Shown here piece after piece: positions 1 through 64,000 of a stretch of 64,000 nucleotides of DNA. The translations under genes were made by a program, and so were the position numbers. Position 1 is the stretch's first letter. The number at the start of each line of letters is the position of its first letter. This stretch comes from Candidatus Sulfotelmatobacter sp. GTDB lineage: Bacteria > Vulcanimicrobiota > Vulcanimicrobiia > Vulcanimicrobiales > Vulcanimicrobiaceae. The stretch is from NCBI GenBank assembly GCA_035504415.1, contig DATJRY010000021.1:372001-436000 (forward strand), read 5' to 3'. Below the pieces are notes generated by a model. The model saw only the letters and a list, made by a program, of their open reading frames with translations. It was not told where the DNA came from and searched no databases.

Positions 1-39
1 GACGAAGGCCGCAGCCAGGAATCGAATGCTGTTCTTCAT
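1..39 (-). CDS. 5' end of a secreted or membrane protein gene (partial)
   Basis: Only the first 13 codons are inside the window; the gene runs off the left edge. The start is an ATG read on the minus strand at 39, preceded by a good GGAGA ribosome binding site. The visible peptide (MKNSIRFLAAAFV) has a lysine followed by a hydrophobic run, as at the beginning of a Sec signal peptide. Function cannot be judged from this fragment. Confidence 0.55.
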   Translation of the reverse strand, partial: MKNSIRFLAAAFV

Positions 40-247
40 GGTGCTTTCTCCCGAAAAAGAATGTGTTCGTCGAGCCGCACATGAGGAAAGAACAGCGCGC
101 AAGGTCGTGATAAATGCACACCCGATACGTTCCACACCCGTGTTTCCCGACGACACGCGATCCGTTGATCGATGACTGCTCGCCGCGTGGCGAGCAGATG
201 GATGTCGGTGTCCTTTTCTACACCGGCAAAGCGAGCGGTGTCAAGCG
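40..247. other. Intergenic region between divergent genes with a perfect hairpin
   Basis: No gene is seen in this 208-base gap. It should hold the divergent promoters of the partial minus gene and the glycosidase. At 176-197 lies a perfect 9-bp stem (CTGCTCGCC / GGCGAGCAG) closed by a GCGT tetraloop. It is not followed by a T run, so it is not a typical intrinsic terminator; it sits about 50 bases before the glycosidase start and may be a leader structure. Confidence 0.5.
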
Positions 248-1435
248 ATGAGGTTTTCGCTCGGGATCAACTACTGGCCGCGGCGCAGCGCGATGGCGAT
301 GTGGCGGCGTTTCGACGCGGGCGAGATCCGCGAGGACCTGGCGCGCATCGCCGAGCTGGGGCTCGACTCGGTCCGGTTCTTCCTGCGCTGGGCCGACTTC
401 CAGCCCGAGCCGCGGACGCTCGACCGGACGATGCTCACGCGGCTGGAGACGTTCGCCGACCTGGTCGCGCAAGCGGGACTCCAAGCGATGCCGACGCTGT
501 CCTGCGGCCACATGAGCGGCGTCAACTGGCTGCCGTCGTGGTCGCTCGACCCGGCCACGACCACCGCCCGCTTTCGCACGATCACCGAACGGGGCGAGTC
601 GCCGAACGGGATCGGCGACTTCTACCTGCCCGGTCCATTGCTCGAAGCGCAGGTGCGTTTCGCGCGCGCGGTCGGCGAGCGTCTGCGCGCGCATCCGGCC
701 GTGACGGCGTGGGACCTGGGCAACGAGTTCAGCAACCTGCGCGAGCCGACGTCGGCCGACGCCGCGGCAACGTGGAGCCGCGTGCTCGTCGACGCGCTCG
801 AGGCGACGTCGGGCATTCCGTCCACCGCCGGGACGCACGGCGAGGACCTGACCCTCGACCGCGCCCTGCGCCTCTCCTCGCTGTGCTCGTCGTATCCGTA
901 CGCCACGATGCACGGGTACAGCGTCTACAGCGCGTTCGCGCGCGATCGCCTCGATCCCGAGGTGGTGCCGTTCTTGGCGGCGCTCGCCTCGAACTTCAGC
1001 GGCAAGCCCGTGCTCTTCACCGAGTTCGGCAACCCCGCGTGTCAAGCCGGCACGACGCTGCCGCTCGCGTGCCTCGACGAAGACGAGATGGCGACGTACT
1101 GCACGCGCGTGCTCGACCGGCTGCACGCCGACGGCTACCTGGGCGGCTGGTGGTGGTGCTGGGCCGACTACGCCGACGCGCTGCGCGACGAGCCGCCGTT
1201 CGATCGCGCGCCGCACGAGCGCGCCTTCGGGATCATCCGCAGCGACGGCAGCACGAAGCCGGTCGCCGACGCGCTCGCCGCGTTCGCGCGCGAGCGCCGC
1301 AGCGTCGCACCGCCGGTCGCCGACCGCCCCGTCCTCGACGAGCGAACCTACTACGCCGCGCTGCCGCAGGCGACCGGCGAGGCATATCGGGTGTACCTCA
1401 CGCGCGTCGAGGAACGGCGCGGTGCGATGCGGTAA
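248..1435 (+). CDS. GH5-like (clan GH-A) glycoside hydrolase, cytoplasmic
   Basis: A 395-residue TIM-barrel glycosidase of the cellulase/mannanase (GH5-like) type. The two expected catalytic glutamates are visible: the acid/base in AWDLGNE (E160) at the end of strand 4 and the nucleophile in LFTEFGN (E259) at the end of strand 7, with MHGYS (H222) before it. No signal peptide is present, so it probably acts on imported or internal oligosaccharides or glycosides. It begins a plus-strand series with an aldolase, an SDR and an alcohol dehydrogenase, which suggests sugar or sugar-acid catabolism. The substrate cannot be assigned from sequence alone. The start ATG lacks a strong ribosome binding site. 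Confidence 0.75.
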   Translation: MRFSLGINYWPRRSAMAMWRRFDAGEIREDLARIAELGLDSVRFFLRWADFQPEPRTLDRTMLTRLETFADLVAQAGLQAMPTLSCGHMSGVNWLPSWSLDPATTTARFRTITERGESPNGIGDFYLPGPLLEAQVRFARAVGERLRAHPAVTAWDLGNEFSNLREPTSADAAATWSRVLVDALEATSGIPSTAGTHGEDLTLDRALRLSSLCSSYPYATMHGYSVYSAFARDRLDPEVVPFLAALASNFSGKPVLFTEFGNPACQAGTTLPLACLDEDEMATYCTRVLDRLHADGYLGGWWWCWADYADALRDEPPFDRAPHERAFGIIRSDGSTKPVADALAAFARERRSVAPPVADRPVLDERTYYAALPQATGEAYRVYLTRVEERRGAMR

Positions 1436-1444
1436 GCCGAAGCG

Positions 1445-2224
1445 GTGCGCGAGAATACCCTCAAACGCCGGCTCGACGCCGGCGAGACCGTCCACGGCGC
1501 GTGGCTGATGCTGGCCGAGCCGCTGGCGGCCGAAGCGATGGCCAGCGCGGGCTTCGATTGGCTCTTGATCGACATGGAACACGGGCCGATTCCCTTGCAG
1601 GTCGCGGCGACGATGGTGACCGCGCTGCGCGCGGCCGGCGTGACGCCGTTCGTGCGGCCGGCCTGGAACGAACCGGCGCAGATCCAGCGCGTGCTCGACC
1701 TGGGCTGTTCGGGGATCGTCGTCCCGGTCGTCAACACCGCCGACGACGCGCGGCGGGTCGTGCGCGACGCCCGCTTCCCGCCCCTGGGCGAGCGCAGCCG
1801 CGGCGCGGTGCGCGCCAACCTCGCCTTCGGCACCGACGGCAACACCTACAGCGAACGGGCCAACGACGAAGTGCTGGTCTACGTGCAGATCGAGACGGAG
1901 GAAGCCGTCGAGAACTGTGCGGCGATCGCCGCCGTCCCGGGCGTCGACGGCGTGTTCCTGGGCCCGAACGACCTCGCCGCGTCGGGCGGCAAGCGCTGGC
2001 CGGACGTCTGGAAGCGCGACGAGGTCTACATGAAGAAGATCGCGCACGTCGCGCAGGTCGCGCGCGCGGCCGGCAAGCACGCCGGCATCCTCGCGCGTGA
2101 CGGCGCGATGGCCGGCGAGATGGCCGCCGCCGGCTACGATTTCGTCGGCGTCTCGAGCGACATCAACTACCTGATGGGGACCGCGAAGCGCGAGCTCGAG
2201 GCGGCGCGGCGCGGAACGGGATGA
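1445..2224 (+). CDS. HpcH/HpaI family aldolase (2-keto-3-deoxy sugar acid or 4-hydroxy-2-oxoacid type)
   Basis: A 259-residue class II pyruvate aldolase, the size of E. coli HpaI or RhmA. Family signatures are clear: IDMEHGP (D43-E45-H46), FVRPAW (R71), metal ligands E150 in QIETEEA and D176 in FLGPNDL. Such enzymes split 2-keto-3-deoxy acids into pyruvate and an aldehyde using a divalent metal. The start is a GTG nine bases after the glycosidase stop, and the stop overlaps the next gene's ATG (ATGA at 2221-2224), so translation is likely coupled. With the neighbouring SDR and alcohol dehydrogenase it may form a sugar-acid route; the exact substrate is unknown. Confidence 0.8.
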   Translation: MRENTLKRRLDAGETVHGAWLMLAEPLAAEAMASAGFDWLLIDMEHGPIPLQVAATMVTALRAAGVTPFVRPAWNEPAQIQRVLDLGCSGIVVPVVNTADDARRVVRDARFPPLGERSRGAVRANLAFGTDGNTYSERANDEVLVYVQIETEEAVENCAAIAAVPGVDGVFLGPNDLAASGGKRWPDVWKRDEVYMKKIAHVAQVARAAGKHAGILARDGAMAGEMAAAGYDFVGVSSDINYLMGTAKRELEAARRGTG

Positions 2225-3321
2225 ACGTCGCGCTGATCACCGGCGCTTCGTCGGGGATCGGCAACGCGCTGGTGCTGCTGGCCGCGCGCGCCGGCTATCA
2301 GGTCGTCGCGATCGGACGCAACCAGATCGCGCTCACCACGCTCGCCAACCGCGTGCGCGCCGAAGGCGGCGAGATCGAGGTCGGCGCGTTCGACCTGGCC
2401 GACCCGCACAGCGCGGCGGCCGTCGTCGCGCTGGCGCACCGCGCCTTCGGTCCGATCGAGCTGCTGGTCGCGAACGCCGGCGCGGCGGCGGTTGGCGAGC
2501 TGTCGGCGCAGAGCGACGCGGCGCTGCAAGGACAGTTCGGCCTGCACGTGATCGGGCCGGTCGCGCTGGTGCGCGAAGCGCTGCCCGACCTGCAGGCGCG
2601 CGGCGGCCACGTCTTCCTGGTCGGCAGCGGCGTCGCACGCGTGCCGATCGGCGGCATGGGCGCGTACCCGCCCTCGAAGGCGGCGCTGCGGTCGGCCGCG
2701 ACGATCGTGCGCCGCGAGCTGCGGCCGCGCGGCGTCGCGGTGACCTACGTCGATCCCGGCGCGGTCGACACAGCGTTCATGACCCGCGCCGGGATGCCGG
2801 GCGCGCCGCCGCGGATGCTCGTCGCGCCCGAGACCGTCGCGCGCAAGATGCTGCTCGCCGTCCGCACTCGCCCCCGCGAGCTGAACGTCGCCCCGTGGCA
2901 GACCATGGCCGTCGCGCTGGCCGCGAGCTTCCCGCGCCTGACGGACCTGCTGCTCGAACGAATGCCGGCGCTGACCGGCACGCAGGCGGCGACGACGCCG
3001 ACCGTCGCGGCGAGCACGTCGGAAGCGTTGCCGCAACCGACTCCGCCCGCGCCGGAAGAGCAGCCGGCGGAGCCGTTCGACGCCGCGCTCGATCCGGTCC
3101 GCCGGCGCATGGAACGCGTGCGGATGGGCGAGCCGTTCGTGCGCGGGCTGCTGCGCGCCGACGCGGTGCTCGATCCGCACGAGGTCGCGCTGGCGTGGGC
3201 GGGGATGCCGAACAAGAACGAGCGCGCGGCGACGGTCGAGGTGCTCGAAGCGCTGGCCGACGCCGGATTTTTGGCGCGCGAAGGCGAGCACTACCGCGTG
3301 CTGCGCGCGGCACCCGACTGA
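2221..3321 (+). CDS. SDR oxidoreductase with an extra C-terminal domain
   Basis: Residues 1-245 are a classical short-chain dehydrogenase: TGASSGIG cofactor loop (7-14), NAG (85-87), catalytic S136 and Y149xxxK153. It should reduce or oxidise a carbonyl/alcohol with NAD(P). The protein is 366 residues, about 110 longer than usual. After a proline/threonine/alanine-rich linker (about 255-285) a compact tail of about 75 residues follows. The segment ending EVLEALADAGFLAREGEHYRV looks like the helix-plus-wing end of a winged-helix domain; that reading is inference. The gene overlaps both neighbours (ATGA before, TGATG after), placing it inside the aldolase/alcohol dehydrogenase operon. Confidence 0.8.
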   Translation: MNVALITGASSGIGNALVLLAARAGYQVVAIGRNQIALTTLANRVRAEGGEIEVGAFDLADPHSAAAVVALAHRAFGPIELLVANAGAAAVGELSAQSDAALQGQFGLHVIGPVALVREALPDLQARGGHVFLVGSGVARVPIGGMGAYPPSKAALRSAATIVRRELRPRGVAVTYVDPGAVDTAFMTRAGMPGAPPRMLVAPETVARKMLLAVRTRPRELNVAPWQTMAVALAASFPRLTDLLLERMPALTGTQAATTPTVAASTSEALPQPTPPAPEEQPAEPFDAALDPVRRRMERVRMGEPFVRGLLRADAVLDPHEVALAWAGMPNKNERAATVEVLEALADAGFLAREGEHYRVLRAAPD

Positions 3322-4322
3322 TGGCGCTGCCGCCGCGCATGCGCGCGATCGTGCACGACGCCGGCGCGCGCGGCGCCGTACGCCTCGAAGAGCGACCGCT
3401 GCCGGTCCCCGGCCCCGGCCAGGTGTTGCTGCGCGTGCGCGCGTGCGGCGTCTGCCGCACCGATTTGCACATCATCGACGGCGAGCTGCCGCCGCACCGC
3501 GACCCGATCGTGCCGGGCCATCAGCTCGTCGGCGAGGTCGTGGACGGCGCCACCGCGGAGCGACCGCTCGGGATGCGGGTCGGCGTCTCGTGGATCGCCT
3601 CGACCGACGGCACCTGTCCGTTCTGCCTGCGCGACGAAGAGAACCTGTGCGACACGCTGCGCTTCACCGGCTACGACGTCGACGGCGGCTATGCCGAGTA
3701 CGCGGTCGCGCGCGCGGACTTCACCTATCCGCTCGACCCGGCGCTCGACGACGTCGTCGCCGCGCCGCTGCTGTGCGCGGGGATCATCGGCTTCCGCGCG
3801 CTGCGCGTCGCCGAGGTGCTGCGCGGCGAGCGCGTCGGGCTGTTCGGGTTCGGCGCCTCGGCGCATCTGATGGTGCCGATCCTGCAGGCGTGGGGCTGCG
3901 CGGTCTACGTCGCCACGCGCGGCGAGGAGCATCGCGTCTTCGCGCGCTCGCTGGGTGCGGCGTGGGTCGGCGACGCGACCGACGTCCCGCCGGTCGCGCT
4001 CGACCGGGCGGTGACCTTCGCGCCGGCCGGCGCCGTCGTGCTGGCGGCGCTGCGCTCGCTGCGCAAGGGCGGCGTCGTCGCGATCAACGCGATCCACCTC
4101 GACCAGATGCCGGCCTTCGACTACGATTCGCTGCTGTGGGGCGAACGGCAGCTGCGCTCGGTCGCAAACATGACGCGCGAGGACGCGACGACGTTCTTGG
4201 AGATCGCGACCGCGGTCGGCGTACGCCCGCACGCGACGGCGTTCCCGCTCGAGCGCGCGGCCGACGCGATCGCCGCGATCCGCTCCGACGCCGTCGACGG
4301 TGCCGCGGTGGTCGTCCCCTGA
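3321..4322 (+). CDS. Zinc-dependent alcohol dehydrogenase (AdhA-like)
   Basis: A 333-residue medium-chain dehydrogenase. Catalytic zinc ligands are visible in CGVCRTDLH (C45), PGHQLVGE (H67) and APLLCAG, and the NAD-binding loop in GLFGFGASAH. The structural zinc loop is unusual: where four cysteines are expected, it reads D96-x2-C99-x2-C102-x7-C110, so the first ligand is aspartate. The ATG overlaps the SDR stop (TGATG at 3319-3323). The family oxidises or reduces simple alcohols and aldehydes with NAD(P); here it may act on the aldehyde released by the upstream aldolase, which is inference from context. Confidence 0.85.
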   Translation: MALPPRMRAIVHDAGARGAVRLEERPLPVPGPGQVLLRVRACGVCRTDLHIIDGELPPHRDPIVPGHQLVGEVVDGATAERPLGMRVGVSWIASTDGTCPFCLRDEENLCDTLRFTGYDVDGGYAEYAVARADFTYPLDPALDDVVAAPLLCAGIIGFRALRVAEVLRGERVGLFGFGASAHLMVPILQAWGCAVYVATRGEEHRVFARSLGAAWVGDATDVPPVALDRAVTFAPAGAVVLAALRSLRKGGVVAINAIHLDQMPAFDYDSLLWGERQLRSVANMTREDATTFLEIATAVGVRPHATAFPLERAADAIAAIRSDAVDGAAVVVP

Positions 4323-4326
4323 GGCG

Positions 4327-5547
4327 ATGCGCGAAGAGATCGGTGCGGCGGCCAACGCCGCGCTGGTACGCAACCTCGTCGACCGCGGCACGATTCGCAG
4401 CCAACGCATCGCCGCCGCCTTCCGGCGCGTCCCCCGCCATCACTTTCTCCCCGACCTTCCGCTCGAGACGGTCTACACCGATCAGGCGATCGCGCTGCGG
4501 CACGAAGGCGGCATCGCGATCAGCTCGTCCTCGCAGCCGGCCATGATGGCCGAGATGCTCGAGCTGCTGCAACCGAAGCCCGGCGAGCGGGTGCTGGAGA
4601 TCGGCACCGGCAGCGGCTACAACGCGGCGCTGCTGGCCGCCTTGGTCGCGCCGGACGGCACCGTCGTCAGCATCGACCTCGAGGGCGATCTGGTGGCCGC
4701 CGCGCGCGAACGGCTGCGGGCGCTGGGCGCGGCAAGCGTGTGCGTCATCGCGGGCGACGGGGCGCTGGGGGATCTCGACGATGCGCCGTTCGACGCGATC
4801 GAGGCGACGGTCGGCGTGGCTGATCTCCCGGCCGCGTGGAGCGGCCAGCTGCGCGAAGGCGGCCGGCTCGTCGCCCCGTTCGCGATTCGCTCGCTGCAAA
4901 AGATCGTCGCGTTCGAGCGGGTCGGCGATCGGCTCGAGAGCCGCGCCACGCTCGACGGCGCGTTCATGACGCTGCGCGGTCCGTCCGCCTGGGCCGAGAC
5001 CGGCGCGATCGCGCTCGACGACCCGAACGTGATCGTGCGCGTGAGCGATCGCAGCACCGTCGACGTGCGGGCCATCGCGCGCGCGTTCGCGTCGGCGTTC
5101 GTCGACGTCGCGCCGGCGCGTCCGCTGGTGGCCGAGACGCTGTGGGACGGCTTCGCGCTGTGGCTGGCGCTGCACGAGGAACGCTTCGCGCGGTTGACCG
5201 CGCTCGACGAGGCGAGCGCGACGCGCGTTCCCAACACGATCCCCGACGCCGACGCACCGAGCGGACGCGCCTCGACGCTGGGCGTCGCGCTCGGGCGCGA
5301 GCTGGCCGTCTTCGCGAACGTGAGCGGCGCGGTGGTCGTGCGCCGCTACGGCCCCGACGACGGCGCGACCGCGCGGCTACAGGCGCAGCTGATCGCGTGG
5401 GACGACGCCGGACGTCCGGGCAACGCCGAGCTGCAGGTCATGGTCATCCCGCGCGACCGCGGCGCCGCGCGGCCGACGCTCGCGCGCGATCCGCGCGCAC
5501 GCATCGTCGAGCAGCCCTCGTCGACCGTGTTGGTCAGTTGGCGCTGA
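4327..5547 (+). CDS. pcm: Protein-L-isoaspartate O-methyltransferase-like protein with C-terminal extension
   Basis: The N-terminal half (about residues 1-210) is a PIMT-type SAM methyltransferase: RVPRHHFLP, the AISSSSQPAMMAEML substrate loop, and SAM motif VLEIGTGSGYNA. The family repairs isoaspartate in aged proteins. At 406 residues it is nearly twice the usual 210; the extra C-terminal 190 residues have no motif I recognise, though long versions are common in high-GC bacteria. The ATG at 4327 is preferred over an in-frame GTG at 4300 because it lies just after the dehydrogenase stop. It closes the plus-strand series that began at 248. Confidence 0.8.
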   Translation: MREEIGAAANAALVRNLVDRGTIRSQRIAAAFRRVPRHHFLPDLPLETVYTDQAIALRHEGGIAISSSSQPAMMAEMLELLQPKPGERVLEIGTGSGYNAALLAALVAPDGTVVSIDLEGDLVAAARERLRALGAASVCVIAGDGALGDLDDAPFDAIEATVGVADLPAAWSGQLREGGRLVAPFAIRSLQKIVAFERVGDRLESRATLDGAFMTLRGPSAWAETGAIALDDPNVIVRVSDRSTVDVRAIARAFASAFVDVAPARPLVAETLWDGFALWLALHEERFARLTALDEASATRVPNTIPDADAPSGRASTLGVALGRELAVFANVSGAVVVRRYGPDDGATARLQAQLIAWDDAGRPGNAELQVMVIPRDRGAARPTLARDPRARIVEQPSSTVLVSWR

Positions 5548-5550
5548 GCG

Positions 5551-6336
5551 CTACCAGTACGCGACGTCGCGCTGCTGGGTGTCTTTGTACTTGCCGAACG
5601 TCGCGGGGTCGTCGTGGAACTCGCGGATGAGATCGTCGATGCGTTGCTGGTCGAGCGGATGATTGCGCAGCCAGGACGCTTCGCCCTTGCCGTACGTCGC
5701 GGTCATGATTTGGAAGAACCACACCATGCCCCACGGATTGAACTGGTTGGTCGCGGCCAGGATGCGCGCGCCCTCCTCGTCGGCCTGGGACTCGATGTGC
5801 CGCGATTGGGCGGCGTCCGAGCCGGCGACGGCGTACTGCGACCCGTAGTCGACGGCGGCGCCGCCCAGCGGCCCGAGCAAGACGTTCGCCAGGATCGAGC
5901 CGAGCGTCGCGACCGTGCTCTTCGCCTGCAGCGCCGCCATCCGTTTGGCGACGTGGTGGAGCACCATGTGACCGGCCTCGTGCGCCAGCACCCCGGCCAG
6001 CTCGTCCTTGTTCCTGGCCAGCCGGAGCAGCGGCTCGTTCACGTAGATGTTCCCGCCGGGGACCGAGAAGGCGTTGGCCGAATCGCCGCGCACGATGTAG
6101 TAGCGAATCGGATACGGGTACCGCGAGCGGACCGTCTCGGCGATGACCGAGCCGACCTCGTTCAGGTGCTCGTAGAACGACGAGTCGAACAGCAGGTCGC
6201 CGTCATCGCGCAGTTGCGCGAAGGTCTCGCGCCCGACTTCCGCCTCGTCGAGCGCAGCGAGCGCGGGCAGGACGTGCGCGAGCTGCGTGACGCCGACGGT
6301 CGCGATCAGGCTTCGGATGAACGCACTGCGATGCAC
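5551..6336 (-). CDS. M48-family zinc metalloprotease, secreted or periplasmic
   Basis: The zinc site HEAGH is at residues 119-123, with the third ligand likely in ESQADEEGARI, the standard M48 arrangement (BepA/LoiP-like). Such proteases act in envelope protein quality control. The chosen start is the GTG at 6336, with GAGG about eight bases upstream and a following hydrophobic leader. The frame is open further upstream to 6411, but that would overlap the divergent S53 gene. The stop is only four bases from the convergent methyltransferase stop. It is a 261-residue peptidase without TPR repeats, so it matches the short class. Confidence 0.8.
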   Translation of the reverse strand: MHRSAFIRSLIATVGVTQLAHVLPALAALDEAEVGRETFAQLRDDGDLLFDSSFYEHLNEVGSVIAETVRSRYPYPIRYYIVRGDSANAFSVPGGNIYVNEPLLRLARNKDELAGVLAHEAGHMVLHHVAKRMAALQAKSTVATLGSILANVLLGPLGGAAVDYGSQYAVAGSDAAQSRHIESQADEEGARILAATNQFNPWGMVWFFQIMTATYGKGEASWLRNHPLDQQRIDDLIREFHDDPATFGKYKDTQQRDVAYW

Positions 6337-6374
6337 GAGCGAACCTCGCGGAAGGGGCACGGTTGACTCGACTG

Positions 6375-8114
6375 ATGGATCGCCGAATCGCCGGGTGTGC
6401 GGTGCTGGCACTGGCTCTCGTCGCCGGTGCGTGGCGTCCGTCGGGCGCCGCGAGCTCGACCGTCACCGTTCCCCGGGGCGCGTTCTTCGGGATGCACGCA
6501 ACCGGTCCCGCCGACCCCCAAGTGCTCTTGCACCTCGCGATCGAGCTGCAGCCGCGCGGCGATCTCGACGGGCTGGCGGCCAAGATGAGCGATCCCACCG
6601 ACCCGGCGCACCGCCAGACCATCACGGCCCAGGGCCTCAGCGCGCGTTTCGGCCGGCTGCCCGAGACGCGCGCGCTCGGACGGATGCTGCACACCGCCGG
6701 CGCCAGCGACATCTACGTCGCCGAAGACGGGCTGGTCGCGGGCGGCCTATTGCACGTCGACCAAGCCGAGCGCTTCTTCCACGCGCACTGGCTGCGCTAC
6801 ACCGACGGCACGCACGTCGTGCTGGCGCCGGCGGGCCCGCTGACGGTGCCGTTCGCGAACGCGCGCGACGTGCGCGGCGCGGTCGTCGCGACCATCCCGC
6901 GCTTGGCCGACACGCGGCCGTCGTTCACCTATTTCCGCGGCGACTGGTACGAGCCGTCGCGCTTTCGCGACCTGATGCAAGCGGTCCCGAACGGCGGCGT
7001 CAACGAGCGCATCGTGCTGGTCGAAGACGCCTCCGACCGCGTCGACCTCAACGACGCCCACAAGCTGCTGTTCTCCGACGGCGCCCCGGCCGGCGCGTCG
7101 GCGGAGCTGGTCACCGAGCGCAGCTTCGTGTTCAAGTCGGCCTCCGGCGAATGCGGCCGCGACGACCGTGGGCAAGAAGCCGCCATCGACGTCGGCGCGG
7201 CGGTGACGATGGCGCCCGCCGCCGCGGTGCAAGTCGATTACGACGACGCGTGCTCGGGCGGCAACGACGGCACGCTGGCGCTGGCGCGCGCGCTCGACCA
7301 GAGTCCGACCGTCATCGTCTTCCCGTTCGCGGTCGGCCCGGTCGACACGACCATCGCCGATCGCTACGGCCTCACGCCGCTGCCGCAGCTCGAAGCGATC
7401 GTGCGCGGCATCCCGCTCGTCGTGCCGTCGGGCGACGACGGCGCGTACGGCTATCGCGAGCCCGGCATCGAGAAGCCGCGCGTGATCTGGCCGTGCGTCT
7501 CGCCGTACGTGATCTGCGCCGGCGGGACGCAGCTGGGCGATCGCGACGGCGTGATCGACGAGGCGCCGTGGAACGATCTCGACCACGCCGGCGGCGGCGG
7601 GATCTCGAACGAGCCGCGCCCGCGCTGGCAAGACGCGCCGGGCGACTATCTGTTCTCGCCGCAGTACGTCAAGAACCGCGTCGTCCCCGACGTCTCCGCC
7701 GACGCGGCCGGACACTTGCGCGTGTTCTGGCACGGCTACGGGATCGGCGGCGTCGGCGGCACCAGCGAGAGCGCGGCGATCGTCGGCGGGGCGCTGGCCG
7801 CGATCAACAGCCTCGTCCCGCCGCAGAAACGCCTGGCCTCGGTCGGTGACCTGTACGTGCTCGCCAAGACTGCACCGGAGGCGTTCCGCGACGTGCAGCG
7901 CGAGAACGATCGCGGCTGGAAGGACAACACGCTGCGCCCGCGCCGCGTCCCGCTGCCGAAAGACTACGTCGGCCTGGTGCCCACGCCGGCGCCGCTGGTG
8001 CGCGGCTGCAGCGACTTGCAGCCCGACGGCTGCACCGTGACCAAGGGCTTCGACGCCGTTACCGGGATCGGTTCGCTGCTCGAGAAACCCGCCGTCGCTG
8101 CGCTGAAGAGCTGA
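6375..8114 (+). CDS. S53 family serine-carboxyl peptidase (sedolisin/kumamolisin type), secreted
   Basis: The protein has a signal peptide (MDRRIAGCAVLALALVAGAW...), an activation prodomain with the conserved LLHVDQAERFF-like segment, and a catalytic domain. Visible catalytic features are E and D in QEAAID, oxyanion aspartate in PSGDDGAYG, nucleophile S464 in GGTSESA, and the C-terminal calcium site in GFDAVTGIGS. All are intact, so it should be an active endopeptidase; family members work at acid pH. A TTG twelve bases upstream (6363) is an alternative start. The 3' end overlaps the convergent ABC permease by 56 bases. It is divergent from the M48 protease. Confidence 0.88.
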   Translation: MDRRIAGCAVLALALVAGAWRPSGAASSTVTVPRGAFFGMHATGPADPQVLLHLAIELQPRGDLDGLAAKMSDPTDPAHRQTITAQGLSARFGRLPETRALGRMLHTAGASDIYVAEDGLVAGGLLHVDQAERFFHAHWLRYTDGTHVVLAPAGPLTVPFANARDVRGAVVATIPRLADTRPSFTYFRGDWYEPSRFRDLMQAVPNGGVNERIVLVEDASDRVDLNDAHKLLFSDGAPAGASAELVTERSFVFKSASGECGRDDRGQEAAIDVGAAVTMAPAAAVQVDYDDACSGGNDGTLALARALDQSPTVIVFPFAVGPVDTTIADRYGLTPLPQLEAIVRGIPLVVPSGDDGAYGYREPGIEKPRVIWPCVSPYVICAGGTQLGDRDGVIDEAPWNDLDHAGGGGISNEPRPRWQDAPGDYLFSPQYVKNRVVPDVSADAAGHLRVFWHGYGIGGVGGTSESAAIVGGALAAINSLVPPQKRLASVGDLYVLAKTAPEAFRDVQRENDRGWKDNTLRPRRVPLPKDYVGLVPTPAPLVRGCSDLQPDGCTVTKGFDAVTGIGSLLEKPAVAALKS

Positions 8115-8913
8115 TCAGCGCGAGAAAGAAGATCACCGTCGCCAGCAGCACGATCGTCGCGCCGCTGGCGGCGTGGAGCTGGAACGAGGCGTACAGGCCG
8201 CCGACGCACGAGGTGATCCCGAACGCGCACGAGATCAGCATCATCGGGATGAAGCGCCGCGTCAGCTGCGCGGCCGCCGCTGCCGGCGTCACCAGCAGCG
8301 CCGCGACGAGCACGATCCCGACCAGCTCGAGCGACACGATGATGGTCAGCGCCAGGATCACCAGCAGCGCGTCGTCGACGAAACGTTCGCGAATGCCGGC
8401 CGCCTGCGCGACGATGGGGTCGAACGAGGTGTAGAGCAGCGGGCGCCACAGGGCGCCGACGATCACCGCCGTCGCCAGGCCCAGGCCCAGCACCATGGCG
8501 AGATCGTACGGCGAGACGCCCAGGATGTTGCCGAACAGGTAGCTCTCGAGGTCGACCGTCGCGCGGGTCGAGCGCGACATCAGGAAGATGCCGACCGCGA
8601 AGGCGGCGGTGAACAGCACGCCGATCGCCGTGTCGAGCGAGACGCGCGCGCGGCGGTGGACGAACCCGATGCCCAGGGCGGTAATGATCGTCGCCGCCGC
8701 CGCCCCGGCCCAGTAGTTGGCGCCGCGCAGATAGGCGATGACGATGCCGGCGAACGAGGCGTGGGCGAGGCCGTCGCCGATGAACGAAAGCTTGCGCAGC
8801 ACGACGTAGGTCCCCAGCGTCGAGCACAGCGCGCCGACGACCAGCGCCGCGATGAACGCGCGCTGCATGAAGTCGTACTGGAACGGGGCCAGCACCGCGT
8901 TCAGGACGCTCAT
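8059..8913 (-). CDS. Metal ABC transporter permease (ZnuB/MntB/TroC family)
   Basis: A 284-residue integral membrane protein with eight or nine hydrophobic segments and family signatures LRKLSFIGDGLAHASFAG and SLELVGIVLVAALLVTPAAAA. It forms the channel for zinc or manganese import. It is the last gene of a three-gene operon and overlaps the ATPase gene by ATGA (8910-8913). The C-terminal end runs into the convergent S53 gene. Metal choice (Zn or Mn) cannot be told from the permease. Confidence 0.9.
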   Translation of the reverse strand: MSVLNAVLAPFQYDFMQRAFIAALVVGALCSTLGTYVVLRKLSFIGDGLAHASFAGIVIAYLRGANYWAGAAAATIITALGIGFVHRRARVSLDTAIGVLFTAAFAVGIFLMSRSTRATVDLESYLFGNILGVSPYDLAMVLGLGLATAVIVGALWRPLLYTSFDPIVAQAAGIRERFVDDALLVILALTIIVSLELVGIVLVAALLVTPAAAAAQLTRRFIPMMLISCAFGITSCVGGLYASFQLHAASGATIVLLATVIFFLALISSSAQRRRVSRAANRSR

Positions 8914-9656
8914 CGCCGGTGACCGTGTACGTGCGTGTGCTCGCGAATGCCCGCGTACGCGCCCGACGCGAGGACGTCGGCCGGTTTGCCGTCGGCCAGC
9001 ACCTTGCGGTCAACGACCAGCAGCCGGTCGAACCACTCCGGCGCACGATCGAGGTCGTGCGTGGTCATCAGCACCGGCAGTCCCTTCGCGACCAGACCGC
9101 GGATGAGCGGCAAGAGCGCGTCTTCGGTGGCCGCGTCGACGCCGGTCGTCGGCTCGTCGAGCAGCAGCAGCGCGGGCTCTTGCGCCAGCGCGCGCGCGAC
9201 GAACACGCGTTGCTGCTGGCCGCCGGAGAGCTCGCTGATGTGGCGGTCGGCGAGCTGGCCGAGGTCGAGTGCGTCGATCGCCTCCGCGACCGTCTCGCGG
9301 TCGTGCGCCGAGAACGGTTGAAACGGCAGCAGCCGTGGATAGCGCCCCATCCCGACGACGTCGCGCACGCTGACCGGGAAGTTCCAATCGACGTCTTCGA
9401 TCTGCGGTACGTAGCCGATCGTCCCCGGCCGCAGTGCGCGTGGCGGCTTTCCTTCCACCCAGACCGTGCCCTCGGTCGGCAAGATGAGGCCGGCCACCGT
9501 CTTGAGCAACGTCGACTTGCCCGAACCGTTCGGACCGACGACGCCCAGCGCCGTGGCGTACGGCAGATCGAAGTCGACGCCGTCGAGCGCGGTGACCTTG
9601 TCGTACCGCACGCGCAGGCCGCGCACGGAGACCGCCATGCCGGCCCCGTCGGTCAT
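8910..9656 (-). CDS. Metal ABC transporter ATP-binding protein (ZnuC/MntA type)
   Basis: A complete ABC ATPase of 248 residues: Walker A GPNGSGKST, signature LSGGQQQR, Walker B LLLLDEP, and switch histidine in TTHDLD. The C-terminus ends in a histidine-rich tail (REHTHVHGHRR), often seen in zinc transport proteins. The start at 9656 overlaps the binding-protein stop by ATGA (9653-9656); an in-frame ATG at 9638 is a possible alternative. It powers uptake through the downstream permease. Confidence 0.92.
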   Translation of the reverse strand: MTDGAGMAVSVRGLRVRYDKVTALDGVDFDLPYATALGVVGPNGSGKSTLLKTVAGLILPTEGTVWVEGKPPRALRPGTIGYVPQIEDVDWNFPVSVRDVVGMGRYPRLLPFQPFSAHDRETVAEAIDALDLGQLADRHISELSGGQQQRVFVARALAQEPALLLLDEPTTGVDAATEDALLPLIRGLVAKGLPVLMTTHDLDRAPEWFDRLLVVDRKVLADGKPADVLASGAYAGIREHTHVHGHRR

Positions 9657-10522
9657 CGCAGGCTTTGCACGATCGTATCGGTGTCGACGTCGAGCATGCC
9701 GATGTAGGTCTGCACCGCGGGCTCCGCGCCCAGCGAGTCGTCGTAGAGGAAGGCGATTTTGACGCCGCCCAGACTCGCCGCCAGCGTCCGCGCCAGCTTG
9801 TCGCTGTATTCGTGTTCCGCGAAGACGGCGGGGACGTGGATCGCGCGCGCCTCGCGGATGATGTCCGCGATATGGGCCGGGTTCGGTTCGGCGCCGGCGA
9901 CGGGTTCGATTGCGCCCACGATCCGTAAGCCGAAGCGCCGCGCGTAATAGTCGAAGGCGTCGTGGAAGACGATCATCGCGCGGCGCCGCGGCGGGATGGT
10001 CGCGATCTTGCCGCGGATGCGGGCCGTCAGCGCGACCAGCTGCTTGTCGTACGCCGCCGCGTTGGCGCGATAGTCGGCGGCGTGCGCGGGATCGGCCAAG
10101 ACCAGCGCGTCGCGCACCTTGTCGACGTAGTGCTGCGCGTAGACCGGGTCCATCCACAGGTGCGGGTTCCCGTTGACGACCGGCAGGCCGTCGGTGCACA
10201 CGACGATGCGCAGGTTCGGGTCGCCGGCGTTGGTCAGCGTCGCCTGCAGCCAACCCTCCAGGTTGGCCCCGTTCTCCACCAGGACGTCGGCGTCGCGCAG
10301 GGCGGCGATGTCCTGGGGCGTCGGCTGGTAGTCTTCGGGAGACGCGCCGATCGGAACCAGCGAGACGATCGAGGGTCCATCCCCCGCCGCACCGCGGGCC
10401 AGCGAGGCGAGCGTGGGCGTGGTCGCCACGATGCGCAGCGGCCCCGCCGCTCGCTGGCCGCCACCGTGCGAACACGCGACGAGGAGCAGCGCGAGGAACG
10501 CGGCGTAGCGACGAAGGGGCAT
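9653..10522 (-). CDS. Metal ABC transporter substrate-binding lipoprotein (ZnuA/TroA family)
   Basis: Residues 1-20 form a lipoprotein signal peptide with lipobox LVAC. The mature protein carries TroA-family metal ligands: histidines in NPHLWMDPVYA and VFHDAFDYYARRFG, and an acidic/His segment AEHEYSDK. It captures zinc or manganese outside the membrane and delivers it to the ZnuB-like permease. There is no long histidine-rich loop of the E. coli ZnuA kind. The ATG at 10522 has a purine-rich GAGAGAGAGGG site just upstream. First gene of the operon; no regulator box could be recognised upstream. Confidence 0.9.
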   Translation of the reverse strand: MPLRRYAAFLALLLVACSHGGGQRAAGPLRIVATTPTLASLARGAAGDGPSIVSLVPIGASPEDYQPTPQDIAALRDADVLVENGANLEGWLQATLTNAGDPNLRIVVCTDGLPVVNGNPHLWMDPVYAQHYVDKVRDALVLADPAHAADYRANAAAYDKQLVALTARIRGKIATIPPRRRAMIVFHDAFDYYARRFGLRIVGAIEPVAGAEPNPAHIADIIREARAIHVPAVFAEHEYSDKLARTLAASLGGVKIAFLYDDSLGAEPAVQTYIGMLDVDTDTIVQSLR

Positions 10523-10599
10523 CGCCCTCTCTCTCGGCGCGCCGCCAGGTCGTCCCTTCGGCCCACCCACCCGGACCGCCCCAGCGCCTCCGTAAGGCT

Positions 10600-10629
10600 T
10601 TGACAGGGGGGACCCGGCTACGGTAGAAT
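10600..10629 (+). promoter_or_regulatory. Sigma-70 type promoter of tRNA-Ala
   Basis: TTGACA at 10600-10605 and TAGAAT at 10624-10629 are separated by 18 bases. The predicted transcription start (about 10636) lies just before the tRNA at 10645. Confidence 0.75.
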
Positions 10630-10644
10630 CGCCCGTCGGCCCGT

Positions 10645-10720
10645 GGGGGTGTAGCTCAGTTGGTAGAGCACTTGCTTCGCATGTAAGGGGTCAGGAGTTC
10701 GAGTCTCCTCACCTCCACCA
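10645..10720 (+). tRNA. tRNA-Ala (anticodon CGC)
   Basis: A complete 76-base cloverleaf with encoded CCA. The acceptor stem pairs GGGGGTG with CACCTCC; the D-arm has AGCTCAGTTGGTAGAGC; the anticodon stem CTTGC/GTAAG closes a TTCGCAT loop with anticodon CGC (reads GCG, alanine); the T-arm has GGAGTTCGAGTCTCC. GCG is a heavily used codon at this GC content. Confidence 0.95.
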
Positions 10721-10727
10721 CGTCCAG

Positions 10728-10763
10728 AAAGCCCGCCTTGTACAGAGAGCGGGCTTTTTCTTT
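10728..10763 (+). terminator. Intrinsic terminator after tRNA-Ala
   Basis: AAAGCCCGC and GCGGGCTTT form a 9-bp stem (10728-10736 and 10749-10757) followed by a T-rich run (TTCTTT). It ends the tRNA transcript. Confidence 0.85.
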
Positions 10764-10783
10764 GCGTCCGCGCGCCGTAAGGA

Positions 10784-11257
10784 ATGGAACGCAAGCCCCG
10801 CGAGGCGCAACATCAACCGTCAGGCAGCGAGATGCGTCGCGCTCCTGGGGTACGAGGGCGGCACGGATGGCCGCAGCCGGCCCGTCGAGCCTATGGGAGG
10901 TCGAGAGGCATACAAACGACCTGGAAGCCGCATGAGAAGCACGGTGAGCTGACGGGACGCGGAGATCTGCCCGACAGCGTCTTCGCCTTTCCGAAGGAGC
11001 GCAAAGAACCGTTGACCGACGCCGGCCACGTGCGCAATGCGATCGCGCGCTTCGATCAAACGATCGATGTTTCCGACGATGACCGAGCGTTGGCGTTTGC
11101 CAACATCAAGAAAGCCGCCGAATACTACGGCGTCGACATGACGGAAACGGACTGGCATCAACTCGGCAGCACGCCGCACACCGGGCGGACCGCCGAGCAG
11201 CGCCGCGAATCGGCACGCGAAGCCGTCGCGACAAAACGCGAACGAGGAGAGCTGTGA
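10784..11257 (+). CDS. DUF6582-like small protein next to tRNA-Ala
   Basis: The C-terminal 110 residues match a widespread short family of unknown function, seen in the blocks LTGRGDLPDSVFAFPKERK, EPLTDAGHVRNAIARFDQT and IKKAAEYYGVDM. The last 30 residues are charged. The N-terminal 45 residues in this frame do not look like the family and are rich in Arg/Pro, so the true start is uncertain: ATG 10784 (AAGGA directly before it) or ATG 10832. The family is often linked to phage or mobile DNA, and the position directly after a tRNA fits a past insertion, but no integrase or att repeat was seen. Confidence 0.55.
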   Translation: MERKPREAQHQPSGSEMRRAPGVRGRHGWPQPARRAYGRSRGIQTTWKPHEKHGELTGRGDLPDSVFAFPKERKEPLTDAGHVRNAIARFDQTIDVSDDDRALAFANIKKAAEYYGVDMTETDWHQLGSTPHTGRTAEQRRESAREAVATKRERGEL

Positions 11258-11327
11258 GGGCACGACGCCTCACAATCGTTATCGCGTTTCCTGGCTAAGC
11301 ATTCAACAGCTGCGACTTCGTCGCGTA

Positions 11328-11765
11328 CTATCTGGCCGCGAGCGGATCTCCGTGGGCGAAGATCTGACGTTCTCCGGCGAGGGTGTCCATGAACTCGCGC
11401 ATGCGGACGATGCGGCCGCCGGCGCAGGTGAACACGAAACAATAGTCGTTCTCGTACTGTGCGCCGTTCGGCAGCGGTGACGACAAGTGGAGCTCGACGA
11501 CCGCCGTCGCGCCGTCGGCGTGCCAGCCGTGGAACGACACGGCGACGTCGACGAACAGCCGGTGCATCTCGACGGCCAGGAAGTGCGCGATCGGCGCGGC
11601 GCCGACGAAGCCGCTTGCGGCGCCCAGCGCGCGCGCCGTCGCGTTGCCGGGCGGCGCGATCCACTCGGCGTCCGGCGCGAAACAACGCGCGATCCGCGCT
11701 TCGTCGCGGCTTGCCATCGCGGCGAACGCCTCTTTGACGAGCGCCAGGGTCTGGGCTGATTCCAC
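11328..11765 (-). CDS. SnoaL-like / NTF2-fold protein
   Basis: A 145-residue single-domain protein of the SnoaL/nuclear transport factor 2 fold: helix ALVKEAFAAMASRDEARIARCFAPDAEW, then alternating strands ending IVRMREFMDTLAGE. The family includes small enzymes and ligand-binding proteins; the reaction cannot be assigned. The start is GTG at 11765 with a perfect GGAGGTGA ribosome binding site. Divergent from the alkylation-repair genes. Confidence 0.75.
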   Translation of the reverse strand: MESAQTLALVKEAFAAMASRDEARIARCFAPDAEWIAPPGNATARALGAASGFVGAAPIAHFLAVEMHRLFVDVAVSFHGWHADGATAVVELHLSSPLPNGAQYENDYCFVFTCAGGRIVRMREFMDTLAGERQIFAHGDPLAAR

Positions 11766-11911
11766 GAGTCACCTCCAACGGAGGGCATCGTGCACCTCCG
11801 GCGCCCGTGGTGCTCGCGGTTTTCGGCCGTGGTCGCCTGGCCGGGATGGGTCCGGTGACCATGTCCGAAAACCGCCAGACCGGCCGTTGCGGCCGGATTA
11901 TCGTCAGCACG

Positions 11912-13405
11912 ATGGACCTCGATCGCACCGCCTGTTATCAGGCACTGTTGGCCCGCGACGCGCGCTACGACGGCGTCTTCTTCACCTGCGTGCGCTCGAC
12001 GGGCGTCTATTGCCGCTCGATCTGTCCGGCGCGGCCGCCGCACTTGCACCACTGCGTGTTCGTGCCGTCCGCCGCCGCCGCGCAGGCGGCGGGCTTCCGA
12101 CCGTGCCTGCGTTGCCGGCCCGAGTGCTCGCCGTCGTTCACCGGCTGGCAAGGTTCGGCGAGCGTGGAACGGGCGCTCGCGCTGATCGAAGGCGGCGCGC
12201 TCGACGACGCCGGCGTCGACGCGCTCGCGAGCCGGCTCGGCATGGGCGAGCGGCAACTGCGACGGCTCTTCCAGCGTCACCTCGGCGCGACGCCGATCGC
12301 GGTCGCGCAGACGCGGCGCGTCCACTTCGCCAAGCAGCTGATCCACGAGACGGACCTGTCGATGACGCAGGTCGCGCTCGCGAGCGGTTTCGGCAGCGTC
12401 CGCCGGTTCAACGAGACGTTCCACGCCCTCTACGGACGCGGCCCCAGCGAGCTGCGTCGCCGGCACGCGAGCGCCGCCGCGCCCGGCTCCGGCATCACCC
12501 TTTCGTTACGCTATCGTCCGCCGTACGACTGGCCGGCGTTGCTCGGCTTTCTCGCGACACGCGCCATCCCGGGCGTCGAAGTCGTCGCCGACGACACGTA
12601 CCGGCGCGTCATCGAGATCGACGGCGCGCTGGGCACGATCGAGGTCGCGCACCAGCCGCGCGATGCCGCGCTGCGCGTCACGGTGCGCTTTCCGCACCTG
12701 CAAGCGTTGCCGGAGATCATCGCGCGCACGCGCCGCCTGTTCGATCTCGGCGCCGATCCGCACGCGATCGCACGCACGCTCGAGCGCGACCCGGTCCTGG
12801 CGCCGTTCGTCGCCGCGCGTCCGGGCCTGCGGGTGCCGGGCGGTTGGGACGGGTTCGAGATCGCCGTGCGCGCGATTCTCGGGCAGCAGATCACCGTCAC
12901 GGGCGCGCTGCACGCCGCCCGCCGACTCGTTCACGCGCTCGGCCGGCCGATCGACGCCGCGACGGCGTTGCCGGGCCTGACCCACGCCTTCCCGGGGCCC
13001 GAACGATTCGGCACCGACGGTTGCGCGACCATCGGCGTTCCGCGCGCGCGAGCCGCCGCGCTGACGGGCCTGGCCGCGACGGCGTTCGCCGAGCCCGATC
13101 TGTTCACGCCGCAGCGCAGCCTCGAGGACGCGGTCGCGCGGTTGCGGGCGGCGCCGGGGATCGGCGAGTGGACCGCGCAGTACATCGCGATGCGCGCCCT
13201 GCGCGAGAACGACGCGTTCTTGGCGGCCGACGTCGCGCTGCAGCGCATCCTCGCCGTCGGCGGCGTGCGCCCGACGGCGCGGCAGCTGCTGGCGCGCGCC
13301 GAGGCCTGGCGACCGTGGCGCGCGTACGCCGTGCTCCACTTGTGGACGGCCGAGGCGCTTGCGGCCTCGTCCGCGGGCGAGACCGATGCTGCGCTTACTG
13401 CGTGA
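11912..13405 (+). CDS. alkA: Ada-type regulator fused to AlkA DNA-3-methyladenine glycosylase II
   Basis: A 497-residue fusion. Residues 1-78 are the Ada zinc domain with C34, C38, C65 and C68; C34 corresponds to the cysteine that accepts methyl groups from phosphotriesters in Ada. Residues 85-185 are an AraC-type HTH. The rest is AlkA: N-terminal domain, then HhH-GPD with PGIGEWTAQYIAMRAL and catalytic aspartate in FLAADVALQ. It removes alkylated bases and probably activates its own transcription when methylated. ATG 11912 is chosen because it begins the Ada domain. The stop overlaps the next gene by 20 bases. Confidence 0.9.
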   Translation: MDLDRTACYQALLARDARYDGVFFTCVRSTGVYCRSICPARPPHLHHCVFVPSAAAAQAAGFRPCLRCRPECSPSFTGWQGSASVERALALIEGGALDDAGVDALASRLGMGERQLRRLFQRHLGATPIAVAQTRRVHFAKQLIHETDLSMTQVALASGFGSVRRFNETFHALYGRGPSELRRRHASAAAPGSGITLSLRYRPPYDWPALLGFLATRAIPGVEVVADDTYRRVIEIDGALGTIEVAHQPRDAALRVTVRFPHLQALPEIIARTRRLFDLGADPHAIARTLERDPVLAPFVAARPGLRVPGGWDGFEIAVRAILGQQITVTGALHAARRLVHALGRPIDAATALPGLTHAFPGPERFGTDGCATIGVPRARAAALTGLAATAFAEPDLFTPQRSLEDAVARLRAAPGIGEWTAQYIAMRALRENDAFLAADVALQRILAVGGVRPTARQLLARAEAWRPWRAYAVLHLWTAEALAASSAGETDAALTA

Positions 13406-13931
13406 TCGCCTGGCCTCGCCGATCGGCGAGATCCAACTCCTCACCGACGCCGACGGCGTCTTGCGGGCGCTCGACTTCACCGATCACGTCGCGCGCATGG
13501 AGCATCTCCTGCGCCTGCAGAACGGTCCCTATGCGATCGCCGACGGGGCCGCGCCACCCGCGATCGCGCGTGCGCTCACCGCGTACTTCGCCGGCGAGAT
13601 CGGTGCGCTCGACGCGCTGCCGGTCGCGACCGGCGGGACGGACTTCCAGCGCGCGGTGTGGGCCGCCCTACGCGACATTCCGGTCGGCACTACCACGACC
13701 TACGGTGCGCTGGCGAAACGGCTCGCGAGCCCGACCGCCGGTCGCGCCGTCGGCGCGGCGAACGGCGCGAACCCGATCGGGATCGTCGTGCCGTGTCATC
13801 GCGTCATCGGCGCGAACGGCACGCTGACCGGCTACGGGGGCGGAATATTCCGCAAGCGCTGGCTGCTCGAGCACGAGGCCGGCGCGCTCGGACTGATCAG
13901 CGCGGCGGATCGAGGTGGTGCTTGCGAATGA
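13386..13931 (+). CDS. ogt: Methylated-DNA--protein-cysteine methyltransferase
   Basis: A 181-residue O6-alkylguanine-DNA alkyltransferase. Suicide cysteine C137 sits in the invariant PCHRV motif; FQRAVWAALRDIPVGTTTTYG and the DNA-binding helix AKRLASPTAGRAVGAANGANP are typical. It directly reverses O6-methylguanine. The ATG at 13386 overlaps the AlkA gene by 20 bases, so the two form an Ada-like regulon split over two proteins. Its 3' end overlaps the convergent binding-protein gene by 35 bases. Confidence 0.92.
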   Translation: MLRLLRDRLASPIGEIQLLTDADGVLRALDFTDHVARMEHLLRLQNGPYAIADGAAPPAIARALTAYFAGEIGALDALPVATGGTDFQRAVWAALRDIPVGTTTTYGALAKRLASPTAGRAVGAANGANPIGIVVPCHRVIGANGTLTGYGGGIFRKRWLLEHEAGALGLISAADRGGACE

Positions 13932-14652
13932 GGGCCTGGGCTTCGCTGCCGCGCAGGTAGTCGAGGAACGCTTGCGCCGCGGCCGCGTGCGCCGCGCCGT
14001 TGACGACCGCGCCGCGGCTGACGGTGAACACGTCGTCCTCGGCCGGCACCGGAATCGCTTCCAGCTCGTCGGTGACGTCGGAGCTGAAGCCGATCGCCGC
14101 GTCGGCGAGACCGTTCTTGACCGCGGCCGCGATCTCGGCCGAGGACGGCTTGGTCGTCGCGACGTTGGCCATCACCTTGCGCTCGAAGTCCGACCCGTAG
14201 CCCTTGGACGCCTTGGCGAGCACTTCGTGCGCGTAGGTCGCCGGCGGCGAGTTGGCGACGCCGAACGCGACGCGCACGCCGGGGTCGGCCAGGTCGCGCA
14301 GGCCGTGAATCTTCTTCGAACCCTTGGGGACCAGCACGACCTCGTGGTAGCCGAGCACGCCGACCGGCGAGCCGATCTTGCTCGCGATCGGCGAGAGCGC
14401 CGTCTCGCCGACCATGATCAGGTCGACCGGGGCGCCGGCCTGGACCTGGGCGACCAGCACCTGCGCGCCGCCGTACGAGGCCTGGATCTTGACCCCCGGG
14501 TGCGAGCGCTCGAAGGCGGGGATGATGTCGTTCATCGCCGGGTGGGCGACGGCGGCGATCAGCGCGACGACGTCGGTGTCGGCCGAGGCCGGGGCGATCG
14601 CCCCGAACGCGATCATGAGGGAGGCCAGAACGGCAAGCGCGGTACGTTGCAT
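13897..14652 (-). CDS. ModA-like periplasmic substrate-binding protein (orphan)
   Basis: A 251-residue type II binding protein with signal peptide (cleaved near ASADT). It resembles molybdate-binding ModA in layout: VALIAAVAHPAMNDIIPAFER, SYGGAQVLVAQVQAGAPVDL, and a C-terminal FLDYLRGSEAQALIRKHHLD. No permease or ATPase gene is adjacent. A clear paralogue lies at 30918-31685. The ligand is unknown; molybdate is only one possibility, since the family also binds other small anions. Confidence 0.8.
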   Translation of the reverse strand: MQRTALAVLASLMIAFGAIAPASADTDVVALIAAVAHPAMNDIIPAFERSHPGVKIQASYGGAQVLVAQVQAGAPVDLIMVGETALSPIASKIGSPVGVLGYHEVVLVPKGSKKIHGLRDLADPGVRVAFGVANSPPATYAHEVLAKASKGYGSDFERKVMANVATTKPSSAEIAAAVKNGLADAAIGFSSDVTDELEAIPVPAEDDVFTVSRGAVVNGAAHAAAAQAFLDYLRGSEAQALIRKHHLDPPR

Positions 14653-14749
14653 ACCTGCCTATCGTCGGCCATCCGGCCGGCCCATTCGAGCGTCCGCTCC
14701 GTTCAGCTAACGTAAACTTAGCAGACGTTCGCTCATGGTGAAAGCCGGC

Positions 14750-15391
14750 TCACAGCTGCAAGAAGCCGTCGGCCTGGCTCGAGAACCCCGGAATCTGCGG
14801 TCGCGCGTACGTGAGCAGCACGCACGTGACGAGCGCGAACGCGATCAGCGGCGCGAACAGCGCGAGGATCATGGCGAGCGTGAACAGCGCGATCGTGACG
14901 TACGATCGCGCCAGCGCCCGGCGCCGCATCGCCAGCGTACCCGGCTTCTGCGACGATCGTCCGATCGCTTCGTGGGCAAAACCGTGGTAGGTGAAGTTGA
15001 CGAACAGGATGCCGGCCGCATAGATGAAGACCGGGACGGGTGCGAAGCGCGTGTCCGCCATCCAGGCCGTCGCGAACGGCACCAGCGAGGCGGCGAACAT
15101 GTGCGCGAAGATCCATAGCGTCAGGCGCGCCGTCGTCGCGCCGGCCGAGCGCAACAAGAAGTGGTGATTGATCCACATGATCGCGATCAGCAGGTAGCTC
15201 ACCACGTAGCTGAGCGCGGTCGGCCACTCGTCGAACAACGCCGCGAACGTCGGGTGCGCGGGCAACCGCAGCTGCAACACCATGATCGTGATGATCACCG
15301 CGAACACGCCGTCGGAGAAGCTCCCCACCCGTGAGTGGCTGAGGATCCGGCGCGCCTCCTCGGACGCGCCGGTGCGTTCACTCTCTTCCAT
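14750..15391 (-). CDS. TMEM175-type (DUF1211) potassium channel-like membrane protein
   Basis: A 213-residue protein with about six transmembrane segments. The TMEM175 signature RxxxFSDGVFAV (RVGSFSDGVFAVIITIMVLQ) is at the start of the first segment. Bacterial members are tetrameric potassium-permeable channels. ATG 15391 is chosen; an in-frame ATG at 15403 is also possible. The 5' end overlaps the stop of the upstream oxygenase gene, suggesting co-transcription. Confidence 0.85.
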   Translation of the reverse strand: MEESERTGASEEARRILSHSRVGSFSDGVFAVIITIMVLQLRLPAHPTFAALFDEWPTALSYVVSYLLIAIMWINHHFLLRSAGATTARLTLWIFAHMFAASLVPFATAWMADTRFAPVPVFIYAAGILFVNFTYHGFAHEAIGRSSQKPGTLAMRRRALARSYVTIALFTLAMILALFAPLIAFALVTCVLLTYARPQIPGFSSQADGFLQL

Positions 15392-15974
15392 CGGGCACCC
15401 CATACCAAGCGGTGATGACGTACTTCGTGCCGCGCGCGACCGGCTCGGCGCGGTGCAGCAGCGAGGGCGAGAAGGCGATCGCGACGCCGGGCGAGGGCTG
15501 CACGACCACGTCCGCGTCGAGCAGCGCCGTCGCGCCGCCCGCCAGATCGTCGTTGAGATAGCACACCAGCGAGAGCGTCCGGCGCGGGTCGTCGGGCGCG
15601 GGCCGATCGCGGTGCTCGACGTACTTGCCGCCGACGTGATAGCGAACCAGTTGGCATTCGGTCAGCACCGACCCGGGCGCTACCTTGGCCGCAAGTCGTG
15701 CGGTGACGACGGCGAGTCGATCGCGATACGCGCCGGCGTGCGGACGATGCAGCTCCTCGGGCAAGAACTCCGCCTCGCGGATCGACGCGTCGACCGCGAG
15801 GTTCTCGTTGATGCCGGCCGGCACCCAACACGGCGAATCGGCCGCGATCATCACCGCCGCCGCCGCTTCGACCGGCGCGAAGGCGCGCAACACGTAGACG
15901 CCCGGCGCGATCTCGACGGGGGCGCTCGCGGTGCGCGGGACCAGCTCGGCCGCCCGCGCGCTGGTCAGCTCCAA
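15378..15974 (-). CDS. 2-oxoglutarate/Fe(II)-dependent oxygenase (prolyl-hydroxylase-like)
   Basis: A 198-residue double-stranded beta-helix oxygenase. Iron ligands H121 and D123 (VEHRDRP) and H174 (SLLHRAEPV), plus K184 for 2-oxoglutarate, are all present, as is CYLNDDLAGGATALL, typical of P4H-like domains. It should hydroxylate a protein or small molecule; the substrate is unknown. It is followed by the channel gene with a 14-base overlap and preceded by the MarR gene four bases upstream, so all three may be one transcript. Confidence 0.85.
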   Translation of the reverse strand: MELTSARAAELVPRTASAPVEIAPGVYVLRAFAPVEAAAAVMIAADSPCWVPAGINENLAVDASIREAEFLPEELHRPHAGAYRDRLAVVTARLAAKVAPGSVLTECQLVRYHVGGKYVEHRDRPAPDDPRRTLSLVCYLNDDLAGGATALLDADVVVQPSPGVAIAFSPSLLHRAEPVARGTKYVITAWYGVPDGRE

Positions 15975-15978
15975 GCGT

Positions 15979-16470
15979 TCAGCTCTCGTCGTTCTCGAAC
16001 GCGATCAGCATCTTGCGCAAGAGGCCCGTGAGCTGTTTGCGTTCCGCGGCGGTGAGGCCGGGGACGATCTGGTCGGCGACCGCGTCGCGCGCGGCGTTCG
16101 CGCGCTGCACCGCGCGCCGTCCTTCGGGCGTGATCGAGAGCAGCACCGAACGGCGGTCGGCGGTGCCGTGCTGGCGCTCGATGTAGCCGGCACGCTCGAG
16201 GCGATCGAGCCGGTTGGTCATCGCGCCCGACGAGCAGATGAGCGATGCGGCGACGGTGCCGGGATTCTTCGGCTCCTCGCCGCCCAAGGCCAGCGAATTG
16301 AGCACGTCGACCTCGCCGTGCTTGAGTCCCAGCTTGCCGAACACGTCGGCCAGCCGCCGGTCGAGGAAAGAAAGTACCCGATAGAGCCGGCTCGCGACTT
16401 GCACGACGTCGTCGTCCTCTCGCTTGTCCGGCAGCTGGGCGAGCGTTCGGCCGATGAAGTCCTGTTTCAC
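15979..16470 (-). CDS. MarR family transcriptional regulator
   Basis: A 163-residue winged-helix repressor: GTVAASLICSSGAMTNRLDRLERAGYIER is the HTH and recognition helix, followed by the wing DRRSVLLSITPEG. The GTG at 16470 is preferred; a TTG at 16506 would extend into the operator. It is divergently oriented to an SDR gene and the shared intergenic region holds two near-identical operator copies, so it probably represses both itself and the SDR and is relieved by a small ligand. Confidence 0.88.
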   Translation of the reverse strand: MKQDFIGRTLAQLPDKREDDDVVQVASRLYRVLSFLDRRLADVFGKLGLKHGEVDVLNSLALGGEEPKNPGTVAASLICSSGAMTNRLDRLERAGYIERQHGTADRRSVLLSITPEGRRAVQRANAARDAVADQIVPGLTAAERKQLTGLLRKMLIAFENDES

Positions 16471-16507
16471 CGCCCTCAGCCTACCACGGAAGAACTTGTC
16501 CGTCAAG

Positions 16508-16570
16508 AATCTTTATATCGAAATACTTGACTCAGCACGACCTCGGGCATAGTATTTTGATATGAAGATT
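16508..16570. promoter_or_regulatory. Paired MarR operators in the divergent promoter region
   Basis: The 20-mer AGTATTTYGATATRAAGATT occurs twice in inverted orientation: on the minus strand at 16508-16527 and on the plus strand at 16551-16570, with 18 of 20 bases identical. The first copy lies inside a larger imperfect palindrome (16503-16530, TCAAG...CTTGA). The left copy touches the -35 and the right copy covers the -10 of the SDR promoter. Confidence 0.7.
16527..16555 (+). promoter_or_regulatory. Promoter of the MarR-controlled SDR
   Basis: TTGACT (16527-16532), 17-base spacer, TAGTAT (16550-16555). It is flanked and overlapped by the two MarR-type operator copies, the usual arrangement for repression by steric exclusion. 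Confidence 0.7.
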
Positions 16571-16605
16571 TCTCGCTTCGAACAGAACTGCGCCGGAGCC
16601 GCCCG

Positions 16606-17355
16606 ATGAACAGCTTGACCGGGAAGGTGGCCATCGTCACCGGCGGCTCCAAGGGCATCGGCGCCGGGATCGCGCGCGGTCTCGCCAGCGCCGGCGCGGC
16701 CGTCGCCGTGAACTATTCGTCCGACCGGGCCGGCGCCGAGCGCGTCGTGACCGCGATCCGCGAGGCCGGCGGCCGCGCCCTCGCCGTCCAGGGCGACGTC
16801 GCGAAGGGCGCCGACGTCGAGCGGCTGTTCGCCGAGACGGCCAAGGAGCTGGGGCCGCCGAGCATCGTCGTCAACAACGCGGGCGTGTACCGCTTCGATC
16901 CGATCGAGCAGGTCACCGAGGACGAGTTCCGCCGCGAGTTCGACACCAACGTGCTCGGCACGCTGTTGGTCAGCCGCGAAGCGGCCAAGACGTTTCCCGC
17001 CGCGGGCGGCAGCATCGTCAACATCAGCTCGGTCGCGAGCACGGCACACATGCCGGGCGCGTCCGTCTACTCAGCGACGAAGGCCGCGCTTGACGCGGTG
17101 ACGCGTTCGCTGGCCGCCGAGCTGGGGCCGCGCAAGATTCGCGTCAACACCGTCGCGCCGGGCCCGGTCGACACCGAAGGCTCGCAGGCCGCCGGCGTCA
17201 TCGGCAGCGACTTCGAGAAGGCGATGGTCGCGCAGACGCCGCTCGGACGCATCGCGAAGCCCGACGACATCGCGCCGGTCGTGGTGTTCCTAGCCTCCGA
17301 CGACGCGGGCTGGCTGACCGGTGAGCGCGTGAGCGCGTCGGGCGGTCTTCACTAA
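16606..17355 (+). CDS. SDR family oxidoreductase (FabG-like)
   Basis: A 249-residue classical [11 protein letters not shown] cofactor motif at 12-19, NNAG, serine in INISSVAS, and [10 protein letters not shown] giving the YxxxK pair. The N-terminal charge pattern (NYSSDRA) suggests NADP preference. Likely reduces a quinone, aldehyde or ketone, given MarR control; this substrate class is inference. Its stop overlaps the convergent small gene by three bases. Confidence 0.88.
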
Positions 17356-17642
17356 GCGACGCCGAGGTAGTTCGCCAGCCACATGATGCCGCGCGAGAAG
17401 CAGCTGACCTCGTCGCGGCAGGGCTGCGCATGCGGCGCGTCGCGCAAGCGGCTCCAGACCTCCGCGCCGCCCATGCGCACGAGCTCGTCGAAACGGCTCG
17501 ACCACTCGACCGTGTGGTCGCCGACGATGCGCCGGCAGACGTAGAGCCGGATGACGCGCCCGCCGACGGCGACCTGGCAGATGCGACCGGGCACGATCTC
17601 GTCGACCTCGTCGAACGGAAAGGACTCGACCGATGCACTCAT
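17352..17642 (-). CDS. Small conserved-looking protein of unknown function (96 aa)
   Basis: A 96-residue acidic protein without signal peptide or recognised domain; it contains three cysteines scattered (near 22, 36, 75 and 81). It is translationally coupled to the epoxide hydrolase gene (ATGA at 17639-17642), which supports it being real. It may be a partner or accessory factor of that enzyme, but nothing in the sequence shows a function. Confidence 0.6.
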
Positions 17643-18772
17643 GACGACCTCTCTTCGAAGAACGTGCGAACGTCGTCCGCCAGCTCCGCCGGTGCCTCGA
17701 GCGCGGCGAAGTGGCCGCCGCGCGGCATGCGCGTGTAGCGTTGCAGGTTGAAGCCCCGCCGCAGCCATGCCGCGGGCGGATTCCAGATCTCGTGGGGAAA
17801 CGCGGCGTACGCCAGCGGTGGCGCGATGCGCTCCTCGCGCGCCAGCGCCATCGGATCGTGGGCGTTGTCGTAGTAGATCGCCATCGAGCTGCCGATCGCG
17901 CCGGTGAACCAGTACAGCGAGACGTTGGTGAGCAACAGATCGGGCGAGAACGGCGGCTCGGCGGCGTCGCTGCGATCGCTCCAGTAGTAGAACTTCTCGA
18001 CGATCCACGACGCCAGGCCGGCCGGTGAGTCGTTGAGCGCGCTGGCCGGCGTGCGCGGCGTCGTCCGGTGCAGGTGCCCATAGGCGCCGCGCGCTTCCGC
18101 CCACGCGGTGAAACCGGCGAGCGCCGCGCGCTCCTCCGCGTCCAGCGGCGCGCTGCCTTCGCCGAGCCACGGCCGGTACGAGCTGCCCACGAAGTTGAGG
18201 TGCACGCCGATCACGCGCTCGGGCGCCAACCGCGCCACCAGCGAGGAGACGCCGGCGCCGACGTCGCCGCCTTGCAGCCCGAAGCGCTCGTAACCGAGCG
18301 CGGTCATCAACGCCAACCACAGCCGGGCCACTTCGCGATTCGGCGTCGTACCGCGGCGCGCCGAGAACGCGTAGCCGGGCAGCGAGGGGACGACCAGGTC
18401 GAACGCCGGACCGTCGCCGTTGCCGAGCAGCTCGATCACCTCGAGGAACTCGACGAACGAACCGGGCCAGCCGTGCGTGAGCACCAGCGGGATCGCCGGC
18501 CGGCGCGGCGAGCGCACGTGCACGAAGTGGATGCGCGTCCCATCGAGGTCGGCGACGAACTGCGGCAACGCGTTCAGCCGCGCTTCGTGCGCGCGCCAAT
18601 CGTAGCGCTCGCGCCAATACGTCACCAGCTTGCGCAGGTAGACGGGATCGGTGCCGCGGGTCCAATCGGGCAAGCCCTCGTCTTCGTGCGGCCAGCGCGT
18701 TCGATCGAGCCGCGCGTGCAGGTCGGCAACGTCGGCGTCCGTGATCTCGATCCGAAACGGCGTGACGGTCAT
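17639..18772 (-). CDS. Epoxide hydrolase (alpha/beta hydrolase with EHN domain)
   Basis: A 377-residue enzyme with the EHN N-terminal domain (PFRIEITDADVADLHARL...W), oxyanion HGWPG (100-104), nucleophile D170 in LQGGDVGAG, and catalytic H354 in RGGHFAALE. It belongs to the microsomal-type epoxide hydrolase group that opens epoxides to diols. No signal peptide. Located between MarR-regulated and NAD(P)-binding oxidoreductases, a setting typical of detoxification genes. Confidence 0.9.
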   Translation of the reverse strand: MTVTPFRIEITDADVADLHARLDRTRWPHEDEGLPDWTRGTDPVYLRKLVTYWRERYDWRAHEARLNALPQFVADLDGTRIHFVHVRSPRRPAIPLVLTHGWPGSFVEFLEVIELLGNGDGPAFDLVVPSLPGYAFSARRGTTPNREVARLWLALMTALGYERFGLQGGDVGAGVSSLVARLAPERVIGVHLNFVGSSYRPWLGEGSAPLDAEERAALAGFTAWAEARGAYGHLHRTTPRTPASALNDSPAGLASWIVEKFYYWSDRSDAAEPPFSPDLLLTNVSLYWFTGAIGSSMAIYYDNAHDPMALAREERIAPPLAYAAFPHEIWNPPAAWLRRGFNLQRYTRMPRGGHFAALEAPAELADDVRTFFEERSS

Positions 18773-18855
18773 CGCGTCCTCGCCGTTGATCTGGCCCGTC
18801 GCGGCGCCCGTTTCCTCCCGCAGCGTTTCTCCGGCGCGCGGTGTTGACGGACACG

Positions 18856-19467
18856 ATGAAGATCGCCGTCATTGGAGCCAGCGGACGCGTGGGCTCGCGG
18901 ATCGTCGACGAAGCGCTCGCGCGCGGACACCAGGTCACCGCGATCGTTCGCGACGTCGACAAGGTCGCGCCGCGACCGCACCTGGTGGCGCGCGCCGGCG
19001 ACGTCAAGGATCCCGCCGCGCTGGCGAAGGTGCTCGCCGGTCACGACGTCGTCGTCAGCGCGGTGCGATTCGTCGACACCGACCCCGCGGCGCTGATCGC
19101 AGCCGTCAAGGCGTCGGGTGTTCCGCGCTACCTGGTCGTCGGCGGTGCCAGCAGCTTACTGGTCGCGCCGGGAAAAGAGCTGGGCGATCAACCGGATTTT
19201 CCGGAAGCGTACAAGCCCGAGGCGAACGCGGGGCGGCAGTTCTTGCGCATGTTGCGCGCTGAGCCGGAGCTGGTATGGACGTTTCTCTCGCCGTCGGCGT
19301 TCTTCGCGCCGGGCGAGCGCACCGGGCACTTTCGCACCGGTGACGAGATGTTGTTGACGGGTCCCGACGGGAAGAGCGCGATCTCGATGGAGGACTACGC
19401 GATCGCGATGCTCGACGAGATCGAGCATCCCGCGCACGAACGCGCGCGCTTCACCGTCGGATACTGA
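18856..19467 (+). CDS. NAD(P)H-binding atypical SDR (NmrA/YwnB-like)
   Basis: A 203-residue Rossmann protein beginning IAVIGASGRVGSRIVDEALARGHQVTAI, with VVGGASSLLVAPG and LSPSAFFAPGERTGHFRTG, as in YwnB/biliverdin-reductase-like proteins. It lacks the YxxxK pair, so it is an atypical SDR, perhaps a redox sensor or flavin/biliverdin reductase-like enzyme. ATG 18856 is the start; it is divergent from the epoxide hydrolase with 83 bases between them. Confidence 0.8.
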   Translation: MKIAVIGASGRVGSRIVDEALARGHQVTAIVRDVDKVAPRPHLVARAGDVKDPAALAKVLAGHDVVVSAVRFVDTDPAALIAAVKASGVPRYLVVGGASSLLVAPGKELGDQPDFPEAYKPEANAGRQFLRMLRAEPELVWTFLSPSAFFAPGERTGHFRTGDEMLLTGPDGKSAISMEDYAIAMLDEIEHPAHERARFTVGY

Positions 19468-19478
19468 GCGCCAACCAC

Positions 19479-19598
19479 TTACAGGGCGGCCAGGACGGTC
19501 TGCGCGGTGTGCGTCGCGCTGGCGGCGGTCGTGACGAGGTCGGCACCCAGCACGAGGATCGCCACGATGGTGGCGGAGGCGAGGAAGCTGCGGAACAT
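19479..19598 (-). CDS. Small hydrophobic peptide (39 aa)
   Basis: A short open frame with a strong AAGGAGAG ribosome binding site before ATG 19598. The 39-residue product has a single hydrophobic stretch (FLASATIVAILVLGAD) after MFRS, followed by an Ala/Thr-rich tail, so it is either a small membrane protein or a cleaved secreted peptide. Function unknown. Confidence 0.5.
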   Translation of the reverse strand: MFRSFLASATIVAILVLGADLVTTAASATHTAQTVLAAL

Positions 19599-19753
19599 CG
19601 GGAGGTCTCTCCTTAGCGGGCGAGCTGGCGGGTCAACTATTTTCGTAAGTGATCCGCTGCCGTCACGATAGCACCGCGCCCGTCGGCTGTCAATTAAAAA
19701 TCTAGTTAGACGGCGGACCGGGGTCGGCGGCCCGGCGGGCGAAGGGGTCCGCG

Positions 19754-20227
19754 ATGGCCGATGAGCGCTGGAAGTTCGACGGGGTGCGGGTCGTCGCGGG
19801 CTGCGACCTCGACCCCAACACCCCCCAGACGCAGGGGATGAACCGGGCGGCCGCCATCACCCGGGCCACCGCCGGGGCCGAGAAGCTCTGGGCCGGGACC
19901 GTCGTCATCGAGCCGGACGCCAAGACCGGCGCCCACCACCACGGGGCGCTCGAGAGCGTCATCTACGTCGTACGCGGGAAGGCCCGGATGCGCTGGGGCG
20001 AGGCGCTGGAGTTCACCGCCGAGGCCGGCCCGGGCGACTTCATCTTCGTGCCGCCCTACGTGCCGCATCAGGAGATCAACGCTTCCGCCGGCGAGCCGCT
20101 CGAGTGCGTGCTCGTTCGCAGCGGCCAGGAGCCGGTGGTCGTCAACCTCGACATCCCGGTGGTCGAAAAGCCGGAAACCGTGCACTGGATCGACGACATC
20201 CACCGCCGGGCTCACACGGACATTTAA
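19754..20227 (+). CDS. Cupin domain protein
   Basis: A 157-residue single cupin. Metal-binding residues are visible: H61-H63 and E67 in AHHHGALES and H105 in PYVPHQE, with the GDFIFVPP turn typical of the second motif. Such proteins are metal-dependent small-molecule enzymes or sensors. The substrate is unknown. Upstream (19600-19753) a short AT-rich stretch around 19690-19710 probably holds its promoter. Confidence 0.82.
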   Translation: MADERWKFDGVRVVAGCDLDPNTPQTQGMNRAAAITRATAGAEKLWAGTVVIEPDAKTGAHHHGALESVIYVVRGKARMRWGEALEFTAEAGPGDFIFVPPYVPHQEINASAGEPLECVLVRSGQEPVVVNLDIPVVEKPETVHWIDDIHRRAHTDI

Positions 20228-20235
20228 CCAAAAAG

Positions 20236-20290
20236 GCGCAGCCGGGCCCTTCCCGCAGCGGAAGGGTGCTAGGGCGCACCTTCGGAACCC
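20236..20290 (+). other. Structured leader before the lytic transglycosylase
   Basis: The 73-base gap holds a 7-bp stem (CCCTTCC / GGAAGGG, 20249-20268) inside a larger G/C-rich fold with GGCGCA and GCGCACC pairing candidates. It could be the cupin's terminator or a regulatory leader. Lytic enzymes are often controlled by c-di-AMP or c-di-GMP riboswitches, but no consensus core of either was found. Confidence 0.3.
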
Positions 20291-20300
20291 GTATACCCAC

Positions 20301-21104
20301 ATGCTCCGCTTCCTAACGCTGCGTCATGCAGCGGCGCTCTTCGTCTTTGGCGCCGCTAGTTTGTCCGCCCTTCCCGCCGCTGCTCGCCCGGTTCCGCCGG
20401 TCGAGGCCAGCTACGCCGCCGTCCTCCGCTCCATCAATCCGCATCTCCCCGTCGGCCAGGCCCGTGCCTACGCGCGCTCCATCGTCAAGGACGCCACCCG
20501 CACGCACCTCGATCCCCGCTTCATCATGTCGATCGTCACCGTCGAGTCCCACTGGGAAGCCAACGCGATCTCGCGCGTGGGCGCTCGTGGCCTCGGCCAG
20601 CTGATGCCGCACACCGCGGCGCTGCTCGGCGTGAACGCGTGGAGCCCGTACGACAACCTGCGCGGCACCGCGAGCTACCTCAAGTCGCTGGTGGCGACGT
20701 TCGCCGGCCACAAGAACGCGATGTCGCTGGCGATCGCCGGCTACAACGCCGGCCCGAAGGCCGTCCAGAAGTATCACGGGATCCCGCCCTACGCGGAGAC
20801 GCAGACCTACGTGACCCGCGTGCTGCACATGTGGAACATCCTGCGCGGCAAGGTCGGCCGGGCGTTCGCGCCGGGACCGGCCGCCGTCGCGGTCCGCCGC
20901 GTCGCGCCGCCCGACGAGCGCGAATGGATCAGCGGCCGCGACACGATCGTGCCGCCGGTCGTCCCCGCGGCGGTCAACCCGACCACGACGGCGCCGGCCG
21001 CGAGCACCGACGCGGCCACCAACGGCGCGTCGGCGACGAGCACCGTCCCCGCGACCACGACGGCACCCGTCGCCCCCTCGGCGACGACCAGCGCGACGAA
21101 CTGA
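20301..21104 (+). CDS. Lytic transglycosylase (SLT domain), secreted
   Basis: Signal peptide (1-28), then an SLT fold: catalytic E82 in IVTVESHW, GARGLGQLMPHTA, AIAGYNAGPKAV and IPPYAETQTYV. It cleaves the MurNAc-GlcNAc bond of peptidoglycan to form 1,6-anhydro ends. From about residue 215 the protein becomes a low-complexity Thr/Ala/Pro/Val tail of about 50 residues, a probable wall-spanning linker with no anchoring motif. Total length 267. Confidence 0.9.
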   Translation: MLRFLTLRHAAALFVFGAASLSALPAAARPVPPVEASYAAVLRSINPHLPVGQARAYARSIVKDATRTHLDPRFIMSIVTVESHWEANAISRVGARGLGQLMPHTAALLGVNAWSPYDNLRGTASYLKSLVATFAGHKNAMSLAIAGYNAGPKAVQKYHGIPPYAETQTYVTRVLHMWNILRGKVGRAFAPGPAAVAVRRVAPPDEREWISGRDTIVPPVVPAAVNPTTTAPAASTDAATNGASATSTVPATTTAPVAPSATTSATN

Positions 21105-21124
21105 CGCGGCGCCGCGCCGATCGT

Positions 21125-22849
21125 TCAGATCGGCGCGGTCGCTTCGCTCGCGAGCGGGAACCCGAACGGCGCACCGCTCGTCGTGAACCCGGTCTTCACC
21201 GCGTAGGCCCACATGTGCGCGAGCAAGTTGATCTGCTGGGGCGAGTACCACAGCAGCTCGGTCGGGTTTTGGAAGACCGTCCAGAAGTGCGGCAGATTCC
21301 AGAGCGGATAGTACAGGTTCCGATCGCCGATCAAATCGCGCACCGGTTGCGGTAACGCGTCGAACCACCGCTGGTTGAGATCGTTGTAGAGCCAGAAGAC
21401 CTGCACCGGCTCGGCGTCGGGGTACGGCGGGATGGCGAACGGGTTGGGCTGTTCGATCCGGTAGCGATCGGCGAACACCGTCGTGCCGCCCGCGGCGCGC
21501 GCCGCTTTGAGTCCCTTGACCAGCGCGGGCCACTGCGCGGTCGGGAAGATCTGCGTGTTCTGGCTGTTCCCGAAGTCGCTCTTCGGGATGTGTCCGAACA
21601 GGCGGCTGATCTGTCCGTCGATCCCGTCGACACACCCGTCGTCCGGCGATCCGATCGGATACGGCGAGTTGACGAACGCGAACACGACACGGTAGCCGCG
21701 CCGCAAGAGCGGCACGATCCCGACGTTCTCGAGGATCCCGCCGTCGCCGATCGTCACGCTTCGTCCGGGCGTCGTCCCGGCGGACTGCGGCGCGAAGTAG
21801 TTGAACTGCGGCGCCACCGAAGGGATGCCGATCTCGACGACGGCCGATGCGAACGCCGAGCTGCTGCTGCCGGCGACGTCGGAGAGCAAGAACCGGTACG
21901 CCGAGGTTCCGACCGTAACGACGTCGTTCACCGGCGGCGCGCTCGGCGCTTGTTGCGCGAACCCGACGTTCTCGACGAAGCCGCCGCCGAACGGACCGCT
22001 CTGACCCAGCGTGAGCTGCGGCTCGCCGGCGTACGCCGCGGTATACTCGAAGGGGCCGTACTGCTGGCCCGGCAGGTTGGCGATGTCCGCGCTCACCCGC
22101 TCCAGCGCGCTGACGGTGCCCGGCCGCGGTGCCAAGTCACCGCTCGGCGAGAGCACGGGGCTCTGCGTGATGTAGGTGCCGCCGGCGATGAAGAACGGAC
22201 GATCCGCGTTCTGCACCAGGAAGTCGGCGCTCGAAAGCGACCGGTTGCGCGCGACGATCGCCGCGACCGTCGTGCCGTCGAGCGAGAGATATTGGCTCGT
22301 CGACGCGATGCCGAACGGCAGCAACAGCGTATCGTTGATCAGCCGCGACCACAGCTTGTCGTGCGGCGTTCCCCACGCCAGCTCGATCGCCGCGAACAGC
22401 GCGAGCTGCGCGTTGCTCAGGTTGAGCAACCCGGCTCCGAGGCACGCCGGTGCCACCGACGCGATGTCGTCGAGCGTGATCTGCTGCGGCTCGAGGTACG
22501 CGCCGAGCAGCTCCGTGACGCTCGAGCCGCGCGCGTAGGTGAACGCGGAACCAAACCACGTGCCGCCCGAGACGCACGAGATCGCGCCGATGAACGGCAG
22601 CACGCCGGCCGCGGCGAGACCGCGCATCTGGCCGAGCGACGCTGCGCACGAACGCGGACCACCGCCCGAGAAGCACGCGCCCCACTTCCCCGACGCCGCG
22701 GAGTAGCGCGGGTTCGTCTGCTCCGGATAGCTCGCACCGGGCAACTGCTCCGGATAGAGCAGGACGTTGAGCGTCGCCGGTTGCGCGGCGACGACTTCGC
22801 GCGGCGCGACGTCACGAGCGGACGCGGCCGTGGATCTTGGACTCGACAT
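21125..22849 (-). CDS. cPLA2-like lysophospholipase/patatin-superfamily lipase
   Basis: A 574-residue protein with the catalytic layout of cytosolic phospholipase A2 rather than ordinary bacterial patatin. Seen: oxyanion/arginine loop SGGGPRS (61-67), nucleophile elbow SCVSGGTWFGSA (S94), and the aspartate of the dyad in IGDGGILENVGIVPLL. It should deacylate phospholipids or other acyl esters. No signal peptide is obvious, although the first 50 residues are low-complexity. ATG 22849 has GAGGTG upstream; a GTG at 22858 is the alternative. It stands alone, convergent with the transglycosylase gene. Confidence 0.75.
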   Translation of the reverse strand: MSSPRSTAASARDVAPREVVAAQPATLNVLLYPEQLPGASYPEQTNPRYSAASGKWGACFSGGGPRSCAASLGQMRGLAAAGVLPFIGAISCVSGGTWFGSAFTYARGSSVTELLGAYLEPQQITLDDIASVAPACLGAGLLNLSNAQLALFAAIELAWGTPHDKLWSRLINDTLLLPFGIASTSQYLSLDGTTVAAIVARNRSLSSADFLVQNADRPFFIAGGTYITQSPVLSPSGDLAPRPGTVSALERVSADIANLPGQQYGPFEYTAAYAGEPQLTLGQSGPFGGGFVENVGFAQQAPSAPPVNDVVTVGTSAYRFLLSDVAGSSSSAFASAVVEIGIPSVAPQFNYFAPQSAGTTPGRSVTIGDGGILENVGIVPLLRRGYRVVFAFVNSPYPIGSPDDGCVDGIDGQISRLFGHIPKSDFGNSQNTQIFPTAQWPALVKGLKAARAAGGTTVFADRYRIEQPNPFAIPPYPDAEPVQVFWLYNDLNQRWFDALPQPVRDLIGDRNLYYPLWNLPHFWTVFQNPTELLWYSPQQINLLAHMWAYAVKTGFTTSGAPFGFPLASEATAPI

Positions 22850-22933
22850 GCACCACACCTCAGGCAGCGACGAGTGCCGGCCTCGCGGCCGGGCCTCGAT
22901 TCTACCGCCGCCCGCCGAAGCGGCGCAAGGCGC

Positions 22934-24079
22934 CTAGGGCGACTTCGCCGGTGCCGGCGCCGAGGTCAGCGTGCCTTGTGGAACGGCGGTCGCCGTCAGC
23001 GTCTGCGGCGCGGAGGTCGCGGTGAGCGTCTGCGGCGGCGCGCTCGCCTCGATCTTCGTCGCACCGCTGGCGCCGGGTTCCGGCGAGCCGGCGCGAACCG
23101 CCGCCGCGCCAGGCTTCCCGGAGGGCGCCGGGGTCGGCGACTCGGCGGGCTCCGGCAACGCGTAGATCGCGAAGATCGCGGGCCGGTTGGCCAGCAGCTT
23201 GAGGACCTGGGCCGTGCCGACGAACAGGATGCGCTGCGGGGGCAGGGTCGGCGCAGCCGAGGGCTGCGGGCCGTGGGCGACGTTCACCCCGCCCGGCGGG
23301 TTGGTCGGGAACTGCCCGTTGGGCATGCGGGTCGGCGTCGGGGTGGGTGTCGGCGTGAACAGGCTCGACTGCGGCACACCGGAGGGCGTCGGGCTCGGCG
23401 AGGGGGTTGCGCCCGCCGCCGGGCTGCCGGCAGCGGCCGGATGCTTCGCCACGGCCGCCGGCGGCGGCGTCGCCGTGGTGTCGACCTTCTCGACCGCGAG
23501 CCGGTAGACGCTGTCTTTCTCACCCGAGTTCCAGAGCGCCATCCCGAACTCGCCGTCGCGGTACTCCGTCACGATGTCGCGCGGGATGTCGATCGCGATG
23601 CGCGGATAGCTGCTCAGCGTCGCGTCGTGCGTGGGCAGCAGCTCGATGTACGCCAGCGGGCGGGCCGGGTGCTCGCGTCCCTTGCGGTGCTTGCCCTTGC
23701 CGCTCTTGAGGTTGAGATCCGGGCCGTCTTCGGGCTTGTGGATCGAAAGCGTCACGCCGATCGCGATCTCGACGGCGGTGGGCGAGGGGGCCGGCGTGGG
23801 GTTCTTTCCCTTGCTCGGCGCGGGCGTGGCGGGGCCGGCGGTCGGGAACGCGATCGCTCCGCTGAAGCCGTCCAAGCTCGGCAGTTCCTGGAAGTCGGCC
23901 CGGTCGCCGTAGGTGAGGACCGCGCTGGCGGACGAGGGGCTCGGCGCGGGCGTCGGGTTGACGCCGAAGTTCGGCGACGAGAGCGTCTGCGGCATGGTGC
24001 CGGTCGAGCCGAACGAGCCCGAGCATGCGGCCAGTCCGGCACCGACCAGGATGAGCAAGACGAAGCCGCGCGGCCACAT
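22934..24079 (-). CDS. Pro/Thr-rich lipoprotein of unknown function
   Basis: A 381-residue lipoprotein: signal peptide ending in lipobox LAAC. After it come PTPAPSPS linkers, a folded-looking segment around 95-205 (EIAIGVTLSIHKPEDG, RIAIDIPRDIVTEYRDGEFGMALWNSGE), a second long PT/PA linker with repeated TPTP, a short segment (PPQRILFVGTAQVLKLLANRPAIFAIYAL) and a tail with PQTLTAT repeats. No known domain recognised. Probably surface-exposed. A GTG two codons upstream (24085) is an alternative start. Confidence 0.7.
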   Translation of the reverse strand: MWPRGFVLLILVGAGLAACSGSFGSTGTMPQTLSSPNFGVNPTPAPSPSSASAVLTYGDRADFQELPSLDGFSGAIAFPTAGPATPAPSKGKNPTPAPSPTAVEIAIGVTLSIHKPEDGPDLNLKSGKGKHRKGREHPARPLAYIELLPTHDATLSSYPRIAIDIPRDIVTEYRDGEFGMALWNSGEKDSVYRLAVEKVDTTATPPPAAVAKHPAAAGSPAAGATPSPSPTPSGVPQSSLFTPTPTPTPTRMPNGQFPTNPPGGVNVAHGPQPSAAPTLPPQRILFVGTAQVLKLLANRPAIFAIYALPEPAESPTPAPSGKPGAAAVRAGSPEPGASGATKIEASAPPQTLTATSAPQTLTATAVPQGTLTSAPAPAKSP

Positions 24080-24163
24080 ACGCACGACGCCGGAGGTTCG
24101 CCCCGCGCCGCCCGTCTCTCCTATGCAATGCGCCGCATCACGCGGCGAGAAACGTCAAATATC

Positions 24164-24187
24164 TTCCTCGCCTCCCTTGGCGAGGAA
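24164..24187 (-). terminator. Terminator-like hairpin after thiC
   Basis: A perfect 9-bp stem TTCCTCGCC / GGCGAGGAA with a six-base loop lies 38 bases beyond the thiC stop. On the minus strand it is followed by GATATTTG, only weakly U-rich, so it may be an inefficient terminator. Confidence 0.55.
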
Positions 24188-24224
24188 CGCAGCACGTGGG
24201 ACGTCTCCTCGTAGGCGCTGCGGA

Positions 24225-26048
<1,824 letters not shown>

Positions 26049-26053
26049 CTCTC

Positions 26054-26082
26054 AGGTTATGCTTAGCCCATTCGTATGTCAA
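26054..26082 (-). promoter_or_regulatory. thiC promoter
   Basis: On the minus strand TTGACA (26082-26077), 17 bases, TAACCT (26059-26054). The expected transcript start, about 26047, coincides with the first base of the riboswitch. Confidence 0.8.
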
Positions 26083-26109
26083 GAAAGGCAGGGCGGAGCT
26101 TGAGATTGG

Positions 26110-27339
26110 GTGGCCAATATTGTCCCGATGGTTAGCGTCCCGTCGACTAGTGAGCGCTCGGGCCGAAGAGCTGCGGGCCAGGTTCTGCGGCTCACACGAA
26201 TAGAGCTGGAGAACTGGCGTAATTTTCAACGCGCCGCAGTCGATCTTTCACGCCGCGCTTTTATCGTTGGCCCCAATGCATCGGGGAAATCCAACTTCCT
26301 GGACGCCTTCAGATTCCTGAACGAGATCGTGAGCGTCGGCGGAGGCCTTCAGGCTGCGATCAGTCAACGCGGGGGCATTTCGCGGCTCAGAAGTTTATTG
26401 GCGCGACAAAACTCCGACATTGTTCTGCGAACAACGCTGGGCACCGATGAGGATCCTCGTCGGTGGCAATACGAGTTGGTGTTTAACTTGTCGAGTCGGG
26501 CGGCGCGAGCAGTACCCGTGGTAAAAATGGAGCGCGCGTGGCGAGATGGTGAACTAGTACTAGACCGTCCCGATGATTCAGATAAGATCGACCGAATTCG
26601 GCTAAGGCAAACAGCTCTAGAGCAAATTGCCGCGAATGTGGAATTCCGTCCAATTGCGGACCTTTTTCAATCGATCCGATACTTGCACATTGTCCCACAG
26701 CTAGTTCGGGACCCCGATCGCTCGGTTGGGAGATTGGACGACCCGTACGGCGGCGACTTTCTTGAGACGATCGCCCGAACCCCCAAGCGTGAACAGGAAA
26801 CGCGGCTGAAGCGCATCACGGATGCTCTCAAGATCGCCGTGCCTCAGCTTGCTGACCTTAAACTTGAACGCGATAAAGCGAGCGGCAAGCCACACCTTAT
26901 CGGAAAATATGCGCACTGGCGCCCCCAAGGAGCCTGGCAGCGCGAAGACCAGTTTTCTGATGGGACGTTGAGGCTGATTGGGCTGCTCTGGGCGATTCTT
27001 GATGTCCGCGGCCCGCTTCTACTAGAAGAGCCCGAATTATCGTTGAACGAGGCGATCGTTCGCCAAATTCCGAGCTTTATCTATCGGATGCAGCAGCGCA
27101 GCGGCAGGCAAGTTCTTCTCTCGACGCACGCTGACGAAATGTTTATAGACTCGGGGATTGGAGCAGATGAAGTCCTCCTCATCAGGCCGACACCCGATGG
27201 ATCTACAATTGTGTCGGGTGCGACAGTCGACAAGGTTCGCGCCGTTCTCCAAGCCGGCGACACGCTGGCAGAGGCTCTGCGGCCGCTCGTAAAGCCACCG
27301 AAACTGGATCAACTGTCACTATTTGCTCCTCTCGAATAA
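26110..27339 (+). CDS. ABC/AAA-type ATPase of a putative two-gene defence system (OLD/PARIS-like AAA15)
   Basis: A 409-residue SMC/RecF-class ATPase: Walker A GPNASGKSN (54-62) after IELENWRNFQ, ABC signature QFSDGTLRLIGLL (281-293), Walker B LLLEEPEL (303-310) and switch histidine H340 in LLSTHADEM. This arrangement is typical of AAA15/OLD-like ATPases found with TOPRIM partners in phage defence. The next gene begins five bases after the stop. Base composition is clearly lower in GC than the neighbours (one line counted: 48% against 68% in thiC) and uses TTA and AGA codons, so it is foreign. GTG 26110 is taken as start; ATG 26128 is possible. Confidence 0.82.
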   Translation: MANIVPMVSVPSTSERSGRRAAGQVLRLTRIELENWRNFQRAAVDLSRRAFIVGPNASGKSNFLDAFRFLNEIVSVGGGLQAAISQRGGISRLRSLLARQNSDIVLRTTLGTDEDPRRWQYELVFNLSSRAARAVPVVKMERAWRDGELVLDRPDDSDKIDRIRLRQTALEQIAANVEFRPIADLFQSIRYLHIVPQLVRDPDRSVGRLDDPYGGDFLETIARTPKREQETRLKRITDALKIAVPQLADLKLERDKASGKPHLIGKYAHWRPQGAWQREDQFSDGTLRLIGLLWAILDVRGPLLLEEPELSLNEAIVRQIPSFIYRMQQRSGRQVLLSTHADEMFIDSGIGADEVLLIRPTPDGSTIVSGATVDKVRAVLQAGDTLAEALRPLVKPPKLDQLSLFAPLE

Positions 27340-27344
27340 ACGCG

Positions 27345-27938
27345 ATGTTATTCGCGGTGGTTGAAGGCCGGGTAGATGCGGCCGTAGCAGAGCGCGTTGC
27401 ACGACACACAAACGTGTTAATCGACCAGATCCTGATCAAGAACGGTCGCGCGAACATCGCGTCAAAGGTGCGCGGGTATGCCGGGTCCGCGGTCCAGGAG
27501 CAGAAATGGTTCGTGCTCGCCGATCTAGATTCGGACCCGTGCCCGAGCGATTTGCTAGGCAGATGGGGAGTGCCGGCACGCTCAGCGCATTTTACCTGTC
27601 GGTTCGCGGTGCGCGAAGTTGAGGCGTGGCTCCTCTCGGACGCGGAAACGCTCGCGCAGGAGTTGCATGTCAGTCAATCAGCCCTTCCGCCCCGTCCGGA
27701 AGAACTAAGAGACGCCAAATTAGCGCTAGTGAACGCAGCGAGAAGATCGAGAAGGCGCTCTGTGCGAGAAGCACTGACGCCTCCTCCTACGAGTTTGCTA
27801 CAAACCGGTCCTGACTATACGCCTTGGATAATCGACTATGTGCAGAGAAATTGGCGCCCCGGGCAAGCCGCGCTAATTTCGCCGAGCCTCCGGAAGTGCA
27901 TGACTTCCCTAACTTCGCTCTTCGATCGACTTGTTTGA
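27345..27938 (+). CDS. TOPRIM-like DUF4276-type partner of the ATPase
   Basis: A 197-residue protein with a TOPRIM-like acidic pattern: E7 in AVVEGRVDAAV and D60, D62, D64 in VLADLDSDPC, followed by FAVREVEAWLLSDAETLAQ, the hallmark block of DUF4276 proteins. By analogy with OLD, AbiL and PARIS it may be the nuclease or other effector held in check by the ATPase. It shares the low GC of the ATPase gene and is coupled to it. The C-terminal 60 residues are basic (RRSRRRSVREAL). Its stop overlaps the TTG start of the transporter gene. Family assignment is by motif only. Confidence 0.7.
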   Translation: MLFAVVEGRVDAAVAERVARHTNVLIDQILIKNGRANIASKVRGYAGSAVQEQKWFVLADLDSDPCPSDLLGRWGVPARSAHFTCRFAVREVEAWLLSDAETLAQELHVSQSALPPRPEELRDAKLALVNAARRSRRRSVREALTPPPTSLLQTGPDYTPWIIDYVQRNWRPGQAALISPSLRKCMTSLTSLFDRLV

Positions 27939-28819
27939 CAAGGACACAGCGGGCGGTCCTCTTGGTCGCGCTGGCGCAGCTTGCGATCGGTGCGGCCGCG
28001 ATCTTCGCGCGCTTCGCGCTGGTCACGGGGGGCCCGCTGGCCGTCTCGGCGGCGCGCTTGGCTCTCGCCGCGGTCCCAATCGTCGCGCTGGCGGCCTGGC
28101 GCGGCCGGTTGCGGCGGATCGACGACCGCACCGAGTGGCGCTTGGTCCTCGCGGGACTCGTGCTCGCGCTGCACTTCGCGACCTGGATCTCCTCGCTGCG
28201 CTTCGCCTCGGTCGCGATCTCGACGCTGCTGGTGTGCTCGGTCCCGGTGTGGACGGAGATCATCGAGGCCGTGCGCCGCCGGCGCATCGATCCGGTCGCG
28301 AGCGCGAGCATCGTCGGCGCGCTGCTCGGCGTGGCGATCGTCGTCGGCGCGCCCGATCGCGCCAACACGCCGCTCGGCATCGCGCTCGCACTGGTCGGCG
28401 CGCTCGCGTTCGCCGCGTATCTGCTGGTCGTACGCGGCACCGATCCGCGGTACGACACGCTGGCCGTCATCTCGCGCACCTATCCGGTCGCCGCTATCGC
28501 GCTCGCGCTCGCGGCGTCGGCGCTGCGCGATCCGCTGCCGGCGGCGGGGGATTGGCGCGGCTGGGCTGGTATTCTCGCGATGGCCCTGCTCTCGCAGCTG
28601 TTCGGCCACACCGCGCTGAACGCGGCCGTGCGCGTCCTCTCGGCGACCTTCGTCGCCACCATGACGCTGCTCGAGCCGGTCATCGCCGCCGTGCTGGCAG
28701 CCTGGCTGTTCGCCGAGCGGCTCGGCCCGCTGACGGCGCTCGGCGCGATCGTCATCTTGGGCGCGATCGCGCTGGCGATTCGCGACCTGCCCGGGATCGG
28801 GGAAACACCGGCACCATGA
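27935..28819 (+). CDS. EamA/DMT family transporter
   Basis: A 294-residue ten-helix permease made of two EamA repeats (AQLAIGAAAIFARFALVTGG... and ...SATFVATMTLLEPVIAAVLAAWLFAERLG). The family exports amino acids, metabolites or drugs. The frame is open upstream to 27824 but that part is coding for the TOPRIM-like gene; TTG 27935 is the first sensible start, overlapping the stop as TTGA. It is odd that a native high-GC gene begins exactly where the low-GC insert ends: its original start may have been replaced. It overlaps the next gene by ATGA. Confidence 0.82.
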   Translation: MTRTQRAVLLVALAQLAIGAAAIFARFALVTGGPLAVSAARLALAAVPIVALAAWRGRLRRIDDRTEWRLVLAGLVLALHFATWISSLRFASVAISTLLVCSVPVWTEIIEAVRRRRIDPVASASIVGALLGVAIVVGAPDRANTPLGIALALVGALAFAAYLLVVRGTDPRYDTLAVISRTYPVAAIALALAASALRDPLPAAGDWRGWAGILAMALLSQLFGHTALNAAVRVLSATFVATMTLLEPVIAAVLAAWLFAERLGPLTALGAIVILGAIALAIRDLPGIGETPAP

Positions 28820-29255
28820 AGTACAAGCAGATCGCCGACGACGGACTGGCCACCTACGCGCTGATCTTCGACGAGGGCGACGAGGCCGTCGCCGAGCTGC
28901 GCCGCGCGAGACGAACGTCGACGGCGCCTCCTTCACCGCCGTCGGCGCCGGTTCGCGCGCGGTCGTCGGCTGGTTCGACTTCGACCGCAACGCCTACGAT
29001 CCGATCCCGGTGAACGAACAGGTCGAGCTGTGCTCGATGATCGGCGACGTCGCGAGCTTGCCGAGCGGCGAAGGCCAGGTCCATGCGCACGTCGTCCTGG
29101 CCCGGCGGGACGGCTCGACTCGGGGCGGCCACCTGTTGGAATTCCACGTGAAGCCGACGCTCGAGCTGATCCTGACGGAGACCCCGACCCATTTGCGCAA
29201 GCGAGCCCAGCCCGGCTCGGCGGTGGCGACCATCCGTCTCGACGAGTCGGGTTGA
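28816..29255 (+). pseudogene. PPC/DUF296 domain protein, frameshifted
   Basis: Two frames together give one PPC (DUF296) domain, a small fold found in AT-hook proteins and in stand-alone bacterial proteins. Frame one, from ATG 28816, reads MKYKQIADDGLATYALIFDE...AVAELRR; near 28900-28908 the match moves to another frame, ETNVDGASFTAVG...PVNEQVELCS...GGHLLEFHVKPTLELILTETP to the stop at 29255. About seven bases, including the expected phenylalanine codon, appear to be missing. It may be a genuine pseudogene, a sequencing or assembly error, or, less likely, programmed frameshifting. ATGA overlap with the transporter shows it belonged to that operon. Confidence 0.75.
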
Positions 29256-29280
29256 CCGATCACGATATATCGCGTACTAT
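29252..29280 (+). promoter_or_regulatory. Promoter with palindrome for the DHA2 exporter
   Basis: TTGACC (29252-29257), 17 bases, TACTAT (29275-29280); start of transcription about 29287. The spacer contains the perfect palindrome CGATATATCG (29263-29272), a likely repressor site. No repressor gene is adjacent. Confidence 0.6.
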
Positions 29281-29310
29281 CGACCAGATGATTTTCCCCG
29301 CGGTGCGCCG

Positions 29311-30825
29311 GTGACCGAGCGCAAGACGTCGCCATTCCTGATCAGCCTGACCGTCATGCTCGGGATGATCATGGCCATCATCGACGCGACGATCGTCAAC
29401 GTCGCGCTGGCGACGATCGCGGGGAACCTGGGCGCTTCGATCGACGACGCGGCGTGGGTTGCGACCGGCTACATCCTGGCCAGCGTCATCACCATGCCGC
29501 TCAACGGCTGGCTGACGGCGTACTTCGGCCGCAAGAAGTTCTACGCCGGCTGCATCCTGATCTTCACCGTCGCCTCGTTCTTGTGCGGCACGGCGACGAA
29601 CATCTGGCAGCTGGTCGTCTACCGCGTGATCCAAGGCTTCGGCGGCGGCGCGCTGCAGCCGACGGCGCAGGCGATCATGTTCGAGACGTTCCCGCCCGCG
29701 CAGCGCGGCAGCGCGATGGCGATCTTCGGCTTGGGCGCGATGGTCGGCCCGGCGCTCGGCCCGATCCTGGGCGGCTACATCGTCGACAACGCGAGCTGGC
29801 AGCTGATCTTCTACATCAACTTGCCGATCGGCTTGATCGCGTTCCTGATGACCAACGCCTTCATCCCCAACCCGCACTACTTGAGCAAACCGAAGGGCGG
29901 TCTGGATTGGCTGGGCCTGGGCCTGCTCTCGAGCGGCTTGGCATCACTGCAGTACGTCCTCGAGCGCGGTCAGCACGACGACTGGTGGAGCTCCGGCACC
30001 ATCACGCTGCTGGCCGTCGTCTCGGCCGTCACGCTGACCTGGTTCGTCGTCAAGACGGTTCGCGACAAGCACCCGTTGGTCGACCTGAAGGTCTTCCGCT
30101 ATCGCACCTTCACGGTCGGCAACATCTTGATGACGATCGTCGGCTTCGGGTTGTTCGGGACCAGCTTGATCATGCCGCTGTTCTTCCAGACCGTGATGGG
30201 GATGACGGCCTTCGACACCGGGATGGCGCTCTTGCCGGGCGCAGTCGCGACCGCGATCTGCATGATCATCGTCGGCCGGCTGATGAACTTCATCGATCCG
30301 CGAGTCCTGGGCGGGCTCGGCATGGTGCTGTTCGCGTGGTCGTGTTGGGCGCTGGGCGGTCTCAACGAGCAGGCCGGGGTGGGTGACGTCTTCATGCCGC
30401 GGCTCGTGCAAGGCTTTGCGATGGGCTTGCTGTTCGTGCCCCTCACGACCGTCATGCTGGGCGCCATTCCGCGCGAGGAAATGGCCGGCGCGACCGGCGT
30501 CTCGCTGCTGCTGCGCCAGCTCGGCGGCAGCCTGGGCATCGCGGCCCTGACGACGCTGCTGGCGCGCGAGACCGCGATCGCCTGGAACGTCCTGGCCGGC
30601 GGCGTCACCCGGACACACGGTCAGTCGACGATGGTACTCACGCAGCTCGTCGCGCAATCGTCGTCGGTGATCGCCTACGACTACCTGTTCCGCGTCTCGG
30701 CGATCGTCTTCATCGTCGCGTTGCCGCTGGTGTACTTCATGCGCGCCCCGCGCGCGGTTCGCGACGCCCAAGCCGCCGCCAAGAAATCGGGCGGTGCGAT
30801 GCCGGCGATGGCGATGGCCGAGTAG
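29311..30825 (+). CDS. DHA2 family MFS multidrug exporter (EmrB/QacA type)
   Basis: A 504-residue 14-helix major facilitator. Signatures: DATIVNVALATIAGNLGAS in helix 1 (acidic D residue of DHA2), GRKKFYAGCILIF loop, and motif C GLGAMVGPALGPILGGYIV. It exports hydrophobic compounds by proton antiport. GTG start at 29311. The EmrA-like membrane-fusion partner usually paired with EmrB is not in this window. Promoter with a palindrome is present upstream. Confidence 0.92.
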   Translation: MTERKTSPFLISLTVMLGMIMAIIDATIVNVALATIAGNLGASIDDAAWVATGYILASVITMPLNGWLTAYFGRKKFYAGCILIFTVASFLCGTATNIWQLVVYRVIQGFGGGALQPTAQAIMFETFPPAQRGSAMAIFGLGAMVGPALGPILGGYIVDNASWQLIFYINLPIGLIAFLMTNAFIPNPHYLSKPKGGLDWLGLGLLSSGLASLQYVLERGQHDDWWSSGTITLLAVVSAVTLTWFVVKTVRDKHPLVDLKVFRYRTFTVGNILMTIVGFGLFGTSLIMPLFFQTVMGMTAFDTGMALLPGAVATAICMIIVGRLMNFIDPRVLGGLGMVLFAWSCWALGGLNEQAGVGDVFMPRLVQGFAMGLLFVPLTTVMLGAIPREEMAGATGVSLLLRQLGGSLGIAALTTLLARETAIAWNVLAGGVTRTHGQSTMVLTQLVAQSSSVIAYDYLFRVSAIVFIVALPLVYFMRAPRAVRDAQAAAKKSGGAMPAMAMAE

Positions 30826-30917
30826 CTCGCCTTCACCATGCGCACGGTGATCGAAAAACTTTCGTAAACGCCGTCGGCGCGGGCGTCCGTCGTGCGGCTT
30901 TGGCCGACCATAGTTGC

Positions 30918-31685
30918 ATGAATCGAATCTGGCTCGCCGGTCTCGGCGCTCTCGCGCTCACTGCTGCCGGCGCCGCCCCGGGACGGGCGGCCGACCAAAC
31001 GACGATCATCGCGCTGGTGTCCGCGGTCGGCAACGCGGCGATGCGCGAGGTCGCGGCGATGTACGAACGCGTCCACCCGGACGTGCACGTGCAAATCGTC
31101 CCCGGCGGTGCCGCGGTGCTGGTGGCACAAGTGGAGGCGGGCTCCGGCGGCGACCTCATCACCGGCGGCCCGGAGGCGCTCGCGCCGCTCGTGACGCACC
31201 ACAAGATCGGGTCCGGGGTGGGCATCTTCTCGTTCCACGAGGTCGTCCTCGTGCGCCACGGTTCGACCAAGGTGCACTCCCTGCGCGATCTCGCCAATCC
31301 CGGCATGCGACTCGCGCTCGGAACGACGAACTCGACGATCGCGGCCTATTCGAACGAGGTGCTGCGGAAAGCCGCCGAGCAATACGGCGCGGATTTCCCG
31401 AAGAAGGTGATGGCGAACGTCATCGTGACCGAGTCGACGTCCACCGAAATCGCCGCGGCCGTGCGGAGCGGTCTGGTCGAGGCCGCGATCGGCTTCAGCT
31501 CCGACGCCTCCGACGGGGTCGACGCGATCAACGTGCCGGCCGCGGACGACGTCATCACGGTCGATCAGGTGGCGCCCGTGAACGGCTCGCCGCACGCCGA
31601 CGCGGTGGCGGCGTTCTCCACGTATCTGCGCGGCCCGGAGGCGCAAGCGGCGTTCCGCAAGCACCACCTCGACGCACCGCACTGA
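30918..31685 (+). CDS. ModA-like periplasmic substrate-binding protein, paralogue of 13897-14652
   Basis: A 255-residue binding protein with signal peptide (cleavage near GRAADQ). It aligns along its whole length with the protein encoded at 13897-14652: shared blocks include HEVVLV, KVMANV, EIAAAV, AAIGFSSD, DDV-TV and the end YLRG-EAQA--RKHHLD-P. Again no permease or ATPase is adjacent. One of the two may serve a transporter elsewhere or act as a sensor. Ligand unknown. ATG 30918 is preferred over a TTG 18 bases upstream. Confidence 0.8.
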   Translation: MNRIWLAGLGALALTAAGAAPGRAADQTTIIALVSAVGNAAMREVAAMYERVHPDVHVQIVPGGAAVLVAQVEAGSGGDLITGGPEALAPLVTHHKIGSGVGIFSFHEVVLVRHGSTKVHSLRDLANPGMRLALGTTNSTIAAYSNEVLRKAAEQYGADFPKKVMANVIVTESTSTEIAAAVRSGLVEAAIGFSSDASDGVDAINVPAADDVITVDQVAPVNGSPHADAVAAFSTYLRGPEAQAAFRKHHLDAPH

Positions 31686-31742
31686 GCTAGCAAAAACACG
31701 AACCGGCGCAACCTTCCCCGCCGGCTCCCGGTAGCAGCGCCC

Positions 31743-32693
31743 ATGAATCGTACGAGGTTCATCGGGACGACCGTCGGCGCGCTGGCGGCGAGCGCGATTC
31801 CGCTCGCCGCCGACGCGAGCGAAACGGACATCGCGCTGCAGACGCCGACCGGATCGATCGCCGGTACGCTCACGCTGCCATCGGACGGTCCCTGTCCGGT
31901 CGTGTTGATCGTCGCCGGCTCGGGACCGGTCGACCGCAACGGGAACAGCGGACCGATTCGCGCCGACACGTACGCCCTGCTGGCGGCCGCGCTCGCGGCG
32001 CGCGGCATCGCGTCCGTCCGGTACGACAAGCGCGGCGTCGCCGGCAGCGCCGCGGCGGCGACGAGCGAAGCGGCGCTCCGGTTCGAGACGTACATCGACG
32101 ACGCCGCGGCGTGGTTGCGTTTGCTGGACGCGGACCATCGGTTCACGCGCGTCGTGCTGGCCGGCCACAGCGAGGGCGCCATGGTCGGCCTGGTGGCCGT
32201 TCAACACGCGCCGGCCGCCGCGTACGTGAGCCTGGAGGGTCCCGGCCGCCCGATCCCCACCGTTCTGCGCGAGCAGCTCGAGCCGAAACTGCCGCCCGAC
32301 CTCTACGCGAAGGCCGACGCGATCACCACGGCGCTCCAAGCGGGCAAGACCGTCGACAACGTGCCGCCCGAACTCTGGTCGCTGTTCCGGACGTCCGTGC
32401 AGCCCTATCTCATCTCGTGGTTCCGCTACGTTCCCGCCGACGAGATCGCCAAGGTGCGCATCCCGACGACGATCGTGCAGGGGACGGCCGACGTGCAGGT
32501 GTCGATGGTCGACGCGAACGCGCTGGCGAAGGCGCAGCCGGCGGCCAAGCTCGACGTGATCGACGGGATGAACCACATGCTCAAGCACGCCCCCGATACG
32601 TCCTCGCAAGCGGCGATCCTCGCCGGCTACACCGACGCGAGCTTGCCGATCGTCCCGCAAGCCGTCGACGCCGTCGCGAGCGCCGCCGGCTAG
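31743..32693 (+). CDS. Secreted alpha/beta hydrolase
   Basis: A 316-residue serine hydrolase with export signal (MNRTRFIGTTVGALAASAIPLAADAS). Nucleophile in AGHSEGAM, oxyanion region VAGSGPVDRNGNSGP, catalytic histidine in DGMNHMLKHAP and acid in VQGTADVQVS. It resembles bacterial acyl hydrolases of the YqkD/S9-like group; substrate unknown. Its stop overlaps the convergent GH133 gene by three bases. Confidence 0.82.
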   Translation: MNRTRFIGTTVGALAASAIPLAADASETDIALQTPTGSIAGTLTLPSDGPCPVVLIVAGSGPVDRNGNSGPIRADTYALLAAALAARGIASVRYDKRGVAGSAAAATSEAALRFETYIDDAAAWLRLLDADHRFTRVVLAGHSEGAMVGLVAVQHAPAAAYVSLEGPGRPIPTVLREQLEPKLPPDLYAKADAITTALQAGKTVDNVPPELWSLFRTSVQPYLISWFRYVPADEIAKVRIPTTIVQGTADVQVSMVDANALAKAQPAAKLDVIDGMNHMLKHAPDTSSQAAILAGYTDASLPIVPQAVDAVASAAG

Positions 32694-34687
32694 CCGTCGC
32701 CCAACAGCCGCAGCGCGTCGATCAGCGCGGCGACGCTCCAGGCTTGCGCGGGGCAACCGCGCGGCGCGTGCGGGGGGTCGCCGTCGGCGATCTCGCACAG
32801 CGTGCCGAGCGCGTCGGTTTCGAGCGCGTCGAGCAGCGGCTGCACGAACGTCCGCGTGCGCGCCGCATCGCCGTAGGCGCGCAGGTGCGCGCGGATGAAC
32901 GGGCCGGCCAGCCACGGCCACACCGTCCCCTGATGGTAGGCGCCGTCGCGCGCGGCTTGGTCCCCGCCGTAGGTGCCGTGGTACCGCGGATCGTCGGGCG
33001 CGAGCGTGCGCAGGCCGAGCGAGGTCCACAGGTGCGCCGCGCAGACGTCGACGATGGCGCGGGCGCGCTCGGCGTCGAACGCGCCGGCCGGCAACGCGAC
33101 CGCGAACAGTTGGTTGGGCCGCAGTGAGAGATCGTCGCCGTCGGGTCCGTCGAGCACGTCGTAGCACCAGCCGCGTTCGGCGTTCCAATAGCGCTGCATC
33201 GCGGCGGCGGCCTTGTCGCCGAGCGCGCGGAACGCGTTCGGCGGGCGGCCGAGGCGGCGCGCGAAGGTCTCGCACGCGCGCAGCGCGTTGTACCAGAGGG
33301 CGTTGATCTCGATCGGCTTACCGCGTCGCGGCGTGATCACGCGGTCGCCGACCTTCGCGTCCATCCAGGTCAGCTGCACGCCCGGCGCGCCGCCCCGCAC
33401 GAGACCGTCGGCGTCGAGGCCGATGCCGAAGCGCGTCCCCTCGCGGTAGCCGTCGATCACCGCCCGCACCGCCGGCATGACGTCGAGCAGGAACGGCACG
33501 TCGTCGGTCGCGTCGAGGTAGGCGCGGACCGCTTCGATGAACCACAGCGGCGCATCGATGGTGTTGTACTCGGCCGGCCCGCCGGCATCGGGAAAGCGGT
33601 TGGGGATCAGCCCGTCGGCGACGTGCGCCGCAAAGGTGCGCAGCACGTCGGCCGCGTCGGCGGCGCGATTGGTCGCCAGCAGCAGGCCCGGCAGCGCGAT
33701 CATCGTGTCGCGGCCCCAGTCGGTGAACCACGGGTAGCCGGCGATCACCGTCGTCCCGGCCAGCGGCGGCTCGCCGCGCGCGACGACGAACTGGTCGGCG
33801 GCGAGCGCGAGCCGGCCGAGCAGCGGCGTCGACTGGCGGTCGGCGATCGCGCGGTTGGCGTGACGGCGGGTGGCGACGACGTCGGCGGCCACCGCCGGCG
33901 CCGCCGGATCGAGGCTGCAGACGACGCCGCCGCTCGCGCCGTCCGCCAGCGTCCACGCCAACGTGAGGACGTGGGCGTAGTCGTCGACGTCCGGCAGGCC
34001 GCGCTCGGTCTCGCGCGGCAGCAGAAATCCCGCATAGCGTTCGGACGCCGCGCTCGCGCTCGCGCCGGGAGCGCGCACGTATAGCGTGCGCTGCGCGGCC
34101 GGCAGGCGGATCTCGGCGCCGCCGGCGACCAGCGTGGTCGCAAACGACTCGAGCGACGGCAGCGGACCGCCGTGATGGTCGCGGTCGGCGACGACCAAAC
34201 GGCCGCGTATCGCCAGCGCGGTGCGCGCACGCGTGACGTGCAGCGCGACGGCGATCGCATCCGCTCCCTGTGGCATCGCCAGCGTGAGATCGAGCAGCGC
34301 GTCGCCGAGCGCGTACGTCCAGGTCGGCAGCCCGTCCGCGAGCGTGAAGGCTTCGACCAGCCGCCAGCCTTCGGGTGCGATCGCGCCGGACTGCCACCGA
34401 TCGGTCGCGAGCGCGTACGAACGGCCGTCGTAGTCGACGTCGAGCTCGAGGCGCGCGACGCACAGCCGTCGCGCGACGGGCGGCTCGACGGCGGCGATCA
34501 GCAAGCCGTGATAGCGGCGCGTGAGCGTGCCGGCGAGCGTGCCCATCGCGTAGCCGCCGCGTCCGTTCGTCAACAGCCACTCGCGCGACTCGGCCGAGGC
34601 GAGATCGCCGCAGAGTCCCCGCCCGTACCGCACGCCGGAGATTGCGTCTCCGCCACGGAGGAAACCTGGCGTCCGATCCACCAGCAC
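32690..34687 (-). CDS. Glycogen debranching enzyme, amylo-1,6-glucosidase type (GH133-like)
   Basis: A 665-residue protein with GDE N-terminal domain (REWLLTNGRGGYAMGTLAGTLTRRYHGLL) and (alpha/alpha)6 glucosidase domain (GYPWFTDWGRDTMIALPGL, PNRFPDAGGPAEYNTIDA, QLTWMDAKVGD, ending GCPAQAWSVAALIDAL). It hydrolyses alpha-1,6 branch glucose from glycogen. GTG 34687 is the first start; GTG 34633 is also possible. Its 5' end is only six bases from the divergent GH63-type gene, so each promoter must lie within the other gene's beginning or one start is misplaced. Confidence 0.85.
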   Translation of the reverse strand: MLVDRTPGFLRGGDAISGVRYGRGLCGDLASAESREWLLTNGRGGYAMGTLAGTLTRRYHGLLIAAVEPPVARRLCVARLELDVDYDGRSYALATDRWQSGAIAPEGWRLVEAFTLADGLPTWTYALGDALLDLTLAMPQGADAIAVALHVTRARTALAIRGRLVVADRDHHGGPLPSLESFATTLVAGGAEIRLPAAQRTLYVRAPGASASAASERYAGFLLPRETERGLPDVDDYAHVLTLAWTLADGASGGVVCSLDPAAPAVAADVVATRRHANRAIADRQSTPLLGRLALAADQFVVARGEPPLAGTTVIAGYPWFTDWGRDTMIALPGLLLATNRAADAADVLRTFAAHVADGLIPNRFPDAGGPAEYNTIDAPLWFIEAVRAYLDATDDVPFLLDVMPAVRAVIDGYREGTRFGIGLDADGLVRGGAPGVQLTWMDAKVGDRVITPRRGKPIEINALWYNALRACETFARRLGRPPNAFRALGDKAAAAMQRYWNAERGWCYDVLDGPDGDDLSLRPNQLFAVALPAGAFDAERARAIVDVCAAHLWTSLGLRTLAPDDPRYHGTYGGDQAARDGAYHQGTVWPWLAGPFIRAHLRAYGDAARTRTFVQPLLDALETDALGTLCEIADGDPPHAPRGCPAQAWSVAALIDALRLLGDG

Positions 34688-34693
34688 CTAGCA

Positions 34694-37399
34694 GTGCCAC
34701 GAAACAATCCCGAGCAGGCTCGCTTGGAGGCGGCTGCGTTCCGCGACGAGCCCTGGCGGCATTGGGGACCGTACCTGAGCGCTCGCCAGTGGGGGACCGT
34801 CCGCGAGGACTACAGCGCGGACGGCAACGCGTGGGACAGCTTTCCGTTCGAGATGGCGCGGCTGCGCGCGTACCGTTGGGGTGAGGACGGGATCCTCGGC
34901 ATCTCCGACCAGCACCAGCGGCTGTGCTTCGCGCCCGCGTTCTGGAACGAGCACGACGAGATCATCAAGGAGCGCCTGTACGGGCTCAACGGCCATCAGG
35001 GCAATCACGGCGAGGACGTCAAGGAATACTGGTGGCACCTGGACGCCACGCCGACAGCCTCGTACTTGAAAGGCCTCTACCGGTACCCGCACCGCGCCTA
35101 TCCGTATGCGCTGCTGCGCGAGGAGAACGCGCGCCGCGGCCGCGACGCGCGCGAGTACGAGCTGCTCGACACCGGCGTCCTCGCCGACGACGCGTTCTTC
35201 GACATCGTCGTCGAGTACGCCAAACGCGACGTCGAGGACATCTGCATCCGCATCACCGTCACCAACCGCGGTCGCGAGGCCGCGCCGCTGCACCTGCTGC
35301 CGCACGTCTGGTTTCGCAACGAGTGGACCTGGAAGACCGGGACGCCGCGGCCGCAGATCTACGACGTCGTCCCGGCCGGCAACGTCCTCGCCATCGAGCA
35401 CGCGACGCTGGGCAAGCGGTGGCTGTTCACCGACGGTGGCGCGCAGGAACACCTGTTCACCGAGAACGAGACCGACTTCGAGCGCGCCTTCGGCGTGCGC
35501 AATCCGGCGCCGTTCGTCAAGAGCGGGATCGACCGCGCCGTGCGCGGCGAAGACTCCACCGCGGTCAACCCGGCCCGCACCGGCTCGAAGTGCGCGCTGC
35601 ACTACCGGTGGATGATCGAGCCCGGCGCCTCGCAGACCGTTCGGCTGCGGCTGACCGACGACCGCGACGGGGACGGGATCGATCGCGACTTCGACGCGAT
35701 CTTCGACCTCCGCGAGCAGGAGGCGGACGAGTTCTACGCCGCCGCGTCGCCGGAGCTGGACGCCGAGGCGTCGCTCGTCCAACGGCGCGCCTTCGCCGGT
35801 CTGATCTGGTCGGAGCAGTTCTACAACTACGTCATCGTCGATTGGCTCGACGGCGACCCGACCCAGCCGACACCGCCGGCGTCGCGCAAGCACGGCCGCA
35901 ACGCGGATTGGCGTCACCTCTACAACGACGACGTGCTCTCGATGCCCGACACCTGGGAGTATCCCTGGTACGCGGCCTGGGACCTCGCCTTCCACGTCAT
36001 CCCGATCGGGTTGATCGACCCCGCCTACGCGAAGAAGCAGCTCGTCACGCTCACGCGCGAGTGGTACATGCACCCGAACGGAGAGCTGCCCGCGTACGAG
36101 TGGGCGTTCGACGACGTCAACCCGCCGGTCCATGCGTGGGCCGCGCTGCGTCTGTATCGCATCGAGGCGGCGCGCAACGGCGGCGTCGGCGACTATCGTT
36201 TCCTCGAACGCGTCTTCCAGAAGCTGCTGATGAACTTCACCTGGTGGGTGAATCGCAAGGACGTGGCCGGCCGCAACGTCTTCCAGGGCGGCTTCCTCGG
36301 CCTGGACAACATCGGGCCGTTCGATCGCAGCGCGAAGCTGCCGGACGGCGCGTACCTCGCGCAGAGCGACGGCACCTCGTGGATGGGCGTCTACGCGCTC
36401 AACCTGCTGGCGATCTCGATCGAGCTGGCCAAGGTCGAGAATATCTACGAGGACGTCGCCTCGAAGTTCTTCGCCCACTTTCTCATCATCGCCGACGCGA
36501 TGAACTCGCAGCGCGAGGACGAGATGGGGCTGTGGGATCCCGAGGACGAGTTCTACTACGATCAGCTCTACTTGCCGGACGGTAGCCGCATCCCGCTCAA
36601 GGTGCGCAGCATGGTCGGCGTCATCCCGACCTTCGCGGTCGAGCCGCTCGACTATTCGACGCTCGAGATGCTCCCGCGGCTGCGCACGCGGATCGAGTGG
36701 TACCTGCGGAACCGCCCGGAGCTGACCGAGAGCGTGGCCCGCATGGACGTCGGCGGGTTGCACGAACGGCGCCTGCTCGCGATCTGCAATCCGGACCGTC
36801 TGCGCAGCGTGCTGCGGCGCCTCTTCGACGAAAACGAGTTCCTCTCACCGCACGGGATCCGCTCGCTCTCGCGTTTCCATCTCGACCACCCGTTCGTGCT
36901 CCGGCTCAGCGGCCGCGAGTTTCGCTGCGACTACGAGCCGGCCGAATCGACCAGCGGGCTCTTCGGCGGCAACTCGAACTGGCGCGGTCCGGTGTGGATG
37001 CCGACCAACTACTTCTTCATCGAGGCGCTGCAGAAGTTCCACTACTATCTGGGCGACGACTACACGGTCGAGTTCCCAACCGGTTCGGGCCGCATGCTCA
37101 CGCTCTGGGAGTGCTCGCTCGAGCTGGCGCGGCGGCTGCTCGGCCTCTTTCGCTGCGACGAGCACGGTCGGCGCCCGTTCCTGGGCGCCGACACGCTGGC
37201 GCAGACCAGCCCGTACTGGAAAGACCAGATCACGTTCCACGAGTACTTCCACGGCGACACCGGCGAAGGACTCGGTGCCTCGCACCAGACCGGCTGGACC
37301 GCGCTCATCGCGAAGCTCGTCGACCAGCTGGCGCGCTACGCCGACCCCGGGGCGCACCGGCTGCTGGCCGCCGAGTTCGGCATCGTCCCGCGGATGTAG
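34694..37399 (+). CDS. GH63-type glycoside hydrolase, large
   Basis: A 901-residue cytoplasmic protein of the mannosylglycerate-hydrolase/glucosidase (GH63-like) fold: GLNGHQGNHGEDVKEYWWHLD, HLYNDDVLSMPDTWEYPWYAAWDLAFH, GFLGLDNIGPFDRS, NSNWRGPVWMPTNYFFIE and GEGLGASHQTGWTAL. Members trim alpha-glucosyl residues from oligosaccharides. No signal peptide. The GTG at 34694 is the latest plausible start; the frame extends upstream but opposite the GH133 gene. A GGAGG site at 34657 is too far for this start, so the true start is uncertain. Substrate is probably glucosyl-oligosaccharide, given the context. Confidence 0.82.
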   Translation: MPRNNPEQARLEAAAFRDEPWRHWGPYLSARQWGTVREDYSADGNAWDSFPFEMARLRAYRWGEDGILGISDQHQRLCFAPAFWNEHDEIIKERLYGLNGHQGNHGEDVKEYWWHLDATPTASYLKGLYRYPHRAYPYALLREENARRGRDAREYELLDTGVLADDAFFDIVVEYAKRDVEDICIRITVTNRGREAAPLHLLPHVWFRNEWTWKTGTPRPQIYDVVPAGNVLAIEHATLGKRWLFTDGGAQEHLFTENETDFERAFGVRNPAPFVKSGIDRAVRGEDSTAVNPARTGSKCALHYRWMIEPGASQTVRLRLTDDRDGDGIDRDFDAIFDLREQEADEFYAAASPELDAEASLVQRRAFAGLIWSEQFYNYVIVDWLDGDPTQPTPPASRKHGRNADWRHLYNDDVLSMPDTWEYPWYAAWDLAFHVIPIGLIDPAYAKKQLVTLTREWYMHPNGELPAYEWAFDDVNPPVHAWAALRLYRIEAARNGGVGDYRFLERVFQKLLMNFTWWVNRKDVAGRNVFQGGFLGLDNIGPFDRSAKLPDGAYLAQSDGTSWMGVYALNLLAISIELAKVENIYEDVASKFFAHFLIIADAMNSQREDEMGLWDPEDEFYYDQLYLPDGSRIPLKVRSMVGVIPTFAVEPLDYSTLEMLPRLRTRIEWYLRNRPELTESVARMDVGGLHERRLLAICNPDRLRSVLRRLFDENEFLSPHGIRSLSRFHLDHPFVLRLSGREFRCDYEPAESTSGLFGGNSNWRGPVWMPTNYFFIEALQKFHYYLGDDYTVEFPTGSGRMLTLWECSLELARRLLGLFRCDEHGRRPFLGADTLAQTSPYWKDQITFHEYFHGDTGEGLGASHQTGWTALIAKLVDQLARYADPGAHRLLAAEFGIVPRM

Positions 37400-37424
37400 T
37401 CTGCGCGCACGGACGCCGCCGGCG

Positions 37425-39161
37425 CTACGGCGTCAAGAGCAGGGCTTGGGGACCGTTCAGGCCGGAGATCGTCGCGAACGGCGACCCGGTGTAGGGCGGT
37501 GCGTAGACGGTCACGTTCGCGCGGCCCACGTTGCCGACGATCATGTCGTTCGCGCCGTCGAACGCGAGCGCGACCGGCGAGTTGACGCCGTTCGTCGTCG
37601 TGGCCACCGGCGCTCCGGTGTACGGCGGCGCGAACTCGACGATGGTGTCGCCTTCGTCGCTGGCGACGTACGCGTTCCCGACGGCGTCGGTCGCCACGGC
37701 TTCGTTGCCCGGCAAGCCGGTGCTCATGGTCGTCGGCGGGCCGGTATACGGCGGGGCATATTCGGTCGCGCCCGGGCCGTTGAAGTCGACGACGAACAGG
37801 TCGCCCATCGCGTTGAGCGCCAGCCCGCTCGGCTTCGTCACCCCGTTGGTGATCGTCGTCGGCGTCCCGCTGTACGGCGGCGTGTAGACGGTCATCGTGT
37901 TGTTCCCGTAGTTGGCGACGAACAGCGTGTCGCTGGCGTTGACCGCGACGTAGAAGTCCTGGTCGACCCCGGTGGTGATCGTCGTCGGCGCTCCGGTGTA
38001 CGGGGGCGAGAACTCTTCGACCGAGTTCGCCTTGCTGTTCGCCACGAAGAGGTTGCCCAGCGCGTCGATCGCGAGGCCGGCGGGCCCGTCCAGGCCGCTG
38101 GACATCGTCGCGACCGGCGCCCCGGTCCACGGCGGGGCGTACTCGGTGACCGTGTTGTTCCCATAGTTGGACACGAACAAGTCCTCGGCCGCGTCCATCG
38201 CCAGCGCGTACGGTTCGTCGACGCTGTTCGAGATCGTCGTCGGCGCGCTGGTATAGGACGGCGCGTACGCGAGGACGTCGTTCGCATCGTAGTTGGCGAT
38301 GAACAGCGTCTGGATATCGTTCTTCACGGTGAAGTTCGTCGTGCAGACGGCGCCGCTGAGCGAGCACGTGTCGTCGCCGTACGCGGCGGTCAGCGTGAAC
38401 GACTCGGTCTGCTGGTTGGTGCCCGGCGGCGTCAGCACGACCGTGTTCGGCGTGCTGGCCGTCGGATTCGTCACGGTGAAGCCGCTGCCGCTCGCGCTCG
38501 CGAGCGTGAAGGTCGGCGAGCCGGCGCCGACGATGACGTTTCCGTCGGCGTCGAGCGCCTCGACCTGCAGTTTCTGCGCGCTCGTCCCGTAGAGCGTGAA
38601 GCCGTCGCTCTGCGTGCCGTGCACCGCCGCCGCGGCGCTGCTGACCTGGAGCGCCGCCGGCACACCGCTCAGGGCGAGGGCGACCGCGTTCGTCTGTCCT
38701 TGAACGACCGTGAAGTCGACCAGCTGCCCCTGAGAGAGTTCGTTGCCGGTCGCGTTCGCGCCGTCGTAGGTGGAGACCGCGGCGTCATAGGCGCCGGGAT
38801 CCAGCGCGATCGTGAGCGTGCACTGCGTCGACGCCAGCGTCGAGGTGCACCCCGTGGCCGTCGGCGTGAGCGCGACGGTTTCGTCGACCACGCTCGTGCC
38901 GCCGGGATCGGTCGAGATCGCGAGCGTCATGCTGGCCGTCGCCGGCGAGATGTATTTGGGCGCTCGTCGCTGCGCGGCGGCGGTGCCGGCCGCCTTGGGG
39001 ACCGAGATCGTGAACTTCACGGCACCGCGGCCGTGCCCCAGCGGCGTCGATCCTCCCCCGGCGGTCCCCGGCGGGAGCGCGCCCGCACGGCTTGCACAAC
39101 TCGACAGAGCGAGCGCAGCGAGGAGCAGTGTGAACCGATGAAACGGCGGAACGCGACGCAC
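37425..39161 (-). CDS. Lipoprotein with NHL-like beta-propeller (YAPPYTGxP repeats)
   Basis: A 578-residue lipoprotein: signal peptide with lipobox LSSC, an Ig-like/bacterial beta-sandwich region (about 60-290), then at least seven repeats of about 43 residues ending in Y/F-A/S/T-P-P-Y/W-T/S-G-x-P-x-A/T-T. Each repeat has a LFVANYGNNT-like strand pattern, giving a seven-blade propeller. GTG 39161 is chosen because GGAGGAGAG sits eight bases upstream. Such repeats are common in uncultured soil Eremiobacterota; the role, perhaps ligand or polymer binding at the surface, is unknown. Confidence 0.8.
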   Translation of the reverse strand: MRRVPPFHRFTLLLAALALSSCASRAGALPPGTAGGGSTPLGHGRGAVKFTISVPKAAGTAAAQRRAPKYISPATASMTLAISTDPGGTSVVDETVALTPTATGCTSTLASTQCTLTIALDPGAYDAAVSTYDGANATGNELSQGQLVDFTVVQGQTNAVALALSGVPAALQVSSAAAAVHGTQSDGFTLYGTSAQKLQVEALDADGNVIVGAGSPTFTLASASGSGFTVTNPTASTPNTVVLTPPGTNQQTESFTLTAAYGDDTCSLSGAVCTTNFTVKNDIQTLFIANYDANDVLAYAPSYTSAPTTISNSVDEPYALAMDAAEDLFVSNYGNNTVTEYAPPWTGAPVATMSSGLDGPAGLAIDALGNLFVANSKANSVEEFSPPYTGAPTTITTGVDQDFYVAVNASDTLFVANYGNNTMTVYTPPYSGTPTTITNGVTKPSGLALNAMGDLFVVDFNGPGATEYAPPYTGPPTTMSTGLPGNEAVATDAVGNAYVASDEGDTIVEFAPPYTGAPVATTTNGVNSPVALAFDGANDMIVGNVGRANVTVYAPPYTGSPFATISGLNGPQALLLTP

Positions 39162-39273
39162 GGGCTGACTCTCCTCCGGAAGCGGCTGGCGGATTTCGAT
39201 CACTGCGCTGCCCGCGTGCGAGCGCCCTCTCGGGAGCGGAGCCGCCTTCGCTCCAGCGAAAGTGCGGCGGGCG

Positions 39274-40620
39274 ATGCGCTACGATCTCGCGGTCATCGGG
39301 TCGGGCCAGGGCGGGAAGCCGCTGGCCCGCGATTTCGCCGAGCGGGGCAAGCGCGTCGTGTTGTTCGAACGCGGTGCGTTCGGCGGGACCTGCGTGAACG
39401 TGGGCTGCACGCCCTCGAAGGCGTTCCTCGCCGCCGCCCACGCCACCGGCCGCGCGCGGCGAACGGGTCCGCTCGGCGTGCACTGCACGGTCAGCGTCGA
39501 CCAGAACGCCGTCATGGAGCGCGTGCGCGGCATCATCCACCGCTGGCGTACCGGCTCCGAGACGCGCACGCAGCAGAGCGGCGTCGAAATCGTTCACGGC
39601 GAGGCGTCCTTCGACGCGCCGCACGTCCTGCGCGCGAACGGCATCACCTACGAGGCGGACGTCGTGGTGCTCGACACCGGCTGTACGGCCGCGATCCCGC
39701 CGATCCCGGGTCTGGCCGGCACGCCCTTTCTCACCAACGAGAACTTCTTCGCGCAGCGAACGCTGCCCGAACGGCTGCTGGTGATCGGTTCGGGCTACAT
39801 CGGACTCGAGCTGGGCCAAGGCGCCGCGCGGCTGGGCAGCACGGTCACGGTCGTGACGCCGGACGACCGGCTCGTCGCGCGCGAAGAGTCCGACGTCTGC
39901 CACGTCTTGACCGACTCGTTCGTGCGTGACGGAATCGACGTGCTGCTGCAGCGCCACGCGACCCGCGTCGTTCACGACGGCGCGCGCTTCGAGCTCACCC
40001 TCGACGACGGCACGCGCCTGGCCGGCGACGGATTGCTGGTGGCGGTGGGACGAAAGCCGGCGGTGCCCGACGGCGCCGTCGCGCGAGCCGGCATCGCGCT
40101 CGACGAGCGCGGCTTCGTCGCGTGCGACGAGCACCTGCGCACCACCGTCGCCGGGCACTACGCGATGGGCGACGTGGCGGGACAGCCGCAGTTCACGCAC
40201 GTCTCGTGGGAAGACTTCCGCCGCCTGCGCGCGATCCTCGGCGGCGACCTCTCTCGCACGCGCGACGATCGCGTCCTCGGGTACGCGATGTTCACCGAGC
40301 CGCAGGTGGGCCGGGTCGGGATGACGGCGGACGAGGCGGAGCGGCGCGGCCTGCCGCACCGGGTCGTCACCTACGAGCTGGCCGACGACGCGCGAGGCAT
40401 CGAGTGGAACCTGCCGGACGGCTTCTTTCGCTTGGTGGTCGATCCGGCCACCGACGCCATCCTCGGCGGGACGTTCGTCGGCTACGAAGCGGGGGAATTG
40501 ATCCACGTGATCCTCGCCCACATGCAAGCCGGCTCGACCTGGCGCGTGATCGAACAGTCCGTCCACATCCACCCGACGTTCGCCGAAGGGATCCCCTCGC
40601 TGGCGCGGTTGCTGCTGTGA
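39274..40620 (+). CDS. FAD-dependent pyridine nucleotide-disulfide oxidoreductase (MerA/Lpd-like)
   Basis: A 448-residue flavoprotein. FAD motif IGSGQGGKPLA (1-20), redox-active pair C40/C45 in GGTCVNVGCTPSK, NAD motif VIGSGYIGLELGQGAARLG, and the C-terminal catalytic HIHPTFAEGI. It resembles mercuric reductase and dihydrolipoamide dehydrogenase, but lacks an N-terminal HMA domain and the C-terminal cysteine pair of MerA. Likely reduces a disulfide or quinone. Its stop overlaps the GlgB start (GTGA), so it is transcribed with the glycogen genes; the link is unexplained. Confidence 0.82.
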   Translation: MRYDLAVIGSGQGGKPLARDFAERGKRVVLFERGAFGGTCVNVGCTPSKAFLAAAHATGRARRTGPLGVHCTVSVDQNAVMERVRGIIHRWRTGSETRTQQSGVEIVHGEASFDAPHVLRANGITYEADVVVLDTGCTAAIPPIPGLAGTPFLTNENFFAQRTLPERLLVIGSGYIGLELGQGAARLGSTVTVVTPDDRLVAREESDVCHVLTDSFVRDGIDVLLQRHATRVVHDGARFELTLDDGTRLAGDGLLVAVGRKPAVPDGAVARAGIALDERGFVACDEHLRTTVAGHYAMGDVAGQPQFTHVSWEDFRRLRAILGGDLSRTRDDRVLGYAMFTEPQVGRVGMTADEAERRGLPHRVVTYELADDARGIEWNLPDGFFRLVVDPATDAILGGTFVGYEAGELIHVILAHMQAGSTWRVIEQSVHIHPTFAEGIPSLARLLL

Positions 40621-42788
40621 CCTCGCCCGAGCTGGCCGACGCCCTCGCCGCCGGGAACGAGGGCGATCCGTTCGCGGTCTTGGGCCCCCATCGGCTCGGC
40701 ACCGGGACCGTCGTGCGCGCCTTCCTCCCGCGCGCGCGCTCGGTCGACGTCGTCGACGCCGACGGCGAGCTGTTGGCCGAAGCGATCGCGGTCGGCGGCC
40801 ACGGCCTGTTCGAAGCGCTGGTGCTCGAGCTGCCCACGGTGTACCGGCTGCGCGTCGAGGACGAACGCGGCGTGCGCACGATCGACGATCCGTATCGCTT
40901 CCCGCCGCTGCTCGGCGAGCTCGACGCGTGGCTGATCGCGCAAGGAAACCACCTCGAGCTGTACCGCGTGCTCGGCGCGCACCCCGACACGATCGACGGC
41001 GTCGCCGGGACGCGCTTCGCGGTGTGGGCGCCGAACGCGCGGCGCGTGAGCGTCGTCGGCGATTGGAACGCCTGGGACGGTCGCGTGCACGTCATGCGGC
41101 TGCGGCGCGAGTGCGGCGTGTGGGAGCTGTTCATACCCGCCGTCGGCGCGGGCGCGCGCTACAAGTACGAGCTGATCGCGCCCGACGGCCGCCTCTTGCC
41201 GCTCAAGGCCGATCCGGTCGCGTTCCGCAGCGAGCTGCGGCCGCACAACGCCTCGATCGTGGCCGCGCCCTCGACGTTCGTCTGGGACGACGCGGCGTGG
41301 CTCGCCGGCCGGGAAGCGCGCCAGCGCCGCGACGCGCCGATCCAGATCTACGAAGTGCACCTGGGCTCGTGGAAGCGCGTGCCGCACGAGGGGGACCGGT
41401 TTCTCACCTATCGCGAGCTGGCCGATCAGCTGATTCCGTACGTCGCCGATCTCGGTTTCACGCACGTCGAGCTGCTGCCGATCACCGAGCACCCCTTCGA
41501 TCTGAGCTGGGGATACCAGACGACGGGCTGGTTCGCGCCGACCAGCCGCTTCGGCGAGCCGGACGACCTGCGCGCGTTCGTCGACGCGGCGCACCGTGCC
41601 GGCTTGGGCGTCATCCTCGATTGGGTGCCCGGTCATTTTCCGACCGACGCGCACGGTCTGGCGCGTTTCGACGGCACCCCGCTCTACGAACATGCCGACG
41701 ACCGCGAAGGCTTCCACCGCGAGTGGGGGACCTACGTCTTCAACCTGGGCCGCAACGAGGTGTCGAACTTTCTCATCGCCTCGGCGCTGTACTGGCTGCG
41801 CGAGTTCCACGTCGACGGCTTGCGCGTCGACGCGGTCGCCTCGCTGCTCTACCGCGACTACAGCCGCAACGAGGGCGAGTGGATCCCCAACCGCTACGGC
41901 GGGCGCGAGAACCTCGAGGCGGTCGCGTTCTTGCGGCGCTTCAACACGACCGTCTACGGCGAGGTGCCCGGCATCGCGACGTTCGCCGAGGAGTCGACCG
42001 CGTGGCCCGGCGTCACCACGCCGGCCCACCTGGGCGGCCTGGGCTTCGGCTACAAGTGGAACATGGGCTGGATGCACGACACGCTGGAGTTCATGCAGCG
42101 CGATCCGCTCTACCGCGGCCACCACTTGAACGAGATCTCGTTCGGCCTGGTCTACGCGTTCACCGAGAACTTCGTCTTGCCGCTCTCGCACGATGAGGTC
42201 GTGCACGGGAAGCGCTCCATCCTCGGCCGCATGCCGGGCGAGGAGCGCAACCAGTTCGCCAACGTTCGGCTGCTCTACGGTCTGATGTGGGCGCACCCCG
42301 GCAAGAAGCTGCTCTTCGCGGGCGGCGAGTTCGCCCAGTTGGGCGAGTGGCGGGCGCAGGCGTCGCTCGATTGGCACGTCGTGCACGGCCTGCACCAAGG
42401 CGTGCAGCTGCTCGTGCGCGACCTCAACCGCACCGTGCGCGCGCACCCGGCGCTCTACCAGCGCGACGCCGAGCCGAGCGGCTTCGAATGGCTGACCTAC
42501 GAGGACGTCCGCAACGGCGTCGTCGCCTGGATTCGCTGGGACGCGGGCCACGAGAGCCACGTCGTGTGCGTCGTGAACACCAGCGGCGCTCGCCACGACC
42601 GCTACGTGCTGGGCGTGCCGCGCCGCGGCCGCTACCGCGAGCTGCTCAATACCGACGCGGCCGTGTACGGCGGGAGCGACGTGGGTAACGGAGGGTTCGT
42701 GGATGCGACCGATCGCCCGTCTCACGGACAGTCGAGCTCTGTGACGCTGACCTTGCCGCCGCTCGCGGTGCTCTGGCTGGCTCCGTGA
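40617..42788 (+). CDS. glgB: 1,4-alpha-glucan branching enzyme GlgB
   Basis: A 723-residue GH13 enzyme, standard length. N-terminal CBM48 modules, then the barrel: catalytic nucleophile in GLRVDAVAS, acid/base in TFAEESTAWPGV, and transition-state aspartate in LPLSHDEVVHGK. It moves alpha-1,4 segments to alpha-1,6 positions. GTG 40617 overlaps the previous stop, and GTGA joins it to GlgX. Confidence 0.95.
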   Translation: MTSPELADALAAGNEGDPFAVLGPHRLGTGTVVRAFLPRARSVDVVDADGELLAEAIAVGGHGLFEALVLELPTVYRLRVEDERGVRTIDDPYRFPPLLGELDAWLIAQGNHLELYRVLGAHPDTIDGVAGTRFAVWAPNARRVSVVGDWNAWDGRVHVMRLRRECGVWELFIPAVGAGARYKYELIAPDGRLLPLKADPVAFRSELRPHNASIVAAPSTFVWDDAAWLAGREARQRRDAPIQIYEVHLGSWKRVPHEGDRFLTYRELADQLIPYVADLGFTHVELLPITEHPFDLSWGYQTTGWFAPTSRFGEPDDLRAFVDAAHRAGLGVILDWVPGHFPTDAHGLARFDGTPLYEHADDREGFHREWGTYVFNLGRNEVSNFLIASALYWLREFHVDGLRVDAVASLLYRDYSRNEGEWIPNRYGGRENLEAVAFLRRFNTTVYGEVPGIATFAEESTAWPGVTTPAHLGGLGFGYKWNMGWMHDTLEFMQRDPLYRGHHLNEISFGLVYAFTENFVLPLSHDEVVHGKRSILGRMPGEERNQFANVRLLYGLMWAHPGKKLLFAGGEFAQLGEWRAQASLDWHVVHGLHQGVQLLVRDLNRTVRAHPALYQRDAEPSGFEWLTYEDVRNGVVAWIRWDAGHESHVVCVVNTSGARHDRYVLGVPRRGRYRELLNTDAAVYGGSDVGNGGFVDATDRPSHGQSSSVTLTLPPLAVLWLAP

Positions 42789-44869
42789 CGTCCAGCGGAC
42801 GCCGCCGCGTCGGCCCGGGACTCCCATTTCCGCTCGGCGCGACCTGGTACGGCACCGGCGTCAACTTCGCGCTCTTCAGCGCCAACGCCGAGAAGGTCGA
42901 GCTGTGCTTGTTCGACGAGCGCGGGCGGCGTGAGCTCGAACGGATCGTGCTGCCCGAATACACCGACGAGGTCTGGCACGGCTATCTGCCCGACCTGCGG
43001 CCGGGCACGCTCTACGGCTACCGGGTCTACGGCCCGTACGATCCCGCGCGCGGACACCGCTTCAACCACCACAAGCTGCTGCTCGATCCGTACGCGAAGG
43101 CGCTGGTCGGCCAGCTGCGCTGGAGCGACGCGCACTACGGCTACCGCATCGGCTCGCAGCGCGGGGACCTCTCGTTCGACCGGCGCGACAACGCCAGCGG
43201 GATGCCCAAGTGCGCGGTCGTCGACACCGCCTTCACCTGGGTGGGCGACAAACGGCCGTTCGTGCCGTGGATGCAGACCGTGTTCTACGAGCTGCACACG
43301 CGCGGCTTCACGATGCAGCATCCCGAGGTGCCGCCGGCGCTGCGCGGCACCTTCGCCGGCCTCGCCGCGCCGGCGGTCGTCTCGTACTTGCAAGACCTGG
43401 GCGTGACGACCGTCGAGCTGCTGCCGGTACACGCCTTCATCGACGACCGGCGCTTGGTCGAACAGAAGCTGCGCAACTACTGGGGCTACAACTCGATCGG
43501 CTTCTTCGCGCCCGAGCCGCGCTATCTGCAAGGCGGCGATCCGAACGAGTTCAAGATGCTGGTCAAGCACCTGCACGAGGCCGGCATCGAAGTCGTGCTG
43601 GACGTCGTCTACAACCACACCGCCGAGGGCAACGAGCTGGGCCCGACGCTTTCGTTCAAGGGCATCGACAACGCGTCGTATTACCGGCTGGCCGAGGACA
43701 AGCGCTACTACGAGGACGTGACGGGCACCGGCAACACGCTCGACCTGCGCCATCCGCGCGTGCTGCAGATGGTGCTCGACTCGCTGCGCTATTGGGTCGA
43801 GGAGATGCACGTCGACGGCTTCCGCTTCGACCTCGCGCCGGCGCTGGCGCGCGAGCACGCCGGCTACGCGCGCGACGCCGCGTTCTTCAAGACCATCGCG
43901 CAAGACCCGGTCCTCTCGCGGGTCAAGCTCGTCGCCGAACCGTGGGACGTCGGCATGGGCGGCTACCAGCTGGGTAATTTCCCGCCGGGCTGGTCGGAGT
44001 GGAACGGCAAGTACCGCGATACCGTGCGGCGATTCTGGAAGGGCGACCTGGGCGTGCTGCCCGAGCTGGCCTCGCGGGTCGCCGGCTCGGCCGACCTCTT
44101 CGAGCATCAGGGGCGCCGGCCGCGCGCGGGGATCAACTTCGTCACCGTGCACGACGGCTTCACGCTGACCGACCTGGTGTCGTACGACCACAAGCACAAC
44201 GAGGCGAACCACGAGGGCAACCGCGACGGCACCGACGACAACCAGAGCTGGAACTGCGGGGTCGAGGGGCCGACCGACGATCCGGCGATCGTCAGCCTGC
44301 GCGAGCGCCAGAAGCGCAACCTGCTGACGACGCTGCTGCTCTCGCTGGGCGTTCCGCTGCTGCTGGCGGGCGACGAGTTCGGGCGCACGCAGCGCGGGAA
44401 CAACAACGCATATTGCCAGGACAACGAGATCTCGTGGATCGACTGGAACGCGCGCGGGCCGCACGATCTGGCGCTGGCCGACTTCGTCAAGACCCTGTTG
44501 CGGCTGCGCAGCCAGCACCCCGCCTTCCGGCGCGACGCGTTCTTCCGCGGCGAGGCCGTCGACGCGAGCGGCCGCAAGGACATCGCCTGGATGAAGCCCG
44601 ACGGCCTCGAGATGACCGCCGATGATTGGACGCCGGAGCGGCGCACGATCGGCTTGTATTTCGGCGCGCGCCCGATGCTCTTCGTCGCCATGAACGCCTC
44701 GCCCGACGACCTGCGCTTCGCGCTGCCCGACGCGACCCGCGTGTCGTGGTCGCTGGTGCTCGACACCGCGATCGAGGGCGGCACGCCGCGCGACGTCCCC
44801 GGCGACGGCGTCGAGTCCTACGCGATGATCGGCCGCTCGCTGGCGGTGTTCGCCGGCACGGCGCGATGA
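42785..44869 (+). CDS. glgX: Glycogen debranching enzyme GlgX (isoamylase-type)
   Basis: A 694-residue GH13_11 enzyme with the usual N-terminal CBM48 and barrel. Catalytic residues: D in GFRFDLAP, E in LVAEPWDVG, D in VTVHDGFTL. It cleaves the alpha-1,6 bonds of limit dextrin. GTGA overlap with glgB and ATGA with malQ show a tight operon. With the GH133 protein nearby, the cell encodes two debranching routes. Confidence 0.95.
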   Translation: MTSSGRRRVGPGLPFPLGATWYGTGVNFALFSANAEKVELCLFDERGRRELERIVLPEYTDEVWHGYLPDLRPGTLYGYRVYGPYDPARGHRFNHHKLLLDPYAKALVGQLRWSDAHYGYRIGSQRGDLSFDRRDNASGMPKCAVVDTAFTWVGDKRPFVPWMQTVFYELHTRGFTMQHPEVPPALRGTFAGLAAPAVVSYLQDLGVTTVELLPVHAFIDDRRLVEQKLRNYWGYNSIGFFAPEPRYLQGGDPNEFKMLVKHLHEAGIEVVLDVVYNHTAEGNELGPTLSFKGIDNASYYRLAEDKRYYEDVTGTGNTLDLRHPRVLQMVLDSLRYWVEEMHVDGFRFDLAPALAREHAGYARDAAFFKTIAQDPVLSRVKLVAEPWDVGMGGYQLGNFPPGWSEWNGKYRDTVRRFWKGDLGVLPELASRVAGSADLFEHQGRRPRAGINFVTVHDGFTLTDLVSYDHKHNEANHEGNRDGTDDNQSWNCGVEGPTDDPAIVSLRERQKRNLLTTLLLSLGVPLLLAGDEFGRTQRGNNNAYCQDNEISWIDWNARGPHDLALADFVKTLLRLRSQHPAFRRDAFFRGEAVDASGRKDIAWMKPDGLEMTADDWTPERRTIGLYFGARPMLFVAMNASPDDLRFALPDATRVSWSLVLDTAIEGGTPRDVPGDGVESYAMIGRSLAVFAGTAR

Positions 44870-46899
44870 CGCGCGTCGCGCGCCGCTACGTCGACGCGCT
44901 CGGTCAGGAGCGCGAAGCGCCGGCCGAGACGGTCGGCCGATTCGACGAGCTCCTGCGCGAGCCGCCGTACGCCTTCACGCCGCCGACGCTGGTGGTGCGC
45001 GAGGACGAGCCGCTGGCCGTCGCGGTGACGCTCCCGGCGGCGCGCTGGCACGACGACCTGCGCTGGACGCTCGACACCGCCGACGGTGAACGCGCGTCGG
45101 GAACGTTCGGCCTGCGCGGCGCGACGGTCGTGCGCGTCGGCGAAGACGGCGAGCAGCGGTTCGACACGCGCGTGGCCGAGCTGCGCGGTCCGTTGCCGCT
45201 GGGCCGCCACGCGCTGACGTTGGAAGTCGCCGGCTACGCGCGCGAGCGGGTGACGGTGGTGGTCGTGCCGCGGCTGGCCTATCCGCCGCGCGGCCGCACG
45301 TGGGGCATCGCCCTGCAGCTCTACACGCTGCGCTCGCAGCGCAACCACGGCATCGGCGACTTCGCGGATCTGCGCGCCGTCTGCACGCTGCTCGGCGCGC
45401 GCGGCGCGTCGTACGTCGGCATCAACCCGCTGCACGCGCCGTTCCGCTCCGACCCGGAGGCGGCGAGTCCCTACGCGGCCTCCTCGCGCCGCTGGCTCAA
45501 CTGGCTCGCGATCGCGCTCGACGACGTGCCGGAGGCGCACGCCGCCGGCGTGCGGGCCGTCCTCGACGATCCCGCCTGGCGCGCGCGGGTCGCGGCCGCG
45601 CGTGCCTGCGACGACGTCGACTACGCCGCCGTCTCGGCGCTGAAAGAGCCGGTGCTGCGCGCGTGCTATGCGGCGCTCGCGCACGACCGGGCGCGCGCGG
45701 ACGCGTTCGCGCGCTGGTGTGCCGAGCAGGGCGATCCGCTGCAGCGCTTCGCCGCCTTCGAGGTGCTGATCGAACGGCACGGGCGCGACCTCACGGCGTG
45801 GCCCGCCGGGCTGCGCGCACCGGACTTGCCGGACGTCGCGCTCGCGTTGGGCGACGACGCCGCGGCGCTCGGCTACGCGATGTACCTGCAATGGCTGGCC
45901 GACCAGCAGTTGGCGGCGGTCGCCGCCGCCGCGGCGCAGCACGGCGTCGCCTTGTACCGCGATCTCGCCGTCGGGGTGGACGCCGGCGCGGCCGACGTGT
46001 GGGCCGACCGCGCGGCGTACGTCGGCGGCGTGCGCGTCGGCGCGCCGCCCGACGTGCTCAACACGTTCGGCCAAGACTGGGGATTGCCGCCGCTCGATCC
46101 GCGCACGCTGGCCGACGACGGGTACGCCCAGCTGCTCGCGCTGCTGCAAGCCAACTGCCGGTACGCGGGCGCGCTGCGCATCGACCACGCTTTCTCGCTG
46201 GCGCGCCTGTACTGGATCCCGGCCGGCGCCGGTGCGAGCGACGGAACCTACGTCAGCTATCCGCTCGACGACCTGCGCGGCATCGTCGCGCTGGCCAGCG
46301 TGCGCGAACGGTGCGTCGTGATCGGGGAAGACCTGGGCACGGTGCCGGACGGTTTTCGCGAGCGCATGGAGGCGACCGGTATCCTTGCATACCGCATCCT
46401 GTTCTTCGAGCGTCACGCCGACGGCACGTTCGCAGCCCCCGAGGAGTATCCGGCCGCCGCGCTGGCCGCCTCGGGGACGCACGACCTCGCCACGATCCCG
46501 GCGTGGCTGCACGGCGACGACCTGCTGCTGCGCGAGCAGCTGGGGTTGGCCCGGACGCCGCTGACCGACGAGCAAGCGTCCCGCGAGCGCGAACGTACCC
46601 TGCTGCTCGACACCCTCCAGCGGCACGGCGATTTGGCGGGGAACGAACGGGACGATGAGACCGCGATCGTCGTCGCCGCGAACCGTTACCTCGCCGCTTC
46701 GCCCTGTGCCATCGTGATGGGACAGCTCGACGACGTCCTGGGAGAACGCCGCCCGGTCAACGTCCCGGGAACTTCGCTCGAATATCCGAATTGGCGTCGC
46801 AAGCTCTCGACCACCGTCGAAGCCCTCGCGGACGACCTCCGCGTCGCGCGCCTCTGCACCGCCTTCAACGAAATCCGCCCCCGTGAGAACGGACGATGA
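44866..46899 (+). CDS. malQ: 4-alpha-glucanotransferase MalQ
   Basis: A 677-residue GH77 enzyme, close to E. coli MalQ (694). Catalytic residues in ALRIDHAFSL (nucleophile), VIGEDLGTVPD (acid/base) and ASGTHDLATI are intact, as is the region VNVPGTSLEYPNWRRKL near the C-terminus. It disproportionates maltodextrins released by debranching. ATG 44866 overlaps the glgX stop. Last gene of the glgB-glgX-malQ run. Confidence 0.94.
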   Translation: MTRVARRYVDALGQEREAPAETVGRFDELLREPPYAFTPPTLVVREDEPLAVAVTLPAARWHDDLRWTLDTADGERASGTFGLRGATVVRVGEDGEQRFDTRVAELRGPLPLGRHALTLEVAGYARERVTVVVVPRLAYPPRGRTWGIALQLYTLRSQRNHGIGDFADLRAVCTLLGARGASYVGINPLHAPFRSDPEAASPYAASSRRWLNWLAIALDDVPEAHAAGVRAVLDDPAWRARVAAARACDDVDYAAVSALKEPVLRACYAALAHDRARADAFARWCAEQGDPLQRFAAFEVLIERHGRDLTAWPAGLRAPDLPDVALALGDDAAALGYAMYLQWLADQQLAAVAAAAAQHGVALYRDLAVGVDAGAADVWADRAAYVGGVRVGAPPDVLNTFGQDWGLPPLDPRTLADDGYAQLLALLQANCRYAGALRIDHAFSLARLYWIPAGAGASDGTYVSYPLDDLRGIVALASVRERCVVIGEDLGTVPDGFRERMEATGILAYRILFFERHADGTFAAPEEYPAAALAASGTHDLATIPAWLHGDDLLLREQLGLARTPLTDEQASRERERTLLLDTLQRHGDLAGNERDDETAIVVAANRYLAASPCAIVMGQLDDVLGERRPVNVPGTSLEYPNWRRKLSTTVEALADDLRVARLCTAFNEIRPRENGR

Positions 46900-46981
46900 T
46901 AGCAGACAGCACCATGATGCCGGCGCGCGCCCGCGGGGAATCGCGCCAAGTCGCCATCGCGAGCGCGCGCACGTCCGGGGG

Positions 46982-47000
46982 CCCCACGCTCTGCGTGGGG
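46982..47000 (+). other. Hairpin between malQ and the mannose-1-phosphate guanylyltransferase gene
   Basis: CCCCACGC / GCGTGGGG forms a perfect 8-bp stem with a TCT loop in the 132-base gap (46900-47031). No T run follows. It could slow transcription or act as an RNA-stabilising end. Confidence 0.4.
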
Positions 47001-47031
47001 GGCGCGGAGCCAAGGGCGGAGCGCCGTTGAA

Positions 47032-49542
47032 ATGAAAGCCGTTCTGATGGCCGGCGGGGAAGGTTCCCGGCTGCGCCCGCTGACTTCCCGACGGCCGAAG
47101 CCGTTGGCGCCGGTGGCCGGCAAGCCGGTGATGGAGCACATCGTCGAGCTGCTGCGCACGCACGGGTTCACCGAGATCGTCTCGACGCTGCACTACCTGG
47201 CCGACGAGATCGAGTCGTGGTTCGGTGACGGTTCGGCGCACGACGTCAAGATGCACTACGTCGTCGAGGACACGCCGCTGGGAACCGCGGGCGCGGTCAA
47301 GATGGCGCACGAGCTGCTCGGCGACGAACGTTTCCTGATCATCAGCGGCGACGCGCTGACCGCGCTGGACCTCGGGGCGATCGTGCGCCACCACGTCGAG
47401 CGCGGGAACGACGCCACGATCGTGCTGCAGCGCGTGACCAACCCGCTCGAGTTCGGCGTCGTCGTGACCGACGAACAGCAGCGCATCGTGCGCTTTCTCG
47501 AAAAGCCGTCGTGGGGCGAAGTCTTCTCCGACACGATCAACACCGGCATCTACGTGCTCGAGCCCGGGATCTTGGACCGGATGGAGCGCGGCAAGATCTA
47601 CGACTGGTCGAAGGACCTCTTCCCCGAGATGCTGCGCGAGGGCGCCAAGCTCGGCGGCTACATCACCGACGACTACTGGACCGACATCGGCAACCTCGAG
47701 CAGTATCAGCAGGCCAACTACGACGCGCTCGACCGCAAGGTCGCGATCGCCTTTCCGGGGACGGAGGTCACGCCCGGCGTGTGGGCCGGCGAAGGGACGC
47801 GGATCGATCCCGACGCGCAGCTCGACGGCCCGATCGTGCTCGGGCGCGACGTGCGCGTCGCGGCCGGCGCGCACATCGTCGGGCCGACGGTCATCGGCGA
47901 CCGCAGCCTGGTCGAGCGCGGCGCGACGATCTCGCGCAGCGTGCTGTGGGAGGACTGCTACGTCGGCGAAGAGTCGACGCTCAACGACTGCACCGTCGCC
48001 GACCGCAACACGATCGAACGGCGCGCCACCGTCCAGGAAGCCAGCGTCATCGGCCGCGGCTGCACGATCGGACAAGGTGCGACGGTCAACGCGCACCTCA
48101 AGCTGTGGCCCGACAAGTGGGTCAACGCCGGCGCGATCGTCTCGATGTCGCTCATCTACGGCCAGAAGTGGCCGGGCTCGCTGTTCGGCTCGGTCGGCAT
48201 TCGCGGCTTGGCCAACCTCGAGATCACGCCGGAGTTCGCGCTCAAGCTCGGACAGGCGTTCGGGACGTACCTCAAGAGCGGCCAATACGTGATGACCAGC
48301 CGCGACACGCACCCCGCCTCGCGGGTGATGAACCGCTGCATCATCTCCGGCTTGCTCAGCGTCGGCGTCAACGTGCTCGACCTGCGCTCGTACCCGCTCC
48401 CGCTGGCGCGCTACGCGGTGCGGGTCGGCGGCGACGGCGGCGTGCACGTTCGCGTCGCGCCGGACGACGCCAACGCGATCGTCTTCGAGTTCTTCGACCA
48501 CACCGGGATCGGGATCGACAAGGGCGCCGAACGCAAGGTCGAAAACCTGTTCTTCCGCGAGGACTTCCGCCGCACGCCGATGGACGCGGTCGGCCGCCTC
48601 GACTTCCCCTCGCGCGCGCTCGAGCGCTACACGGCCTCGTTCGTCGACGCGCTCCACGCGCGCGCGCTGGCCGAGGCCAACTTCCGCGTCGTGGTCGACT
48701 ACGCGTTCGGCAACGCCTCGATCGTGCTGCCGCAGATCCTAGGCGGCCTGGGTGTCGACCAGATCGCGCTCAACGCCTATTTCGACGCGCAGAAGGTGCG
48801 CACGTTCCGCAACGATCGCGAGCACCACTTGCGGCAGTTGACCTCGGTCGTCACCTCGCTCGAGGCCGACCTGGGCGTGCTGATCGACGCCGACGGCGAG
48901 ACGGTGACGCTGGTCGACGACAAGGGCAGCATCGTCGGGCGCAACCGGCTGGTCGCGTTGCTCACGCTGCTGATCGCGCGCGCGCAGCCCGGTGCGCGGA
49001 TCGCGCTGCCGCTGACGATCCCCTCGGTGGTCGAGAGGATCGCGCACGACAACGGCGCCGAGATCGTGCGCGCGCGCAGCGACCGCCGCTCGGTGATGGC
49101 GCTGGCCGAGAAGGACGGCGCGAACTTGGCGTTCGCGGCGGGCGCGGAGTACGAGCTGGTCTTCCCCGAGTTCCAGCCGGCGTTCGACGGCATCTACGCG
49201 ACCGCGAAGATCATGGAGCTGCTGGCCGCCGAGCGGCGCAAGCTTTCCGAGCTGGTCGCGATGCTGCCGGAGTGGCACATCGCGGGCCGCGTCGTGCCGT
49301 GTCCGTGGGAGCGCAAGGGCGCGGTGATGCGCTCGCTGCACGACGAGGCGGCGCACGGCGGCAACGGCAAGGTCGAGACGCTCGACGGCGTGCGGCTGGG
49401 CCGTCCGCACGGCTGGGTGCTGGTGCTCCCCGACGCGACCGACGCCTCGGTCAACGTCTGGGCCGAAGGCGACACCGACGACGAGGCGTCGCACTACGCC
49501 GACGAGATCGCCGCGCGGGTTACCGCGATCGCTTCAGCGTGA
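47032..49542 (+). CDS. Mannose-1-phosphate guanylyltransferase / phosphomannomutase fusion
   Basis: An 836-residue fusion. Residues 1-230 are a sugar nucleotidyltransferase (MAGGEGSRLRPLTSRRPKP, GDALTALDLG, NTGIYVLEP). Residues 240-365 are left-handed beta-helix hexapeptide repeats. The remainder resembles phosphomannomutase/phosphoglucomutase: the serine loop reads TSRDTHPASRVMNRCIISGLLS rather than the classic TASHNP, and the metal loop is IDADGETVTLVDD. This replacement is known in the ManC/ManB-like fusions, so activity is possible. It may supply GDP-mannose or another sugar nucleotide. Follows malQ after 132 bases. Confidence 0.85.
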   Translation: MKAVLMAGGEGSRLRPLTSRRPKPLAPVAGKPVMEHIVELLRTHGFTEIVSTLHYLADEIESWFGDGSAHDVKMHYVVEDTPLGTAGAVKMAHELLGDERFLIISGDALTALDLGAIVRHHVERGNDATIVLQRVTNPLEFGVVVTDEQQRIVRFLEKPSWGEVFSDTINTGIYVLEPGILDRMERGKIYDWSKDLFPEMLREGAKLGGYITDDYWTDIGNLEQYQQANYDALDRKVAIAFPGTEVTPGVWAGEGTRIDPDAQLDGPIVLGRDVRVAAGAHIVGPTVIGDRSLVERGATISRSVLWEDCYVGEESTLNDCTVADRNTIERRATVQEASVIGRGCTIGQGATVNAHLKLWPDKWVNAGAIVSMSLIYGQKWPGSLFGSVGIRGLANLEITPEFALKLGQAFGTYLKSGQYVMTSRDTHPASRVMNRCIISGLLSVGVNVLDLRSYPLPLARYAVRVGGDGGVHVRVAPDDANAIVFEFFDHTGIGIDKGAERKVENLFFREDFRRTPMDAVGRLDFPSRALERYTASFVDALHARALAEANFRVVVDYAFGNASIVLPQILGGLGVDQIALNAYFDAQKVRTFRNDREHHLRQLTSVVTSLEADLGVLIDADGETVTLVDDKGSIVGRNRLVALLTLLIARAQPGARIALPLTIPSVVERIAHDNGAEIVRARSDRRSVMALAEKDGANLAFAAGAEYELVFPEFQPAFDGIYATAKIMELLAAERRKLSELVAMLPEWHIAGRVVPCPWERKGAVMRSLHDEAAHGGNGKVETLDGVRLGRPHGWVLVLPDATDASVNVWAEGDTDDEASHYADEIAARVTAIASA

Positions 49543-50874
49543 GGGGATGAGCCGCAGCAGCCGCCGCGGGTAGTCGAAGATCACGACGAAGCGCTTCCAG
49601 ACCGGGTCGCCGATCTGCATCGCGACGCTCGGATCCGACTCCTCGCCGCGCGCCAGCGAGGTCGTCAGGTGCACGGCGACGTCGTCGACGCTGACGCCGC
49701 CGATGCGCAGCGAGCGCGCGCGGGCCAGGTAACCGGCGACCGGACCGCCGACGCCGACGTACGAGCTGTCGTCGGGCAGCGCGTGATAGCGATGCACCAA
49801 GTCGTGCGCGCGCACGAAGTGCGAGTACACCTCGAGCGGTCCGTCGTTCCCGGTGTCGACGCCGGCGGCGCCGGCGATCCCGTCGAGCGCGCCCTCGACC
49901 TGCGGCTGGCGTTCGTCGTAGACGAACGGCACGCGCGCACCGCCGCCGCCGAACGCGCCGGCCGAGCGCGCCAGCGCGAGCTGATGGTGCGCGAGGTCGA
50001 GCCGTGCGGCCAAGCGCGCGAGCAGCTCGTAGCCGACGATCCCGTCGACCGGCAACGCCGAGCCCAGATCGAGCACGACGAAGGGCTGGTCGCGCAGCAC
50101 GGCGGTCCCGATCTGCACCGTGCGTGCGGCCGCGTAACGGACCGGGACGACGTTCGGCCCCACCCCGTCGACCGTGCCCTCGCCGACGACGACTAGGCCG
50201 CAGCGCCGCGCCGCGGCCGGCGTGATGACGTTCTGGCCGCCGGTGTCGAGCAGAAACCGCAAGGCGGGTCCCTCGTCCACGCGCACCTGCACGACCGGCA
50301 GATCGAAGCTCGGATCGAGCGCCACGCTCGTCGTTCCCGTCAGCACGACGTCGTGCGGCGGGGCGGGCGGCGCGAAGGCGGCGTCGGCGAGCGGTGCGAC
50401 GCTCACCGCGCGCACGCTCGCGCGCCACTCGCCGTCGACGGAGACGTCGTCGAGCGCGAACGGGACGTTCAGCCCGTCGACGATCCGCCGGTCGGCGAGC
50501 GTGGTCGTCTCCGTGGTCGCGCCGGGATGGCGCACGATGCGGGTGGCCGTGCCGCCGCCGAGCACGCGCGCGAACGCCCGCGCGAAGGCGCGAATCGCGT
50601 CGCGCTGCGCGCGGTTGCCTTCGATCCGGGCCATCCCGGTCGCGTCGGCGCGCCACGCGTGGGTGCCGTCCCAGCCTTCGCGCTCGGAGACGGGACCGGC
50701 GTCGAAGCGCCGCACGAACCGCGCCGTCGCGCGGTCGACGAGCAGCTCGCCGCTGCCGTGCACGCCGTAGGCGACGACGTCGAGCCGCAAGCGCACGTAG
50801 CGCGGCGCGCGCGCCGGCGCGAGGACGGGCAAGAGCACCGCCAGCGCGGGCGCGGCGAGCAGCGCGAAGGGCAT
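49534..50874 (-). CDS. Secreted retropepsin-like aspartic protease family protein
   Basis: A 446-residue protein with signal peptide (MPFALLAAPALAVLLPVLA). Two DTG motifs are seen: FLLDTGGQN (D210) and GVDTGNDG (D339), each in a pepsin-like lobe with later VDGIVGYELL, which marks a retropepsin/clan AA fold. A single chain with two DTG motifs could form a complete active site. The N-terminal 170 residues are an extra domain of unknown fold. Overlaps the guanylyltransferase gene convergently by nine bases. Confidence 0.78.
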   Translation of the reverse strand: MPFALLAAPALAVLLPVLAPARAPRYVRLRLDVVAYGVHGSGELLVDRATARFVRRFDAGPVSEREGWDGTHAWRADATGMARIEGNRAQRDAIRAFARAFARVLGGGTATRIVRHPGATTETTTLADRRIVDGLNVPFALDDVSVDGEWRASVRAVSVAPLADAAFAPPAPPHDVVLTGTTSVALDPSFDLPVVQVRVDEGPALRFLLDTGGQNVITPAAARRCGLVVVGEGTVDGVGPNVVPVRYAAARTVQIGTAVLRDQPFVVLDLGSALPVDGIVGYELLARLAARLDLAHHQLALARSAGAFGGGGARVPFVYDERQPQVEGALDGIAGAAGVDTGNDGPLEVYSHFVRAHDLVHRYHALPDDSSYVGVGGPVAGYLARARSLRIGGVSVDDVAVHLTTSLARGEESDPSVAMQIGDPVWKRFVVIFDYPRRLLRLIPSR

Positions 50875-50901
50875 GGCCGGACGGCTTCGCCGTCCGGCGG
50901 G

Positions 50902-52038
50902 TTAGTTCTGCGAGGGCAGGACCGGCAGCTTCGCGCGGTCGATGCGCTTGCCGACGACCTTCTCGATGTCGCGGAAGAGCGGCTCTTCGTCACGCGAGAC
51001 GAAGGTGATCGCCTCGCCGGTCGCCTGCGCGCGCGCGGTGCGGCCGACGCGGTGCACGTAGTCCGCGGGCACCATCGGGACGTCGAAGTTGACGACGTGG
51101 CCGAGGTCTTGCACGTCGATGCCACGAGCGGCCACGTCGGTCGCCACCAGCACGCGCAGCTTTCCGCGCTTGAACTGATCGAGCGCACGCGTGCGCTGCG
51201 CCTGCGAGCGATCGCCGTGGATGCGGTCGGCGGCGATCTTGTGCTTCTCCAGGTGCAGGGCCAGCCGGTTCGCTCGCGCCTTGGTGCGCGTGAACGCGAT
51301 CGCGCTGTAGATGCCGTTGTCCTCGAGCAGCTTCATGAGCAGCTCGGTCTTGCGGGTCTGGTCGATCGTGTAGGCGCGGTGCGTGATGCCCTCGGCGGTG
51401 GTCGCCTTGGGGGGCGCCGTCGCCACGCGCACCGGATCGCGCAGCAGCTCGCGGCTGAGCTTCTCGATCTCCGGCGCGACGGTCGCGCTGAAGAACAGCG
51501 TCTGGCGTTTCGCCGGCAGCGCGGCGGCGATGCGCCGCACGTTCGGCAAGAAGCCCATGTCGAGCATGCGGTCCGCCTCGTCGAGGACGAACACGCTGAC
51601 GTCGCCCAGGCGCGTGACCTTCTGTGCCATCAGGTCGAGCAGCCGGCCCGGACACGCGACGATGATGTCGGTACCGCGCGCGAAGGCCTTGATCTGCGGG
51701 CCGAAGCCGACGCCGCCGAAGACGGCCGCGATGCGCACGTCGGTGCCGCGCGCCATGGCCTGCAGGTGCTGGCAGATCTGGGCGGCCAGCTCGCGGGTCG
51801 GCGCGAGAACGAGCGCGTGGGTGCGGCCGCGGGGCAGCGTGAGGACGTGTTGGAGCAGCGGCAACCCGAAGGCGGCCGTCTTGCCGGTGCCGGTCTGCGC
51901 CGAGGCGAGGACGTCGCGTCCGGCCAGCGCGGGCGGGATCGCCGCGGCCTGGACGGGCGTGGGCACGGTAAAATCGAGGGCGCGCAGCGCGCGCAACAGC
52001 ACCGGCTGCACGCCGAGTGCTTCAAAGGTCTGCGTCAA
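50902..52038 (-). CDS. DEAD-box RNA helicase (RhlE-like)
   Basis: A 378-residue core helicase: Q-motif PTPVQAAAIPPALAGRD, Walker A AQTGTGKTAA, VLDEADRM (DEAD), FFSATV, and HRVGRTARA. It has almost no C-terminal extension, so substrate choice probably relies on partners. TTG 52038 is used as start because FEALGVQPVLLRAL, the usual N-terminus, begins right after it; no better start was seen. RNA unwinding in cold shock or ribosome assembly is the family's role. Confidence 0.88.
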   Translation of the reverse strand: MTQTFEALGVQPVLLRALRALDFTVPTPVQAAAIPPALAGRDVLASAQTGTGKTAAFGLPLLQHVLTLPRGRTHALVLAPTRELAAQICQHLQAMARGTDVRIAAVFGGVGFGPQIKAFARGTDIIVACPGRLLDLMAQKVTRLGDVSVFVLDEADRMLDMGFLPNVRRIAAALPAKRQTLFFSATVAPEIEKLSRELLRDPVRVATAPPKATTAEGITHRAYTIDQTRKTELLMKLLEDNGIYSAIAFTRTKARANRLALHLEKHKIAADRIHGDRSQAQRTRALDQFKRGKLRVLVATDVAARGIDVQDLGHVVNFDVPMVPADYVHRVGRTARAQATGEAITFVSRDEEPLFRDIEKVVGKRIDRAKLPVLPSQN

Positions 52039-52224
52039 TTCAGTTCTTTCGGAACGGCGATGCGCAATACGATCGTCGGTTTCCGAAAGATCGCGCCAGG
52101 AAGGATGCCACCGGGAGCGGTGACCCACCCACCATACCATACCGGCCGCCGCCCCAGGTACGACCCTTGACGGACGGCTGATCCGGTCCAGGGACGGCCC
52201 CGCCGGGCGCCCAATTTCGGCCCC

Positions 52225-53085
52225 GTGAAACGCTCGCTCGCATTGCTGGCAGCCTCGTGTCTGCTCGCGACGCCCCGTGGGCCTGCCGCCGCCGCGCCGC
52301 CGCCGCCGCCCACACATACGCTCTGCCCGGTCTTCGTCGGGCGCATCGACAGGCTGGACGAGGCGGGAACGCGCTATGCGGTCGGGCTGCTGACCTACGG
52401 CGAGTCCGGCACCACCTCGGGAACGATCGCGTTCTTCGCCGGCGACGAGCGGTACGAGGTGCCGTTCGCGAACGCGCTGGCCGACGACCCGACCGACGCG
52501 GGGGCGTCCCCGGAGCCGATCGTCGTGCAGTTCGCACGGCCCGTCACCCTCACGGCCGCCGTCGTCGCAGCGCTCGGTTCGCCGCCCGCCGCCTGCTCGG
52601 CTCCGTATATGCCGTGGACGCAGAACGGGCGCATCGCGCCGGCCCTCGCGCACGAATGGTTCTCGAGCCGCGTAGCGCGGCCGAGCCCAGGTCCGATGCC
52701 GGCGGACATGCTCGACGAGAGCAAACTATGGGAAGGCTTCGACGCGGAGGCGCGGACGGCGAGCGCGGTTGAAGCCGGCACGCCGATCGCGGTCGCGCCG
52801 TGTGCGCAAAAGGACCACGTTCCCTCGCTCAGCGGGCGCCCGGGGCTGGCGTGGATGCCGCCCCTGGTCACGCACGGACCATCGGCCTACACGACGGACG
52901 TCTTGGTCGCCATCGACGCCGACGGTACGCTGCTGAACGCGGCGACGCTCGTTTCGTCATCCAACAAGACGTTCGATCACGTGGCGCTCGTCGCTGCGCA
53001 GCAGTCGACGTTCCGCGCCGGGCAGTTCCGATGCGCTCCCGTCGCGGGAAGCTACGTCTTCGAGTTCTCGTACGAACACGGCTAA
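52225..53085 (+). CDS. Secreted protein with TonB-C-like C-terminus (tandem paralogue 1)
   Basis: A 286-residue exported protein (signal peptide 1-23, then Ala/Pro linker). The conserved central part begins CPVFVGRIDRLDEAGTRYAVGLLTYG. The last 65 residues (DVLVAIDADGTLLNAATLVSSSN...FDHVALVAAQQSTFRAGQFRCAPVAGSY) look like a TonB C-terminal fold, yet there is no TonB-type transmembrane anchor or proline-rich spacer. The gene immediately following codes for a protein of the same length and layout. Role unknown. GTG start at 52225. An open gap of 186 bases separates it from the divergent helicase gene. Confidence 0.72.
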   Translation: MKRSLALLAASCLLATPRGPAAAAPPPPPTHTLCPVFVGRIDRLDEAGTRYAVGLLTYGESGTTSGTIAFFAGDERYEVPFANALADDPTDAGASPEPIVVQFARPVTLTAAVVAALGSPPAACSAPYMPWTQNGRIAPALAHEWFSSRVARPSPGPMPADMLDESKLWEGFDAEARTASAVEAGTPIAVAPCAQKDHVPSLSGRPGLAWMPPLVTHGPSAYTTDVLVAIDADGTLLNAATLVSSSNKTFDHVALVAAQQSTFRAGQFRCAPVAGSYVFEFSYEHG

Positions 53086-53155
53086 ACGCGACGCGCCCCC
53101 GGCGGCGCGCGGCGACGACAGGCGCGATCGGCCGCCGCCGCCAAGACCCGCCGGC

Positions 53156-54016
53156 GTGAAAGGCGCGCGCGGAACGCTGGCGGTCTTTTGCTTGTTCGCG
53201 ACGATAACGCCGACGCTCGGTGCCACCGCGTTCGCGCAGCCCAGCTCCGATCTGTGTCCCGTCTTCGTCGGGCGCGTCGATGCGCTCGACGATGCCGGCA
53301 CGCGCTACGCCTTCGGGCTGCTGACCTACGGCGGCTCGGGCAGCGCGTCGGGGACGCTCGCCGTCTATGCCGCGGACAAGCGCTACAGCGTGCCGTTCAC
53401 CGACGCGTTCGTCGACGATCCGACGGAGTCGACCTCACGCCCGCGGCCGCTGGTCGTGCGCTTCGCGCGGCCGGTAACGGTCAGCGGCGCCGTCGTCGCA
53501 TCGCTCGGCGCACCGGCGGCGCCTTGTCCGACTCCGTATCTGCCGTGGACCGCCAACGGTCGGGTCGCGCAATTCGTCGGGCACCAACGGCTCTTCTACG
53601 ACGCCGAGAGCGATCGTCACCAGGAATCCGACGCCGCCGTGATCGACGAACGGCAGCTCTGGAACGGCTTCGACGCCGCGGCCGCGAACGTCGCGCCGGT
53701 CGACGCGGGCGACGGCGTGCCCGCCGCGCGTTGCACACAAGACGATCGCGGCGCGAGCGTAACGCACGTCGAACGCGCGCTGATCCCCGCCATCGTCCCG
53801 GCCGGTCCGTTCGCCTACCGGAGCGCCGTCCTGGTCACGCTCGACGCGACGGGAGCGGTCGTCGCCGCCGCGACGGTGGTCTCCGCGAGGGAGGACGTGC
53901 CGCTCGACGCGGCCGCACTCACCGTGGCCGAGCACTCGTCCTATCGGCCGGCACGCTTTCGCTGCGCGCCGGCGGCAGGCAGCTACGTGTTCGTGCTCAG
54001 CTACTACCGCGACTGA
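53156..54016 (+). CDS. Secreted protein with TonB-C-like C-terminus (tandem paralogue 2)
   Basis: A 286-residue paralogue of the protein at 52225-53085. Same order: signal peptide, CPVFVGRVDALDDAGTRYAFGLLTYGG, cysteines at matching positions (APCPTPYLPW, ARCTQD, FRCAPAAGSY), and a TonB-C-like end (AVLVTLDATGAVVAAATVVSA). The two share short identical blocks but differ widely between them, so the duplication is old. GTG start at 53156. Convergent with the sigma factor gene, nine bases away. Function unknown. Confidence 0.72.
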   Translation: MKGARGTLAVFCLFATITPTLGATAFAQPSSDLCPVFVGRVDALDDAGTRYAFGLLTYGGSGSASGTLAVYAADKRYSVPFTDAFVDDPTESTSRPRPLVVRFARPVTVSGAVVASLGAPAAPCPTPYLPWTANGRVAQFVGHQRLFYDAESDRHQESDAAVIDERQLWNGFDAAAANVAPVDAGDGVPAARCTQDDRGASVTHVERALIPAIVPAGPFAYRSAVLVTLDATGAVVAAATVVSAREDVPLDAAALTVAEHSSYRPARFRCAPAAGSYVFVLSYYRD

Positions 54017-54024
54017 GCGACACG

Positions 54025-55284
54025 CTACGCTCGCGCACAGCGAGCGGCGCGGGTGAGCAGCAGCTCGCGGTCGCGGGCGTTGTGCGCCAGCGCGGCCGCG
54101 CGCTCGAACTCGGCGCGCGCCTCGGCGAAGCGCTCGAGCTTCTCGAGCAGGTCGCCGCGCACGCTCGGCAAGAGATGGTAGGCGCTCAGCGCGGGCTCGG
54201 CGAGGAGCGCGTCCACCTGCTCGAGGCCGCTTTGGGGGCCGAACGCCATGCCGACGGCGACGGCACGGTTCAGCTTGACGACCGCGGTGGGATACAGCTC
54301 GGCGAGCGCGTCGTAGAGCGCGGCGATGCGCGCCCAGTCGGTCTCCTCCGCCCTGCGCGCTCGCGCGTGGCAGGCGGCGATCGCCGCTTGCAGCGCGTAC
54401 GGCCCGAGCGGCCCCAACCGCTCAGCACGTTCGAGCGCGCCCAGGCCGCGCCGAATCAGCAGCTGGTCCCAACGTGACCGATCCTGCTCGAGCAGCAGGA
54501 CGTGCTCGCCGGATGGTCCGACGCGCGCTCGCGCGCGCGACGACTGCAGCTCCATCAGCGCGACCAGCCCGTGCACCTCACCCTCCTCGGGCGCGAGCTG
54601 GGCGAGAACGCGCCCCAGCCGCAACGCCTCCTGCGAGAGCGCGGGCCGAAGAATGTCCTCGCCGCTCGAGGCCGAGTAGCCCTCGTTGAAGATGAGGTAG
54701 ATGACTTCGAGGACCGAGGTCAGGCGTTGCATCCGCTGCGCCGCGTCGGGCACCTCGAACGGCACGCGCGCCTCCGCCAGCGTGCGCTTCGCGCGAACGA
54801 TTCGCTGCGCGATCGTCGGCTCCGATGAGAGGAACGCTCGCGCGATCTCCGTCGTCGAGAGACCGCCGAGCAAGCGCAGCGTCAAGGCGACGCGTGCTTC
54901 GACCGAGAGCACCGGGTGACACGCGACGAACATCAGGCGCAGCAGGTCGTCGGGGATGTAGTCCTCGTCGAGCGTGGCGAAGACGGACTCCTCCGATTCC
55001 TGGTCCTGCAGCTCGTGGCCGAGCAGCCGGTACTTGTCCTCAGCCGTCTGCGCTCGCCGGAAGTAGTCGATCGCGCGACGCTTCGCAACCGACATCAGCC
55101 ACGCTCCCGGATTGCGCGGAATTCCGTCGCTCGACCATTGGGAGAGCGCCGAGACGAACGCGTCCTGCGCGAATTCCTCGGCCAGACCGACGTCGCGAAC
55201 GACGCGGGTGAGCGCGGCCACGAGTCTGGGGGACTTGATCCCCCAGACGGCTTCGATCGCGCGCACCGACTCCGGCCTCGTCAC
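54025..55284 (-). CDS. ECF sigma factor of the SigJ/ECF42-like long type (DUF6596)
   Basis: A 419-residue RNA polymerase sigma factor: sigma-2 region (LAEEFAQDAFVSALSQW, NPGAWLMSVAKRRAIDYFRR), sigma-4 region (LTLRLLGGLSTTEIARAFLSSEPTIAQRIVRAKRTL), then a long TPR-like C-terminal domain (LIFNEGYSASSGEDI, GPYALQAAIAACHARA, YPTAVVKLNRAVAVGM, HLLPSVRGDLLEKLERFAEARAEFERA). This layout marks the ECF42 group, which normally pairs with a YCII/DGPF protein; none is visible here. GTG 55284 begins one base after the OsmC stop. Confidence 0.9.
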   Translation of the reverse strand: MTRPESVRAIEAVWGIKSPRLVAALTRVVRDVGLAEEFAQDAFVSALSQWSSDGIPRNPGAWLMSVAKRRAIDYFRRAQTAEDKYRLLGHELQDQESEESVFATLDEDYIPDDLLRLMFVACHPVLSVEARVALTLRLLGGLSTTEIARAFLSSEPTIAQRIVRAKRTLAEARVPFEVPDAAQRMQRLTSVLEVIYLIFNEGYSASSGEDILRPALSQEALRLGRVLAQLAPEEGEVHGLVALMELQSSRARARVGPSGEHVLLLEQDRSRWDQLLIRRGLGALERAERLGPLGPYALQAAIAACHARARRAEETDWARIAALYDALAELYPTAVVKLNRAVAVGMAFGPQSGLEQVDALLAEPALSAYHLLPSVRGDLLEKLERFAEARAEFERAAALAHNARDRELLLTRAARCARA

Positions 55285-55285
55285 G

Positions 55286-55798
55286 TCACGCGTTAGCGGA
55301 TTCCGGCGAAGTCCTCGGCCTCGAAGATGCCTGGACGATGGTCGGCTCGTGGTCGACCGGGAAGTTGACCGAGTTGGCGATGAAACACTTGGCGTGCGCG
55401 TCACGGTGCAGCGCCTGCGCTCTGGCCAGGTCGGACTCGGCGCTGACCACGATGCGCGGGCGGAGCACAATGCGCGTGAAGCGCCCGCCGCCGTCGTCGG
55501 TCTCGACCATCTGGCCCTCGGCCTCGTCGACGTAGTCGAGCACGACGACGCCGTTGGTTGCGCACAAGTGCAGGTACCACAGCAGATGGCACGACGACAC
55601 CGAGGCGACCAGCAGCTCCTCGGGATTGTAGCGCGCGGCGTCACCGCGGAAGAGCGGATCGCTCGAGCCCAGCAGGGCCGGCTTGCCTTCGACGGTGACC
55701 GCGAAGGCGCGCTCGTAGGCGCGATAGCTGGCGGTGCCGGCGCCGGTGTTGCCGGTCCAGCGGACGGCGGCGGCGTAGCGGTGCGCGCGCTGCCCCAT
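55286..55798 (-). CDS. OsmC/Ohr family peroxide-related protein
   Basis: A 170-residue OsmC-like protein: reactive cysteines in SVSSCHLLWYLH and DAHAKCFIANSV, with E in NPEELL. The family reduces organic hydroperoxides using a cysteine pair. It is joined to the SDR gene by ATGA (55798). An organic-peroxide role fits its association with a sigma factor, but that is inference. Confidence 0.85.
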   Translation of the reverse strand: MGQRAHRYAAAVRWTGNTGAGTASYRAYERAFAVTVEGKPALLGSSDPLFRGDAARYNPEELLVASVSSCHLLWYLHLCATNGVVVLDYVDEAEGQMVETDDGGGRFTRIVLRPRIVVSAESDLARAQALHRDAHAKCFIANSVNFPVDHEPTIVQASSRPRTSPESANA

Positions 55799-56544
55799 CA
55801 GCGACCGCCGCCGACGTCGATGGTGGCACCCACGCAGTACGAGGACGCCGGCGAGAGCAGCCAGATGACGGCCTCGGCCACCTCGTCGGCCGTCCCCATG
55901 CGGTGCATCGGGATCGTCGGCAGCATGCGCGCGGGTCGGTCGGGGTCGCCGGACGCCGCGTGGATCTCGGTGTCGATCATCCCCGGCGAGACGGCGTTGA
56001 CGCGCACGCCCTCGGCCGCAACCTCGCGCGCGAGGCCGAGCGAGAACACCTCCAGCGCGCCCTTGCTGGCCGCGTAGTGGACGTAGGTGTCGGGCGCGCC
56101 GTAGGCGATCGCGCGTGAGGTGATGTTGACGATCGCGCCGCCGCGGCCGCCACGAGCCGTCGACATCCGTCGTACCGCCTCGCGCGCGCACATGACCGCG
56201 CCCACGACGTTGATCGCGAAGACGCGCTCGAGCGTGCTGCGCTCGAGATCGACCAGCCGCCCGACGCCGCCGGTGATGCCGGCGTTGTTGACCAATCCGC
56301 CGAGCGGCCCGAAGGCGCGTTCGGTCTCGGCGAACGCGTGCTGCATCTCATCCTCGTTCGCGACGTCGGCGCGGACGGCCAGCGCGCGGCCGCCGGCGCC
56401 GGTGACCTCGGCCTCGACGGCGCGCGCCGCGTCGGCGTCGGCGGCGTAGGTGAACGCCACGCTCCAGCCCGCCTCGGCCGCACGCCGCACGATCGCCGCG
56501 CCGATACCGCGGCTACCGCCGGTGACCAGCAGCGCGCTGGACAT
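55798..56544 (-). CDS. SDR family oxidoreductase
   Basis: A 248-residue SDR: TGGSRGIG (8-15), NNAG, NITSRAIA and YVHYAASKGAL (YxxxK), and a FabG-like C-terminal SYCVGATIDVGGGR. Probably NADP-dependent carbonyl reductase. Joined to GT4 and OsmC genes by four-base overlaps, so part of the chain. The substrate is unknown. Confidence 0.88.
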   Translation of the reverse strand: MSSALLVTGGSRGIGAAIVRRAAEAGWSVAFTYAADADAARAVEAEVTGAGGRALAVRADVANEDEMQHAFAETERAFGPLGGLVNNAGITGGVGRLVDLERSTLERVFAINVVGAVMCAREAVRRMSTARGGRGGAIVNITSRAIAYGAPDTYVHYAASKGALEVFSLGLAREVAAEGVRVNAVSPGMIDTEIHAASGDPDRPARMLPTIPMHRMGTADEVAEAVIWLLSPASSYCVGATIDVGGGR

Positions 56545-57800
56545 CAGCGCGCGACCGCGTCGACGTAGGCGATCTTGCGGTCGAGCGCTTCGATCGCCTG
56601 ATGCCAGGTATAGCGCGCCGCCGTCTGCGCGCCGTTGGTGCGCAGCTCGGCCGCCAGCGCGTCGTCGCCGAACAGCGCACGCAGATAGGTCGCCAGCTCG
56701 CGGCCGTCGGACGTGTCGCAGACGATCGCGTTGACGAACGGCTCGGCGTACTCTTCGCCGGTCGCGCCGCAGACGACGATCCCGCCGGCCGCCATCACTT
56801 CGAGACCGACCAACCCGAACGGCTCCTTGCCGCTGTTCGCCAGCACGACGTCGGTAGCGGCGTACATCGCGTACAGCGTCGGCTCGTCGAGGAACGCGCG
56901 CACGTGCACGATCGGCGCCTCGACGTACGCCAGCGCCTTGGCCAGCTCGCGCCAATCGCTGCCTTCGTACGCCAGCCGCTCGACGGTCAGCCCGCGCTCG
57001 CGCGCGCGCCCGAACACGACGTCGCCGTACGGCTCGCGGCCGCCGCGCACGATCATGCGCGCCGGTATCCCGCCCGCGCGCAGCTCGACGATCGCGTCGA
57101 CCGCCTGCAGCCAATTCTTGTCGGGGTCGAAACGGCCGACCTTGAAACAGGTCGGCGCCTTGCCGAACGCCTCGCGCAGCGCGGCCGTGCGCTCCGGGTC
57201 GGCGCCGTCGAGCAGCGCGGGGTCGAGCCCGTTGGGGATCACCAGCGCCGAGACGTTCCACTGCGCCAGCTCGAACTTCATGTACTTGCTCACGCACGTG
57301 ACCGCGGCGGCGCGCGCCAGCGTCGGCCAGTGGATGCGATCGAACCCATAGGTGTTGTTCGCGTTCCACATCAGCGTGAGCGCGCCGCGAATGCCGCGCT
57401 CGCGCGCCAGCCGGTCGATGGCGATCGCGACGTTGGCGGTCTGCCACTCTTCGCAGATCACCAGCACCCGCTCGCCGCGCGCGGCGGCCGGTGCGACCAG
57501 CGTGTCGATGATCCACGGGGGCAGGCTGGTCTCCCAGTCGTGCACCTTGCCGGTCTCGCCGTCGTAGACGTTGCGCGGGTGCTGCGCCGAGATCCACTGC
57601 GACCAGCGCCGCAAGGTGACGCCCGGATCGCTCTGTTCGATCGGCTTCGCGTTGGGATCGCCGACGAAGTACAGCTCGACCTCGTGGCCGGCCGCGCCCA
57701 GCGCGCGCGCCAGTTGGCTGACGCGGGTGGCCAGGCCACCGATCGACGCGTAGCGATCCGGTCCCTCGAACGAGAGCAGCGCGACCTGACGGGGGATCAT
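56544..57800 (-). CDS. GT4-family glycosyltransferase
   Basis: A 418-residue GT-B glycosyltransferase. N-terminal donor lobe with GGLATRVSQLARALGAAGHEVELY, C-terminal EX7E motif in SGKEPFGLVGLEVMA, and the GDP/UDP-glucose-binding VGRFDPDKNWLQAVDAI. Probably makes a glucosyl or mannosyl linkage on a polysaccharide or small molecule. GTG/ATG start 57800 has a strong GGAGG site overlapping the stop of the previous gene. Acceptor and donor cannot be named. Confidence 0.85.
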   Translation of the reverse strand: MIPRQVALLSFEGPDRYASIGGLATRVSQLARALGAAGHEVELYFVGDPNAKPIEQSDPGVTLRRWSQWISAQHPRNVYDGETGKVHDWETSLPPWIIDTLVAPAAARGERVLVICEEWQTANVAIAIDRLARERGIRGALTLMWNANNTYGFDRIHWPTLARAAAVTCVSKYMKFELAQWNVSALVIPNGLDPALLDGADPERTAALREAFGKAPTCFKVGRFDPDKNWLQAVDAIVELRAGGIPARMIVRGGREPYGDVVFGRARERGLTVERLAYEGSDWRELAKALAYVEAPIVHVRAFLDEPTLYAMYAATDVVLANSGKEPFGLVGLEVMAAGGIVVCGATGEEYAEPFVNAIVCDTSDGRELATYLRALFGDDALAAELRTNGAQTAARYTWHQAIEALDRKIAYVDAVAR

Positions 57801-57812
57801 GACGGGAACCTC

Positions 57813-58793
57813 CTACGCGAGAACGGCGGCGAATACCGCCCGGTCGACGTTACCCCCGGAGAGGACCGCCGCGACCCGCTTGCCGCGCAGGCGGTCGCGT
57901 TCGGCGGCGACGGCGGCGAGGGCCACGGCGCCCGCCCCTTCCGCCACGTTGTGCGTGTCGCTGAACAGCCAGGCCATCGCCTCGCGGATCGCGTCCTCGG
58001 AGACGGTGACGACGCGTGCCGCCCCCGCGCGGATGATCGCGAACGCGTCCGGGTCGCCGACGCGACAGCCGACGCCCTCGGCGAGCGTCGGCACGCCGCC
58101 GTCCGTCTCGCGCAGCTCGCCGGCCGCGAAGGAGAGCGCGTAGGCCGGATACGTCTGCGAGCACACGCCGACGATCTCGGTCGGCAGCTCGAGCAGATCG
58201 CGCACCGCGATCAGCCCGCTGATCCCCGAGCCCAATCCGATCGGGACGTAGACGACGTCGAACGCGGCGGCGGCGAATAGCTCGCGCGCGTAGGTCGCGA
58301 CGCCGCACACCAGATCGCGGTGGTACGAGGGCACGAACGCGGTCGCCGGATCGTCGTCGGCGGCCAGCGTGCGCGCGTATCGATACGAGTCCTCGAAGTC
58401 GGCGCCGTGCGCCACGATCCGCGCGCCCATCGCGCGCATGGCGGCGGTCTTCTCCGCCGGACAGTCGTTCGGCACGACGATCGTCACCTGGAGTCCCGCG
58501 CGGCGGCCGGCCAGCGTCAGCGACTGCCCGTGGTTGCCGGCCGACGCGGCGACGATGTGGCGCACCTGCGGCGCGCGCCGCCGCAGCGCGTCGACGTAGA
58601 CCAGGCCGCCGCGTATCTTGAACGCGCCCAGCCGGGTGTGGTTCTCGTGCTTGACCCACACGTCGACGCCGAGCCGCTGCGCCAGCAGCGGCCACGCGTA
58701 CGCCGGCGTCGGCGGCACGATGTCGCGGATCAGCGCGGCGGCGGCGTCGATCTCCCGAAGCGTGAGGTCGAACGCCGCCGCGTGCGCCGCCAC
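57813..58793 (-). CDS. Threonine dehydratase-like PLP enzyme (no ACT domain)
   Basis: A 326-residue fold-type II PLP enzyme. PLP lysine in GAFKIRGGL, phosphate cup region SAGNHGQSLTLAG and GLGSGISGL, and C-terminal LSGGNVD. It lacks the regulatory ACT domain of biosynthetic IlvA. It could be a catabolic threonine/serine dehydratase or threo-hydroxyaspartate ammonia-lyase. GTG 58793 lies five bases after the aconitase stop, so it is co-transcribed. Confidence 0.85.
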   Translation of the reverse strand: MAAHAAAFDLTLREIDAAAALIRDIVPPTPAYAWPLLAQRLGVDVWVKHENHTRLGAFKIRGGLVYVDALRRRAPQVRHIVAASAGNHGQSLTLAGRRAGLQVTIVVPNDCPAEKTAAMRAMGARIVAHGADFEDSYRYARTLAADDDPATAFVPSYHRDLVCGVATYARELFAAAAFDVVYVPIGLGSGISGLIAVRDLLELPTEIVGVCSQTYPAYALSFAAGELRETDGGVPTLAEGVGCRVGDPDAFAIIRAGAARVVTVSEDAIREAMAWLFSDTHNVAEGAGAVALAAVAAERDRLRGKRVAAVLSGGNVDRAVFAAVLA

Positions 58794-58797
58794 GGCG

Positions 58798-61542
<2,745 letters not shown>

Positions 61543-61604
61543 GGTGCCGGGTTTCGGCGCCGCGACGGGTTGGTGCTCCCGGAAATCGTTCCGCCTCCGT
61601 TGAC

Positions 61605-61629
61605 AATCGTTTCCTAAACCGAAACAATT
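61605..61629. promoter_or_regulatory. 25-bp palindromic operator in the acnA/winged-helix divergent region
   Basis: Outer arms AATnGTTTC and GAAACnATT pair in eight of twelve positions around the centre. TTGACA at 61600-61605 lies at its left edge and AACAAT (61623-61628) may be the -10, so the repressor would block the plus-strand promoter. Probable binding site for the adjacent winged-helix protein. Confidence 0.55.
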
Positions 61630-61634
61630 TGCGC

Positions 61635-61976
61635 GTGCGCGACGACCTCCGTCCAGCCCTGTTCGGCTCGGCCCTGCGGGACCGGATGCTCACTCGCCTC
61701 GCCCTCTCGCAGAACGGGCTGCACGTCCGCGAGCTGGCTCGCCAGATCGACGCCAGCGCGACCGCCGTGCACCGCGCGGTCATCGCCTTCGAGCACAGCG
61801 GCGTCGTCGTCTCGCGGCTGGTCGGCAACTCGCGGGTCGTGCTGTTGAACCGGCGCTGGTACGGCGCGGTCGAGCTGCGCGCGCTGCTCGAGCGGCTGGC
61901 CGCGGCCTACCCCGAGATCCGCGAGCGCGCGGCGCACTACCGCGAGCGGCCGCGCCGCATCGGCAAGCCGCTCTGA
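61635..61976 (+). CDS. Winged-helix DNA-binding protein, partner of the nucleotidyltransferase
   Basis: A 113-residue wHTH protein: [51 protein letters not shown] is an ArsR-like helix-turn-helix with wing. The GTG at 61635 or TTG 61629 are possible starts; the former lies just at the predicted transcription start, so the message may be leaderless. Stop overlaps the next gene's ATG (TGATG at 61974-61978). Probably autoregulates through the palindrome upstream. It could be the antitoxin-like half of a two-gene system. Confidence 0.72.
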
Positions 61977-62533
61977 TGCTGACCGGCGGCGCGAGCCTGA
62001 TCGACGTCGAATTCGCCGCGTGCACGGCGCTGGCGCAAGCCGGCGAGACCGCGGTGCTGTGCGGCGGCAGCGCGGCCGCGTTCTACGTCCCCGAGCAGTA
62101 CCAGTCGCTCGACGTCGACTTCATCCTGCACGTCGGCAAGGCGCGCCACACGCTCGATCGCGCGCTGGGAACGCTCGGCTACGCGCGCGTTGCCGAAGGC
62201 TTCTACGAACATCCGGCGTTGCCGTACGCGCTCGAGTTTCCGATCGGGCCGCTGGCGATCGGACGCGAGGAAGTCACCGGGTGGCGCACCGAGCGGCGCG
62301 CGCACGAGCTGCTGCACGTCCTCACGCCGACCGACGTCGTACGCGATCGGTTCCTCCACTATTGGGCGTGGAAGGACGAGACGGCGTTCAACGCCGCGGT
62401 CGCGGTCGCGAAGGCGAAGCCGCGTGAGGTCGACCTCGACGCGGTTCGCGCCTGGTGCGCCCGCGAGATGGAAGCGGACCGGAGCTACGACCCCGAGGAC
62501 GTCGACCGGCTCTTTCGCGCGCTGGGCCAGTAG
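61976..62533 (+). CDS. Putative nucleotidyltransferase (MNT/AbiEii-like)
   Basis: A 185-residue protein with a nucleotidyltransferase core: LCGGSAAAF (G30-G31-S32) followed by SLDVDFIL (D46, D48), the GS-x(n)-DxD pattern of minimal and AbiEii-type nucleotidyltransferases. The C-terminal half is helical and acidic (VRDRFLHYWAWKDETAF). It is coupled to a winged-helix gene, an arrangement seen in toxin-antitoxin and related modules. Whether it transfers nucleotides or is toxic is not known. Confidence 0.65.
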   Translation: MLTGGASLIDVEFAACTALAQAGETAVLCGGSAAAFYVPEQYQSLDVDFILHVGKARHTLDRALGTLGYARVAEGFYEHPALPYALEFPIGPLAIGREEVTGWRTERRAHELLHVLTPTDVVRDRFLHYWAWKDETAFNAAVAVAKAKPREVDLDAVRAWCAREMEADRSYDPEDVDRLFRALGQ

Positions 62534-62572
62534 CCGGCAGCACGCCGGACGCGGGCGGCGAATGCGCCGCTC

Positions 62573-63481
62573 GTGCCCCACAACGGACTCACGCGCGGGG
62601 AGCTGATGGCCGGACTCGCCGCCGTCCCCGCCGGATTCGCCCCCGCCCCCGGCCTCTCCGCGCTGCTGGCGCAACTGGCGCCGGAGAACGGGCGCATCGC
62701 GCCCGAGCGGGTGCGCGCGAGCGGCATCCCGGTGCGCGAGCTGATGCTGCGGCTCCACCCGTGGGCGCGCGGTTTCGCGCACCCGCCGATCTCGCATTTC
62801 TTCGTCGGCGCGATCGTCGAAGGCGCCTCGGGCGCGCTCTACGCCGGGATGAACCTCGAGTTCCCCGGGCAGACGCTCGCGTTCACCGTCCACGGCGAGG
62901 GCGCGGCGACGACCAACGCGTGGCTGCACGACGAGACCGGCATCGTCTCGCTGGCGGTCGGCGGCGTTCCGTGCGGATACTGCCGCCAATTTCTCGCCGA
63001 GTTCGTCGCACCCGAGAAGCTGACGATCTGGCTCCCGCAGGGCGGATCGATCACCCTCGCCGAGGCGCTGCCGCACGCGTTTCTTCCCACCGTGCTCGGG
63101 GTGCGCGTCGATCCGTTTCACAGCCGGCGAACGCTGCGGCTGGCGGCGCCGAACGACGACCCGCTGCTGCGGGCCGCACTCGGCGCCGCCGCCCGCTCGC
63201 ACGCGCCCTACAGCGGCAGCTACGCCGGGGTGGCGCTGCGGTTGACCGACGGCGTCGTCGTCACCGGACGCCACGCCGAGAACGTCGCCTACAACCCCGG
63301 GATGCCGCCGCTGCAGGCGGCCCTGGTCGCACTGCGCCTTCGCGGCCGGACGGAGCGCGAGATCGTCGGCGCCGCGCTCGTCGAGACGGCGGGTCACGCC
63401 AGCCAACGCGATGCGACCCGCGCCGTGCTGGCGACCCTGACCGGTGTCCCGCTCGCCTACGCGCGCGCGCTCGCGGCCTGA
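62573..63481 (+). CDS. cdd: Cytidine deaminase (two-domain, E. coli Cdd type)
   Basis: A 302-residue enzyme. Zinc and catalytic residues H107-G-E109 and C134-x2-C137 (GVPCGYCRQF) fit the E. coli Cdd pattern (H102, E104, C129, C132). The usual HAE is HGE here. The second, catalytically silent domain (after residue 185) has SHAPYSGSYAGVALRLTDG, typical of this class. Deaminates cytidine and deoxycytidine for salvage. GTG start at 62573. Confidence 0.85.
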   Translation: MPHNGLTRGELMAGLAAVPAGFAPAPGLSALLAQLAPENGRIAPERVRASGIPVRELMLRLHPWARGFAHPPISHFFVGAIVEGASGALYAGMNLEFPGQTLAFTVHGEGAATTNAWLHDETGIVSLAVGGVPCGYCRQFLAEFVAPEKLTIWLPQGGSITLAEALPHAFLPTVLGVRVDPFHSRRTLRLAAPNDDPLLRAALGAAARSHAPYSGSYAGVALRLTDGVVVTGRHAENVAYNPGMPPLQAALVALRLRGRTEREIVGAALVETAGHASQRDATRAVLATLTGVPLAYARALAA

Positions 63482-63553
63482 CCCGCGGCCCCGCCGTGCC
63501 GGCGGCCTTCCCCTTAGGGCAACCGCCCGCTTTCGCCGATAACAGAAACTGGT

Positions 63554-64000
63554 ATGCTGAGCAGCTTCTGGCGCGGCGTGCGCCGCTTTTTCGGTTTCGA
63601 CCAAGTCCCGGTGGCCAAGGCGAAGGCCAAGGGGACCGCCGTGCCGTCCGACGCCGAGCTCGAGGCTGCCGCGGCCAGTTTGGCTCCCGAGTGGTGGATC
63701 CCCAAGGACCGCAAGGCCAAGGAGGCCGTCCAGCTCGAGGCACGGCGCAAAGCCTTGATCGAGAAGCTCGAGGAGGGGAAAGCGCGTCAAGCCGCGGCCG
63801 GCGTGAACGTGGATACGCCGGCCACCACGACGCGCAGCATCAACGTCGCGGCGATGACCGAGGTCCACGCCGCCGCGGAGCCCGCCGACGCCGAGCCCGT
63901 CGCCGCTCGCGACGATGAGATGATGGACGTCGACCTCGATCAGTTCACCAGCATCGACGAGGTCGCGGCGATGCTCGAGGAGCGCCGCCGCGCGCGCACC
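63554..64000 (+). CDS. Hypothetical protein, charged (partial, 3' end outside window)
   Basis: An open frame of at least 149 codons from ATG 63554 running off the right edge. The product starts MLSSFWRGVRRFFGFDQ, followed by Lys/Ala-rich and Glu/Arg-rich helices (EAVQLEARRKALIEKLEEGKARQ) and a second acidic helix (DLDQFTSIDEVAAMLEERRR). No domain recognised; coiled-coil or disordered character is likely. No clear ribosome binding site before the ATG. Confidence 0.5.
   Translation, partial: MLSSFWRGVRRFFGFDQVPVAKAKAKGTAVPSDAELEAAAASLAPEWWIPKDRKAKEAVQLEARRKALIEKLEEGKARQAAAGVNVDTPATTTRSINVAAMTEVHAAAEPADAEPVAARDDEMMDVDLDQFTSIDEVAAMLEERRRART

Follow-up and report, generated by a model that had tools for sequence, protein, structure and literature searches.

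A tandem pair of predicted exported proteins combines a head of no named family with a TonB-like tail lacking the TonB anchor

The C-terminal tail of TonB is known as the part of a force-transmitting machine that does the work, and a locus encoding two exported-looking proteins that carry such a tail without the TonB anchor raises the question of what the tail is used for. In the window (the whole stretch of DNA analysed, 64,000 nucleotides), the two genes lie in tandem on the plus strand and encode P1 (52225..53085), a two-domain protein supported by its open reading frame (ORF), codon-position GC, and homologues, and P2 (53156..54016), its sister paralogue. Both start with GTG, and the intergenic gap is 70 bases. 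The GC content by codon position (0.68/0.58/0.86 for P1 and 0.71/0.57/0.86 for P2) supports these as real genes. The original prediction described tandem paralogues of 286 residues each, and the ORFs confirm this and lie where stated; BLASTP aligned the two proteins with 135 of 284 positions identical (48%, E 3e-80), far beyond chance, and the alignment bore out the common motifs CPVFVGR, D.LD, AGTRYA, and GLLTYG, as well as the positions of all five cysteines (12, 34, 124, 193, and 270 in both). The same 286-residue size hinges on the start codons picked and on small, mutually cancelling indels. P1 and P2 are the product of a duplication, and their specificity may differ.

P1 opens with a signal-peptide-like segment (residues ~1 to 24; 52225..52296, plus strand) that includes a hydrophobic 11-mer, LALLAASCLLA, starting at residue 5 (mean hydropathy 2.54). 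Judged from hydropathy alone, both proteins have the short, signal-like start expected of secreted proteins, as had been proposed. A lipoprotein was considered and rejected: Cys12 is close to the start, and inspection by eye of the residues preceding it showed no lipobox. The genome's own anchored TonB has the motor motif SxxxH, as SVILH at position 31, and 21 prolines in a 50-residue stretch, whereas SxxxH was found neither in P1 nor in P2 (residues 1 to 60 of each), and both proteins lack a proline-rich spacer (no 50-residue stretch has more than 9 prolines). The predicted absence of a TonB anchor therefore held, and we infer that P1 and P2 are exported as soluble periplasmic proteins. One could argue that they are true TonBs whose anchor was overlooked through a wrong start codon, given that no evident ribosome-binding site was seen by eye before either GTG. 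There is in-frame room upstream for 18 codons before P1 and 73 before P2 (frames of 304 and 359 residues), but these codons hold no TonB-like helix and linker. Moreover, a folded head rather than a proline-rich spacer comes after the start, and the layout recurs in relatives at other loci, all of which makes an overlooked anchor highly improbable.

We then considered how well the tail matches TonB. The P1 tail (residues 193 to 286, with Cys193 and Cys270; 52801..53082, plus strand) was delimited from profiles, a model, and structure comparison, and the P2 tail (residues 193 to 286; 53732..54013, plus strand) from its alignment with P1, TIGR01352, and the family profile. The TonB_C model PF03544 scored 21.6 bits on P1 (E 3e-4; curated cut-off 24.6) and 24.0 bits on the same stretch in a whole-genome search, and did not match P2; TIGR01352 gave E values of 5e-4 (P1) and 0.037 (P2), both below its cut-off. 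With P1 and P2 as its only members, a profile recovered the anchored TonB of the same genome (E 1.9e-5) together with two further tail proteins, and an 18-tail profile, which includes six tails of anchored TonBs, matched TonB (9ddz, E 3.9e-10) and TolA (6s3w, E 4.3e-5; 1lr0, E 5e-5).

The P1 model, built from five sequences (mean pLDDT 71.2, pTM 0.69), placed strands at 222-230, 236-243, and 274-283 and a helix at 248-259 of the tail, with block pLDDT of 73 to 83 over residues 221-280 and lower values at 201-220. Structure comparison aligned this tail with the TonB C-terminal domains (CTDs) 9dc4_T (Z 10.2; 85 residues, rmsd 3.3), 9ddz (Z 9.9; 83 residues, 3.2), and 6i97_D (Z 8.4; 89 residues, 3.3), followed by TonB and TolA tails at Z of about 5 to 7. 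TolA and TonB were also the best rows in Foldseek, all short of E 0.001. TonB and TolA tails have one fold in common, and domain III of TolA (1lr0 and 6s3w) aligned with the P1 tail at Z 7.3 and 6.9; the match is weaker than to the best TonB, however, and nothing like the helical TolA domain II was seen in the model. Structure prediction of the C-terminal segment thus returned a TonB-CTD-like fold and no different one, in agreement with the P1 and P2 profile, so that a TonB-CTD-like reading of the tail, as originally predicted, is well supported by sequence and model. Relative to the TonB CTD (PF03544, TIGR01352; Neisseria meningitidis 9ddz and 9dc4), the tails would be distant sequence kin of the same fold. 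Unlike TonB, P1 and P2 lack an anchor, motor motif, proline-rich spacer, and the segment P..A...G described below, and have a folded head instead.

The P1 head (residues 34 to 134, with Cys34 and Cys124; 52324..52626, plus strand) was delimited from models and a profile and is predicted to be an Ig/Fn3-like beta-sandwich, and the P2 head (residues 34 to 134; 53255..53557, plus strand) from its alignment with P1 and a profile match (E 1e-46). In the full-length model, the sandwich spans residues 34-130 with block pLDDT of 75 to 95, and the P1 head modelled alone gave the same strands (mean pLDDT 82.0). Matches to Ig/Fn3-like folds were generic, with a best Z of 5.8 for the whole model and 5.7 for the head alone; in the latter comparison many unrelated rows were tied at the top, and no single Ig/Fn3 family stood out. 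Foldseek of the head against PDB and viral models gave no match at E ≤ 0.001, no Pfam family was supported, and no sequence relative was found in the PDB. In the models, the overall arrangement of the head is Fn3/Ig-like in a generic way; no sequence relation was found. In P1 it is connected to the tail by a linker seen in the model (residues 135 to 192; 52627..52800, plus strand), with pLDDT below 50 at 136-163 and short helices at 165-178. The cysteines would form one disulfide per domain, 34-124 and 193-270. In 12 of 12 hand-picked two-domain proteins, the mature part has four cysteines that follow one common order; one of these proteins (G128a) has a fifth. While the TonB_C domain and its fold are known, the notable element is an anchorless two-domain family with a head of no named family.

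An initial genome-contig scan found no relative, and a scan with one short pattern returned three loci, all in Candidatus Eremiobacterota. The P1/P2 profile (E ≤ 0.001) matched 114 of 149 genomes of the phylum, namely 114 of the 117 in the class and none of the 32 outside it; most of the listed matches covered the tail only. Strong head-profile matches (E ≤ 2e-16) were confined to 6 of the 117 class genomes, i.e., the genome studied here, G123, G124, G128 (three copies), G079 (three), and G092, with weak matches (E 3e-7 to 0.008) in 13 further ones. In profile-profile comparison, the head was linked with one of the groups of weak matches (97.6%, E 3e-12) and, less surely, with two others (77.8% and 68.3%). 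The proposal of a lineage-specific family suits this pair and its site, but was too narrow in that anchorless proteins of the same layout are widespread in the class. In the tree, P1 and P2 were sisters (100/98) and G079b and G079c formed another pair (100/99), with 5 of 8 inner branches open and a long-branch warning. It was also observed that weak head relatives lie next to, and in divergent orientation with, 2-oxoacid dehydrogenase complex genes (E1, transketolase-like, E2) at L072, L073, L075, L076, L078, and L080, identified by Pfam on L072 and by similarity at the other loci. A phage or plasmid origin of the pair was rejected: neither protein matched a PHROGs family at E values up to 0.1, and tblastn of P1 against plasmids and phages gave no match at E 1e-5. 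In the literature searched, we found no paper treating both TonB_C and Eremiobacterota.

The surroundings of the pair were examined in the same genus. A DEAD-box helicase (50902..52050, minus strand; PF00270, PF00271) diverges from P1, and an ECF-type sigma factor with DUF6596 (54025..55254, minus strand; domain matches) converges with P2; further neighbouring genes encode an OsmC protein and, on the side of the pair away from the helicase, a short-chain dehydrogenase. The helicase is adjoined by an aspartyl protease domain protein with a signal-like start (PF13650; 49534-50874, minus strand). Helicase relatives (73 to 75% identical) were present in 10 of 10 other genus genomes, adjoined in five by relatives of the PF13650 protein, and P1 or P2 was beside the helicase in none of the ten. 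In five (G119, G121, G122, G127, and G128), this dehydrogenase has a relative 0.13 to 0.8 kb from the helicase, without a P1/P2 match; among the other five, the flank differs in four (1.5 kb read) and the contig ends in one. The pair thus lies between two genes that are close neighbours in five of these ten genomes; together with the genes for the sigma factor and OsmC, it either sits in a lineage-specific insert or has dropped out of the other genomes. An operon logic was rejected, as the helicase, sigma factor, OsmC protein, and dehydrogenase show no functional tie; beside the pair we found no functional link to neighbours, no partner, and no receptor genes.

The genome also encodes another tandem pair of secreted tail proteins, located between ribH and mtnA (G000:C17; L081 5215-6697). 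Seven of the 11 genus genomes were readable at mtnA. Tail proteins lie between ribH and mtnA in this genome (two), G123, and G128, and also occur by mtnA in G124 (ribH was not seen on its contig), while they are absent from this place in G119, G121, and G126. G123 and G128 hold P1-type genes where this genome has the C17 pair, and profile-profile comparison did not link the heads of the C17 pair with that of P1 (0.8% probability).

P1 and P2 coexist with a Ton system, as the genome encodes ExbB, ExbD, ExbD, and an anchored TonB in a row and has 14 matches to TonB-dependent receptor barrels (PF00593). The 11 genus genomes contain 76 tail matches, 60 of which were classified: 15 anchored proline-rich TonBs, seven head-matched proteins (P1 and P2 included), and 38 others. 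The others include tail-only short proteins and SIMPL, M56, and TPR fusions; they likewise lack TonB's own anchor and linker, but differ from P1 and P2 by their partner domains, and the M56 protein comes with a membrane part of its own. Individual cases were a TPR and TonB_C protein directly preceding ExbB, ExbD, ExbD, and TonB (G000:C7 4264-8069, L083), TonB_C fused to SIMPL (DUF541; L119 and L125), and short export-like proteins consisting of little more than TonB_C (L118, L128, L115, and L123).

The reading we favor, with a probability of about 0.4, is that P1 and P2 are soluble, exported two-module adaptors whose TonB tail serves as a passive periplasmic dock. Following export to the periplasm as soluble proteins, the head would recognise a ligand or partner, while the repurposed TonB CTD, through beta-strand addition, would tether the protein to a peptide segment in the periplasm. 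This segment could be a TonB-box-like part of an outer-membrane receptor, and docking would be passive; because nothing joins P1 or P2 to ExbB/ExbD, they would be unable to transmit force. The last strand of the TonB tail is the edge used in beta-strand addition; all seven head-matched proteins keep its pattern Y.[FLIV]...[FY], as do all 14 anchored TonBs tested. According to PMC12204202, TonB and TolA tails bind by beta-strand addition. The passive dock is favored by the fold and sequence of the tail, the lack of the motor motif and of a proline-rich stretch, this conserved pattern, the presence of a Ton system, the constant four-cysteine plan, and the conservation of the head over the tail. 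In the seven head-matched proteins, mean identity was 43.3% (35 to 65) for the head and 32.4% (22 to 44) for the tail, and the head was the better conserved in 21 of 21 pairs, a contrast that is biased because the set, P1 and P2 among them, was recruited by its head profile. Against proteins of similar layout picked otherwise (C17a, C17b, G124x, C11, and G127n), it was the tail that was more recognisable than the head.

The main rival, nearly as likely, regards the tail as a structural remnant whose TonB-like fold persists as a stable end cap or dimerisation module and binds no peptide; P1 and P2 could then pair with each other through it. This would fit the divergence of the tail from that of nine anchored TonBs, one per genome, which average 70.5% identity, although the latter look orthologous and the seven proteins do not, so that part of the gap between 70.5 and 32.4% reflects paralogy. 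It would also fit the mean identity at residues 210-221, which fell to 7% in the seven proteins compared to 72% in anchored TonBs, and the distribution of the P..A...G segment, which precedes the first strand of the tail and is visible in the alignment to TonB: all 15 anchored genus TonBs have it, whereas the seven proteins all lack it at that position. The lone match among the seven, in G128a, is upstream, and G128a retains a partial SPEAENRNLSG. Judged from these sequence comparisons, receptor binding may have been lost. The P..A...G pattern also occurs in 19 of the 38 other tail matches of the genus and is therefore not specific to anchored proteins. Tandem pairs were seen three times (in the window, as C17 of the same genome, and as G079b/c), and dimer formation by TonB CTDs is on record in PMC9022066. 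On the other hand, the last-strand pattern is kept in all seven proteins, and most tail proteins of the genus had no tandem partner in the stretches read.

Free tails, a complete Ton cluster, and receptors in one genome would also suit a decoy or regulator, in which free tails vie with the anchored TonB for the TonB boxes of receptors and thereby tune uptake. Loss of a segment common to all anchored TonBs would make for a poor competitor design, however, and the missing link to receptor genes beside the pair likewise argues against such a role, which we consider improbable.

Overall, P1 and P2 probably reuse a part of the TonB motor for some other job. A broader and more tentative possibility is that the class turned the TonB tail into a general periplasmic docking module, by which exported proteins with varied heads (Ig-like, four-cysteine-plan, and SIMPL) would hang on receptor or envelope segments through a disulfide-stapled tail, leaving the Ton motor unused. 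For species with several TonBs, PMC12204202 states that the first with all three domains was taken, and anchorless proteins of such species would thus have been left outside. The label "TonB family protein" on such genes can mislead, and a clade with a Ton cluster and many free tails on other domains allows one to ask what role the tail has without force.
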